This document shows, piece after piece, positions 1 through 47,624 of a stretch of DNA of 47,624 nucleotides. The DNA comes from Bacteroidia bacterium (lineage in GTDB: Bacteria; Bacteroidota; Bacteroidia; B-17B0; Aurantibacillaceae). The DNA lies in the NCBI GenBank assembly GCA_022841465.1, contig JALHRL010000027.1, positions 3,577-51,200 on the forward strand, written 5' to 3'. The number at the start of each line of letters is the position of its first letter. Positions within the stretch are counted from its first letter, which is position 1. The notes beneath the pieces are model-generated. The model ran no database searches. It was not told the origin of the DNA and was given only the letters and a program-made list of their open reading frames with translations. Both the position numbers and the translations under genes were made by a program.

Positions 1-208
1 TTGTTTCTGCTTTACACCTCTATCCCGCACTATATCTTTAATTGAGTGCTTATTTTTTCTTCTCTTTTGGTGTGAAGCGAAACTTTGTTTCTGCTTTACA
101 CCTCTATCCCGCACTATATCTTTAATTGAGTGCTTATTTTTTCTTCTCTTTTGGTGTGAAGCGAAACTTTGTTTCTGCTTTACACCTCTATCCCGCACTA
201 TATGTTTA
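1..208. repeat. 84-bp tandem repeat, about 2.5 copies
   Basis: Two complete identical copies (1-84 and 85-168) are followed by a partial third (169-203 identical, then one mismatch at 204 and decay after 208). The array begins at the window edge, so more copies may lie to the left. Each junction forms a strong hairpin (69-102 and 153-186): a 10-bp stem with one G-U pair, a one-base bulge and a further 5-bp stem around a TTT loop. A second small 5-bp hairpin (unit positions 27-31 with 45-49) lies inside each unit. The period is 28 codons, so a frame stays open on each strand, but the translations resemble no protein I know. I treat it as a non-coding tandem repeat upstream of era. Confidence 0.9.
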
Positions 209-236
209 AATAATAATGCCTATCTAAATTGCGCTG

Positions 237-244
237 CAAAGATA
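237..244 (-). promoter_or_regulatory. possible leftward TAnnTTTG promoter box
   Basis: Read on the minus strand this is TATCTTTG, an exact match to the Bacteroidota -7 consensus TAnnTTTG. It points left, into the tandem repeat and away from era. No clear -33 TTTG was found at the right spacing. If active it would transcribe the repeats and whatever lies left of the window. Confidence 0.3.
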
Positions 245-290
245 TATTTACTTTCTTTGTAAAACAAATAAATCTTTTCAACAATAGCCA

Positions 291-1169
291 ATGCCTTTTA
301 AATCGGGGTTTGTAAACATAATAGGTTGTCCAAACGTAGGTAAATCAACACTTATGAATGCTTTAGTAGGCGAAAAACTAAGCATTATTACCTCTAAGGC
401 GCAAACAACGCGCCACCGCATAATGGGCATTGTTACCGGTGATAATTATCAGGTAGTTTTTAGTGATACTCCGGGAATTTTAAAACCCAACTACAAACTG
501 CAAGAGAAAATGATGTTGTTTGTTATTAATGCATTAACAGATGCCGATTTATTTTTACTTATAACCGATGTGTTTGAAGATATTGAATTGGAAGAAAAGT
601 ACATTGATAAATTAAATAAATCGAACACTCCTATTTTACTTTTAATAAATAAAATGGATGTTGCCAAGCTAGAGCAAATTGCTGAAAAGGAAGCCAAGTG
701 GAAAAAGCTTTTGCCAAAGGCTGAAATTGTTCCTATATCTGCTTTAAAGAATTTGAATTTGGATAAGGTGATGAATAGAATTGTGGATCTTTTACCGGAG
801 GGCGTTGCTTTTTACGATAAAGATACCCTTACGGATAAAAGCGAACGTTTTTTTGTGAGTGAAATTATTCGCGAAAAAATATTACTGAACTACAAAAAAG
901 AAATTCCTTATAGCGTTGAGATAAATGTAAACTCTTTTAAAGATGAAGAAAAGATTATTAAAATTCAGGCAGATATTTTAGTAGAGCGCGATAGCCAAAA
1001 AGGAATTATTATTGGCGATAAAGGTTCGTCTATTAAAAAAGTAGGGGAGCAGTCAAGAAAAGATATGGAGACTTTTTTTGGAAAGAAAGTTTATCTGGAG
1101 CTATTTGTGAAGGTGGATAAAGATTGGCGCAGCAACGAATCTCGTCTTAAAAATTTCGGATACAATTAA
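291..1169 (+). CDS. era: GTPase Era
   Basis: Era is an essential GTPase that binds the 3' end of 16S rRNA and helps the small ribosomal subunit mature. The 292 residues match the usual family length. Visible motifs are G1 GCPNVGKS (residues 12-19), the switch region around TTRHR (39-43), G3 DTPG (59-62), G4 NKMD (120-123) and G5 SAL. A C-terminal KH RNA-binding domain carries the loop GDKGSSIKK at roughly residues 242-250. The ATG at 291 gives a full N-terminus, with no Shine-Dalgarno sequence, as usual for this phylum. The stop codon overlaps the converging permease gene by 4 bases. RbfA, another 16S maturation factor, is encoded 1.2 kb away on the other strand. Confidence 0.97.
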   Translation: MPFKSGFVNIIGCPNVGKSTLMNALVGEKLSIITSKAQTTRHRIMGIVTGDNYQVVFSDTPGILKPNYKLQEKMMLFVINALTDADLFLLITDVFEDIELEEKYIDKLNKSNTPILLLINKMDVAKLEQIAEKEAKWKKLLPKAEIVPISALKNLNLDKVMNRIVDLLPEGVAFYDKDTLTDKSERFFVSEIIREKILLNYKKEIPYSVEINVNSFKDEEKIIKIQADILVERDSQKGIIIGDKGSSIKKVGEQSRKDMETFFGKKVYLELFVKVDKDWRSNESRLKNFGYN

Positions 1170-2371
1170 TTTAGCTTTGCCGCTTTTGTAAAAAACCTTA
1201 CCGGATAAAGTGCCGCAAAAAATCCAATTAACATTATTAACGTAAAAATCCAAAGAAAATCTTTTAATTGAATTTCTATTGGGTAATATGGAATTATAAA
1301 ATCATCACCAAATTTTACTAAATGAAATTTTATTTGCAACCAGCAAACCATTAAGCCAATTACCAAGCCGCCAATTGCGCCAACTCCGGTAATTAAAAAA
1401 CCTTCACCCATAAAAATGTTTCGTATTAAAGTTAAATCGGCACCCAAACTAAATAAAGTTTTAATGTCTTTTTGTTTTTCAATAATCAACATGGTTAATG
1501 CACCAATAATATTAAAGGTGGCAATAATTAAAATAAAAGCAAGTATGGCAAAGGTTACCAGTTTTTCTGTCTCCAATGTTTTAAATAAAACATCGTTTAA
1601 TTGAAATCTGTTTTTTACAACAAAAGCCGAACCAAGTTTGCTTATTAATTCTTCCTGAATTTCTTCTGTATTTCCTTTACACTTAATTTCTAAAGCACTT
1701 ACTTTATTAGGTTCGTTAAATAATTCACGTGCTGTGGCTAAACTTACAAATACAAATTGGTAATCAAACTCATCGTTTAATGAAAACACACCGTTAGGCG
1801 TTAAAAATACTTGCGTTAAATTATCATCAGGGTTTAAACTGGTAGATTTTCCTTTATTCGGACTCAATAAACTTAGTTCAGAACCAATGGTCATAACATT
1901 TACCTGAATTATATTTGCGATACCTCTTCCTAATAAAATACTGTTTTTTATTTTGTTTAATTGATTACTTCCTTCAACAACACACGAATCAATTTGTGTT
2001 ACTTTCATAAACTCTTCGTCAATTCCTTTTACAGAAACCAGCGTTTGCTTTTCGTTGTTTTTTAACAATGCTTTATCAGAAAAGGTACAGGATATTGCCT
2101 CAACACCTTTCACTTTTTTAATTGATTCAAGTAAGGTTCCATCTGCCGTAAAATATTTACCTGCGGCAGGTGTAATTTTTAAATCGGGTTCTAATGTATT
2201 GTATAATTCGGCCACAGCACCGGTTAAACCGTTCATGGCAGAAAGAATTACAATTAAAGAAGCAGTTGTTACGGCAATGGCAATAATGCTTATCCAACTA
2301 ATGATGTTAATGGCATTGTTAGATTTTTTTGAAACGAGGTATCGTTTGGCTATGAAAAAACTAAACGTCAA
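1166..2371 (-). CDS. ABC transporter permease, FtsX / LolC-LolE family
   Basis: This 401-residue integral membrane protein has the FtsX-family plan: an N-terminal membrane segment (about 20-45), a long periplasmic MacB-like core domain (about 46-260), then three membrane segments near 270-295, 320-345 and 370-395. The opening FFIAKRYLVSKK is typical of LolC/LolE permeases, which work with the ATPase LolD to release lipoproteins from the inner membrane towards LolA. LolD-like ATPases are encoded in this window but not next to it (18761 and 30526). The start appears to be TTG at 2371, two bases after the rbfA stop; no in-frame ATG fits the conserved N-terminus. It is probably co-transcribed with rbfA. 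Assignment to lipoprotein release rather than another FtsX-type transporter is inference. Confidence 0.88.
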   Translation of the reverse strand: MTFSFFIAKRYLVSKKSNNAINIISWISIIAIAVTTASLIVILSAMNGLTGAVAELYNTLEPDLKITPAAGKYFTADGTLLESIKKVKGVEAISCTFSDKALLKNNEKQTLVSVKGIDEEFMKVTQIDSCVVEGSNQLNKIKNSILLGRGIANIIQVNVMTIGSELSLLSPNKGKSTSLNPDDNLTQVFLTPNGVFSLNDEFDYQFVFVSLATARELFNEPNKVSALEIKCKGNTEEIQEELISKLGSAFVVKNRFQLNDVLFKTLETEKLVTFAILAFILIIATFNIIGALTMLIIEKQKDIKTLFSLGADLTLIRNIFMGEGFLITGVGAIGGLVIGLMVCWLQIKFHLVKFGDDFIIPYYPIEIQLKDFLWIFTLIMLIGFFAALYPVRFFTKAAKLN

Positions 2372-2373
2372 AT

Positions 2374-2712
2374 TTATTTTTTTAATAAACTATCTATCTT
2401 CATTGCGTAATCTAACGAATCATCTAAGTAAAAATGCAGTTCCGGAATAACTCTTAGTTGATTTTTTACCAATAAACCTAAACGTTTTCTAATTTGAGCG
2501 GTTTGGCTTTTCACCAATTCAAAAACAGCAGCTTTATCTTTGGCAGCCATAATGCTGATGTAAACTTTTGCAATTCCTAAATCTGGACTAACTCTTACCA
2601 CCGTTACAGTTATAAATGCACCGCCAAACAGGTTTTTTGCTTCGCTTCTAAAAATCTCGGCAAGTTCGTGTTGAACCAATTTGTTTATTTTTTGCTGTCT
2701 TATACTATCCAT
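2374..2712 (-). CDS. rbfA: ribosome-binding factor A
   Basis: RbfA is a small KH-fold protein that binds the 30S subunit and supports late 16S rRNA maturation. The 112 residues have the family length. Recognisable segments are the N-terminal RQQKINKLVQHELAEIF, the central strand VSPDLGIAKVYIS, and the C-terminal LRVIPELHFYLDDSLDYA, the most conserved part of RbfA. It is the first gene of a two-gene minus-strand unit with the permease. A near-consensus box (TAACTTTA on the minus strand) sits only a few bases before the ATG. Function is secure from the family. Confidence 0.95.
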   Translation of the reverse strand: MDSIRQQKINKLVQHELAEIFRSEAKNLFGGAFITVTVVRVSPDLGIAKVYISIMAAKDKAAVFELVKSQTAQIRKRLGLLVKNQLRVIPELHFYLDDSLDYAMKIDSLLKK

Positions 2713-2816
2713 AGCGTAAAGTTACTTATACCGTTTGGTTTAATAAAATTATTTTAATATTCTGTAAATCCTGCAATTTGTTCTCCTCCATGAACAATAA
2801 AACAGAGTATTATTCG

Positions 2817-2824
2817 TATATTTG
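2817..2824 (+). promoter_or_regulatory. TAnnTTTG promoter box before the MsbA-like gene
   Basis: TATATTTG matches the Bacteroidota -7 element exactly. It lies 7 bases upstream of the ATG at 2832, and inside the longer alternative reading frame that begins at 2778. This favours 2832 as the true start and suggests a leaderless or nearly leaderless mRNA. A TTTG at 2777-2780 is too far away to be the normal -33 partner. Confidence 0.5.
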
Positions 2825-2831
2825 GCTTGCT

Positions 2832-4673
2832 ATGCGTAAGCTTTTTCTTGCCTTAAAATACACCAAAAACTATAAAGGATATACCGGTCTAAACATTCTA
2901 TTTAATATACTCTTTGCAGTTTTCTCTGCTACAACATTGGCTTTAATTGCTCCGTTTCTAGATTTATTATTTAAGTATGATTTAACAGATATTATGCTCA
3001 TTATGTCAAGGGGTACACCTGAGTTTTCTTTGTCATCTTCTTATTTTAAAGAAATTTCTAACTATTATTTAGCAGGTTTAGTATTGCTACAAGGTAAAGC
3101 CGGTGCACTTGTTATAATATGTATTTTGGTTTTTTTACTAACCTTATTTAAAAACACCGCACGCTATATGGCCATGTTTTTTATTGCGCCCATAAGAAAT
3201 GGTGTTGTGCGTGATTTAAGAAATAAACTTCATAAAAAATCTTTAAACCTTCCTTTAAGTTATTATAGCGAAGAAAAGAAAGGCGATTTAATAAGCAGAA
3301 TGACAGCCGATGTGATGGAGATTGAGTGGAGCATTATGCAAACGCTTGAAATGATTTTCAGAGAACCTATTACGGTAATTATTATTTTTTCATTAATGTT
3401 ATTAATAAGTGCTAAGTTAACTTTATACATAATTGTTTTACTTCCTATTGCAGCGCTTGTAATTGTAATTATTTCTAAAAGTCTTAAAAATGCCGCAAGA
3501 AAAGCAAAGGAAACATTGGGTAGTTTAATTAGTTTAATAGAAGAAACATTAGGAAGTATTAAAGTTGTAAAAGCCTTTAGTGCCGAAAAACATTTGCAAG
3601 ATAAATTTGAAAAAACAAATCAGGAATTTTACAAACAGTCATTACGCGTTTATCGTCAAACCGATTTAAGTTCACCTTTAAGTGAATCAATTGTAATGGC
3701 CATTTTAATGTTGATTTTATTTATAGGAGGTTCAATGGTGTTTGACAAAGAACTGGAAGCATCTTTGTTTATCACTTACTTTGGTTTAGCATCGCAATTA
3801 ATTCCTCCCATTAAGCAATTAACCGTTTCGTACAATAATATTCAAAAGGGAATAGCCAGTGAAGAGCGCATCAATAAAATATTAGATGCCAACGATGAAA
3901 TTATTGATATTCAAGAGCCGAAGGAAATAAATGGCTTAAACAAAGGTGTTGAGTTTAAAAATGTTTCTTTTATGTACCACAAGGGTGGAGAAGGTTATGT
4001 TCTTAAAAACATTAATTTAACTATTGAAAAAGGAAAAACAGTAGCATTAGTTGGGCAAAGCGGAAGCGGCAAAACAACACTTGCAGATATGCTGCCGCGT
4101 TTTTACGATGCCGATGAGGGTGGTATTTTTATTGACGGAATAAATATTAAAGAATTAAGATTAAAATCGCTTAGAAGCCATATTGGAGTTGTTACGCAAG
4201 AAAGTGTATTATTTAACGATACCATTTTTAGTAACATTGTTTTTGGTTTAGAAGGAAAAACAGAAGAGGATGTTATTAACGCTGCTAAAATTGCAAACGC
4301 ACACGAGTTTATTTTACAAATGAAAGATGGCTACCAAACGAATATTGGTGATAGGGGAAGTAAATTAAGTGGTGGACAAAGACAACGTATTAGTATTGCC
4401 AGAGCAGTTCTTAAAAACCCGGATATTTTAATTTTAGATGAAGCCACATCAGCCTTAGATACTGAAAGTGAAAAATTGGTGCAAGATGCATTGCAAAAAT
4501 TAATGAAAAGCAGAACCAGTTTAGTAATTGCACATCGTTTATCTACCATTCAAAATGCAGATGAAATTATTGTAATGCACAAAGGTGAAATTGTAGAGCG
4601 TGGTAACCATCAACAATTAATTGCATTAAATGGCCAGTACAAAAAACTATGCGATATGCAGAATATTAAGTAA
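2832..4673 (+). CDS. ABC transporter, MsbA-like lipid exporter (ATPase-permease fusion)
   Basis: This half-transporter has an N-terminal membrane domain of about six helices and a C-terminal ATPase. In the 613-residue protein from 2832, Walker A GQSGSGKT is near residue 408, the signature LSGGQRQR near 512, then Walker B ILILDEATSALD and the H-loop IAHRLS. The family includes MsbA, which flips lipid A core across the inner membrane, and related lipid or peptide exporters; the substrate here is not certain. The frame could open at 2778, adding 18 residues, but a promoter box inside that extension and the fit to family N-termini favour 2832. The stop codon is the outer edge of the 4672-4724 palindrome. 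A second homologue lies at 31171. Confidence 0.92.
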   Translation: MRKLFLALKYTKNYKGYTGLNILFNILFAVFSATTLALIAPFLDLLFKYDLTDIMLIMSRGTPEFSLSSSYFKEISNYYLAGLVLLQGKAGALVIICILVFLLTLFKNTARYMAMFFIAPIRNGVVRDLRNKLHKKSLNLPLSYYSEEKKGDLISRMTADVMEIEWSIMQTLEMIFREPITVIIIFSLMLLISAKLTLYIIVLLPIAALVIVIISKSLKNAARKAKETLGSLISLIEETLGSIKVVKAFSAEKHLQDKFEKTNQEFYKQSLRVYRQTDLSSPLSESIVMAILMLILFIGGSMVFDKELEASLFITYFGLASQLIPPIKQLTVSYNNIQKGIASEERINKILDANDEIIDIQEPKEINGLNKGVEFKNVSFMYHKGGEGYVLKNINLTIEKGKTVALVGQSGSGKTTLADMLPRFYDADEGGIFIDGINIKELRLKSLRSHIGVVTQESVLFNDTIFSNIVFGLEGKTEEDVINAAKIANAHEFILQMKDGYQTNIGDRGSKLSGGQRQRISIARAVLKNPDILILDEATSALDTESEKLVQDALQKLMKSRTSLVIAHRLSTIQNADEIIVMHKGEIVERGNHQQLIALNGQYKKLCDMQNIK

Positions 4674-4724
4674 TTATTCTATACCCTGACAGGGTTCTGG
4701 ACACTGTCAGGGTATAGAATAATT
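4672..4724. terminator. perfect 21-bp inverted repeat, bidirectional terminator or REP-like palindrome
   Basis: The arms 4672-4692 and 4704-4724 are perfectly complementary over 21 bases around an 11-base loop. The palindrome fills the gap between two converging genes, including part of the stop codon of the ABC exporter (4671-4673) and ending 3 bases before the stop of the minus-strand gene at 4728. The outer stem is A/T-rich and the inner stem G/C-rich, as in a terminator that works both ways. The core (CCCTGACAG / CTGTCAGGG) also looks like a dispersed extragenic palindrome. The long perfect stem suggests recent origin or selection. Confidence 0.75.
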
Positions 4725-4727
4725 TAT

Positions 4728-5201
4728 TTACCTCCAACTAAAACAATCATCAATTATTTTAAAACGTTTAATAAAGCTTTTGTGTTTTTTAGTTTTGCCT
4801 TTACGTTTAGCTTTCCACTTTATAAAGTTTCTTCTAATTTTTGAATAAGATTTTTTGCCGCTGCCTGAACTTGAAGAAATACTAGTTTCTTTATCTTCTA
4901 TTTTTTTTATTTCTAAATTGTTTTCTCCCAAATTTTTAGTGTTATTATTTGTAACAACTTCTTTGTTGTTTTTATTTAATGCCAATAAATACTGTTTGTA
5001 TTCTTCATCCGCTATTTTTTGCTGCGCATGGCAAGGACAATTTGGGTTTCGTGGATCGTTTATTGGGTATTCACTTTTTAAGGAATCGGGTGGGGTAAAT
5101 GAACCCGCTAATGAAATGCTGCTAATTAAAATGAAAACAAAAAAAAGTACAGACTTATTAAGCCTGCACTTTTTAATGAATATCACTTTATTTATTTGCA
5201 C
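4728..5201 (-). CDS. small secreted hypothetical protein, basic C-terminus
   Basis: I do not recognise this 157-residue protein. It has an N-terminal signal-like segment (basic start, then VLFFVFILISSISLAGS at about 18-34), a short cysteine motif NPNCPCHAQQK, an Asn/Lys/Ser-rich middle and a strongly basic C-terminal third (many K and R). The likely start is GTG at 5201; no ATG precedes the hydrophobic stretch in frame. It begins 2 bases after the stop of the alpha-2-macroglobulin-like gene, so the two are probably co-transcribed and the protein exported to the same compartment. A structural or accessory role for the larger protein is speculation. Confidence 0.6.
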   Translation of the reverse strand: MQINKVIFIKKCRLNKSVLFFVFILISSISLAGSFTPPDSLKSEYPINDPRNPNCPCHAQQKIADEEYKQYLLALNKNNKEVVTNNNTKNLGENNLEIKKIEDKETSISSSSGSGKKSYSKIRRNFIKWKAKRKGKTKKHKSFIKRFKIIDDCFSWR

Positions 5202-5203
5202 TA

Positions 5204-8200
5204 TTACGAGTTTGCTTTTTTAATGGTTACTCTTTCTACCGCGCTCCAGGTTTTAAATTCGTTGGTGTAGTATAAATAAGCTGATGAAGCTGGCGCATCG
5301 TAAACACCCGGCATTTCTGCTTTAAGGTCTAAATTAATTTCTTTTACTGCTTTTGCAGCCATACCTCTGTAATAAATGGCAATATTGTTTCCTTTTATTT
5401 CATAATAATCAAACACTTTTTTGTCTTGCAATTCTTTTAACTGCCAAGGTTGAACAGAGAAGCCTGCCGGAATACCTATAATTGCCATGGTGCTTGGTAC
5501 TTCTTCATTCTTTTTATTAATAATGGTTGCAGTTAAACGAACGGTTTCTCCAACATTAGCGCTGTTGCTTGCTAATTTTGTTTTTAAATCAATATTACAT
5601 TCTTTATCACTAACGGGTAATGATGTATTCCAATTAACAGCAAGCGAATAAGGTAAAGGCGTTTTTACACCTAAGTATTTTACTTTTATAGTGTGTTTAC
5701 CTTCACCTTTAATAAACTCTTCTAATCCTGCAACTTCAATTGCTCCTTTTTCTCCGGCTTTGTATTCTTTCTCAGCTACTTTTTTACCATCTACATAAAT
5801 TGCAATTTTTCCATCTTCATTTGTTTTCTTACTTGCTTTGGCATAATCGGTAAGTGCTTTTAAAGCCAAAATTGTACCTTGCGTAGAGCTAAATGCACCT
5901 GAACCGTTTCTGGTTGATACTAAGTATTTAACTGCGTTGTTCATATTAGCAGCGTATTTACCTGATTTTATCATTGCCATTATTGCAATTGATGTTGTTT
6001 CAATGTATAATGAGTTTCCTTGAGAGTATGTAATCGAGTGGGTAAGTCCGTTAAAGCTTCCATTGTTTTCTTGTTTTACAATTAATGCTTTTAAAGCTTC
6101 ATCACCTTTACTGTTTTCTTTTAAACTGTAAGCTGCATTTGCCATCATTCCTAACATATATGGATCTTTACTTTCTATTGCTTTTTTGTATGAACTTTCA
6201 AACTCTTTTTTAATATCAGTAATTCCTGCTTCAGCTAATGAGTATACAATGTATGCGTTTAAAATATCATCGCTAATCCTTCCAAAATCGTGGTAAGCAT
6301 GTTTCTCTCTTTCAAAACCACCATTACCAGTTTTTTTACTTAGCAACCATTTTGTTGTACGTTCTAACATTTTTTCATCTACATTTTGGCCTGCTTTTTT
6401 CATGTCGTTAAATTCCATAATGCCGTAAGCAGTTAATCCTTCGTGTGCAGGGTTAGCGCCAAACCACTCGTAACCTTTTTGCGAAGCTTCAAATGTAGTT
6501 AAGCGTTTGTAACCTCTATCTAATAAATCACTGGCACGCATTAATGTTTTGGTGTCTTTGCTGTCTGTTGTTTTTAAATAATCTAACACCATTGCATTAG
6601 GGTAAGCAGAGCAAGAGGTTTGTTCAAAACAACCGTAAGGTTCTTGTAAAATTCCTTCAATGCCTTTCATTAAATCGGAAACTACATTTGGGTATGCGTT
6701 AAATGTTGCTTTTAAAGAACCATTCACCATTTTGTTTATTTCAAAAGAATATTCTTGTTCTGTATCTTGACCAGAGAATGATTCTTGCACCGGAAAACCT
6801 TTTGGAACTATGCGAATGTTTTGTGTAAAAGCATCTCCTAATCCGCAAGCTTTAAACTTAATGGTAAAATCGCCGTAACCTAATTTATCAGATACTTTGT
6901 AATCTAAATAAATCGTTTTTGCTTTACCCGGCATTACAGTTTGAATAGCGGGCACTTTTGTAATTTCAATTAAACCATCAGGTGCAATAATGCTAATTTC
7001 TCCACCTAAGGGACCATCGGTATTGTTTTTTAAGGTTAGCGGAATTGAAACAAAATCTTCTGTTGCTACTTCAACGGGAATTTTGGTTGACATGGCGAAA
7101 GGAAGTTGAGTAAAAATATTTTTTTCTGTTCTACCAACCATTCCATCGTTTCCAATTCCTTCAATGGTGGTGCGGAACGAAGTGATATCATCCGATGCAT
7201 AAAACTCAATTGTTTTTTTACCCGAGAAACCAATTTCAATATTCGGGTTCCAGTAAATGGTATTTCTAAAATCTGTTCTGTTTTCTACATTTTCGTTTTT
7301 ATCGTATTTAGGAGCATAAAACGCGCGGGCACGATAATATTTTACACCGTTATGTGCTTGAATAGGGCCTCTATCCTCAAACTCTATGTCTTGTTCAGCC
7401 ATTCCAAAGGCATCATTTCTTAAATCTTTTACCGATGCGCCTGAAGCAACTTCTTTTGCTTTTTTCTTCTCTGCTTTTTGTGCCGGTTCTGCTTTCGCTA
7501 ATTCTTGTTTATTGTTTACAGCTTTGTCTCCTTTTACATCTTGTGGTTTTGCTTTTAACATGGGCGCTTTTTCTAATCTCATGCCACCGCCGGGAGCAGA
7601 AGGAGGAGGTGCCATTTCAGCTACCGACATTTCATCCATTGCAGATGAGCTTTTTAAGCTGTGTTTACTTCTGTTGTGCCCGTAGTAATATTGGTTTTGT
7701 TTTTTGTACATATAAACCACCATGTTTTGGTTGTACGCTTGCGGATATTGATTTTGCGGATAATACCCGTCTGCTTCAAAGTTTAATAATACTTGTTCGC
7801 TTAAATCAATTTTCTTTAAATTAAATTTACCATCGGCATTGGTTGTAAACTCACCATCCGGAAATTTAATTTTTACATTGCTCATTGGTTTGCCATCGTT
7901 AGCATTGTAAATAATACCTGAAATAATTGCTTTTTCACCGGGGAATTTAATTTTGGGTTTATCTTCATCTATTACTTTTTCCCAGGTAAATCTTCTCCAA
8001 CCTGAGGTCATTAATAAATAATCTAAGGCTTTATCTGCTTTTGGTTCTTTATTGTTAAAGTAAAATGCAGGTTCTTCTATTTTATCTTTAATATCTTGTT
8101 GTAATAAAAGCTCCGATAAAATGTTACCAGATTTATCATCGGCAAAAGAAAGTAATTGATCGTTTACAACTGCCATAGATAAATTTGCAGGCATTGGCAA

Positions 8201-9622
8201 ACCTTTATCATCTTTCACCTGAATAGTCATTTTTACTTTTTCACGCGGTAAGTATTTTTCTTTTTCTGTTGTTACAGAAATATTCATTTGTTTGTTTTTG
8301 TTTACAAACGCCAAGCGTTCTGAACGTGGAATACCTTTTGAATCAAATAAAGTAAGTTGCGCAACACCTATTGGAAAATCTTTGGTAGGAAAAGTAATTT
8401 TGTTGTTGCCTGGTAATACTTTAAATACCGTGCTGTAATAAACCTCACCTCTTACTTGCGCAAGTAAAGCCAATTCTTCGGTTTCGGTTGTGTTTACATC
8501 CACTTCAATAAATTCTTTTTTACTGTTGTCAATATGCATGGCGTATCCGTTATCTAAAGCATTAGGAAGCGTAAAAGTTTCTTTAATGCCTTCCGGTTTG
8601 GTAATTTTTACACTGTAGTTTTCGCCCGGTTGCGGAATAAATTTAAACGAACCCATGCCTTGGTGAAAGCTGGAGAATGTTGCAACTTTGCTTCCTTTTT
8701 CTGTTAGCACAATACCTTCTACATCAGCAGGTTTATTAAATTCGTTTAAGGCTTTAAAGGCAACGGTATTTTCTAATCCATTTACAATATCACCACCTTC
8801 GGGGAAAAGTGTAAACTGAATTTTATTTAAAATAATTGGAATAGAACGAGAAATACTTTCGGTACTTCCGTTATAATCTATCATTACATTTAATAAACCG
8901 TCGTTGGTTTTTAGTTCTTTCGGTAAATTAAATTTAATGTATTGTATTCCTTCTTCGTCGGTAGTAGATGCAATATCAATTAATTTTTCTCCGTTTAAAT
9001 TGGCAACACATTTAATGGGATGATTCGCTAAAACTTTATTTTCGTTGGTATTTAAAACAATTTTTGCAATCACTTCATCACCTGCGCCAAAAGCTTTTCT
9101 TTCAAAGTCAAGTTTCATTTTTAAATTCGGAAGAATTACTTCTTGCACTTGAATATCTTTTACAAAAGCAGCATCGTCACCTTCATTTTTCATCCAATTG
9201 GTATAAGCTTTTATTTTATATAAACCGCCTACTGCTTCTTTATCAATAAAAAAATCGCCTTGTGCTTTACCGTTTTTAGCAATAATATTTATTTTACGTT
9301 CAACAGAACCCTTCGGGTTTATTAATTCAATATAAACAATATCACTTTTATCGGAAGCTTTTAAAGATTTACCGTCTCTTATATAAGCAGAAAACCAAAT
9401 ATCATCACCGGGTTCGTAAAACGGTTTATCAAGTTGAAGATATAATCTGTCTTCAGGAGCATGTTTGGTGTATGCTTCTATTTTTTCCTTTATATCTTTT
9501 ATAAAGTCGTTTTCTATTAATGGCTGGTAATATTCTGTTGGCGTAAAATAAGCCATTAAGCTAAACCCAACAGCGCCTATTGCTGTTAAGTAAGATGATT
9601 TTTTGGTTTTTGACGTTTCCAT
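5204..9622 (-). CDS. alpha-2-macroglobulin-like protein with CxEQ thioester
   Basis: Bacterial alpha-2-macroglobulins are large envelope proteins thought to trap foreign proteases through a reactive thioester. From the ATG at 9622 the protein is 1472 residues. It shows an N-terminal hydrophobic segment (about 10-25), macroglobulin domains beginning with RLYLQLDKPFYEPGDDIW (about 43-60), an embedded carboxypeptidase-regulatory-like repeat (ISGIIYNANDGKPMSN, near 565), a Pro/Gly/Lys/Ala-rich linker (about 660-740), the A2M domain (about 770-860) and a helical thioester domain. The thioester motif GCFEQ has Cys at about 998 and Gln at about 1001 (Cys codon 6629-6631), so the bond should form. 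There is no lipobox, unlike many bacterial relatives, so it may be anchored by its N-terminal helix or secreted. A longer frame to 9667 adds 15 residues; I prefer 9622 for the signal-like N-terminus. Confidence 0.9.
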   Translation of the reverse strand: METSKTKKSSYLTAIGAVGFSLMAYFTPTEYYQPLIENDFIKDIKEKIEAYTKHAPEDRLYLQLDKPFYEPGDDIWFSAYIRDGKSLKASDKSDIVYIELINPKGSVERKINIIAKNGKAQGDFFIDKEAVGGLYKIKAYTNWMKNEGDDAAFVKDIQVQEVILPNLKMKLDFERKAFGAGDEVIAKIVLNTNENKVLANHPIKCVANLNGEKLIDIASTTDEEGIQYIKFNLPKELKTNDGLLNVMIDYNGSTESISRSIPIILNKIQFTLFPEGGDIVNGLENTVAFKALNEFNKPADVEGIVLTEKGSKVATFSSFHQGMGSFKFIPQPGENYSVKITKPEGIKETFTLPNALDNGYAMHIDNSKKEFIEVDVNTTETEELALLAQVRGEVYYSTVFKVLPGNNKITFPTKDFPIGVAQLTLFDSKGIPRSERLAFVNKNKQMNISVTTEKEKYLPREKVKMTIQVKDDKGLPMPANLSMAVVNDQLLSFADDKSGNILSELLLQQDIKDKIEEPAFYFNNKEPKADKALDYLLMTSGWRRFTWEKVIDEDKPKIKFPGEKAIISGIIYNANDGKPMSNVKIKFPDGEFTTNADGKFNLKKIDLSEQVLLNFEADGYYPQNQYPQAYNQNMVVYMYKKQNQYYYGHNRSKHSLKSSSAMDEMSVAEMAPPPSAPGGGMRLEKAPMLKAKPQDVKGDKAVNNKQELAKAEPAQKAEKKKAKEVASGASVKDLRNDAFGMAEQDIEFEDRGPIQAHNGVKYYRARAFYAPKYDKNENVENRTDFRNTIYWNPNIEIGFSGKKTIEFYASDDITSFRTTIEGIGNDGMVGRTEKNIFTQLPFAMSTKIPVEVATEDFVSIPLTLKNNTDGPLGGEISIIAPDGLIEITKVPAIQTVMPGKAKTIYLDYKVSDKLGYGDFTIKFKACGLGDAFTQNIRIVPKGFPVQESFSGQDTEQEYSFEINKMVNGSLKATFNAYPNVVSDLMKGIEGILQEPYGCFEQTSCSAYPNAMVLDYLKTTDSKDTKTLMRASDLLDRGYKRLTTFEASQKGYEWFGANPAHEGLTAYGIMEFNDMKKAGQNVDEKMLERTTKWLLSKKTGNGGFEREKHAYHDFGRISDDILNAYIVYSLAEAGITDIKKEFESSYKKAIESKDPYMLGMMANAAYSLKENSKGDEALKALIVKQENNGSFNGLTHSITYSQGNSLYIETTSIAIMAMIKSGKYAANMNNAVKYLVSTRNGSGAFSSTQGTILALKALTDYAKASKKTNEDGKIAIYVDGKKVAEKEYKAGEKGAIEVAGLEEFIKGEGKHTIKVKYLGVKTPLPYSLAVNWNTSLPVSDKECNIDLKTKLASNSANVGETVRLTATIINKKNEEVPSTMAIIGIPAGFSVQPWQLKELQDKKVFDYYEIKGNNIAIYYRGMAAKAVKEINLDLKAEMPGVYDAPASSAYLYYTNEFKTWSAVERVTIKKANS

Positions 9623-9750
9623 GACTGCGAATTTTATATTTAGATGCAGTACTTTTTTAAATTCCATAAAAAGGCCTTAAATTTTTAAGGAATTGCCCGG
9701 AAACAGCGATTTGGTGGGGGAGGGAGGGTGGTGAAGATTAAAGTACTGAG

Positions 9751-9808
9751 ACCCTGAGTCAAGCTCAGGGTGACGGACCGAGATGTCATTCTGAACTTGA
9801 TTCAGAAT
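9751..9808. repeat. pair of REP-like palindromes
   Basis: Two short hairpins lie in tandem. 9751-9771 has arms ACCCTGAG and CTCAGGGT around TCAAG. 9788-9808 has arms ATTCTGAA and TTCAGAAT around CTTGA. The two loops are near-complementary (TCAAG and CTTGA), and the pairing of a 'CCTGAG' and a 'TTCTGAA' hairpin is a form I associate with dispersed extragenic repeats in Bacteroidota genomes. Copy number in this genome cannot be judged from the window. Confidence 0.7.
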
Positions 9809-9951
9809 CGCAACATTAAAAGATAATCACTTTTCGAACGCTAATGGAGATGTCCATTCGAGCGGGAGTCGAGAACATCCGGAAGTATTAAAATTTGTAA
9901 ACCATGAAAACTGCCAAAGTCGATATGTTCAGAAAAAGCGGAAATATTTGA

Positions 9952-9959
9952 TATATTTG
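9952..9959 (+). promoter_or_regulatory. TAnnTTTG promoter box before the orphan reading frame
   Basis: TATATTTG matches the -7 consensus exactly and lies 20 bases upstream of the ATG at 9980. It suggests the small frame at 9980 was once, or still is, the start of a transcribed gene. Confidence 0.35.
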
Positions 9960-9979
9960 TTTGTAGATGGGGAAAAATA

Positions 9980-10168
9980 ATGGATATCAATAATAAAATT
10001 GAACAACTTAATGAAAGGTATAAAGACATTCTTAGAACAATATCTAAATCAGATTTCAGAAAATTTAATTTAAGAACACCCTCGCTCCCGCGCGAATCCT
10101 TTCCCCTCGCTCCCGCGCGAATCCTTTCGCGTGGTTTAAACACACTTAAGCTATGGCATGATGTATAA
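9980..10168 (+). pseudogene. short orphan frame, probable 5' gene remnant ending in repeats
   Basis: The frame encodes 62 residues. The first 34 or so (MDINNKIEQLNERYKDILRT and onward to about FNLRT) look like normal coding sequence for this genome: charged, helical and AT-rich. From 10079 the frame runs into a GC-rich 25-bp direct repeat and ends antisense to the DUF2461 gene tail. The simplest reading is the 5' end of a gene whose remainder was lost when repeat DNA arrived or expanded. A promoter box at 9952-9959 supports a real gene start. I recognise no family. Confidence 0.35.
10079..10134. repeat. 25-bp direct repeat, two GC-rich copies with palindromic core
   Basis: 10079-10103 and 10104-10128 are identical. 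Each carries CCGCGCGAATCC, and the second continues into TTTCGCG so that CGCGAA and TTCGCG form a hairpin. The GC content is far above the surrounding DNA. It looks like a dispersed extragenic element rather than part of a gene. Confidence 0.75.
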
Positions 10169-10802
10169 AATCATTAAAAGGCTTTAATTTTTTAAAGCCA
10201 TCTATAAGTAGTTTTGGTAATTTACCATCTAATACTTCCTTATCGCTAATGGTATGCATTACAAAAAAATTCTTGTGTTTTAATAATTCCGAAAATTCAT
10301 TTTCTTCATCAAAGCCTTTTGGAATTTTTACTAATTTTTCTCCTTCAATTTTAGGATATATTTTTTTAAAATCTTTTTGCTCCAGTATCTTCTTTAGTTT
10401 TTTCCCTTCGTATGCAATTTCAGAACGTATTTTTTTTAATTGCTCCGGATCGGGTTGATACAATCCGCCGCCAATTATGGTTTGGTTACCAGGCTCTATA
10501 TGAAAATAATAGCCCGGTAAATTTATTTTACGGCCGCCGGGGGCAATAAAAGCAGAGTAGGTGGTTTTGTACGGACTTTTATCTTTACTAAAACGTACAT
10601 CTTTGTTAATTCTAAAAACACATTGTTTCGCTTCCATGCCTTTTAAGTTTTTATCAAACTTCTGCATTTCGTTTATTAAGTTTTGAACCATTACCAAAAA
10701 CTCGGCGCGCGTTGCTTCATATTTGCTTCTGTTTTTATCAAACCATTCTTTATTGTTGTTCTTTTTTAATGCTGTTAAAAAGCTTAATGTTTCTTTATAC
10801 AT
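10146..10802 (-). CDS. DUF2461 domain-containing protein (TIGR02453 family)
   Basis: The protein has 218 residues, the usual length for this widespread family of unknown function. Diagnostic stretches are NNNKEWFDKNRSKYEATRAEF (split here around residues 15-35), CVFRINKDVRFSKDKSPYKT (about 62-81), and FHIEPGNQTIIGGGLYQPDPE (about 100-120). It appears cytosolic, with no signal peptide or membrane segment. It stands alone, with repeat-rich DNA on both sides and different promoters from its neighbours. Family membership is secure; function is not known. Confidence 0.88.
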   Translation of the reverse strand: MYKETLSFLTALKKNNNKEWFDKNRSKYEATRAEFLVMVQNLINEMQKFDKNLKGMEAKQCVFRINKDVRFSKDKSPYKTTYSAFIAPGGRKINLPGYYFHIEPGNQTIIGGGLYQPDPEQLKKIRSEIAYEGKKLKKILEQKDFKKIYPKIEGEKLVKIPKGFDEENEFSELLKHKNFFVMHTISDKEVLDGKLPKLLIDGFKKLKPFNDFIHHAIA

Positions 10803-11030
10803 ATTTATATTGATTTATTTCCGGTAGCTAAATTTACAATTTTGTTTTTAGTAAAAAAGTTTCATGTTTAAAAAAGAGATGTTGTTTATTTATTTACAAA
10901 TCGTCAAATTCATTTAACGATAATTACCCCAATGCCGCGACTATGTTCTCGATACAAATTTCGCAAAGAGGCAGCAAAATTCTACTCGAACTGACAGCCC
11001 TTAAAGGCGCCCAAAAATACATGTAAATAA
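10803..11030. other. intergenic stretch with decayed repeat fragments
   Basis: No gene is visible between the DUF2461 gene and the PKD protein terminator. Around 10935-10997 there are pieces reading TGTTCTCGATAC and TCTACTCGAACTGACAG, which resemble worn copies of a palindromic 'TCTCGA...TCGA' extragenic repeat also hinted at near 9860. Confidence 0.5.
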
Positions 11031-11061
11031 AAAAACGCCTCCAATAAATAGAGGCGTTTTT
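11031..11061. terminator. intrinsic terminator of the PKD protein gene
   Basis: A perfect 11-bp stem (AAAAACGCCTC at 11031-11041 with GAGGCGTTTTT at 11051-11061) encloses a 9-base loop. On the minus strand it lies 30 bases beyond the stop of the PKD gene and is followed by a T-rich run. Its A/T flanks would also let it work on the plus strand. Confidence 0.85.
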
Positions 11062-11090
11062 CTGCTGCTTAAGGCTATTTCTCGTTTGTT

Positions 11091-14000
11091 TTATTTTAAT
11101 AAAGTAACATGTCCAACTAAACTGTGTGCTTTGTTATTAATATCTACCACATCTGCTTTCCAAACATAAACATCGTCTTTAATGGGTTCTTCGCTATTTT
11201 TTGTTTTACCATCCCATTCCATATCCATATCGTTTGTTTCAAAAACCAAGTGGCCCCATCTGTCGTATATTTTTAAATTAAATTGAATAATGTTAAAGCC
11301 TTTTGCTCTAAAACCATCATTTACTCCATCTTCGTTAGGGGTAAAAGTATTTGGTACATAAATAGCGTATGCTTGTTTTACTTTTAATATTATAGAAGTA
11401 GTATCTGCACAACCGTATTTGTTTTTAGCTACCTGAAAAATAATTGGAATTTGTTTATCTAAGTTGGTAAACAAATGGCTAAAGTTTTCTGAACTAAAAA
11501 TGCTTCCATCATTAATGTAATACATGGTTTGGTCGGCGTTGCTTGCATTATTGGTTACGTTTACCAATGGCTCCAGTTCATCTAACTCTAATGGTTCTGC
11601 AATAAAAGATGCTACAGGTTTAGGATAAACTTCCACAGCACTTTGTTCAATATATGTTGCCATACAACCGCTATCGCTCACTACTTTTAGAGTAACATCG
11701 TATTTTCCTGCACGGTAGCAATGGTTTGGATTTTTTTGGTAACCGGCAGGTGATGCATCTCCAAAAATCCATTGGTAAGTGGCAATGCTTCCGCTTGAGA
11801 TACTGGATTGGTTGGTAAAATCAACACATAAATAACCGCAAGCTTTTGGTTTAGTGCTAACAAACATAGGAACCGGTTTTGGATTTACATAAACGGGTTT
11901 AGACATTACATTGGTACACCCAAATTCGTTTTGTACTTCTAACTTTACTAAAAACACTCCGGCAAAAGGGTAGGTGTGCGCTGCGTTAGGGAATACATTG
12001 CTTACATTACCATCTCCGTAATATTGCCATTGGTAAGATGTAATAAAACTTCCGGGTGCTTGTGTTAAGTTGGTAAACATTGTTTGATCGCCTAAGCAAG
12101 TTTTATTGTAAGTGAAATTTGCAATAGGGTTTGGGTACACAACAACGCTGTTTGTTATTTTTGAAATACAATTGTTGTTAGAAACCGCCATCATGGTGCA
12201 ATAATAATTTCCGAAGGCAGGATAAATATGGTTTGGACTAACAGATGTGCTGTCATCCCAAGAGCCGTTATTATCAAAATCCCACAACCATTTTACAATG
12301 TTGCCACTGTTTATAATGGTGCTGTTATTAAATTGAGTAGATTGGTTTAAACAAGCATTGTTGGTAGTAAAATCAACTTGAGGTAATGGGTAAATAGTTA
12401 AACTTGTTGAGCCAACTGCTTTACAATTATAATTGCTTGTAACCGTTAAACTAATATTGTAGTTACCCGCATTGTTGTACATGTGCAATGGGCTATTTGC
12501 TTGTATTGGATTATTGTTTCCAAAATCCCAAACGTAGCTTACAATGTTTCCACTTGCTACATTGCTTGTGTTGTTTATTTGTACAATACTGTTAGCACAA
12601 GTATTAGCTGCTGTAATAGTAACAACAGGGTTTGGATGAACAATTACCGGTTTAGTTACAGATGATATACAATTAAAGTTACTAATTGCTGTTAACTGAA
12701 CATTGTAAGAGCCATGGTTTGGAAAAGTAAAAGTTGGGTTTGTTTGTGTACTGGTATTGTTGTTTCCAAAATTCCAAACATAGTTTGTGATATTGCCGGA
12801 TGAAATTGTGCTGGTATTTAAAAAGGTATTTGCTAAATTTAAACAAACACTATCAGCAACAAAGTTTGTTACGGGTAAAGGATTAACCATTACTGTTTGA
12901 ATTCCGGTGCCAACACAACCTTGATTACTAATTACCGATAAAGTTACCGTATGAACCCCACTGGTAGGAAATAAAACCGTTGGGTTTTGCATAGTGGAAG
13001 AACCGCCATTACTAAAGCTCCAATTCCATTGATTAATGTTTCCTTGATTAACAACACTTATATCTGTAAATGTTGTTTGCGCGTTCATGCAAATTGGGCC
13101 GCTGTTAAAACCAACAAAAGGAGGAGGATTAATAGTTATTACCTTTGATGTTGTATCGTAACATCCTTTGATAGAACCCACAATTAAACTTACGGTGTAA
13201 GTACCAGGGCCGGGGTAAGTGTGTGTTGGGTTTTGTAAAGTAGAAGTAGTATTATCGCCAAAGTTCCACAAGTAAGTAGTAAGATTACCAGACGACATGC
13301 TTGAAGTATTATTAAAGGTAATAGTTGGATTACACGTTTGATTGCTATTTCCTATATTAAAGTTTGCGTTAGGCGTTGGATGGTTGTGTAAAGGATAATT
13401 GAAGGTTGGTCCTTGGCAGTTAGTAACCATAGTTGTTTGAACGGCGTATTGCCCAGGTGTATTTACTGTAACACATTGCGATGTTTGTCCGTTTATAGAA
13501 CCCCCGCTCCATAAATAAGAACCAAATCCGGGAGGTGCGCAAAATGTTTTACTTTGTCCAACACAAATGGTATCGGCAACAGTTGTTTGAAAGGCTGCGC
13601 AATTTCCATCAATATAAGCGTAACCAAAATGTCCGCCTAAAGCACAATCATAAGTAGTAAAACGTATGGTAACATTTTGGCCAATGTAATTGGTTAAATC
13701 TACCACAACACTGGTCCAAGGTTTGTAAACAACACCGTTTGCTGCGTTCACAAAACCGGGAATATTTTGTCCGGCTGCTACATTATAGTATGTACAAGGT
13801 ATAGGATTGTTTAAAGTATCTAACATTTCAATTACAAACGAGGGTTGTTGAGCAAGCGTATGGCCTGGATCTTGAAACACCACAGCATATTTGTAGGTAA
13901 AGTTTGCGTTTGCTGCCGACACTTGAAACGTTTGTTGAATTCTATCTGCTTGCCCGCCGGTTCCGTTATTACCTAAGCGTAACGAAAAATTACCTCCGGG

Positions 14001-14441
14001 TGCAACCACCGGAAAGTTTCCGTAAGGATCAAGTACGGGAGCGTTAGCAGTAGTGTTGGTGATAAATTGTTGTCCACCCTGATTTAAACAGCAGCCAGCA
14101 TTATTCCATATTGGATGAAAGCCGCAAGAGCTTGTCCATCCTTGTGTACTTCCTGTTTCAAAATCCATGTTACTGCAACCGGCTGCTTGAGTTGAGTTAC
14201 CCGAAAGAATGGGTTTGTGGTTGCTGCCCGAGTTTGGGCTTTGGGTGTTTGGTGAATGCTGAGCATTTCTATGAGATTCAAGAAATTCTTTTTTCTCGGC
14301 ATCGTTTAAATTTAATTTTTGTATGTATCCTTGCCAGTATTCTTCGTTATTCGGAAGAGGCTGGTTGGCGGGTGTTTGGCTTTTTACCATTACCTGAATG
14401 ATAAGTGCCAAAGCGGCGGTTAGGTAAAATTTTGTTTTCAT
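11091..14441 (-). CDS. secreted PKD-repeat protein with CHU_C-type (type IX secretion) C-terminal domain
   Basis: This 1116-residue protein begins with a signal peptide (about 1-21). A low-complexity, Asn/Gln-rich region and a probable jelly-roll-like domain (about 90-285) follow. Residues about 365-1020 hold eight PKD-type Ig-like repeats of about 83 residues, the last degenerate; each carries a W-x-F/Y-G/D-N core, a (H/F)-x-(Y/F)-x-x-x-G turn and a conserved cysteine pair. The last 90 residues (YVPNTFTPNEDGVNDGF, IYDRWGHLVFE, DDVYVWKADVVD) are a CHU_C / gliding-motility C-terminal domain, a type B sorting signal for the type IX secretion system. It is likely a cell-surface adhesin or released structural protein. 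No secretion-system genes lie in the window. The exact ligand is unknown. Confidence 0.92.
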   Translation of the reverse strand: MKTKFYLTAALALIIQVMVKSQTPANQPLPNNEEYWQGYIQKLNLNDAEKKEFLESHRNAQHSPNTQSPNSGSNHKPILSGNSTQAAGCSNMDFETGSTQGWTSSCGFHPIWNNAGCCLNQGGQQFITNTTANAPVLDPYGNFPVVAPGGNFSLRLGNNGTGGQADRIQQTFQVSAANANFTYKYAVVFQDPGHTLAQQPSFVIEMLDTLNNPIPCTYYNVAAGQNIPGFVNAANGVVYKPWTSVVVDLTNYIGQNVTIRFTTYDCALGGHFGYAYIDGNCAAFQTTVADTICVGQSKTFCAPPGFGSYLWSGGSINGQTSQCVTVNTPGQYAVQTTMVTNCQGPTFNYPLHNHPTPNANFNIGNSNQTCNPTITFNNTSSMSSGNLTTYLWNFGDNTTSTLQNPTHTYPGPGTYTVSLIVGSIKGCYDTTSKVITINPPPFVGFNSGPICMNAQTTFTDISVVNQGNINQWNWSFSNGGSSTMQNPTVLFPTSGVHTVTLSVISNQGCVGTGIQTVMVNPLPVTNFVADSVCLNLANTFLNTSTISSGNITNYVWNFGNNNTSTQTNPTFTFPNHGSYNVQLTAISNFNCISSVTKPVIVHPNPVVTITAANTCANSIVQINNTSNVASGNIVSYVWDFGNNNPIQANSPLHMYNNAGNYNISLTVTSNYNCKAVGSTSLTIYPLPQVDFTTNNACLNQSTQFNNSTIINSGNIVKWLWDFDNNGSWDDSTSVSPNHIYPAFGNYYCTMMAVSNNNCISKITNSVVVYPNPIANFTYNKTCLGDQTMFTNLTQAPGSFITSYQWQYYGDGNVSNVFPNAAHTYPFAGVFLVKLEVQNEFGCTNVMSKPVYVNPKPVPMFVSTKPKACGYLCVDFTNQSSISSGSIATYQWIFGDASPAGYQKNPNHCYRAGKYDVTLKVVSDSGCMATYIEQSAVEVYPKPVASFIAEPLELDELEPLVNVTNNASNADQTMYYINDGSIFSSENFSHLFTNLDKQIPIIFQVAKNKYGCADTTSIILKVKQAYAIYVPNTFTPNEDGVNDGFRAKGFNIIQFNLKIYDRWGHLVFETNDMDMEWDGKTKNSEEPIKDDVYVWKADVVDINNKAHSLVGHVTLLK

Positions 14442-14763
14442 GAGAAATTAGGTTTAAGCAGGTTAGTGTAATCATTTGATTTGATTTTTCTGCATTACAT
14501 GCAATTCGTGATTTTTTCATTTTTAAATAAATATTAATTAATAATTGGTTTTATATTATTTGTACTTGGTTTTACCAGCCCTTTAAACAATAGTGTTTAT
14601 AAGGGTTTCGGGTATGTTTGGGTTTTAGGTTTATGTTTTTTACGTACATCATTTTAAAAGGTTCGCTTTTTTAACTTTAGAGTTAGTAACTAATTTTTGT
14701 TCATTACTTTGAATTTGTCTATCAGAAAAAAGCTATATTTTTAAAACATAAAAAATAAAACCA
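14442..14763. other. divergent intergenic region
   Basis: About 320 bases separate the diverging PKD gene and the CCC-motif gene. I find no gene or RNA. An AT-rich stretch near 14520-14560 and a weak plus-strand promoter candidate (TTTG near 14716, then TATATTTT near 14732) are the only features. The region should hold promoters for both sides. Confidence 0.4.
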
Positions 14764-15141
14764 ATGGATAATTTAAACTCACCCGATTCAGGAATGTCCC
14801 AAAACAAGCCGTTTGCCGGTATGTTACCTCAAAAAAGTTTACCTAACTCAACTGCAACTTTGGTGTTGGGAATTGTATCTATTGTACCCGGCTGTTTTTG
14901 CTTTGGTGTAGTTGGTTTGGTATGTGGAATTATTGCATTGGTAATTTCTAAAAAGGATTTAATACTTTATAATAATAATCCTGCCGAATATTCTGTATCT
15001 TCCTATAATAACTTAAAAGCGGGTAGGGTATGTGCCATAATTGGTATAGTATTAAGTTCGCTTTATTTTTTATACATTATATTATACTTTGTAGTATTAG
15101 GTGCTGCGTTTAGCATGGTGCCTTGGGGTAGTTTAAATTAG
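14764..15141 (+). CDS. CCC-motif / DUF4190-like small membrane protein
   Basis: The 125-residue protein has a Pro/Ser/Asn-rich cytoplasmic N-terminus (1-28), a hydrophobic hairpin with the sequence SIVPGCFCFGVVGLVCGIIALVI split around residues 38-62, a polar linker ending in NNLKAGRVCAIIG, and a second membrane segment (about 88-112). This layout matches small DUF4190-like proteins common in Bacteroidota, some named for a cysteine-cluster motif. Their role is unknown. It sits 2 bases upstream of a DUF2752 gene; the pair is probably one transcript and may be functionally linked. Confidence 0.78.
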   Translation: MDNLNSPDSGMSQNKPFAGMLPQKSLPNSTATLVLGIVSIVPGCFCFGVVGLVCGIIALVISKKDLILYNNNPAEYSVSSYNNLKAGRVCAIIGIVLSSLYFLYIILYFVVLGAAFSMVPWGSLN

Positions 15142-15143
15142 TA

Positions 15144-15431
15144 ATGATTGAATGGTTGGAGGCGCATTTAGCAAGTTGTGCCTGGTTTAAATATACTGGT
15201 GTAGAATGTTTTGGTTGCGGTTCTCAGCGAGCTATTATAGCATTGTTACGAGGCGAGGTATATGAATCTGTAAAACTATTTCCGGCTTTAATTCCTTTGT
15301 TGTTTACCCTTTCTGTTTTTATGTTTCAGCTTATTTTTAAATGGAGCAAAGGAGGTTTAGTAATAATGTGGGGTTTTGGAATAAGTGCAGCTATAATGCT
15401 TGCATCTTATATAGTAAAATTAATTTCCTGA
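15144..15431 (+). CDS. DUF2752 family membrane protein
   Basis: The 95-residue protein contains the DUF2752 hallmark, a Cys-x-x-Cys-Gly-x-x-Arg-Ala motif (VECFGCGSQRAI, about residues 21-32), followed by LLRGE and two membrane segments (about 45-65 and 74-93). The motif could bind a metal or lie in the membrane interface; the function is not known. It follows the CCC-motif gene by 2 bases. Its last 12 bases overlap the tail of the converging flippase gene. Confidence 0.8.
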   Translation: MIEWLEAHLASCAWFKYTGVECFGCGSQRAIIALLRGEVYESVKLFPALIPLLFTLSVFMFQLIFKWSKGGLVIMWGFGISAAIMLASYIVKLIS

Positions 15432-16664
15432 GATAATTTGTTTTAGGTCTTTTATATCTTCTTTAAATTTAAATAAGCTTAAAAAGGAGAGTTTGTTGAA
15501 TTTTAGAAAAACAAATAATGAAACAATAAAAGTAACCAGGTAAGCTATGTTTGTAGAAATGGCAGCGCCTGTTATTCCAAAAGATTTAATTAAAAAAGGA
15601 GACAGTGCAATGGTAACAACAAAGCCAAAGAAATTATAAAAGCTTACCATTTTTAAATTCCCAACTCCTGAAAAGAAATTGCTTAATGTTCCCGAGAAGC
15701 TTAATAAAGCTATTCCGGGAGAAATCAAGAGCATTAAATTTTTGCTTGCAGAAAAACTATCGCCAAGTACATAACTAAATAAACTTTGCGGAATAAAATA
15801 AATAAGGGTAATGGCCAATATGCTAAATGCAAGGCACAATTTAGCAAACACTAATGTTAATCGCGCTCCTGAAATGGAAGCACTTTGATTAGCCACTTTT
15901 GATAATAAAATAGGTGCAAAAGAATTGGTAATAATTAATACAGATTCAATTAAAGTCATAGAAGTAGCGTATAAACCAACATCGGGTTTTGTTTCTAGTA
16001 AATAATAGCTCAGTTTCCCACTTAATATGTACATTAAAACAGCAAGCTGGCAAAACAAACCATTTTTTATTATAGGCAAGTAATCAAATTCTGTTTTTAC
16101 ATTTTTGGCAAAGACATATTTAAAAATAAAAAGAGTTGAAATGCTAAACGAAACAGCAAATGAAATAATCATAGGCCATAAATACGCTGCTAAAGTGTAA
16201 TTGTGTAATATTAATGTAGCGTACAAAATGCCTGCCAATAAAATAGTAGGTTGTAGTACACTTAAAAAATTATACATTTTGTAAAACTCTTTTGATAGAA
16301 TTAAAACACAATTAAAGGTGTTTAATATAATAATTATGGCAAGAAAAAATAATAGCATGCCAAAACCTTCTGGTGTTTGGTTTAATAAATACAAAATTAA
16401 ATTAGTTATTCCGGATACCAGCAAAGTAAAAATTAGGCCGTTAGCATATATTTTTTTTACATCAAATTTTGAAACAAAATGTACAAGGCTATAACCGGTA
16501 TAAATTTCGTTTATCATTTGAATAATGGATAGGTTAAGTATTATTAAGCTTATTTCTCCACGTGTAGAGATTCCTAAATACTTTGCCGATAAAATCAATA
16601 TTAAAAAATTAATAATTGCAACACTGCCTTTTGTAAGAAAACTTTGTATGATGTTGCGAAGCAT
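15420..16664 (-). CDS. polysaccharide flippase-like membrane protein (Wzx / MATE-like superfamily)
   Basis: The protein has 414 residues and about twelve hydrophobic segments spread along its length, with few long loops. The N-terminus (SFLTKGSVAIINFLILILSAKYLGISTRGEISLI in parts) and the repeated pattern of helices fit oligosaccharide flippases, which move lipid-linked sugar units across the inner membrane. No glycosyltransferase or polymerase genes are adjacent, so the sugar pathway cannot be named. It is transcribed after tRNA-His but separated from it by a terminator. The superfamily call is firm; the substrate is inference. Confidence 0.8.
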   Translation of the reverse strand: MLRNIIQSFLTKGSVAIINFLILILSAKYLGISTRGEISLIILNLSIIQMINEIYTGYSLVHFVSKFDVKKIYANGLIFTLLVSGITNLILYLLNQTPEGFGMLLFFLAIIIILNTFNCVLILSKEFYKMYNFLSVLQPTILLAGILYATLILHNYTLAAYLWPMIISFAVSFSISTLFIFKYVFAKNVKTEFDYLPIIKNGLFCQLAVLMYILSGKLSYYLLETKPDVGLYATSMTLIESVLIITNSFAPILLSKVANQSASISGARLTLVFAKLCLAFSILAITLIYFIPQSLFSYVLGDSFSASKNLMLLISPGIALLSFSGTLSNFFSGVGNLKMVSFYNFFGFVVTIALSPFLIKSFGITGAAISTNIAYLVTFIVSLFVFLKFNKLSFLSLFKFKEDIKDLKQIISGN

Positions 16665-16706
16665 AATTGTTTAACTAAAATACTTAAAAGAAATTGTATC
16701 AAATAA

Positions 16707-16737
16707 AAAAATCCTGAACGTTTTATTCAGGATTTTT
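16707..16737 (-). terminator. intrinsic terminator after tRNA-His
   Basis: A perfect 12-bp stem (AAAAATCCTGAA at 16707-16718 with TTCAGGATTTTT at 16726-16737) encloses a 7-base loop. On the minus strand it begins 3 bases past the mature tRNA end and is followed by a T-rich tract, as expected for a single-gene tRNA transcript. Confidence 0.88.
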
Positions 16738-16739
16738 AG

Positions 16740-16814
16740 GGTAAATGATGGGGTTCGAACCCACGACCCCCAGATCCACAATCTGGTGCTCTAACCAACT
16801 GAGCTACATCTACC
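16740..16814 (-). tRNA. tRNA-His (GTG anticodon)
   Basis: Read on the minus strand this folds into a full cloverleaf. The acceptor stem GTAGATG pairs with CATTTAC (one G-U), and an extra G at -1 faces the C discriminator, the special feature of tRNA-His. The D arm contains AGCTCAGTTGGTTAGAGC. The anticodon arm CCAGA-TTGTGGA-TCTGG places GTG as the anticodon. The T arm has GTGGG-TTCGAAC-CCCAT. CCA is not encoded, as in many Bacteroidota tRNA genes. Confidence 0.96.
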
Positions 16815-16825
16815 ATTTAGCGGCA

Positions 16826-16833
16826 CAAAATTA
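16826..16833 (-). promoter_or_regulatory. TAnnTTTG promoter box for tRNA-His
   Basis: The minus strand reads TAATTTTG, an exact consensus match, ending 11 bases before the mature 5' end of the tRNA. No well-spaced -33 element is obvious. Confidence 0.5.
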
Positions 16834-16921
16834 ATGATTTTTTCATTAATTACTGTAATTTTTATTACAAATACTTTAAACGATTGTAAAACGCGGTATT
16901 TCGTGCGCTTTAAGTTTGGCT

Positions 16922-17791
16922 TTACTTTACAGCCTTTAAACTTAAATCTAAACTCTTAACGTGGTGTGTTAGTGCGCCAACAGAAATAAAATCAACTCCG
17001 CATTTTGCGTATTGGGCAATGTTTTTTTCGGTAATTCCACCCGAACTTTCTACTTCGTACCTGCCATTAATTAGTTTTACAGCCTTTAAAGTTTCGTTAA
17101 TACTATAATTGTCAAGCATTATACGATTTACACCGCCTGTTTTTAAAACTACTTTTACTTCTTCAATACTGCGTGTTTCTATTTCAATTTTTAGTTTCTT
17201 TTTCTTCTTTTTTAAATACGTTTTTACAGCAGAAATAGATTGTTTAACTCCACCACAAAAATCAATATGGTTATCTTTTATTAAAATCATATCAAACAAA
17301 CCATAACGGTGGTTTGCTCCTCCGCCAATAACCACGGCCCATTTTTCAAAAAAGCGAAAACCGGGTGTTGTTTTACGGGTATCAATTACTTTCGTTTTGG
17401 TTCCTTTGCATAACAATTGCAAATAATTTGTTTTAGTAGCAATGCCGCTCATGCGTTGCATTATGTTTAACACCAAACGTTCAGCGGTTACCAGTTTTTG
17501 GGTTTTGCCTTTTACTGTAAAAACAATATCTCCTTTTTTTACTTTTTCTCCGTCTTTTAAAAATGTTTTAACTACAATGTTTTTATCAATAATTTTAAAT
17601 ATTTCCTTTGCGGCTTCAACTCCGGCAATAATTCCATCTTCTTTTACCAACAATTGCATTTTACCTTTATGATTTGCGGGAATGGTGGCTAAAACGGTGT
17701 GGTCGCCATCGCCTAAATCTTCATTCAGGACACTTAAAATAAACTTTTTAAAATTAAAATGCTTTTGATGAAGCTTTAGATAGTTAATCAT
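16922..17791 (-). CDS. nadC: nicotinate-nucleotide diphosphorylase (carboxylating)
   Basis: NadC (quinolinate phosphoribosyltransferase) turns quinolinate and PRPP into nicotinate mononucleotide, CO2 and pyrophosphate, a step of de novo NAD synthesis in the cytosol. The 289 residues have the family length. Visible signatures include LNEDLGDGDHT near the N-terminus, AERLVLNIMQRMSGIAT, DTRKTTPGFR, GGGANHRYGLFDMILIKDNH in the central barrel, and VESSGGIT / VDFISVGALTH near the C-terminus. It overlaps the upstream DUF4783 gene by 8 bases. nadB lies 9 kb away; nadA is not in the window. Confidence 0.96.
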   Translation of the reverse strand: MINYLKLHQKHFNFKKFILSVLNEDLGDGDHTVLATIPANHKGKMQLLVKEDGIIAGVEAAKEIFKIIDKNIVVKTFLKDGEKVKKGDIVFTVKGKTQKLVTAERLVLNIMQRMSGIATKTNYLQLLCKGTKTKVIDTRKTTPGFRFFEKWAVVIGGGANHRYGLFDMILIKDNHIDFCGGVKQSISAVKTYLKKKKKKLKIEIETRSIEEVKVVLKTGGVNRIMLDNYSINETLKAVKLINGRYEVESSGGITEKNIAQYAKCGVDFISVGALTHHVKSLDLSLKAVK

Positions 17792-18158
17792 TATCTGTTT
17801 CTATTCGGAATTGAGAAATCAACCCTCGTCTTATTAATATAGAAACTCTGTATTTTCCGTTACTCGTTTCTAAATTTCCGGTTAAGTATTGAAAATTGGC
17901 ATTTGTTGAACTAACGTGCGTATTAGTGAAATTTTTTACCGGATGCTTGTCAAAAAATACTTTAATGTTTGCCTCAGCTTGCGCTTTACTTAAAACATCT
18001 TCTTGATTTATTAGTTTTATGGATACTTTTTCATCAAAAAGTTTAATTAAGTCGCTAACTTTACCTTGTTTAATTGCAGCAATAGCATCTTCTGCTGTAT
18101 CATTAGGCGAAAAGAAAAATGCAAAAACACTAATTATTATGGTAGCTATATATTTCAT
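17784..18158 (-). CDS. DUF4783 domain-containing exported protein
   Basis: The 124-residue protein has a signal peptide (about 1-17, ending near FFFS) and a single small alpha+beta domain of the NTF2-like type seen in DUF4783: a helix AEDAIAAIKQGKVSDLIKLF, then SKAQAEANIKVFFDKHP and a C-terminal sheet. The family is restricted to Bacteroidota and its function is unknown. It overlaps the start of nadC by 8 bases, so the two are co-transcribed from the promoter box at 18170-18177, though the periplasmic location makes a shared pathway doubtful. Confidence 0.82.
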   Translation of the reverse strand: MKYIATIIISVFAFFFSPNDTAEDAIAAIKQGKVSDLIKLFDEKVSIKLINQEDVLSKAQAEANIKVFFDKHPVKNFTNTHVSSTNANFQYLTGNLETSNGKYRVSILIRRGLISQFRIETDND

Positions 18159-18169
18159 TAATTATATTA

Positions 18170-18177
18170 CAAATTTA
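18170..18177 (-). promoter_or_regulatory. TAnnTTTG promoter box for DUF4783-nadC
   Basis: The minus strand reads TAAATTTG, matching the consensus, 11 bases upstream of the ATG at 18158. The short gap predicts a very short 5' leader. It sits in a 36-base gap shared with the diverging rlmH gene. Confidence 0.5.
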
Positions 18178-18194
18178 CTATTTTTTTGTTAAAA

Positions 18195-18668
18195 ATGACC
18201 ATTACATTTATTCAAATAGAAAAAACGCAAGACAGTTATTTAAACGAAGGGATAGAGATTTACCTTAAACGATTAAAGAACTATTGTGCGCTAGATGTGA
18301 TTACAATAAATGTGCCAAAGAATGTGCGTCAAAAGTCAGAAAAAGAGCAGAAAAGCGAAGAAGCAATATTGATTTTAAAGCAGCTTAAACCCGCAGATTT
18401 TGTGGTTTTGTTGGATGAAAACGGTAAGCAAATAAATTCGGTTACTTTTAGCAAGTTTATAAATCAGAAACAAGTTTCGGGTACAAAACGTTTGGTATTT
18501 ATTATTGGAGGCCCTTTTGGTTTTGACGAACTAGTTTATAAAAGAGCAAATGATAAATTGGGCTTATCGTTAATGACCTTTTCGCACCAAATGGTAAGAT
18601 TGTTTTTTTTAGAACAATTATATAGAGCTTATACCATTTTAGCAGGCGAAAAATACCATCACTTGTAG
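18195..18668 (+). CDS. rlmH: 23S rRNA (pseudouridine1915-N3)-methyltransferase RlmH
   Basis: RlmH is a small SPOUT-class enzyme that methylates pseudouridine 1915 in helix 69 of 23S rRNA, using S-adenosylmethionine on assembled ribosomes. From the ATG at 18195 it is 157 residues, typical for the family. The knot region is clear: LVFIIGGPFGF (SAM loop) and the C-terminal LEQLYRAYTILAGEKYHHL. A TTG three codons earlier (18186) also opens the frame, but MTITFIQIEKT is the expected N-terminus. It diverges from DUF4783-nadC. Confidence 0.95.
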   Translation: MTITFIQIEKTQDSYLNEGIEIYLKRLKNYCALDVITINVPKNVRQKSEKEQKSEEAILILKQLKPADFVVLLDENGKQINSVTFSKFINQKQVSGTKRLVFIIGGPFGFDELVYKRANDKLGLSLMTFSHQMVRLFFLEQLYRAYTILAGEKYHHL

Positions 18669-18760
18669 CTGTTAAAAAACCCTAAAACAGTTTTTAAAAG
18701 ATTTTGGAAATTACACAAGCGGATGTAATTAGCTGTTTAAATTACTTTACTTTTACAAAC

Positions 18761-19480
18761 ATGAATGAAATTATTGTTCTTAAAAACATTCAAAAGGTTT
18801 ATAAAATAGGCAATGAGGTAATTTACGCATTGCGCGATGTATCTTTAAGTGTTAAAAAAAACGAGTATGTGGCATTAATGGGGCCTTCCGGTAGCGGAAA
18901 ATCAACTTTAATGAACATGATAGGGTGTTTAGATTCTCCAACAGGAGGAACATATATATTAAACAATATTTCTGTTGCAGAAATGAGCGACAGTCAATTA
19001 GCCGAGGTTCGTAATAAAGAAATTGGATTTGTTTTTCAAACGTTTAATCTACTGCCAAGAGCCACTACTTTAGAAAATGTTGCTTTGCCTTTGGTGTATG
19101 CAGGTGTACCAAAAGCCAAACGAGAAGAACGAGCAAAAGAAGTGCTGGAACAAGTGAGCTTAGGAAACAGAATGCATCATAAACCAAATGAATTAAGCGG
19201 GGGGCAACGTCAAAGAGTTGCTATTGCCCGTGCTTTGGTAAATAATCCTGCGATCATTTTGGCCGACGAACCTACCGGAAATTTAGACAGTAAAACATCC
19301 ATAGAAATTATGGGCTTGTTAGAAGAAATTCACGAAAAAGGAAACACCATTATTTTAGTTACACACGAAGAAGATATAGCCCTGCACGCTCACAGAATTG
19401 TGAGGTTACGAGACGGATTAGTTGAAAAAGACGAGCGGAATTTAAACATTACCACCTATAAAAATAGGGTTAGCGGTTAA
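18761..19480 (+). CDS. ABC transporter ATP-binding protein, LolD / MacB type
   Basis: This is a 239-residue ATPase subunit from the ATG at 18761. It shows Walker [10 protein letters not shown] (about 41-49), the Q-loop in [14 protein letters not shown], the signature [15 protein letters not shown], Walker [14 protein letters not shown] and H-loop LVTHEEDIA. The [18 protein letters not shown] region is typical of the LolD/MacB/FtsE group, whose partners are FtsX-like permeases. No permease gene is adjacent. The frame stays open back to a TTG at 18704, but those 19 extra residues do not fit the family. Whether it serves lipoprotein release or an efflux-type MacB system is uncertain. Confidence 0.9.
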
Positions 19481-19492
19481 TGAATATTAAGC

Positions 19493-19500
19493 TATATTTG
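19493..19500 (+). promoter_or_regulatory. TAnnTTTG promoter box before the barrel-protein gene
   Basis: TATATTTG, 8 bases upstream of the ATG at 19509 and just after the LolD-like gene. It suggests the outer-membrane gene and waaA can be transcribed separately from the ATPase gene. Confidence 0.5.
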
Positions 19501-19508
19501 AAGCATCA

Positions 19509-20252
19509 ATGTTAAAACAAAAACTAGTATTAGCACTGCTTTTTATTCAGTTGTTTAGTAAAGCACAAATGAATGATACCACTATTGCAGCACCTTTAAT
19601 TGGAGTACATTTTGGTGGCGATATTCCTTTGGCCGATTTAGCGAAGCGCTACGGACCTAACATGAATGCCGGTTTAAATTTCATGTACAAAACCAGAAAA
19701 AATTACTTGTTTGGTTTAGATTTTAATTATTTGTTTGGTAAAAATATTAAGGAAGATGTGCTGGCTAACTTAAAAACAAGCGACGGATATATTATTGATA
19801 ATTCAGGCTATCCGGCAGATATTAGAGTAACCGAGCGTATTGTTACATTTAATTTAACAGCAGGTAAAATTTTTAATTTTCTTTCTGCGAATGCTAATTC
19901 CGGATTATTGGTTTGTGGCGGAGCCGGTTATATTCAACACAAAGTACATTTTGTGGATGCTCAAGTGCAAATTGCCGCCTTTAATGGAGATATTAGAAAT
20001 GGATATGATAGATTAACAAACGGAATTTCTTTTCATCAGTTTTTAGGATACATGTATTTAAGCGATAATAGACTCTTAAATTTTTATTCGGGTTTTGAAT
20101 TTTATCAGGGATTAACAAAAAGTGTTAGAAAATTAAATTACGATACCGGATTAGCAGATACAAAATCAAGATTTGATATGTTAATGGGATTTAGGTTCGG
20201 CTGGATAATTCCTTTGTACAAGAAAAAACCGCGCGAATTTTATTACTACTAA
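19509..20252 (+). CDS. probable outer-membrane beta-barrel protein
   Basis: The 247-residue protein has a signal peptide (about 1-19, cleaved near SKAQ) and no internal membrane helix. The rest is made of alternating hydrophobic and polar stretches rich in Gly, Tyr, Phe and Asn (for example NAGLNFMYKTRKNYLFGLDF), the pattern of a small outer-membrane barrel. I recognise no specific family. It is followed 2 bases later by waaA, so the pair probably forms an operon, and its product may assist surface or lipopolysaccharide assembly; that link is inference. Confidence 0.72.
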   Translation: MLKQKLVLALLFIQLFSKAQMNDTTIAAPLIGVHFGGDIPLADLAKRYGPNMNAGLNFMYKTRKNYLFGLDFNYLFGKNIKEDVLANLKTSDGYIIDNSGYPADIRVTERIVTFNLTAGKIFNFLSANANSGLLVCGGAGYIQHKVHFVDAQVQIAAFNGDIRNGYDRLTNGISFHQFLGYMYLSDNRLLNFYSGFEFYQGLTKSVRKLNYDTGLADTKSRFDMLMGFRFGWIIPLYKKKPREFYYY

Positions 20253-20254
20253 TT

Positions 20255-21493
20255 ATGTTGCTTTATAATCTGGTAATTCGTTTATATGCCTTTTTTATTC
20301 ATTTAGCTGCTTTTAAAAATGAAAAAGCAAAGTGTTGGGTTACCGGTCGAAATAATTGGGATTCTTTACTTGCAAAAAAAGTAAATCTGCATAAAAATAA
20401 AAAACGTATTTGGTTTCATTGTGCTTCACTAGGAGAGTTTGAGCAGGGGCGCCCTTTAATGGAAGCAATAAAAAAACAAAACCCAAACATTTGTATAGTA
20501 CTTAGTTTTTTTTCGCCCAGCGGTTATGAAGTGCAAAAAAATTATCAAACGGCAGATGTAATTACTTACTTGCCTTTGGATACAAAAAAAAATGCAGAAC
20601 GTTTTTTAGAAATTGTGGAACCAAACCAAATTGTTTTTATTAAGTATGAGTTTTGGGTTAATTTTTTAAACGCAATTAAAAAAAGAGGAATGGATGCGTA
20701 TTTGGTTTCAGCCGTATTTAAGCCACACCATCCGTTCTTTAAATGGTACGGCAAAATATTTATAAACTCACTTAAAGCATTTAAAATTTTGTTTGTTCAA
20801 GATCAAAACTCATTTAACTTAATTAGCAATTTGGGTTTTAAAAATGTAAAAATTAGCGGAGACACCCGATTTGACAGGGTTTTGGAAATTCGTAATAATT
20901 TTAAGGAAATGAAAGAAATTGAAGATTTTAAAAACACTAATTTGTTATTGGTTGCAGGAAGTACTTGGCCGGATGATTGCGAATTAGTTTTAAATGCTTA
21001 TGTAAAATTAAAAAATGAAGGAGTTAAATTAATTATTGCTCCACACGAAATTGATGAAAATTCAATTCAAAAAACAATTCAATATATTAAAAATGTAAAT
21101 TTAAGTTACAGTTTGTTTACCAACGAAATTAATAAGCAATCACAAGTATTAATTTTAAACACCATGGGATTTCTTTCAAGAGTATATGCTTATGCAGATG
21201 CAGCTTATATTGGCGGTGGTTTTAACGATGGTATACACAATTGTTTAGAAGCAGCCGTGTTTAATATTCCGGTAAGTTTTTATGGCGATAGCTATAAAAA
21301 ATATGTAGAGGCCGAAGCGCTTATAAACATGAATGTTGCCACTGATGTATATACCGATACAGAGCTGGCAAACCTTTGGAAGGTGTCATTAACAGCTGAA
21401 TTTAAAGCATCTATTAAAAATAAATTAGAGAATTATTTTGCGGAAAACGCTACTGCAACAGCAAAAGTTTTAGCAGAAATGCGCATGCATTAA
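20255..21493 (+). CDS. waaA: 3-deoxy-D-manno-octulosonic acid (Kdo) transferase
   Basis: WaaA (KdtA) adds Kdo from CMP-Kdo to the lipid A precursor at the cytoplasmic face of the inner membrane, an early step in lipopolysaccharide core building. The 412 residues fit the family. The N-terminal membrane segment (about 1-20) is followed by the conserved WFHCASLGEFEQGRPL (about 50-65, containing the catalytic Glu), the linker FKPHHPFFKWYG, GDTRFDRV in the middle, and the C-terminal donor-binding YIGGGFNDGIHNCLEAAVF. Its presence says the organism makes Kdo-containing lipopolysaccharide. Confidence 0.95.
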   Translation: MLLYNLVIRLYAFFIHLAAFKNEKAKCWVTGRNNWDSLLAKKVNLHKNKKRIWFHCASLGEFEQGRPLMEAIKKQNPNICIVLSFFSPSGYEVQKNYQTADVITYLPLDTKKNAERFLEIVEPNQIVFIKYEFWVNFLNAIKKRGMDAYLVSAVFKPHHPFFKWYGKIFINSLKAFKILFVQDQNSFNLISNLGFKNVKISGDTRFDRVLEIRNNFKEMKEIEDFKNTNLLLVAGSTWPDDCELVLNAYVKLKNEGVKLIIAPHEIDENSIQKTIQYIKNVNLSYSLFTNEINKQSQVLILNTMGFLSRVYAYADAAYIGGGFNDGIHNCLEAAVFNIPVSFYGDSYKKYVEAEALINMNVATDVYTDTELANLWKVSLTAEFKASIKNKLENYFAENATATAKVLAEMRMH

Positions 21494-21737
21494 AATATAA
21501 CACCCTGCTTTTTGCGCTTGGGTTTTTTCTTTAAATCATATGTACAAGCCTATTTACCAATGGAAGTAGTACTTAATCTGAACGATAGATTGAGTTAATA
21601 ATTTAACTAACATTTTATTAACCTATTAATATTCAGCTATTTGTATAGCTTAAACACCACTACATTAATTTTGCAATATCATTAATTTTTACTTACTTGC
21701 ACCTCGATTTTAGGATATAAACTTTATCTTTTAGACG

Positions 21738-22652
21738 ATGAACGTTAAAAAAATTATGCTTAATAAAAAAGTTGCTATCGCTTTAACCTCCGTGTTAATG
21801 CTAACTGCTTGTGGTGGCGGTGAAGAAAAGAAAGACGGAAAAGAGGATCTTGTTGAGGTTCCTGATACCATTAAAGCTGCTGTTGTAAATGTAGGTGGTG
21901 AATTGTTTTCGGTTCCATCTCCAATTCAAACAGCTTTGCTTATTCAAAAAAGTGGTATTAGCTATGATAAATCGGTTTTACACGCAAGTAATAAGGTAAA
22001 TACATACAGTACAGATTTTTTAAGAGCCATTAATTTGGGTATTTATGGAGCAGATTTAGGTTATGTTTCATTATATAATCAAACGCAAGATGCAATTGGC
22101 TACTTAACTTCATTAAAACAGTTGGCAGATAAGTTAGGTGTTTCTTCAGCATTTGACGCTAATACTATGAAACGTATAGAAGGAAACATTACTAACAAAG
22201 ACAGTATGTTGGTATTGGTTGGTATAGCATATAGAAGCAGCGACGCTTTTTTAAAGAATAACCAACGTAACGATGTAAGTAGTTTAATTTTAACAGGTGG
22301 TTGGTTAGAAAGCATGAATTTTTGTATAAGTGCTTATAAACAAAAACCAACAAACGAAATTAAATGGCGAATTGCAGAGCAAAAACAATCGTTAAATAGT
22401 TTAATTAAAATTCTTTCTGCTTTTGAAGGAGAAGAAGTAAAGGCTTTAACAATCCAGTTAAATGATTTGGCAAAGATTTACGAAGATGTACAATTTAAAT
22501 ACAACTTCATAGAGCCTACACACGATGCAGATAAAAAAGTTACTTATATCAATAGTACTACTGAGGTGATTGTTAGCGAAGAGCAAATTACTTTAATCAG
22601 CAACAAAATAAATGAAATTAGAAATAAAATTGTTAATTCAAGTCAATCATAA
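21738..22652 (+). CDS. hypothetical lipoprotein
   Basis: The 304-residue protein has a clear lipoprotein signal: basic start, hydrophobic core and the lipobox LTAC with Cys 25, followed by a Gly-Gly-Gly-Glu-Glu-Lys stretch as linker. The mature part is largely alpha-helical, with no motif I recognise. A second ATG six codons downstream could also serve as start. It is the first gene of a run of envelope proteins of unknown function (21738-23655) leading to the large ABC fusion gene, and is followed after 9 bases by the next secreted protein. The function is unknown. Confidence 0.8.
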   Translation: MNVKKIMLNKKVAIALTSVLMLTACGGGEEKKDGKEDLVEVPDTIKAAVVNVGGELFSVPSPIQTALLIQKSGISYDKSVLHASNKVNTYSTDFLRAINLGIYGADLGYVSLYNQTQDAIGYLTSLKQLADKLGVSSAFDANTMKRIEGNITNKDSMLVLVGIAYRSSDAFLKNNQRNDVSSLILTGGWLESMNFCISAYKQKPTNEIKWRIAEQKQSLNSLIKILSAFEGEEVKALTIQLNDLAKIYEDVQFKYNFIEPTHDADKKVTYINSTTEVIVSEEQITLISNKINEIRNKIVNSSQS

Positions 22653-22661
22653 TCTTTTAAC

Positions 22662-23090
22662 ATGAAAAAAGTATCCTTAGCAATAGTTATCTTTTTATTA
22701 GGTTTTGCTGTAAATAAAAGTCAGGCACAATGCGATACCATTGCAAATATTTGTGCTAAGCATATTATCGCTTCTTATATTTCTGATGGACAACAATACC
22801 GTTCTTTATTGTTAAACTCAGAAGAAACAGCAGAGTTTCATACTACCTTTTTTGGAGAAACTACTTATCGCATAGCTGCATGCAGTGGAACCACAGATGG
22901 TAATTTGGTTTTTAATATTTACGATCAAGATCGTCACTTACTTTTCAGCAACCGTAATCAAAAAAATGCACCGTATTGGGACTTTAAAGTTAAATCTACT
23001 TTAGAAACAATTATTGAAGCTCAGTTAGACGCCAATAAAAATCCGGGTTCCGGATGCGCCGTAATTCTAATTGGATTCAAACAAAAATAA
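22662..23090 (+). CDS. small secreted protein of unknown function
   Basis: The 142-residue protein begins with a signal peptide (about 1-22, ending SQAQ). The mature part has four or more cysteines (QCDTIANICAKHII near the start, AACSGT in the middle, GSGCAVILIGF near the end) that may form disulfides, and a beta-rich pattern (LVFNIYDQDRHLLFS). I do not recognise a family. It is 9 bases after the lipoprotein gene and is followed by an intrinsic terminator at 23111, so those two genes probably end a transcript together. Confidence 0.75.
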   Translation: MKKVSLAIVIFLLGFAVNKSQAQCDTIANICAKHIIASYISDGQQYRSLLLNSEETAEFHTTFFGETTYRIAACSGTTDGNLVFNIYDQDRHLLFSNRNQKNAPYWDFKVKSTLETIIEAQLDANKNPGSGCAVILIGFKQK

Positions 23091-23110
23091 AATTGTAAAC
23101 TATTATGTAT

Positions 23111-23143
23111 AAGGATAAGGTGCTGAACTTTATCCTTTTTTTA
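23111..23143 (+). terminator. intrinsic terminator between secreted-protein genes
   Basis: A 10-bp stem with one G-U pair (23111-23120 with 23128-23137), a 7-base loop and a run of T after it. It lies only 17 bases before the TTG start at 23161, so it could end the two-gene transcript before it or act as a partial attenuator for the genes after it. Confidence 0.75.
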
Positions 23144-23160
23144 TTATTATTAAAAACATT

Positions 23161-23655
23161 TTGAAGTTTAAATTATTCATATTTTTTATTTGTAGTACCT
23201 GTTTTTTTCAGGCGCAGAACAATTGTGAAATGGGTTTTGTACCGGATAGCCTTTATAACGAAAAAGAAAAAACATTTTCGCTAGCCGACGCTTTAAAAAC
23301 GCCTGAACTTTCAAATAGAGCTCAAATTAGCCTTTTTAAACAAGGAAATCGCTATTTTATGAATATTACCGTAAAAGATAACCTTTACTTTGATAAAATT
23401 GATGATTTAGAGCTTATTTCCGGTTCTAAAAGTTGGACTTTAAGGAGTATTAAACAAAATCAAAAAGATAAGTTTACTTCTTTTTTTGTTTTTGAAGTAT
23501 ATAAAAATTATATTAATACCTTGAAAGAAGATGGAATTACTTCTTATGTTTTTAATAAAAAAGAAAGCAAATTAAGTAAGCAAGATGTAAAGGAAATAAA
23601 AAAAATTGCAACGTGTTTTTATAAAACCATTAATGTAGACCATACAAAAAAATAA
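23161..23655 (+). CDS. small secreted protein of unknown function, TTG start
   Basis: The 164-residue frame starts at TTG; no ATG or GTG precedes the signal peptide (KFKLFIFFICSTCFFQAQ, about 2-19). The mature part is beta-rich with a Lys-rich C-terminus, and I recognise no family. The gene sits just after a terminator and 6 bases before the large ABC fusion gene, so it is probably co-transcribed with the latter. A weak start codon may hold its level below that of its neighbours. Confidence 0.68.
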   Translation: MKFKLFIFFICSTCFFQAQNNCEMGFVPDSLYNEKEKTFSLADALKTPELSNRAQISLFKQGNRYFMNITVKDNLYFDKIDDLELISGSKSWTLRSIKQNQKDKFTSFFVFEVYKNYINTLKEDGITSYVFNKKESKLSKQDVKEIKKIATCFYKTINVDHTKK

Positions 23656-23661
23656 GATTTT

Positions 23662-26600
23662 ATGAGTGAACGAATTCTGAGGGCCCTGATGCAAATGTTT
23701 GCAATTATTGCAAAGGTGGATGGTATTAATAATACCGGCCGAAAAATTGTGGAATCATTCCTGAAGCAGCAATTAAGTCAAGAACAAGTTGAAACATACA
23801 TTAAAATATTTGATGAATATTTAGAAACGCACCAAGCAGCCAGCAAAAAGAAAGATGGCACAGCAAAACGTACTTCATTAAATTCAGTTAAGGTTCTTAA
23901 AATTTGTACCCAAGTAAACGAAGAGTTAGTACAAACCCAAAAGGTAATTGTGCTTATTCGTTTGTTGGAATTTATTTATTCAAGTAACGAAATTAGCGAA
24001 CAAGAGTATGAATTTGTAACTACTGTTGCCGAAACCTTTAATATTCCTAACGAAGAGTTTATCAGTTTAAAAGCATTTGTTGAAGATAAAATTGAAACAG
24101 TTCCTGATAGTCCGGATATTCTTGTTATAAACAACAAAGAAAAAGGCTATCAAAATTCATCAAAGCATATTTTTTGTGAACCAATAACCGAAGATATTCG
24201 TGTAATTCAAATTCACAGTGTAGGTATGTACGCTATGCGTATTTACGGAAAGTATGAGGTTCAGTTAAACGGACAAATGGTTTCCAGTGAGCGTGTTCAC
24301 ATTTTAATTCCGGGATCATCTATCCGTTCTTCTAAAATTAAGCCAATTTATTACAGCGATATCATTAGCCGTTTTTTAAGTGATGAGTCGCAAGCTAAAA
24401 TTACTTTCGAGGTAAAAAATCTTGAATTTAAATTTAAAGGAGGAAAACTTGGTTTACGCGATGTAAACATGAGTGAGGAAAGCGGCAAGCTTATTGGTAT
24501 AATGGGTGGTTCAGGAGCCGGTAAATCAACTTTGTTAAACGTTTTAAATGGAAATGAAACACCAAGCGGCGGTTCAGTAAAAATTAACGGAATTAATATT
24601 CACAGCCAACGTTCAGAAATTGAAGGTGTAATTGGGCATGTTAGTCAAGATGATTTATTAATTGAAGAATTAACGGTTTACCAAAATTTATTTTACAACG
24701 CTAAACTTTGTTTTGGAAATTTAAATGATGCTGATATTGCAAAAAAATGTAACGCGCTATTAGCAGATTTGGGTTTAAGTGAAACGGTTCATTTAAAAGT
24801 AGGTTCGCCTTTAGAAAAAACAATTTCCGGTGGCCAACGTAAACGTTTAAATATTGCATTAGAATTAATTAGAGAGCCTTCTGTTTTGTTTGTTGACGAA
24901 CCAACATCGGGTTTATCATCGCGCGACTCTGAAAATATTATGGACCTTCTAAAGGAATTGGCTTTAAAAGGAAAATTAATTTTTGTGGTTATCCATCAGC
25001 CTTCATCAGATATTTACAAAATGTTTGATAAGTTAATGATTTTAGATGTTGGCGGATATCCAATTTACTACGGAAATCCGGTTGATGCAGTTAGTTATTT
25101 TAAACGATTGGTAAACCACGTTAATGCAGATGAGGCAGAGTGTTGGAATTGTGGTAACGTAAACCCAGAGCAAATATTTAATATTATTGAAAGTAAGGTA
25201 CTGGATGAGTATGGTAACATTACACATACCAGAAAAGTTAGTCCTGCCGGTTGGAATGTACATTATAAAGAAATTATTGAAAGCCATATTCATACCGAAA
25301 GAAGCCATACGGCCATTCCTGAAAGTATTTTTAAGGTTCCGAACATTATTAAGCAATTTAAGGTATTTATTACGCGTGATGTAAAAAGCAAATTAACCAA
25401 TACACAATATTTAGCCATTAACTTTTTAGAAGCTCCGTTATTAGCTTTTATTTTGGCGTATTTGGTTAGGTTTTTTAATACCGATGAAAATAACACAAAA
25501 GGATATATTTTTAGTGATAACGAAAACATACCTGCTTACATGTTTATGTCGGTTGTGGTTGCTTTGTTTATTGGTTTAACAGTTAGTGCCGAAGAAATTA
25601 TTAGAGACAGAAAAATTCGTAAACGCGAATCATTTTTAAATTTAAGTAAAGGAAGTTATTTGTGGAGTAAGGTTATTATCATGTTTGTTTTATCTGCATT
25701 TCAAACATTAACCTTTGTTTTGGTAGGAAATTACGTGTTAGGAATAAAAGGGACGTATATGGATTATTGGATGGTTTTATTTACAACCTCTTGTTTCGCA
25801 AACATGTTGGGTTTAAATATTTCATCTGCTTTTAATAGTGCTGTTACTATTTATATTTTAATTCCGTTTTTAATTATCCCTCAATTATTATTGGCCGGTG
25901 TGGTTGTTAAGTTTGATAAATTAAATCCTGTATTGGCAAAACAAGGTGGGGTTCCTCTTGCAGGTGAAGTTATGGCCAGCAGATGGGCTTTTGAAGCTTT
26001 GGCGGTAAATCAATTTAAAGAAAATAAGTACGAGCGAAATTTTTATAAGTATCACAAAAGCATCAGTATTGCTCAGTACAAAAACAATTATTGGAAACAA
26101 AAAATTGAAAATAAAATAGTTAAAATAGAAAACGAACAAAAAGCAGGAAAATCACTTCAAGAATTAGAACTGGATATTAAGTTAATTAGAGATGAGTTGG
26201 AGAAAGAAACAAAAATTTCTAAGAAAGTAAAATGTACCATTTTAGATAAAATAACTCCTGAATCTTATAACGCAGATGTTGTTTCCGAAATTAAAAAACA
26301 TTTAGGCAAGGTTAAAGAGTACTACATTAATGTAGAAAATATTTCTAGAGGCAAGGAAGATCAAATGGCATTAAAAATGCAAAGAACCGATGAGGCTAGA
26401 AAGGAGTTTATAAAACTAAAAGAAGATTACGAAAATATTAGTTTAAGTAATTTGGTGAAGAATGCGAATGATATTACCGGAGAAGTTTGTTTAGAGAAAG
26501 ACGGTAAGTTAATTCAGCAAAAAGATCCGGTGTTTTTAGACCCAACAGAATCTAATTTCGGAAGAGCTCATTTTTTTGCACCGCGTAAAAAATTCTTTGG

Positions 26601-26736
26601 AAATTTGGTACCAACTTTTTGGTTTAATATAGGGGTAATTTGGTTTATGAGTGTTGTGCTTATGATAACCCTGTATTTTGATGTGTTTAAGAAGGTGTTA
26701 GATTTATTTGGCAACATTAGTTTCAGCAAAAAATAA
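23662..26736 (+). CDS. ABC transporter fusion: TerB-like domain, ABCG-type ATPase and ABC-2 membrane domain
   Basis: This 1024-residue protein joins several parts. Residues 1-145 resemble a helical TerB-like domain (MFAIIAKVDGINN is typical). A small beta-rich region (about 170-255) precedes the ATPase, with Walker A GGSGAGKST (about 282-290), signature ISGGQRKRLNIALEL (about 388) and Walker B VLFVDEPTSGLSS, as in ABCG proteins. A cysteine pair ECWNCGN follows (about 493-499). Membrane helices of the ABC-2 type occupy about 590-770, then a long soluble, charged, partly coiled-coil region (about 790-980), then a last membrane helix (about 990-1012). Related fusions occur in Bacteroidota, but the substrate is unknown. 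Its neighbours are secreted proteins and a lipoprotein, hinting at an envelope export or stress role. Confidence 0.85.
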   Translation: MSERILRALMQMFAIIAKVDGINNTGRKIVESFLKQQLSQEQVETYIKIFDEYLETHQAASKKKDGTAKRTSLNSVKVLKICTQVNEELVQTQKVIVLIRLLEFIYSSNEISEQEYEFVTTVAETFNIPNEEFISLKAFVEDKIETVPDSPDILVINNKEKGYQNSSKHIFCEPITEDIRVIQIHSVGMYAMRIYGKYEVQLNGQMVSSERVHILIPGSSIRSSKIKPIYYSDIISRFLSDESQAKITFEVKNLEFKFKGGKLGLRDVNMSEESGKLIGIMGGSGAGKSTLLNVLNGNETPSGGSVKINGINIHSQRSEIEGVIGHVSQDDLLIEELTVYQNLFYNAKLCFGNLNDADIAKKCNALLADLGLSETVHLKVGSPLEKTISGGQRKRLNIALELIREPSVLFVDEPTSGLSSRDSENIMDLLKELALKGKLIFVVIHQPSSDIYKMFDKLMILDVGGYPIYYGNPVDAVSYFKRLVNHVNADEAECWNCGNVNPEQIFNIIESKVLDEYGNITHTRKVSPAGWNVHYKEIIESHIHTERSHTAIPESIFKVPNIIKQFKVFITRDVKSKLTNTQYLAINFLEAPLLAFILAYLVRFFNTDENNTKGYIFSDNENIPAYMFMSVVVALFIGLTVSAEEIIRDRKIRKRESFLNLSKGSYLWSKVIIMFVLSAFQTLTFVLVGNYVLGIKGTYMDYWMVLFTTSCFANMLGLNISSAFNSAVTIYILIPFLIIPQLLLAGVVVKFDKLNPVLAKQGGVPLAGEVMASRWAFEALAVNQFKENKYERNFYKYHKSISIAQYKNNYWKQKIENKIVKIENEQKAGKSLQELELDIKLIRDELEKETKISKKVKCTILDKITPESYNADVVSEIKKHLGKVKEYYINVENISRGKEDQMALKMQRTDEARKEFIKLKEDYENISLSNLVKNANDITGEVCLEKDGKLIQQKDPVFLDPTESNFGRAHFFAPRKKFFGNLVPTFWFNIGVIWFMSVVLMITLYFDVFKKVLDLFGNISFSKK

Positions 26737-26787
26737 ATATTTTACTGTTTCTTGTTGAATTTTTCTTTCTGTAGTTTATAATAAAAT

Positions 26788-28347
26788 TTACTTAAATTTT
26801 TTTACCATGTAATGTAAGCCAATACTTTCTTTGCGGCGCATGGCATGTTTAATAATAAGGTAACCCACACATATAATGTTTCTTAATTCACAAATATTTT
26901 GCGATACAGTTGTTTTGTCGTAAAGGGCTTCGTTTTCTTTGTATATAATTTCTAATCTGTCAAAAGCACGTTTTAAACGCAGTTCGCTTCGCACAATACC
27001 AACGTAATTACTCATTATTTGTTGAACTTCTTTTTTAGATTGTGTAATTAAAATCATTTCTTCTGCATGTTCTGTTCCTTCTGCATTCCAGTTAGGCACC
27101 TTTTCCTGGAAATTAATATGTGGTAAAGCAGCAGATGCGTGCAAGTATGCCCTGTTTGCAAAAACAATAGCTTCTAATAAGGAATTACTAGCTAATCTGT
27201 TGGCTCCATGTAAACCTGTACACGCACACTCTCCAATGGCATATAATTTATTTATAGAAGACTCTCCATTTTCATTAACTGCAATTCCTCCACAAACATA
27301 ATGTTGTGCGGGTACTACCGGTATCATTTTTATAAACGGATCTATACCTAAGGTTAAACATTTTTCATAAATATTTGGAAAATGTTCTATAAAGCCTTTT
27401 CTATCTAGGTGACGGCAATCTAGGTAAACAAAATCGTCGCCACTCATTTTCATTTCATTATCAATTGCTCTGGCAACTATATCTCTGGGTGCTAATGAGC
27501 CTCGGCTGTCGTACTTGCTCATAAACTCTTCTCCCTTTTGTGTTTTTAAAACGGCACCAAAGCCTCTTATAGCCTCTGTAATTAAAAAACTAGGGTTTTC
27601 TGCAGAGTTAAATAAGGAAGTAGGATGAAACTGAATAAATTCCATGTCTTTTACCATTCCTTTTGCCCTATACACCATTGCAATACCATCGCCTGTTGCA
27701 ATTACAGGATTAGTTGTTGTGTTGTATACATGGCCGGCACCGCCTGTAGCCATTACGGTAATTTTAGATAAAACGGTTTCAATATGGCCGTTTAAATTAT
27801 TTAAAATATAAGCACCATAACAATTAATATTTGAAGTTTGCGAGGTAACAATTTCTCCTAAATGATGTTGTGTTATAATATCAATTGCAAAGTGGTGATC
27901 GTAAATGGTGATATTCGGATTTTTTAAAACTTTATCTAATAAACTTCTTTCAATTTCATAGCCCGTAACATCTTTGTGATGTAAAATTCTATGTTCCGAG
28001 TGTCCGCCTTCTTTTGCTAAATCATATTCACCGCTATTGTTTTTATCAAATCGGGTACCTAGTTCTATTAATTCTTTTACCCGTTCTATCCCTTCACTAA
28101 TAGTTATTCTAACAATTTTTTCATCGTTTATTCCGGCTCCGGCAGTAATGGTGTCTTCTACATGTTTTTCAATACTGTCATTCTCATTCCAAACAGCAGC
28201 AATTCCACCTTGTGCATATTTGGTATTGCTTTCATCGCGCGTGCTTTTTGTTACTAATATTACTTTGCCATTGTTCGCTGCCTTTAAAGCAAAACTTAAA
28301 CCGGCAATTCCGGAACCAATAACTAGAAAATCGGTATTTATAGACAT
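26788..28347 (-). CDS. nadB: L-aspartate oxidase
   Basis: NadB is the FAD enzyme that oxidises L-aspartate to iminoaspartate, the first step of de novo NAD synthesis, feeding NadA. The 519 residues fit. Visible features are the N-terminal dinucleotide fold FLVIGSGIAGLSFALKAA (about 7-24), STRDESNTKYAQGGIAAV, HSEHRILHHKDVTG, the active-site region MEFIQFHPTSLF, GSLAPRDIVARAID, and AQHYVCGGI with GLHGANRLASNSLLEA near the C-terminal half. It diverges from the NifU-like scaffold gene. That is suggestive, since the partner NadA needs an Fe-S cluster. Confidence 0.96.
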   Translation of the reverse strand: MSINTDFLVIGSGIAGLSFALKAANNGKVILVTKSTRDESNTKYAQGGIAAVWNENDSIEKHVEDTITAGAGINDEKIVRITISEGIERVKELIELGTRFDKNNSGEYDLAKEGGHSEHRILHHKDVTGYEIERSLLDKVLKNPNITIYDHHFAIDIITQHHLGEIVTSQTSNINCYGAYILNNLNGHIETVLSKITVMATGGAGHVYNTTTNPVIATGDGIAMVYRAKGMVKDMEFIQFHPTSLFNSAENPSFLITEAIRGFGAVLKTQKGEEFMSKYDSRGSLAPRDIVARAIDNEMKMSGDDFVYLDCRHLDRKGFIEHFPNIYEKCLTLGIDPFIKMIPVVPAQHYVCGGIAVNENGESSINKLYAIGECACTGLHGANRLASNSLLEAIVFANRAYLHASAALPHINFQEKVPNWNAEGTEHAEEMILITQSKKEVQQIMSNYVGIVRSELRLKRAFDRLEIIYKENEALYDKTTVSQNICELRNIICVGYLIIKHAMRRKESIGLHYMVKKFK

Positions 28348-28396
28348 ATTTATGTAAAATTACGGAAATTTTAGGCTGGCATACCAAATTGCTTCG

Positions 28397-28404
28397 TATT
28401 TTTG
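28397..28404 (+). promoter_or_regulatory. TAnnTTTG promoter box before the NifU-type gene
   Basis: TATTTTTG lies 6 bases before the ATG at 28411, so transcription should begin at or within a few bases of the start codon. Confidence 0.55.
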
Positions 28405-28410
28405 TAGCGC

Positions 28411-29034
28411 ATGAATATTCAAGAAATTCCATATATAATTTACGCAGAAGAAACGCCAAATCCTTCCAGTATTAAATTTGTAGCCAATAAACTTTTATTG
28501 GTTAGCGGTGCCAACGCCGAGTATACTAAAGTTGAAGACACAAAAGATGCTCCTATGGCAAACGCTTTGTTTCAGTTTCCTTTTGTAAAGCGATTGTATT
28601 TTGCTTCTAATTTTGTAACCATTACAAAACAAGATGCAGTAATGTGGGAAGATATAATAGATGAGATACGATTGTTTGTAACAGATTATTTAAATAAAGG
28701 AAACGCTGTTATAAATAAATTGCCGCAGCAAGAAATGCCAAAAGATAATACCTTTAAAGAAAAGGTGAATGTAACAACTCAACACGCTGCTCCCGCTAAC
28801 GAAATTGAAAATAAAATTATTGAAGTTTTAGAACAGTATATTAAACCTGCAGTAGAACAAGATGGCGGATTAATTACATTTAAAGCACTAAAAGACGGAG
28901 TTGTTACAGTACAAATGCGCGGTAGTTGTAGTGGATGCCCAAGCAGTACAATGACATTGAAAGCCGGGATTGAAGCCTTATTAAAACGATTACTACCTGA
29001 TGATGTAAAAGAGGTGGTAAGTGAAGCTATGTAA
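28411..29034 (+). CDS. NifU-family Fe-S cluster scaffold/carrier (Nfu type)
   Basis: The 207-residue protein has two domains. The N-terminal half (about 7-95) begins IYAEETPNPSSIKFVANK, the Nfu N-terminal domain. The C-terminal half (about 130-205) is the NifU domain, with EQYIKPAVEQDGGLI and the cluster-binding SCSGCPSS (Cys about 173 and 176). Such proteins carry 4Fe-4S clusters to client enzymes. The window encodes several Fe-S proteins (RlmD and two oxidoreductase subunits) that could be clients, although none is adjacent. It stands alone, diverging from nadB. Confidence 0.93.
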   Translation: MNIQEIPYIIYAEETPNPSSIKFVANKLLLVSGANAEYTKVEDTKDAPMANALFQFPFVKRLYFASNFVTITKQDAVMWEDIIDEIRLFVTDYLNKGNAVINKLPQQEMPKDNTFKEKVNVTTQHAAPANEIENKIIEVLEQYIKPAVEQDGGLITFKALKDGVVTVQMRGSCSGCPSSTMTLKAGIEALLKRLLPDDVKEVVSEAM

Positions 29035-29131
29035 ATTGCAATTCAAATTTTAATGCTATTTTTATAGCATCACATTCAATTCAAAATATTTTTATCAAAT
29101 TTTAGGGCCGGTAGTAGCTCTTGTTTTTTGG

Positions 29132-30529
29132 TTGTTTATTGATTTATCTCCCGGGCAGCCACAAATTAGCTTAATGGCAGGGGTTGCATTGTGGATGAGT
29201 ATTTGGTGGATTAGCGAAGCCGTTAATTTAGCTATTACTGCATTAATACCTGTATTGGTTTTACCCATGTTGGGAATTGCCGAAGTTAAATTAGTTGCTC
29301 AGCAATATACAGATAGTATTATTTTTTTATTTCTAGGCGGATTTATGTTGGCTTTTGCAATTGAAAAATGGAATTTACACAAGCGAATTGCTTTAAAAAT
29401 ACTGTCTGTTGTAGGCTCTAGTCCGCGTAATGTTTTATTAGGCGTAATGTTGTCTACTTTTTTAATTAGTAATTGGATAAGTAATACGGCTACAACGGTT
29501 ATGTTATTTAGCGCGGTATTAGCGCTTGTTCACGAAACCAATAACTATTTAAAAAGTAACAAAAAAGATTTTGCAGCAGCTATGTTGTTGGGTTTAGCTT
29601 TTTCTGCTACCATTGGCGGGATGGCCACACCAGTTGGAACCCCTCCTAATATGTATTTTTTTAAAGTGTTCAGAGAAAGTTATGCAATGGATTACGATTT
29701 TAATTTTTTAAAATGGAGCATGATTGGTTTTCCAATAGCCATCGTTTTTTTAATTATTTGTTATTTGGTGTTAAGTAAATATTTTATTCCTAAAAGTTTA
29801 AAGTTTGAAATAAATAAGAGCTATTTTAAAAATCAATTTAATTTACTTGGTAAAATGAGTTATGAGGAAAAATGGGTATTCTGGATTTTTATTTCATGCG
29901 TGCTTCTTTGGTTCTCTAGAGCTGATATAGATTTTGGAACATTTAAATTAAAAGGATGGGCCAATGTATTTAAAACTCCAAAATTTATCGACGATTCGTT
30001 TGTGGCTATAATAGCGGCTATGCTTTTGTTTTTAATTCCTTCTAAAAAAGATTCAGGAAATGCATTGTTAGAATGGGAAGATGCTAAAAAAATACGTTAC
30101 GATATTATTTTAATGTTTGGTTCGGGTTTTGCATTGGCTTATGGGTTTGAAATTACAGGATTAAGCAATTGGCTGGCCTTACAGTTAATGGTTTTAAAAG
30201 GAGTATCTCCAGTTTTAATAATATTAGGTATTTGTTGTATTGTAACAATAATTAGTGAGTTTGCCAGTAATATTGCCAGTATTCAGTTAGCGATTCCTGT
30301 TATGATGGCTTTGCAAAAAAACATGGATGTCTCACCTTTATTTTTAATGATTCCGGCTACCTTTGCCGCTTCTTTAGGTTTTATGCTTCCTGTTGCTACT
30401 GCAGCAAATACAATTGTTTTTGGAACTAAAATGATTCCTATAAAAGACATGTTTAAAGTGGGTTTTTTATTAGATGTTTTAGGAATTTTAGTGATAACTT
30501 TGATGTGCTACTTATATATTGATAAATGA
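29132..30529 (+). CDS. SLC13 / DASS family anion-sodium symporter (start uncertain)
   Basis: The protein belongs to the divalent anion:sodium symporters, which bring dicarboxylates, sulfate or related anions across the inner membrane. It shows about eleven membrane segments, the [16 protein letters not shown] motif (first SNT site), [14 protein letters not shown], and the second site region [17 protein letters not shown] near the end. The only ordinary start codon is TTG at 29132, giving 465 residues. However, the same frame is open back to 29054, and the upstream codons encode ILGPVVALVFW, a good match to the first membrane segment of this family. The real start may therefore be non-canonical and upstream. 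It overlaps the following LolD-like gene by 4 bases. Confidence 0.88.
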
Positions 30530-31176
30530 TAGTTGCCAAAAATATTTATAAAACGTTTGATAAACTCGAAATTTTAAAAGGAGTTAGTGTAGAAATTAAA
30601 CCCGCTGAGGTTATTTCAATTGTTGGTTCATCAGGTGCTGGTAAAACAACTTTGCTTACTATTTTAGGAACATTGGACAGACCAAGTTCAGGAGAAGTGC
30701 TGATTGATGGGCAAAATGTATTTGAATTGAGCGATAAAAAGTTAGCGGCATTCAGAAATCAAAACATTGGTTTTGTTTTTCAATTTCATCATTTATTACC
30801 TGAGTTTAATGCAATTGAAAATATTTGTATCCCTGCATTTATTGCAAAAAAAGGTAAAAAAGAATCGGAAATGCGTGCTATGGAATTACTTGATTTATTT
30901 AATTTAAAAGAAAGAGCAACACACAAGCCTTCTGAGCTAAGTGGGGGAGAGCAGCAGCGAGTAGCGGTAGCAAGGGCTTTAATAAACAATCCAAAAGTTG
31001 TTTTTGCCGATGAACCCAGCGGAAATTTAGATAGCAGTAATGCAACAGATTTACATCAGTTGTTTTTTAAATTGCGCAATGAATTAAAACAAACGTTTGT
31101 TATTGTTACTCATAACAATGAATTAGCAAAAATGGCTGATAGAATGTTGGTGATGAAAGACGGTAAAATTTTATAA
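30526..31176 (+). CDS. lolD: ABC transporter ATP-binding protein, LolD type
   Basis: This 216-residue ATPase has the size and motifs of LolD, which powers transfer of lipoproteins from the inner membrane to LolA. Walker A is GSSGAGKTT (about 36-44), with [21 protein letters not shown] in the Q-loop region (a hallmark of LolD), signature [15 protein letters not shown], Walker [14 protein letters not shown] and H-loop IVTHNNELA. The ATG overlaps the SLC13 stop codon (ATGA), so translation is probably coupled. The candidate permease gene is 28 kb away at 1166. Of the two LolD-like proteins in the window this is the better LolD match. Confidence 0.88.
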
Positions 31177-32931
31177 AACCATTTCTGTGCTATTCTGCAT
31201 TTCGTAAAATGTTTTAAATTTTCCATTCATTTTTAGTAATTGTTCAATGTTTCCCTGCTCAACAATTTCTCCCTTTTCAATTACAATAATTTTATTTGCA
31301 TGCTTAATGGTAGACAATCTATGTGCAATAATAATTGAAGTTCTTCCTTTGGTTAGCTTTTCTGTAGCTTTTTGAATTAATTGCTCGGTATGCGAATCAA
31401 TAGATGCGGTTGCTTCATCTAAAATAAATATTTCAGGATTGTATACATATGCTCTTATAAACGAAATAAGTTGTCTTTGGCCGGCAGATAAACTTAAACC
31501 TCTTTCTTTTACAACATAATTAAATCCGCCGGGCATTTCATTAATAAAATCTTGTAAACCAATTTCTGCAGTTGCTTTTTTAACGTCATCTAGCGTAATT
31601 TCGGAGTTGTGTAAGGTAATGTTGTTATAAATGGTATCGTTAAATAAAAAAACATCTTGTAGTACAACACCTGTGTTTTTTCTGATGGAATCTAATGTAT
31701 ACTCTTCTATTTTATTACTATCAATTATTATCTCTCCTTTTTGGTGTTCGTAAAATCTATTTAATAAATTTATAATTGTTGATTTACCCGAGCCGGTTGA
31801 ACCAACAAATGCTATGCTTTCTGCTTTGTTTATTTCAAACGAAATATTTTTTAGCACATAATTATCATTCATATATGCAAACCAAACATTTTTAAATTCA
31901 ATTTTAGTATTTATTTGTTTAAATTCTTTGGTACCGCTATCGTTTATTATTTCGGTGGTATCAATAACTTTAAAAACCCTATCTGCTGCTACTATACCCA
32001 TTTGTAAAGTATTTAAACGGTCGGCCAGCATTCTTATTGGCCTAAACATCATATTGGTTAACATTATAAAAAAGGTTAGGTCGCCCAAGCTTATTCCCAG
32101 TTCTTTGTTTTTAACACCTGCAACCCAAATTACCAAGGCTATAGAAATGGATGATAATATTTCTACAATTGGAAAAAATACCGAATAATAGAAAATAGAA
32201 CGAATATTAGCTTTTTTATGCTGGTTATTTATTTCTTTAAATTTTTCCAGTTCTTCTTCTTCCTTGTTAAATAGTTGTACAATTCGCATTCCGGTTAAAT
32301 GCTCTTGGGTAAATGCATTTAATGCTGCTACTGCATTTCTTACTTCGGTAAACGTTTTTTTAATTCCATTTTTAAAGATGGCGGTTGCAATTAACAAAAC
32401 CGGAATGGTGCTAAATACCAACAAAGCCATTATCCAGTTTTTCCAAAGCATTACGCCGGCAAAAACCAGCAACATCAATATATCTCCACTAATAACAATA
32501 AAACCTTCCGAAAAAACGTTGCTTAAACTTTCAATATCTGATATAGCTCTTGTAACAAGAGTTCCAACAGGAGTATTGTCAAAATAAGTATTTTTTAATT
32601 TTAAAATATGACCGTAAACTTGATTGCGTAAATCTTTAACGATGTTCTGGCCTAAAAAATTTGTAATGTTTACGTTGGTAAATTGAATAATTGCCTCAAA
32701 TAGAATTACACCCAGAATTAAAAGACAAAACTGTGTTAGTTCAGCGTAATCTTTATTTTCAATTACACTGGTGTTTAAGGTATGGCTAATTAAAAGCGGA
32801 CGAAGAATAGCAAATATTGATAACGATATGGTAAACACAACCGATAGAATAAATTGTGTTTTATAAGGTTTAGAATAACTTAATATTCTTTTTATAAGGG
32901 CTAAATTTAATTTATTTTTTACTTTCTCCAC
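31171..32931 (-). CDS. ABC transporter, MsbA/MDR-like exporter
   Basis: A 586-residue half-transporter with six N-terminal membrane helices and a C-terminal ATPase. Motifs are Walker [10 protein letters not shown], the [14 protein letters not shown] region, the ABC signature in the altered form [14 protein letters not shown] (Ala instead of the usual Gly), Walker [13 protein letters not shown] and H-loop [11 protein letters not shown]. The LSAGQ variant is typical of one subunit of heterodimeric or YheH/MdlB-type exporters. The start appears to be GTG at 32931, overlapping the truA tail by 20 bases. The final bases overlap the converging lolD. The substrate is unknown; lipid or drug export is likely by family. 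Confidence 0.9.
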
Positions 32932-33688
32932 TATAAATATTTCTAGGATACTTTATTGCTACCAAAAACAAGGCGTTTGCAGCTACATTGTTACCGGCTT
33001 TTGCTCTATCTTTTGCTTCAATTATTTTTTTAAACTGGTCAATTGTAATTTTATTTCTTCCAACCATTAAAAGGGTTCCTACAACTGCACGTACCATTCC
33101 TCTTAAAAACCTATCGGCAGTTATGGTAAAGCGCCATTGGTTTTCTCCAACTTTTTGCCAAACAGCTTTTGTTATTTTGCAGTTATTTGTTTTTACCTGC
33201 GAATTTAATTTACTAAAACTGGTAAAATCTGTATAATTCAACAATAATAAGGCCGCTTTGTTCATTTTTTCAAAATCAACATCACCATACACTGAGTAGC
33301 TAAAAGTATCAATAAAAGGGTTTTTGTGTTGATGCACAAAATAGTAATAAGTTCTGCTTTCTGCAGAAAAACGTGCGTGCGCCTTGTAATCAACTTCAAT
33401 TATATCCTGAACAGAAATTTCGGGTGGTAAAATGGTATTAAATTTATATACCCAATGCTTTTTGTTGAGTATTAAATCAGTACAATTACTATCAAAATGA
33501 GCTATGTAATCTCTTGCGTGTACACCTGTATCTGTTCGTCCACAACCTGTTAATTCAATTTCTTCTTTTAATAAAAGACTCATTTTTTCTTGCAAAACCT
33601 GCTGAACGGTATTGGGCGTGTTGTCTTGAATTTGCCAACCGTTAAAAGGAGTTCCGTTGTAAGAAAGTTTAATAAAGTAACGCGCCAT
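32912..33688 (-). CDS. truA: tRNA pseudouridine38-40 synthase TruA
   Basis: TruA isomerises uridines 38-40 in the anticodon arm of many tRNAs. From the ATG at 33688 the protein has 258 residues, the normal length; a longer frame to 33715 adds nine residues that do not fit and overlap the promoter box. The catalytic Asp is in GCGRTDTGVHARDY (Asp 53). Further conserved parts are SAESRTYYYFVHQ, FSKLNSQVKTNNCKI, and FLRGMVRAVVGTLLMVG. It is the first gene of a minus-strand pair with the ABC exporter and diverges from rlmD, another RNA-modification gene. Confidence 0.96.
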   Translation of the reverse strand: MARYFIKLSYNGTPFNGWQIQDNTPNTVQQVLQEKMSLLLKEEIELTGCGRTDTGVHARDYIAHFDSNCTDLILNKKHWVYKFNTILPPEISVQDIIEVDYKAHARFSAESRTYYYFVHQHKNPFIDTFSYSVYGDVDFEKMNKAALLLLNYTDFTSFSKLNSQVKTNNCKITKAVWQKVGENQWRFTITADRFLRGMVRAVVGTLLMVGRNKITIDQFKKIIEAKDRAKAGNNVAANALFLVAIKYPRNIYSGESKK

Positions 33689-33692
33689 TGTA

Positions 33693-33700
33693 CAAAGATA
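33693..33700 (-). promoter_or_regulatory. TAnnTTTG promoter box for truA
   Basis: The minus strand reads TATCTTTG, ending only 4 bases before the truA ATG at 33688. With the usual distance from this box to the transcription start, the mRNA would begin at or next to the start codon. It also rules against the longer start at 33715. Confidence 0.55.
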
Positions 33701-33722
33701 CTTATCTTTAAGCACCTAAAAA

Positions 33723-35129
33723 ATGAGTAAAATAAAAAAGAATTTTGTGTTAGAGGGGCTTGAAGTAATTGATACTTCAACCGAAGGAAAAGCCATTGCC
33801 AAACATGATAGCATGGTGGTTTTTATTGAGGGCGCTGTACCCGGCGATGTGGTAGATGTAATGGTGCACCGTAAAAAAAATGCTTATGCCGAGGGAAAAG
33901 CCATTAAAATTATAAAATCTTCAGCAGACAGGGTTGAGCCTAAATGCAGCCATTTTGGTACCTGCGGAGGGTGTAAATGGCAAAATTTGAATTACCAAAA
34001 ACAGTTGTATTTTAAACAAAAATATGTGCTGGATGCGTTTACAAGAATCGGTAAATTAACGTTTGATACCATAAATCCTATTTTAGGAAACAAAACACCG
34101 TTTTTTTACAGAAACAAATTGGAGTACTCTTTTTCTAATAAGAAATGGTTAACCATAGAAGAAATAAAATCGGAAGCTGAAGTAGAAAACAGAAATGCCT
34201 TGGGTTTTCATATACCCGGTTTATTTGATAAAATATTGGATATAGAAAACTGCTATTTGCAGGCAGAACCAAGCAATTCTATACGATTAGCAGTTAGGGA
34301 GTATGCACATAAAAATAAACTTACTTTTTTTGATATCAGAAATAAGGGTGGTTTTTTAAGAACACTTATGATTCGTACCACCTCTACAAAGGAAGTAATG
34401 GTAGTTATTAGCATGTTTGAAAACAGAGAAGAAGATGTGAAGTTGTTATGCGAATACTTGAAAAATAAATTTCCGGAAATTACCTGCTTGCAATACGTTC
34501 ATAATCCAAAAGGAAATGATACCATTCAAGATTTAGATATTGTTACCTACGCTGGAAACGTTTCAATTGTAGAAGAAATGGAGGGTTTAAAATTTAACAT
34601 CAGTGCAAAATCTTTTTATCAAACCAATTCAGAACAAGCCTATGAATTGTATAAAATTACCAGAGAATATGCTAGTTTAGGAAAAGAAGATGTAGTATAT
34701 GATTTATACACAGGAACCGGAACCATTGCCAATTTTGTTGCACGTTATTGTAAAAAAGTAATTGGAATTGAATATGTAGAAGCAGCTGTAAAAGATGCCT
34801 TTTTAAATTCTGAATTAAATGGAATTACCAATACTTATTTTAAAGCAGGTGATATGAAAGATGTGTTTACGGAAGAGTTTGTGAAAACACAAGGTAAACC
34901 GGATGTAATTATAACCGACCCTCCGCGTGCAGGAATGGCGCCGGAAGTGGTACAGGTAATTTTAAACTTAAAACCAAAACGAGTAGTTTACGTAAGCTGT
35001 AATCCTAGCACACAAGCCAGAGATTTGGCCTTAATGGAACACATTTATAAAATTGTTAAAACGCAACCTGTAGATATGTTTCCGCAAACAGCACATGTAG
35101 AAAATGTAGTGCTTTTAGAGTTAAAGTAA
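33723..35129 (+). CDS. rlmD: 23S rRNA (uracil-C5)-methyltransferase, RlmD type
   Basis: This SAM-dependent enzyme makes 5-methyluridine in 23S rRNA (position 1939 in RlmD). The 468 residues hold an N-terminal TRAM RNA-binding domain (about 5-65), a 4Fe-4S site with Cys 75, 81, 84 and 177 (CSHFGTCGGCKW and IENCYLQ), and a C-terminal Rossmann-like domain with VYDLYTGTGTIANFVA (SAM binding), TDPPRAGM and the nucleophile Cys 426 in VYVSCNPSTQARDL. Bacteroidota often carry only one such enzyme, so its exact target (1939 or another uridine) is not proven by sequence alone. Confidence 0.93.
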   Translation: MSKIKKNFVLEGLEVIDTSTEGKAIAKHDSMVVFIEGAVPGDVVDVMVHRKKNAYAEGKAIKIIKSSADRVEPKCSHFGTCGGCKWQNLNYQKQLYFKQKYVLDAFTRIGKLTFDTINPILGNKTPFFYRNKLEYSFSNKKWLTIEEIKSEAEVENRNALGFHIPGLFDKILDIENCYLQAEPSNSIRLAVREYAHKNKLTFFDIRNKGGFLRTLMIRTTSTKEVMVVISMFENREEDVKLLCEYLKNKFPEITCLQYVHNPKGNDTIQDLDIVTYAGNVSIVEEMEGLKFNISAKSFYQTNSEQAYELYKITREYASLGKEDVVYDLYTGTGTIANFVARYCKKVIGIEYVEAAVKDAFLNSELNGITNTYFKAGDMKDVFTEEFVKTQGKPDVIITDPPRAGMAPEVVQVILNLKPKRVVYVSCNPSTQARDLALMEHIYKIVKTQPVDMFPQTAHVENVVLLELK

Positions 35130-35160
35130 TTGCATTTCTTGTATTTTTCGAAATATCCCA

Positions 35161-35168
35161 TATCTTTG
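35161..35168 (+). promoter_or_regulatory. TAnnTTTG promoter box before the universal stress protein gene
   Basis: TATCTTTG, 19 bases upstream of the ATG at 35188, leaving a short leader. It indicates that the gene has its own promoter independent of rlmD. Confidence 0.5.
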
Positions 35169-35187
35169 AAATACTTAAAACTATATT

Positions 35188-36093
35188 ATGATACACTTTA
35201 ATTCATCAAAAATTTTAATACCTGTTGATTTCAGCGAAACTTCAATGTTAGCTATTACTCACGGAGCATTTTTAGCTCAGTTTACTAAGGGGGATGTTTA
35301 TTTACTACATATTATTAATTCAACTTTTACAAAGCAAAATGTATTTATGCCAATTTTAAAATTGGAAGATCCGGAGGCCTTTGAAAAGAAAATTGAAGCA
35401 AGAATGAATGAACTTGCAAATGAAATTAAAAGTGAATATGGTGTAAAGGTGGAATGTATAATTAAAACCGGAAGTCCTGCCAGTGAAATTATTGATACGG
35501 TAAGTGAAATTGGTGCTTCTTTGGTTGTAATGGGTACTCATGGGTATTCTCCAATAGAAGAATTGGTTATTGGAAGTAATGCATTACGTGTTATTACAAA
35601 AGCGAATTGCCAGGTTATGACCATGAGCAAGGCTGCAACACATAAAGGATACAATAGAATTGTAATTCCTATTGATAATAGCGGTCATTCACGACAAAAA
35701 GTAGTGTATGCAATAGAATTAGCGAAACAATTTAGTGCACATTTGTATGCCGTAGCATTATTAGGGCCCGATGAAGAAAAAGATAAACCGGCAATGGAAT
35801 TAATTTTACATCAAATTGAAAAACTGGCAAAGGACAAAAATGTAACCTACACTTCTGAAGTGCTATCTGATTTAAAAAACCGAGCTACTGCAACCGTTAA
35901 TTATTCTGAGAAAGTTGGTGCAGATTTGTTGGTGATAATGAGCGACCAAGACGCTGAAATAAGTGGGTTTTTCTTAGGGCCTTATGCGCAGCAAGTAATA
36001 CATTTAAGTAAAATACCGGTAATTACCGTTAAACCCGAGGAGCATCCGGAAAACATTAACTTTACAATATTAAGCGGAACAAGCGGATTTTAA
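35188..36093 (+). CDS. universal stress protein, two tandem UspA domains
   Basis: The 301-residue protein contains two UspA domains. The first (about 5-147) starts KILIPVDFSETS and keeps the nucleotide-binding loop GTHGYSPIEELVIGSNA (G-x2-G-x9-G-S). The second (about 155-290) starts RIVIPIDNSGHSRQK but lacks that loop, having SDQDAEISGFFLGPYAQ instead, so only the first half is likely to bind ATP. Such proteins respond to starvation or other stress in the cytosol; the exact role is unknown. It has its own promoter and terminator. Confidence 0.92.
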   Translation: MIHFNSSKILIPVDFSETSMLAITHGAFLAQFTKGDVYLLHIINSTFTKQNVFMPILKLEDPEAFEKKIEARMNELANEIKSEYGVKVECIIKTGSPASEIIDTVSEIGASLVVMGTHGYSPIEELVIGSNALRVITKANCQVMTMSKAATHKGYNRIVIPIDNSGHSRQKVVYAIELAKQFSAHLYAVALLGPDEEKDKPAMELILHQIEKLAKDKNVTYTSEVLSDLKNRATATVNYSEKVGADLLVIMSDQDAEISGFFLGPYAQQVIHLSKIPVITVKPEEHPENINFTILSGTSGF

Positions 36094-36116
36094 TATTTTA
36101 AGGAAATATATTTTAG

Positions 36117-36148
36117 AAACCGTAAGATTAAATTCTTACGGTTTTTTT
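36117..36148. terminator. intrinsic terminator between converging genes
   Basis: A perfect 10-bp stem (AAACCGTAAG at 36117-36126 with CTTACGGTTT at 36135-36144), 8-base loop and a T run on the plus strand. It ends the universal stress protein transcript and, being flanked by A/T, may also end the minus-strand porin operon. Confidence 0.87.
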
Positions 36149-36150
36149 AT

Positions 36151-38019
36151 TTAATCAAAGAATGTCCAGGTTAAGCCAAAACGTATAGCTCTATCTGGTT
36201 GGTAGTAGCTTTTAACCATACTGTAATTGGTACCTAACAAACCGTGTAAAACATTTTCAACTTTAAAGAAAAAAGAAACAGGACGAATACGCGCATTTAA
36301 AAAAACATCAACAAAGGCAAATTCACCTGCTGCGGTATTTTCTTGTAAATAAAACATTTGTGTGGCAGGCATATAGGCATAGGGTGTAAATTCACTATAA
36401 TATTCAACCGATGCCCCGGTGTTTAATTGCAAAGCATTTTTAAATAAATTACCGCAGTAGTAAATAGCTGCATGGCTAATGTTTTGTGGTAGTAATATAA
36501 CATTACTACTGCTGTTTTGTAAGGTGTGGTTAAATCTTAATCCTAAATGTTTAAACAAAACTTTATCTATAGAAACATTTGCGGCAACTTTATTAATATT
36601 TCCACTGTATTGCATTGGGTATCCCAACTGATCAAAATAAATATAATTATTAATGGATTGAAAGGTGCCGCCAATTTTTAAAAAAGAATAATTAAAAGTT
36701 AATTCGCATTGAGTAGTTTGAATGGTGTTAAAGGTGTTGGTCCAAATAAAATGATTGCTGTACCAATTTCTAAGTAAATAATCAGGCGTTCGGTTTTCTG
36801 TTAATAAGCGTAAATTTAAATGATATGTTTTTTTTAGGTTATTGAAACCGCTAAGACTATGCAAACTTTCTAATTTATAATCCCCACTTTGGTTACCGGC
36901 AGCGATGTATTCTGCTTTTAAGGTGTTTAATAATAAATGTGTTTTTAAAGTATCTGAATTTTTAAATTGTTTTACATGCATTAACTCTGCTTTTGCAATA
37001 TGCGAAATAAAGGTAGAATCGTAATATTGCCATACATTGTTGTATTCATTTAGGTAATTTAATTGTGCAGTAATGCTTTTGTTTTTTAAAACTAAGCCTG
37101 CCTGATTTTGAAGTATTAAAACGCGTGTACTATCTTTTGTAGAAACAGTATCTAAATAATAAATTAAGTAATTGTTATCTGTACCACTGTTTTTATCGGT
37201 GTATTTATACTTATTTAAATTATAACTTGATTTAATTTGTAAATAGGTTTTTAATTTATTTTCATCTTCACTGTTTTTTGATAATCTAAATAAATTATTC
37301 AGCATGGCGGTTAATTCTCTGTTGTCTCTTGAGCCATCCGATATTTTAGTTGGAATTAAATCTTTGCTTACTAACAAATCTTGGTTTCTTAAAGTGTCGT
37401 AAATAATACCGCCATTTTCCTGAAACCTATTGTTATTTGCCAAAAGGTAAACATCAAACGAATAAAATTTATTTTTAGTTTGATAGTTTAAGGCAGTATA
37501 AAAGTTATTGGTAAAACTTTGTTGTTTGGTATAAAATCCTTGCGATGTATACCTGTTTAATTTTAAAGAGAGATTTAAACTGTTTTTAAAGGTATTGGCA
37601 AATAACATTTTAAACATTTGAAATTGCTTACTGCCTGCTATGCCCGTCATTTCAGCAAAAGGACCCTTTGTTTTGTAATATTCTATTTCTTCTTTAAGAA
37701 TTTTATAGTCAGATAGCGGAGCCTCGAATAAACTAAATCCAAGTGCTTTGCTTTTAAATCTTACAAAATAATCCGGATTAGATAAACTGATGTTCCCTAA
37801 AAAATTTCTTGGAGTAAACTCGTGCAAAAACAACACGCTTGTATCCGGATAAGCTGAATTAAAAGTGCTTAAAAGGCTCTGCTCACTTCTTTTTTTAATA
37901 TAATCTTTATCAATAGAGTAGTTGGCTTGAGGAAATATATTAAAAAAGCAAAATGCTAGAAATAATAATAAAAACCAACTATTTTTTGAAGCAGATTTAT
38001 TGCAGACAACCACGGGCAT
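36151..38019 (-). CDS. putative outer-membrane porin (Porin_10-like)
   Basis: The 622-residue protein has a signal peptide (hydrophobic core about 15-30, ending FPQA) and a long beta-rich body with alternating patterns and many aromatic residues. Its C-terminus AIRFGLTWTFFD ends with an aromatic as expected for BAM-dependent barrels. The conserved-looking opening (FLHEFTPRNFLGNISLSNPDY, here split around residues 62-82) resembles the 'putative porin' family of Bacteroidota. The transported solute is unknown. It is the last gene of the long minus-strand run starting at mlaD, 16 bases after the patatin gene. Confidence 0.8.
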   Translation of the reverse strand: MPVVVCNKSASKNSWFLLLFLAFCFFNIFPQANYSIDKDYIKKRSEQSLLSTFNSAYPDTSVLFLHEFTPRNFLGNISLSNPDYFVRFKSKALGFSLFEAPLSDYKILKEEIEYYKTKGPFAEMTGIAGSKQFQMFKMLFANTFKNSLNLSLKLNRYTSQGFYTKQQSFTNNFYTALNYQTKNKFYSFDVYLLANNNRFQENGGIIYDTLRNQDLLVSKDLIPTKISDGSRDNRELTAMLNNLFRLSKNSEDENKLKTYLQIKSSYNLNKYKYTDKNSGTDNNYLIYYLDTVSTKDSTRVLILQNQAGLVLKNKSITAQLNYLNEYNNVWQYYDSTFISHIAKAELMHVKQFKNSDTLKTHLLLNTLKAEYIAAGNQSGDYKLESLHSLSGFNNLKKTYHLNLRLLTENRTPDYLLRNWYSNHFIWTNTFNTIQTTQCELTFNYSFLKIGGTFQSINNYIYFDQLGYPMQYSGNINKVAANVSIDKVLFKHLGLRFNHTLQNSSSNVILLPQNISHAAIYYCGNLFKNALQLNTGASVEYYSEFTPYAYMPATQMFYLQENTAAGEFAFVDVFLNARIRPVSFFFKVENVLHGLLGTNYSMVKSYYQPDRAIRFGLTWTFFD

Positions 38020-38035
38020 TCATTAAAAATTAACT

Positions 38036-39067
38036 TTAAAATTTATCAAAGAAATGTTGTTCCACATCAAAAGTTGATTTTACGCCTACCAATTTAAAAT
38101 CTTCTTCTATCCATTTGGAGGCTATTTCTCTTCCTTTTTCCTTTAAGGATAATAAAAAATCCCACGAGGTATTCATTTTACTGCTATAACTAAGTTGGCT
38201 TAATGCTTCGTATCCACTAATGGTATGAACAAAAATTTCTCGGTTTGTTTTTTCATCGGTTTTTAATATCCCGTTTCTTAACAACTCATTTCTATAGTGT
38301 ATTAACTTCATTTCATTAATTAAACTACTGTTAAATGAAATTTCGTTAACCCTATCGGCAATATCTCTGGCCGTAGTAGGAACAGAATTGGTATTTATAG
38401 AGTTTATCTTAATTAAAACAATATCGTGTAAATTAGTATTGCTAATTAATGGGAAAATTGGAGGATTACCCATATAACCACCATCCCAATAATACTCTCC
38501 GTTAATTTCTACTGCTTGAAACAAAAATGGTAAACAGGCGCTGGCTAAAACAGCATCAACAGTAATTTCTTTGTTTGAGAAAATTTTGGCTCTATTGGTT
38601 TTAACGTTGGTGGCACAAATAAATAATTTCTTTTTATTATAAAGTTGTAATTCTTTAAAATCAATTAAATCTAATAAAATATCTCTAAGTGGATTGTAAT
38701 TTAAAGGATTAAAGTTATATGGAGAAAGCACCTGGGTAACAGCGTTAAACCAAAGGTAACCGGGGCTATTGTAAATATCTCCTTTACCCATAGCAGTATC
38801 AAACATGCCGGGTTTAAATAGAAAACTACCACTTAAGGCTATTTTTCTCCAAAGTAACTCTAATAATTCTTTTGCTTTTTGTGGTCCGCCTGTATGTAAA
38901 CCGTAAGCTACCGTAACGGCATTAACAGCTCCGGCGCTTGTTCCGCACATAGCATCTGCCTGAATAGCTTCTTCTTCCAATAATCTGTCAAGTATACCCC
39001 AAGTAAAGGCTCCATGTGCTCCGCCACCTTGTAAGGCCACGCCAACGTGTTTAGTTTTAGAATTCAT
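38036..39067 (-). CDS. patatin-like phospholipase
   Basis: The 343-residue protein carries the patatin fold's essential parts: oxyanion loop QGGGAHGAF (about 13-21), nucleophile elbow GTSAG with Ser 44, and the catalytic Asp in DGGYMGNPP (Asp about 195). Such enzymes hydrolyse acyl ester bonds of phospholipids. There is no signal peptide, so it acts in the cytosol or at the inner leaflet unless exported otherwise. It lies between the TPR lipoprotein and the porin, on the same strand as MlaD, consistent with lipid turnover in the envelope, though that is inference. Confidence 0.93.
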   Translation of the reverse strand: MNSKTKHVGVALQGGGAHGAFTWGILDRLLEEEAIQADAMCGTSAGAVNAVTVAYGLHTGGPQKAKELLELLWRKIALSGSFLFKPGMFDTAMGKGDIYNSPGYLWFNAVTQVLSPYNFNPLNYNPLRDILLDLIDFKELQLYNKKKLFICATNVKTNRAKIFSNKEITVDAVLASACLPFLFQAVEINGEYYWDGGYMGNPPIFPLISNTNLHDIVLIKINSINTNSVPTTARDIADRVNEISFNSSLINEMKLIHYRNELLRNGILKTDEKTNREIFVHTISGYEALSQLSYSSKMNTSWDFLLSLKEKGREIASKWIEEDFKLVGVKSTFDVEQHFFDKF

Positions 39068-39130
39068 CCAATAAATCTAATAAAATTTTGCCTCTTATAA
39101 CAATAAGATTTGCTTAAAAATGTGAATTAA

Positions 39131-40165
39131 TTAGTTTAGTTCTTTAAGCCCTTGTTCTGCAGCAGCAAAATTGGGGTCAATTACCAAACATTTTCTATAA
39201 TCTTCAGCTGCATTTTTTTTGTTGCCAAGTTTAGCATAGCTGTATGCTCTTCCAAAATAAGGTGCGGCCCAAGCTTCGTTAAGTTTAATGGCATCCGAAA
39301 ATTTCTCTATCGCTTTTGTATAGTCTTTTTTAATATCTAAATAAATTGCCCCTAGGTTGTAATGAGCTTCCAGATAGTTTTTATCTTTTGTTAATAATAA
39401 ATTATATTCTAAAATAGCATCGTCGTATTTTTCTAAATCTTGAAGCAGTTTTCCTTTTGCATAAACCGCATTTAAATAGCTGCTGTTGTTTTTTAAAACA
39501 TTATTAAAGTATTCAAATGCTAAAGTATTTTTACGTGCCGCATAAATTATCCCTAAATCGTAATACGCATCTAAAAACAAATTATCTTGTTCTATTGCAG
39601 TCTCTAAACTGGATACAGCTCTTGCCGTATCACCACTTTCTCTGTAAATACTTCCTTTCAAGTAATAGGCCTTGGATAAATTTTCGTTTATTTTTAATGC
39701 TTTATTTATATTTTCAATTGCCTTTTGATATTGTTTTACAATAAAATATAATTCTGAAAGCTTCATTAAAGCCTCTGTGCTTTCAGGAAACTTAATTACC
39801 GTTCTTTCCAAAATTTCTTTTGTTTCGCGGGTTTTATTTTCGGCAAAATATACATCGCCTAATGCAATGTAATAAGATGCGATTGTACTATCTATTCTTA
39901 TAGCTCTTTTTGCATCTCCTGCAGCTTCTTCAAATTGTTTGTATTGAATATAGAGCTGACTTCTTTTAATGTATAAGTCGGGGTTAGAGGGGTCTTGTAA
40001 CAACTGCGCATTAATTGCTTTTAATTCAGGTGAATTAAGTTTAATACTTAAACTGTCCGCTTTTTCAATTTCTTGTTTGGTAATAACATCATTGTTGCTA
40101 CATGAAAACAATAAACAGGTTAAAGCAATTAAGAATTGCAATTTATAATTAAAGTTCGTTTGCAT
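39131..40165 (-). CDS. TPR-repeat lipoprotein
   Basis: From the ATG at 40165 the protein has 344 residues. A lipoprotein signal ends in LLFSC with Cys 22. The remainder (about 50-340) consists of roughly eight tetratricopeptide repeats (examples: AIRIDSTIASYYIALGDVYF, AHYNLGAIYLDIKKDYTKA), typical for protein-protein scaffolds. It is anchored in a membrane facing the periplasm. The start overlaps the end of the Fe-S protein gene by 17 bases, so the two are translated from one mRNA. An extension to a TTG at 40171 is possible but less likely. Confidence 0.88.
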   Translation of the reverse strand: MQTNFNYKLQFLIALTCLLFSCSNNDVITKQEIEKADSLSIKLNSPELKAINAQLLQDPSNPDLYIKRSQLYIQYKQFEEAAGDAKRAIRIDSTIASYYIALGDVYFAENKTRETKEILERTVIKFPESTEALMKLSELYFIVKQYQKAIENINKALKINENLSKAYYLKGSIYRESGDTARAVSSLETAIEQDNLFLDAYYDLGIIYAARKNTLAFEYFNNVLKNNSSYLNAVYAKGKLLQDLEKYDDAILEYNLLLTKDKNYLEAHYNLGAIYLDIKKDYTKAIEKFSDAIKLNEAWAAPYFGRAYSYAKLGNKKNAAEDYRKCLVIDPNFAAAEQGLKELN

Positions 40166-40937
40166 TTGCAATTAGTTCGGCAATGTCTAATACTTTTGTT
40201 TTTTCTTCTTTATTAAAGTGTTTCACGCCGTCAGTCATCATGGTGTTGCAAAACGGACAACCAACAGCAATTACATCAGGATTTTCCTGCAAAGCTTCTT
40301 CAGCTCGTTCGGTACTCACTTCTTTGTTTCCTTTTTCTGCTTCTTTAAACATTTGCGCTCCACCTGCACCGCAGCAAAATCCGTTAGCTCTGCTTCGTTT
40401 CATTTCTGCTAATTCTGCATCTAGTTTTTGTAAAACTTCTCTTGGTGCTTCGTAAACATCGTTGGCTCTACCTAGATAACATGGGTCGTGGTAAACAATT
40501 TTCTTTCCCTTAAAACTTCCTCCATTCACTTTTAATTTTCCGGTGTTAATTAAATCTTGAACTAATTGTGTATGATGAACAACTTCGTAACTTCCTCCTA
40601 AAGCAGGATATTCGTTTTTAATAGTATTAAAACAATGCGGACAACCGGTTACAATTTTTTTAACACCATACATATTCATGGTAGTTATATTTTGCATGGC
40701 TTGCATTTGATATAAAAACTCGTTTCCGGCACGTTTAGCAGGGTCGCCTGTGCAACCTTCTTCACTTCCTAAAATAGCAAACTTAATTCCAACATGATTT
40801 AAAATTCTAACAATTGCTTTGGTGATTTTTTTTGCTCTATCATCAAAACTTCCGCTACAGCCAACCCAAAATAAAATCTCAGGTGTTTCGCCATTAGCCA
40901 TCATTTCGGCCATTGTTGGTACTTTAATTACTGACAT
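40149..40937 (-). CDS. cysteine-rich (CCG-domain) Fe-S oxidoreductase subunit, HdrB/GlcF-like
   Basis: The 262-residue protein contains two CCG cysteine-rich domains: FWVGCSGSFDDRA with GCPHCFNTIKNEYP in the first half, and HDPCYLGRANDVYE, RANGFCCGAGGAQMF and VGCPFCNTMMTDG in the second. These domains hold a non-cubane or 4Fe-4S cluster in heterodisulfide reductase subunit B and in the C-terminal part of glycolate oxidase GlcF. It has no membrane segment and probably docks on the membrane subunit encoded at 41431. Substrate and electron partner are unknown. The four-helix-bundle gene separates it from its partner. Confidence 0.9.
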   Translation of the reverse strand: MSVIKVPTMAEMMANGETPEILFWVGCSGSFDDRAKKITKAIVRILNHVGIKFAILGSEEGCTGDPAKRAGNEFLYQMQAMQNITTMNMYGVKKIVTGCPHCFNTIKNEYPALGGSYEVVHHTQLVQDLINTGKLKVNGGSFKGKKIVYHDPCYLGRANDVYEAPREVLQKLDAELAEMKRSRANGFCCGAGGAQMFKEAEKGNKEVSTERAEEALQENPDVIAVGCPFCNTMMTDGVKHFNKEEKTKVLDIAELIANANEL

Positions 40938-40938
40938 A

Positions 40939-41349
40939 TTAATAAGTTTTAAAGTTAGCGGTTGCAGTTGGCAGTTTTGCCGGTGAAAACTTCTCGGGTG
41001 AATTCATCATACTCCCTAGCATTCTGCCAACCTGTAAATATTCTTCCATTAATAATTTATGTTTTTCCTCTGTAATGTATCCACAATCTTTTGCAAAGTC
41101 TAAATGAACCATTGTTTCCGCACACTCCCCATCTGAATCAGTTAATTTAGATATAAAGTGTTTAGGATAAATTCTTTTTCTATAACCTTCAGCAATATTT
41201 GCACACACAGAACGTGATGATCTCCTGATTTGATCTGTTAAGGAATAAATTTCTTCCTTTGGAAATTTCTTACTTTCGGAATAAATCTCCATAGCAGCAG
41301 TATATGCTTTTTTGTATACGGTTAAGTCTTTATATCCTTGGCTACTCAT
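40939..41349 (-). CDS. four helix bundle protein (23S rRNA intervening-sequence S23 family)
   Basis: The 136-residue protein belongs to the S23 / four helix bundle family first seen inside intervening sequences of 23S rRNA genes. Signatures are DLTVYKKAYTAAMEIY, FPKEEIYSLTDQIRRSSRS, VCANIAEGYRK and GECAETMVHLDFAKDCGYIT. The proteins form pentameric bundles; the function is unknown. Here the gene is not in rRNA but between two Fe-S subunit genes that normally would be adjacent. Imperfect 25/26-base inverted repeats (40952-40976 and 41393-41418) flank it, one of them inside its own 3' coding end. This looks like an inserted element. Confidence 0.92.
   Translation of the reverse strand: MSSQGYKDLTVYKKAYTAAMEIYSESKKFPKEEIYSLTDQIRRSSRSVCANIAEGYRKRIYPKHFISKLTDSDGECAETMVHLDFAKDCGYITEEKHKLLMEEYLQVGRMLGSMMNSPEKFSPAKLPTATANFKTY
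40952..40976. repeat. left arm of imperfect inverted repeat around the four-helix-bundle gene
   Basis: This 25-base arm pairs with 41393-41418 at about 20 of 26 positions when one strand is reversed and complemented; shared blocks are AAGTT, GC, TTGCAGT and GCAGTT. It lies within the last codons of the four-helix-bundle gene, encoding the Pro-Thr-Ala-Thr-Ala-Asn part of its tail. Confidence 0.6.
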
Positions 41350-41392
41350 TTTATTCTTACTACAACTATTCTTTTCTTAAATTCTCAATTTT

Positions 41393-41418
41393 AACTGCTT
41401 ACTGCAATTTGCCAACTT
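41393..41418. repeat. right arm of imperfect inverted repeat around the four-helix-bundle gene
   Basis: The partner of 40952-40976, located 44 bases upstream of the four-helix-bundle start and 13 bases beyond the stop of the membrane Fe-S subunit gene. Together the arms would let the whole insert fold back as a long stem, as intervening sequences in 23S rRNA do. Confidence 0.6.
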
Positions 41419-41430
41419 TTTACTTAAAAA

Positions 41431-42738
41431 TTAATTTTCATTAATCCAATTAGCTCGGTCGGCTTGGCTAAATTGCCAAGGCGCACCGTTATTTTCCATA
41501 TTGCTGAACATGTTATTTAACTCGGCAGGGCTTTGGCTTTGTTCCATAACCAAATACCTGCGCATTTCAACAATAATTTCCAATGGATTTATATTTACCG
41601 GACATTCTTCTACGCAAGCATTGCAAGTGTTACATGCCCAAATTTCTTCGGTTGTAATGTAATCTCCTAAAAGAGATTTACCATCTTCAACAAATTTACC
41701 GCCGTTTGCATCCATGTTTTTCCCAACCTCTACCAATCTATCTCTTGTATCCATCATTATTTTACGTGGCGAAAGCTTTTTTCCTGTAATGTTTTGAGGG
41801 CAAGCAGAAGTACATCTTCCGCACTCTGTACATGTATACGCATCTAATAAATTTTTCCAAGTTAAATCCTGAACATCTTTCACGCCAAATTTAACCGGAT
41901 TGTTAGGATCGGTTTTTGGTTGATACGAAGGGTCAAAATTTGGAGCAACTACATCGGTAACAGATTCTAGTGTTGTGAACTCGCCTTTAGGTTTTAAATT
42001 TGAATAGTAGGTGTTAGGAAAAGCTAGAACAATGTGTAAATGTTTAGAGTAAGGCAAATAATTTAAAAAGGCAAAAATTCCGATGATGTGAAACCACCAG
42101 CAGCCTCTTTCAATTAATATTAGAGAAGAATCACTTAAACCACTTAGCATAGGTGCTATAAATGAGCTGATAGGAAAACTTCCGGCTTGGGTATAATGTT
42201 CAACACCTCTTGCTTGTAAATTTTGATCAGCAGCATTCATTAAAAATAATGCGCTCATTAATAAAGTTTCTGCAATTAAAATCATATTTGCATCCAATCG
42301 TGGCCAACCGTTTAATTCTGCATTTAAAAACCGTTTTACTTTTCCAACATTTCTTCTTAACCAAAAAACAATTACACCAACAAAAACACCAAAGGCTAAA
42401 ATTTCAAAAAAGCCAATTAAAAAATTATAGAAACCGCCCAAAAAGCTAAATACACGATGTGTGTTTACAACACCATCAATCAACATTTCCAATACCTCAA
42501 TGTTTATTAAAACAAATCCTACGTATACTAAAATATGTAAGGTTGCTGAAAGCGGACGTGTAACCATTTTACTTTGGCCTAAAGCAACACGCAACATGGT
42601 TTTCCACCGTTCACTTTTGTTATCGCTTAAATCAAGTTCTCTGCCTAATAAAATATTTCTTCTTATTTTTTTTGCGTTGAAAACAAAAAACACAGTGCTT
42701 GCAATAAGTAAAGCGCAGAATAGTATGGAACTTATCAT
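41431..42738 (-). CDS. membrane-bound 4Fe-4S oxidoreductase subunit
   Basis: The 435-residue protein has about five or six membrane helices in its first 260 residues, resembling the heme/quinone module of nitrate-reductase gamma or HdrE type, then two 4Fe-4S ferredoxin motifs: CTECGRCTSACPQ (Cys from about 303) and CNTCNACVEECPV (Cys from about 369). With the CCG-domain protein at 40149 it would form a membrane electron-transfer complex similar to HdrDE or the Fe-S/membrane parts of quinone-linked oxidoreductases. The substrate is not known. The gene starts 6 bases after mlaD ends, so it belongs to the same operon. Confidence 0.9.
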   Translation of the reverse strand: MISSILFCALLIASTVFFVFNAKKIRRNILLGRELDLSDNKSERWKTMLRVALGQSKMVTRPLSATLHILVYVGFVLINIEVLEMLIDGVVNTHRVFSFLGGFYNFLIGFFEILAFGVFVGVIVFWLRRNVGKVKRFLNAELNGWPRLDANMILIAETLLMSALFLMNAADQNLQARGVEHYTQAGSFPISSFIAPMLSGLSDSSLILIERGCWWFHIIGIFAFLNYLPYSKHLHIVLAFPNTYYSNLKPKGEFTTLESVTDVVAPNFDPSYQPKTDPNNPVKFGVKDVQDLTWKNLLDAYTCTECGRCTSACPQNITGKKLSPRKIMMDTRDRLVEVGKNMDANGGKFVEDGKSLLGDYITTEEIWACNTCNACVEECPVNINPLEIIVEMRRYLVMEQSQSPAELNNMFSNMENNGAPWQFSQADRANWINEN

Positions 42739-42744
42739 ATTAAA

Positions 42745-43725
42745 TTAGTCTTTTGGTTTTTCTCTGTTTTTTCTTCCGAATACAGAAAAGTGTATATAAC
42801 GCTCAGGGTTATATCTTAAGTCTTTTAATAATTTATCCAAATCGGCTGATGATTTATTTAAATTCATATACAAGGTATCGTTTTTAGCAAGTTTACCTAA
42901 AGTACCCTGGCCACTATTTATGCCGGCTAACAATACATTTAGCTCTTGCATCGATTTATCTGCATTTGCAATGGCAGATTTAAGTTGAGATTTTGCTAAG
43001 CTATCGCTTATGTTGCTGAAGTTGGTTAAAATTTTATTTATTTTTTCGTTATTATTGCTAAGGTTATTGGCAATACTGTTTAAGTTGGTAAGTATAGAAG
43101 ATATTTTTGCTTTTTCACTACCTACTAAATCATCTAATTTGTATGCGGTTTGTTCTAAGGTTAGAATGGCTTTTCTAACACTTTCAAAAGATTTATCTAG
43201 GTTTTCTCTGGTTTTTGCATTTAGCACAGAGTTCACCACCGTCATAACAGAATCAATACTGCTAATTAAGTTTTCAGCTTTTGCTTGCAGAGGCGCAATA
43301 CGTTTGTCTACTGACGATTTTAAACTCTCTTCCGTTTCAGCTATTAGAGTATCGCCGCTAACAACAAATTCAGGATTATCACTATAAATAATTTCAACCG
43401 CTTTAGATCCAAGTAAATCAGAACTTACAGCTTTAGCTATTGATTTTTTGGGAATATTAATATCTTCGGTTAACAGAAAAGTAACCAAAACACTGTATTT
43501 ACCCTCTTTTTGAATTAACTGAATGGAATTAATTTGGCCTATTTTATAACCATTCACTAAAATAGGATTGGCCTCAATTAAGCCATCTATTTTAGGGTAA
43601 ACGGCGTACAAAAAGTACTTTTGAGAAAAAAGATTAGTGCCCTTTAAAAAATTAAGCCCCCATACAAAAGCGGCAATGGCAAAAACTACAACTATCCCTA
43701 TTTTAAATTCTTTACTTAATTTCAC
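42745..43725 (-). CDS. MlaD family MCE-domain protein
   Basis: MCE proteins form hexameric rings that carry phospholipids between the inner and outer membranes. This 326-residue protein has an N-terminal membrane anchor (about 8-26), the MCE domain (about 38-115: YPKIDGLIEANPILVNGYKIGQI in parts, then SDLLGSKAVEII), and a long helical tail (about 130-300) rich in Ser, Asn and Leu, likely a coiled coil. The start seems to be GTG at 43725. MlaE/MlaF partners are absent from the window. It opens the minus-strand run that ends with the porin at 36151. Confidence 0.92.
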   Translation of the reverse strand: MKLSKEFKIGIVVVFAIAAFVWGLNFLKGTNLFSQKYFLYAVYPKIDGLIEANPILVNGYKIGQINSIQLIQKEGKYSVLVTFLLTEDINIPKKSIAKAVSSDLLGSKAVEIIYSDNPEFVVSGDTLIAETEESLKSSVDKRIAPLQAKAENLISSIDSVMTVVNSVLNAKTRENLDKSFESVRKAILTLEQTAYKLDDLVGSEKAKISSILTNLNSIANNLSNNNEKINKILTNFSNISDSLAKSQLKSAIANADKSMQELNVLLAGINSGQGTLGKLAKNDTLYMNLNKSSADLDKLLKDLRYNPERYIHFSVFGRKNREKPKD

Positions 43726-43788
43726 AGAAAATCAATAAATTAAAAGCCTAAATATAACGATTATTTACCTACAAAGGTTCAAATTTTT

Positions 43789-44322
43789 ATGCAGAAATTA
43801 AAGAACAAAGAGTTGAAAAGATTGAGTACCGAAGAGTTTAAAAAGGCAGAAAAATTGCCAATTGTATTGGTTTTAGACAATATAAGAAGTTTAAACAATG
43901 TAGGCTCTGCATTTAGAACCGCCGATGCGTTTTTAATTAAAAAAATAATTTTATGCGGAGTTACCGGATGTCCGCCAAACAAAGAAATTGAAAAAACAGC
44001 TTTAGGAGCTACTAATTCTGTTGTTTGGAATTATGCAAAAACAACCATGGAAGCAATTAAAGAATTAAGAGAAAATAACTACTTAATTTATGCGGTGGAG
44101 CAAGCAGATAAAAGCATGAAATTAAATGAAATTGATTTTACTACCGATGCCGGTATAGCCTTTGTGTTTGGTAACGAAGTATATGGGGTGGAACAAGGAG
44201 TTATTGATGAAAGCGATGGTGTAATAGAAATTCCGCAATTTGGAACCAAACACTCTTTAAATGTTTCGGTTAGTATGGGTATAGTTTTGTGGGAATTTGT
44301 AAAAAATAAACTGAATTCTTAA
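43789..44322 (+). CDS. RNA methyltransferase, TrmH/SpoU (SPOUT) family
   Basis: The 177-residue protein consists of a bare SPOUT catalytic domain. Motif 1 is LDNIRSLNNVGSAFRTADAF (Asn and Arg of the 2'-O-methylase active site), motif 2 VFGNEVYGVEQGVID, and motif 3 IEIPQFGTKHSLNVSVSMGIVLWE. It transfers a methyl group to ribose 2'-OH of a tRNA or rRNA; the family includes TrmH, RlmB and TrmL, and which RNA it uses cannot be told from sequence alone. It diverges from the mlaD operon. Confidence 0.92.
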   Translation: MQKLKNKELKRLSTEEFKKAEKLPIVLVLDNIRSLNNVGSAFRTADAFLIKKIILCGVTGCPPNKEIEKTALGATNSVVWNYAKTTMEAIKELRENNYLIYAVEQADKSMKLNEIDFTTDAGIAFVFGNEVYGVEQGVIDESDGVIEIPQFGTKHSLNVSVSMGIVLWEFVKNKLNS

Positions 44323-44441
44323 CAGCCTGTAAACGTTAAATAATCTTGTTTATAGCAGTTTATTATTCAACATTTAATAGTTAAAAACATTTATTAATGG
44401 TAAAAGACACTTTGCTCGCTTTAAAGTATTTTTAAAGCTAA

Positions 44442-47051
44442 ATGGCTACTTCAAAAAAGAATAAATTTAGAGAAACTCCAATACTTGAAACTACCTTTGT
44501 AGAAGAGGCAAATGAACAACAAGTAATTGAAGATTTGGAAGAGCCTGAAGCGAAAGCAAAACCAAAAAAACCCAGAAATAAGCCTTCTAAAAAGGAAATT
44601 CAGGAGGAAGCAGCAGTTGAAAAAGTTTCTTTACTGGGTAGATTAAAAAAAATTTACACTATTTACCAATCAGAACAAGCACAAAAAATTGTTGGCTTAA
44701 TTCTTTGCCTATTTGCCGGTTATATTGCAGTTGCTTTTACTTCGTACTTTTTTACACGAGAAGCAGATCACGACAAAGTAATGGCTCCCTTAAGCGATTT
44801 TTTTAGTAACGAAACCAAAGTAACAAACTGGTTAGGAAAATTTGGGGCTCTTGTTGCACACTTTTTTATTTTCAGGGGATTTGGTTTAGCGTCGTATATT
44901 TTGGTTCCTGTTTTAGCCATATTTGGTTTGCAAAAAGTATTACAGCGTAAATTTTTAACCATATCTTCTTTTACGGCAAAATGGTTGTTTTTAATGGTAT
45001 GGTCTTCTTTGGCTTTATCTTACTTTTTTTACAATTCGTACAGTTTTATTGGCGGCGGTTATGGTTATTTTATCAATCAACAGTTGCAAAATGTAGTGGG
45101 TAATATTGGGTTGCTAATGCTAATTGGTTTTTCTATGTTAACCTTTTTGGTTTTGGTAATTAATCTTTCTTTTAAACTGCCGCAAACAAAATTTAATGCA
45201 GAAGAAGAACAAGTATTAGTAGAAGAAGATTTAACCGAAGATGTTGCAGAACCCATTGTTAAATCAGGCTTAAGTGCAGAGGAAGAAAAAGCCTTATTAA
45301 ATTTTGAAATAATTCAACCCAAACAAGAAGAAGAAATAAAACCTGAACTTGTTGTAGAGGAAAAAATAGAAGAATCGCTTGTTGAACCAACACTTGAAAG
45401 TGTAACCGAATTAAGCACAGAAACTAAAGAGACAACCCCACCGTTAGGCGATGCTTCTTTTGAAATAAAACCAACAGTAGAAGAGCCTGTTCATTTAGAA
45501 GAAGAAAATAAAGCGGCGAGTTTAGTAGAACAATTTGGAGAATACGATCCTACTTTAGACTTAGGTTCGTATAAATTTCCAACTTTTGATTTATTAAATG
45601 ATTACGGAAGTGGGCACGGTAAAGTAAACCAAGAAGAATTAGTAGCCAATAAAGATAGAATTATTAATACCCTAAAAAATTACGGAATAGAAATTGATAA
45701 AATAATGGCAACCGTTGGCCCAACGGTTACCTTATATGAAATTGTTCCGGCGGCAGGTGTACGTATTTCTAAAATAAAAAATTTAGAAGATGATATTGCA
45801 TTAAGTTTAGCCGCACTGGGAATTAGAATTATTGCGCCAATTCCGGGTAAAGGCACCATTGGTATTGAAGTTCCAAATCAATCTCCTGAAATGGTTCCTA
45901 TGCGTAATATCATGGCATCAGAAAAGTTTAATAACTCTACCTTTGAACTGCCAATTGCCTTAGGTAAAACTATTAGTAATGAAATTTTTATTGCCGATTT
46001 GGCTAAAATGCCTCACTTACTAATGGCGGGTGCTACAGGTCAGGGTAAGTCAGTCGGCTTAAATGCAATTTTAGTTTCATTACTTTACAAAAAACACCCT
46101 GCGCAAATTAAATTTGTTTTGGTTGATCCTAAAAAGGTAGAGCTTACACTATTTAATAAAATTGAACGACATTTTCTTGCAAAACTTCCTAACTCTGAAG
46201 ATGCAATAATTACAGATAACACAAAGGTTATTCATACTCTTAATTCTTTGTGTATAGAAATGGATAATCGTTATGCTTTATTACAAGATGCACAAGTAAG
46301 AAACATTAAAGAATACAATACTAAGTTCACACAACGTAAATTAAACCCAAACGACGGCCATAAATATTTACCATACATTGTTTTGGTGGTAGATGAATTT
46401 GCAGATTTAATTATGACTGCCGGTAAAGAAGTGGAAACGCCCATTGCTCGTTTAGCACAACTTGCACGTGCCATAGGCATACACTTAATTATTGCAACGC
46501 AGCGTCCTTCTGTAAATATTATAACAGGTACCATTAAGGCAAACTTCCCTGCACGTATTGCCTTTAGAGTTACCAGTAAAATAGATTCACGTACTATTTT
46601 AGATGCAGGTGGAGCAGAACAATTGATTGGAAGAGGTGATATGTTGTTAAGTACAGGGAACGATTTAATTCGTATCCAATGTGCTTTTGTTGATACTCCT
46701 GAAGTTGAAAAAATTACCGAATTTATTGGAGCTCAAAAAGCGTATCCAACTGCTTTTATTTTACCGGAATATGTTGGGGAAGATGGAGAAGGTAGCGGTA
46801 AAGAAGATATTGATTTAAGCGAGCGCGATAAAATGTTTGATGAAGCTGCAAAATTAATGGTTCAGTTTCAACAAGGAAGCGCCTCTTTTTTACAGCGTAA
46901 ATTAAAATTGGGTTATAATAGAGCGGGAAGAATTGTTGATCAATTAGAAGCCGCAGGTATTATAGGGCAGTTTGAAGGTTCTAAAGCACGCGACGTTTTG
47001 GTGAAGGATATGGCTCAGTTAGAAGAAATTTTACAAAAATTAAGAAAATAA
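44442..47051 (+). CDS. ftsK: DNA translocase FtsK/SpoIIIE
   Basis: FtsK pumps DNA at the division septum and activates XerCD recombination at dif. The 869 residues contain a basic/acidic cytoplasmic N-terminus (1-80), four membrane helices (about 85-245), an acidic Glu/Val-rich linker (about 250-370), and the motor: alpha domain from about 385, Walker A GATGQGKS (about 529-536), Walker B IVLVVDEFADL (about 645), and RLAQLARAIGIHLIIATQRPS. A C-terminal gamma winged helix (about 795-869, SFLQRKLKLGYNRAGRIVDQ) recognises polar DNA sequences. lolA follows, an order often seen in Bacteroidota. Confidence 0.96.
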   Translation: MATSKKNKFRETPILETTFVEEANEQQVIEDLEEPEAKAKPKKPRNKPSKKEIQEEAAVEKVSLLGRLKKIYTIYQSEQAQKIVGLILCLFAGYIAVAFTSYFFTREADHDKVMAPLSDFFSNETKVTNWLGKFGALVAHFFIFRGFGLASYILVPVLAIFGLQKVLQRKFLTISSFTAKWLFLMVWSSLALSYFFYNSYSFIGGGYGYFINQQLQNVVGNIGLLMLIGFSMLTFLVLVINLSFKLPQTKFNAEEEQVLVEEDLTEDVAEPIVKSGLSAEEEKALLNFEIIQPKQEEEIKPELVVEEKIEESLVEPTLESVTELSTETKETTPPLGDASFEIKPTVEEPVHLEEENKAASLVEQFGEYDPTLDLGSYKFPTFDLLNDYGSGHGKVNQEELVANKDRIINTLKNYGIEIDKIMATVGPTVTLYEIVPAAGVRISKIKNLEDDIALSLAALGIRIIAPIPGKGTIGIEVPNQSPEMVPMRNIMASEKFNNSTFELPIALGKTISNEIFIADLAKMPHLLMAGATGQGKSVGLNAILVSLLYKKHPAQIKFVLVDPKKVELTLFNKIERHFLAKLPNSEDAIITDNTKVIHTLNSLCIEMDNRYALLQDAQVRNIKEYNTKFTQRKLNPNDGHKYLPYIVLVVDEFADLIMTAGKEVETPIARLAQLARAIGIHLIIATQRPSVNIITGTIKANFPARIAFRVTSKIDSRTILDAGGAEQLIGRGDMLLSTGNDLIRIQCAFVDTPEVEKITEFIGAQKAYPTAFILPEYVGEDGEGSGKEDIDLSERDKMFDEAAKLMVQFQQGSASFLQRKLKLGYNRAGRIVDQLEAAGIIGQFEGSKARDVLVKDMAQLEEILQKLRK

Positions 47052-47098
47052 ATCTCGTTTTAGCACAAAATTCCAATCATATGCCTAATTTTGGCATC

Positions 47099-47127
47099 AA
47101 ATTGGTACAGTAGTATCAAACCAATTT
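47099..47127. repeat. small inverted repeat before the lolA-like gene
   Basis: Arms AAATTGGT (47099-47106) and ACCAATTT (47120-47127) with a 13-base spacer, 9 bases upstream of the ATG at 47137. It could be a weak terminator for ftsK or an operator for the next gene. No T-run follows it. Confidence 0.35.
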
Positions 47128-47136
47128 CTCTCAATC

Positions 47137-47624
47137 ATGAAACATTTATTTTTAATAGTAAGCACTTTATCATTTATTTCCTTATTTGGTCAAGAACAAG
47201 ATCCAAAAGCAAAAGCAATTTTAGATGATTTAAGCAAGAACACAAAAACGTATAAAACCATTACTTCTGATTTTGTTTTAACCATGTTTAATAAGGATAA
47301 AAAACAAACAGAAAAGCAAACAGGAAAGGTGATAGTTAAAGGGCAAATGTTTAAGTTAGAAATTCCCGGTAACTCAATTGTTTGTGATGGTAAAACCATG
47401 TGGAATCATAACAAAGATGCAAAAGAAGTTACCATTAAAAATTTTGACCCTAATAATAACGATCAATTAAACCCAAGCAAAATATTTACCATTTACGAAT
47501 CGGGTTTTAAATACAAATACGATAAAGAAGAAAAAGTGGGTGCCGTAATTTGTCATGTTATAGATTTATTTCCCTCGGTAGACCAACAAAAGAAAAAATA
47601 CCATACCGTTAAATTGTATGTAGA
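47137..47624 (+). CDS. LolA-like outer-membrane lipoprotein carrier, cut by the window end
   Basis: A frame opens at the ATG 47137 and stays open to the last base (162 full codons, no stop), so the 3' end lies outside the window. It starts with a signal peptide (MKHLFLIVSTLSFISLFGQ, about 1-19). The mature part has LolA-type segments: AKAILDDLSKNTKTYKTITS, then GKVIVKGQMFKLEIPG and VCDGKTMWNHNKDAKEVTI, the half-barrel that binds lipoprotein acyl chains. LolA ferries lipoproteins across the periplasm from the Lol ABC complex. About three quarters of the protein is present. Confidence 0.88.
   Translation, partial: MKHLFLIVSTLSFISLFGQEQDPKAKAILDDLSKNTKTYKTITSDFVLTMFNKDKKQTEKQTGKVIVKGQMFKLEIPGNSIVCDGKTMWNHNKDAKEVTIKNFDPNNNDQLNPSKIFTIYESGFKYKYDKEEKVGAVICHVIDLFPSVDQQKKKYHTVKLYV

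Follow-up and report, generated by a model that had tools for sequence, protein, structure and literature searches.

The segment at positions 40939–41430 of the window, i.e., of the whole 47,624-nt stretch of Bacteroidia bacterium DNA that was analysed, is read here, with slightly better than even confidence, as a copy of a small mobile element that has no transposase of its own and whose S23 protein would act on the DNA ends; the intervening sequences (IVSs) of rRNA genes would be the same element. S23 genes are known mainly from insertions in rRNA genes; outside rRNA, the S23 gene and the inverted arrays of 7-nt repeats at its two ends (the arms) come and go as a unit, and the same anatomy recurs throughout the genus and across many phyla. 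The likelihood given to this reading comes from the family-wide tests, and less from the window copy or from the pair of loci L157/L160 considered below. The locus contains the following features, listed in the direction of transcription.

41431–42738, reverse strand: upstream gene A, a membrane protein with a 4Fe-4S dicluster domain (subunit A); ORF with matches to Fer4_8, Fer4_9 and others
40939–41430, reverse strand: the entire insert, from directly after the stop of A to directly before the start of B
41393–41420, reverse strand: left arm, an imperfect heptamer array, in sense GCAGTAA-GCAGTT(A) with GTTGGCA preceding; identified by its sequence, its complementarity to the right arm and the period of 7 of such arms
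40939–41349, reverse strand: gene of the S23 / 23S_rRNA_IVP four-helix-bundle protein, 136 aa; PF05635, TIGR02436 and structure model
40951–40978, reverse strand: right arm, the inverted heptamer array CTGCCAA-CTGCAAC-CGCTAAC, within the S23 coding tail; identified by sequence and complementarity
40149–40937, reverse strand: downstream gene B, a CCG cysteine-rich Fe-S protein (subunit B); ORF with a match to PF02754

The ORFs and the profile matches confirm the earlier note's description of an S23-type gene exactly between two Fe-S subunit genes on one strand; gene A also has weak HdrC/SdhB-like matches in the profile search. The S23 protein of the window clearly belongs to PF05635 (119.2 bits, cut-off 33.8) and TIGR02436 (113.1 bits, cut-off 24), and its AlphaFold2 model (pLDDT 88.6) contains four long helices, and its tail is poorly ordered; the part of the tail encoded by the right arm has a mean pLDDT of 60 and 43 for the last two residue blocks. 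The structure matches of the model are 2gsc and 2rld, followed by Avd (4dwl, TM 0.71/0.89), and the comparison with 2gsc_B (TM 0.79/0.91) bears out a four-helix bundle fold of the model. S23 is the sole ORF of at least 80 aa within 40939–41430, and among ORFs of this size no transposase, of the kind that marks an autonomous insertion sequence or transposon, was found between the inverted repeats. The flanks at 40149 and 41431 are protein-coding, and the window copy is not surrounded by rRNA; the IVS-like trait that it does possess is a pair of terminal inverted repeats around a sense S23 ORF.

The arms of the window copy are complementary at 20 of 26 positions (41418–41393 against 40976–40952), just as had been estimated beforehand, and the right arm indeed encodes the S23 tail. 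When the alignment is limited to the spacers and the S23 tail, its score is 15. Scores this high arise in 16 of 2000 dinucleotide shuffles and in 5 of 941 pairs of window segments of equal size and spacing. With wider flanks, where the alignment extends into the neighbouring genes, the score is 20–21; none of 1000 shuffles reaches this, two of 313 segment pairs reach 20 and none reaches 21, and the match beats 98% of swapped right flanks. Taken by themselves, the window arms are above chance, but only moderately significant. Their composition of 7-nt repeat arrays, which goes beyond the earlier note, is common to most of the S23 genes tested.

The genome of the window contains two further S23 copies, one at a junction read as sufB-sufC and the other at one read as pdhA-pdhC. 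A search for other four-helix-bundle genes with the same terminal repeats had been proposed; both additional genes possess inverted arms (3 of 1000 and 1 of 1000 shuffles are as good), the arms of each being made of a different word. S23 genes are present in 32 of 40 genomes of the genus, and 107 distinct copies were sampled, some S23 matches of the 40-genome count being left out. In 68 of the 106 copies whose flanks are complete, the match between the left and right flanks of the copy itself ranks above 95% of swapped flanks, and in 79 of the 106 it ranks above 95% of dinucleotide shuffles; background genes pass the swap test in 4 of 110 cases in co-directional triplets and in 4 of 110 cases at large. 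The self-match of 148 genus arms is in excess at shifts of 7 (+0.166), 14 (+0.133) and 8 (+0.046), and is zero or below at most other shifts. Period-7 runs were found in the flanks of 58 of the 107 copies against 2.3 expected, period-8 runs in 13 against 1.0, and runs of periods 6 and 9 in 4 and 5, respectively, each against 1.6, the expectations being derived from 400 kb of one congener plus the window. The same sequence was used to consider a general heptamer background as the source of the arms, which was rejected: the strict scan revealed no period-7 array at 18/21, and the background at 15/21 amounts to 0.96 runs per 10 kb.

The arms have a polarity, the left one containing more G than C on the sense strand in 69 of 74 genus elements with an arm score of at least 17. 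Both neighbours are co-directional with S23 in 101 of 105 genus copies, compared with 130 of 269 genes, and 31 of 48 genes of similar size, in a background of one congener with crude ORF calls; the median gaps flanking S23 are 44 and 37 nt. The median dN/dS of S23 is 0.16 over 57 pairs, which indicates that the protein is kept by purifying selection. The copies occupy 37 junction classes, including those which we take, from the sequences of the neighbours, to be pdhA-pdhC, sufB-sufC and, probably, nuoJ-nuoK and sdhA-sdhB. At the sufB-sufC junction, 13 of 30 loci were usable (16 apparently involve the paralogue sufD and one lacks sufB), and these contain S23 in five cases, another gene in one and a short junction in seven. 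Inspection by eye of the pdhA-pdhC junction distinguished three or more S23 kinds, which differ in their arms. Among 15 gene-less pdhA-pdhC loci of 40–200 nt, four (L120, L121, L130 and L136) fold with z < -2.5 relative to mononucleotide shuffles, and three of these four hairpins contain period-7 runs of at least 16/21; this is suggestive of possible remnants of S23 elements.

The pattern extends far beyond the genus. A scan of genome contigs yielded at least 493 S23 relatives, of which the best 80 loci, from many phyla, were kept, 79 of them with full flanks; all pan-bacterial figures in this paragraph refer to these best 80 of at least 493. Own flanks beat 95% of swaps in 60 of the 79 loci, although this test is inflated here by differing base composition; against dinucleotide shuffles of their own flanks, the arms of 59 of the 79 reach p ≤ 0.05 and those of 56 reach p ≤ 0.005, so that significant arms are lacking in 20 of the 79 in the shuffle test. 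Period-7 runs occur in 47 of the 79 loci (1.0 in shuffles) and period-8 runs in 14 (1.4 in shuffles), the excess of self-match at shift 7 is +0.23 for 112 arms, and the left arm is richer in G than in C in the sense direction in 54 of 56 elements with an arm score of at least 17. Both neighbours are co-directional in 55 of 73 loci, a weaker tendency than in the genus. The arm words include GGGAATA around S23 in Anabaena and Sphaerospermopsis (L302 and L337) and GGCAGTA in Bosea. Among the heptameric simple repeats of bacteria are the cyanobacterial STRRs. An Rfam scan of 20 of these loci found one S23 gene in rRNA, located with significant inverted arms inside the 16S rRNA gene of a Sungbacteria MAG (L278:1126–2606).

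Two side observations concern the wider family. Among the matches listed, loci L266–L272 and L276 encode S23 proteins 57–70% identical to that of the window; they belong to other Bacteroidota, but also to MAGs of Anaerolineales, Acidobacteria/Terriglobia and Cloacimonadota, a spread that may reflect transfer across phyla or errors in binning. In Flaviramulus basaltis, a Flavo-1 RNA (Rfam RF01705) lies near an S23 gene (L277:568–649).

Ends of the same kind surround another type of gene. In six genomes, the junction between genes A and B is occupied by a nuclease-like GxxExxY gene, which is enclosed by inverted CACTAAG arrays of its own. GxxExxY genes (PF13366/TIGR04256) with matching inverted arrays on either side were observed in L028, L029, L032, L251, L254 and L260, all at the A/B junction, and in L219–L248; the array words include CACTAAG, ACACATAG and CGCAGATGA. 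The own flanks of GxxExxY genes beat 95% of swaps in 16 of 33 cases, and 15 of the 23 genes with both neighbours read are co-directional with them, i.e., these genes are less bound to the sense orientation than S23.

The A/B junction was read in 34 genus genomes, including that of the window (the downstream gene is present in 37 of the 40, three of which were not fetched), and it is variable: S23 is found in seven genomes, GxxExxY in six, a short junction in 14 and something else in seven, so S23 is missing or replaced in 27 of the 34. One of the seven S23 carriers, G002, has a divergent kind. The short junctions are only 9–102 nt long, and that of G003 retains a piece of an S23-type array. 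The other occupants comprise a HAD-like gene in three genomes (a label resting on weak matches of one copy), a RelE/ParE-like pair in two (named from the translation as read, rather than from a search), a T9SS protein and a gene-less array; the RelE/ParE-like toxin-antitoxin pair occupies, in G048 and G043 (L253 and L264), the place where other species have S23. On the 34-tip tree, the state of the junction changes 17 times, against a mean of 17.6 in shuffles, which means that there is no phylogenetic signal, and one shallow clade contains S23, GxxExxY and short sites side by side.

Comparison of related genomes, which the earlier note had recommended, revealed S23-free sites with a clean junction (L257/L258 against the filled L024). 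The filled junction of G007 reads AACGAA/CAGTAGGCAGT...GCTGAC/TAAAAAACTATTTATATG and the short one of G032 reads AACGAA/AGT/TAAAAAACTATTTATG; in this pair, the element is placed just before the stop codon of the short site, the left array supplies the upstream gene with a new stop, while the S23 frame runs to the stop shared by both sites. The short sites may never have been filled or else may have been precisely emptied. In L037 (the A/B junction of G018), a partial CACTAAG array of the GxxExxY type precedes the heptamer array of the S23 element, and the site appears to bear the traces of two successive insertions. A site fixed in all relatives, with an unconserved repeat and no other copies, had been named in advance as the outcome contrary to insertion; the site is variable and the type of arm tracks the protein, the similarity of arms decreasing with S23 protein distance within junctions (rho -0.69).

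The clearest case of unit behaviour is that of L149 and L150, which belong to two species and are near-identical from arm to arm, the exceptions being a 23-nt gap and some differences in the left arm; third-position identity is 0.98 in S23 and 0.70 and 0.78 in the flanking genes, and the edges lie at the arms. Thus, arm-to-arm exchange between species has taken place in at least one case. In L157/L160, identity rises sharply at the left arm, where the two arms are one 7-nt unit apart, and the third-position identity of S23 (0.87) exceeds that of the upstream gene (0.48); the downstream gene has an identity of 0.79, so the right edge is not sharp. One protein and arm type is found at different junctions, namely sufC-sufD in L093 (G047) and sufB-sufC in L061, and G035 (L077) has two S23 copies about 1.4 kb apart, at different junctions, whose likeness spans the two arrays and what lies between them and hardly extends past them.

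These cases have to be weighed against an alternative in which the ancestor of the genus already had S23 at each junction and the gene was then inherited vertically and repeatedly lost, the arrays being slippage-prone DNA that grew beside S23. The third-position identity of S23 exceeds that of both flanks by at least 0.10 in only 5 of 248 same-junction pairs, i.e., in the remaining 243 S23 is not closer than both flanks by this margin; both flanks exceed S23 by as much in 18 of the 248, and the nearest S23 relative is found at the same junction in 73 of 87 cases. Since S23 mostly tracks its flanks and its nearest relatives mostly share its junction, the patchy distribution could be mainly due to ancestral presence and repeated loss. 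In the pair G051/G047, as in L157/L160, the likeness continues into the downstream gene, and ordinary homologous recombination can therefore carry S23. Frequent or free hopping was rejected on the basis of third positions (5 of 248 pairs); together with the 73 of 87 nearest relatives, these point to descent with the junction plus loss as the usual history and to exchange as an occasional event. However, an ancestral gene accounts poorly for the exchange of L149/L150 as an arm-to-arm unit, for the different S23 kinds and arms seen by eye at pdhA-pdhC and for the same protein and arm type at other junctions, and independent slippage on each side would not yield mutually matching arms; this alternative is, accordingly, considered unlikely.

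Another explanation, which we regard as rather improbable, treats the insert as an intervening sequence of mRNA: the arms would form a stem in the operon transcript, RNase III would cut it as it does in rRNA, and the arms would be retained owing to a need of the host to remove the insert or to separate the cistrons. The insert can fold as a stem, as had been predicted, both the MFE and the centroid structure pairing the arms around the whole ORF; the fold is just modestly better than those of shuffles (z = -2.1, with 2 of 100 shuffles folding equally well). The sense placement between co-directional genes (101 of 105 copies) and the cleavage of rRNA IVS stems by RNase III, described in PMC4990558, also agree with such processing. 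GxxExxY genes, however, have the same kind of ends and are co-directional in just 15 of 23 cases. The mismatches in the arms are more telling: an RNA stem tolerates G·U, but not A·C, and selection for an RNA stem should favour G·U. There are 122 G·U against 134 A·C mismatches in the genus, 96 against 111 across phyla (the best 80 of at least 493) and 43 against 52 in the GxxExxY arms, i.e., G·U is not in excess in any of the three sets, which speaks for the upkeep of the arms at the DNA level, beside which an RNA role may still exist. Selection for an RNA stem was rejected as the reason for the arms on this ground. The earlier note had proposed that the element moves or folds as a unit outside rRNA and is perhaps excised from, or tolerated in, mRNA; the unit is borne out by the clean S23-free sites, the exchange of L149/L150, the left edge of L157/L160 and the type shared between different junctions, but excision from, or folding in, mRNA is not supported as the reason for the arms.

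That the element is non-autonomous and depends on a REP-type Y1 transposase or a reverse transcriptase acting in trans, with S23 as an Avd-like helper, is very doubtful, since, although the S23 model resembles Avd (TM as given above; bAvd 40.8 bits) and Y1_Tnp is found in 29 of 40 genomes, G016 has four S23 copies and no Y1 match, G002 has seven copies but lacks an RVT_1 match (in both cases, a gene may be hidden by the draft state of the genome), and G014 and G045 have three Y1 matches each and no S23. As a required partner, either enzyme was set aside as unlikely, S23 copies being found without a detectable one in these draft genomes.

The mobile-element reading, to which we return, can be outlined as follows. 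The element has S23 as its only gene, sits in sense between the genes of an operon and ends in imperfect inverted 7-nt arrays, as a rule G-rich on the left and C-rich on the right in the sense direction; its left array starts where the upstream gene ends, and its right array codes for the S23 tail. The S23 protein, which forms five four-helix bundles in a solved relative, might bind both heptamer arrays in DNA and hold the ends together; joining would then be performed by host replication or recombination enzymes, since no transposase, integrase or reverse transcriptase is carried. The sense orientation and the place of insertion could result from selection, if the element relies on the operon transcript and is tolerated only where no gene is broken. 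Once placed, it would mostly descend with the junction, often be lost and sometimes be exchanged between species, and an S23-carrying rRNA IVS would be this same element after insertion into an rRNA gene.

Perhaps, and here our confidence is somewhat short of even, S23 elements constitute a class of mobile elements that lack a transposase, occur across the bacteria and are defined by their inverted heptamer arrays; rRNA IVSs and many bacterial heptamer repeats would be the visible parts of this class, and the S23 pentamer would be an end-binding protein of a new kind which, together with host enzymes, promotes movement or exchange. If S23 genes generally carry inverted heptamer arrays at both ends, the puzzles of the rRNA IVSs and of the heptamer repeats may be one. 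In that case, carriers and their insert-free relatives would also allow tests of mobility, DNA binding and RNA processing in ordinary operons, and small genes annotated as 'four helix bundle' in conserved operons can be inserts rather than subunits.

Comparison with known systems places the element next to several others. Avd is the partner of reverse transcriptase in diversity-generating retroelements. The S23 protein of the window shares with it the four-helix fold (4dwl) and a weak profile match, but scores below the Avd equivalog cut-off (38.8 against 80 bits), and no reverse transcriptase is adjacent, the single RVT_1 match of the genome being located on contig C6 and the window on C27. 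The likeness of Avd and PF05635 is noted in PMC10053308. The proteins 2gsc (XCC0516) and 2rld (BT_0352) belong to the same sequence family and fold (PF05635/TIGR02436), are titled as proteins of unknown function and contain five chains each; the title of the 2gsc paper, as cited in PMC10053308, mentions five four-helix bundles. PMC5524665 tabulates, among phage elements, a four-helix-bundle gene flanked by the genes of guanylate kinase and nicotinic acid mononucleotide adenylyltransferase, a placement that fits the operon-junction pattern of S23. No paper linking S23 genes in general to heptamer arrays or operon junctions was found in the open literature, preprints excluded, as represented mostly by titles and the openings of abstracts.

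The arms resemble the heptameric simple repeats of bacteria, for which the available portions of PMC4692102 and PMC4679880 describe 7-nt intergenic tandem arrays, G-rich in two cases and forming inverted pairs in Xanthomonas (GGGAATC in Xanthomonas, GGGGA(C/T)T in Nostoc and TAACTGA in Beggiatoaceae), ascribed so far mainly to polymerase slippage; the term S23 is absent from these portions. Unlike the repeats so described, the arrays considered here are the two ends of an S23 element. The closest parallel is provided by the S23 IVSs of 23S rRNA in Leptospira and Coxiella, which, according to PMC4990558, combine one sense S23 ORF, pairable terminal inverted repeats, a sporadic distribution and suspected horizontal transfer; in the Coxiella IVS, which likewise ends in inverted repeats, tandem heptamers (GACAGAT) precede the S23 ORF, and the function and origin of rRNA IVSs are still called unclear there more than 25 years after their discovery. 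The elements described here differ from the rRNA IVSs in showing no sign of RNA-level selection, in having an operon junction as host and in bearing heptamer arrays at both ends.
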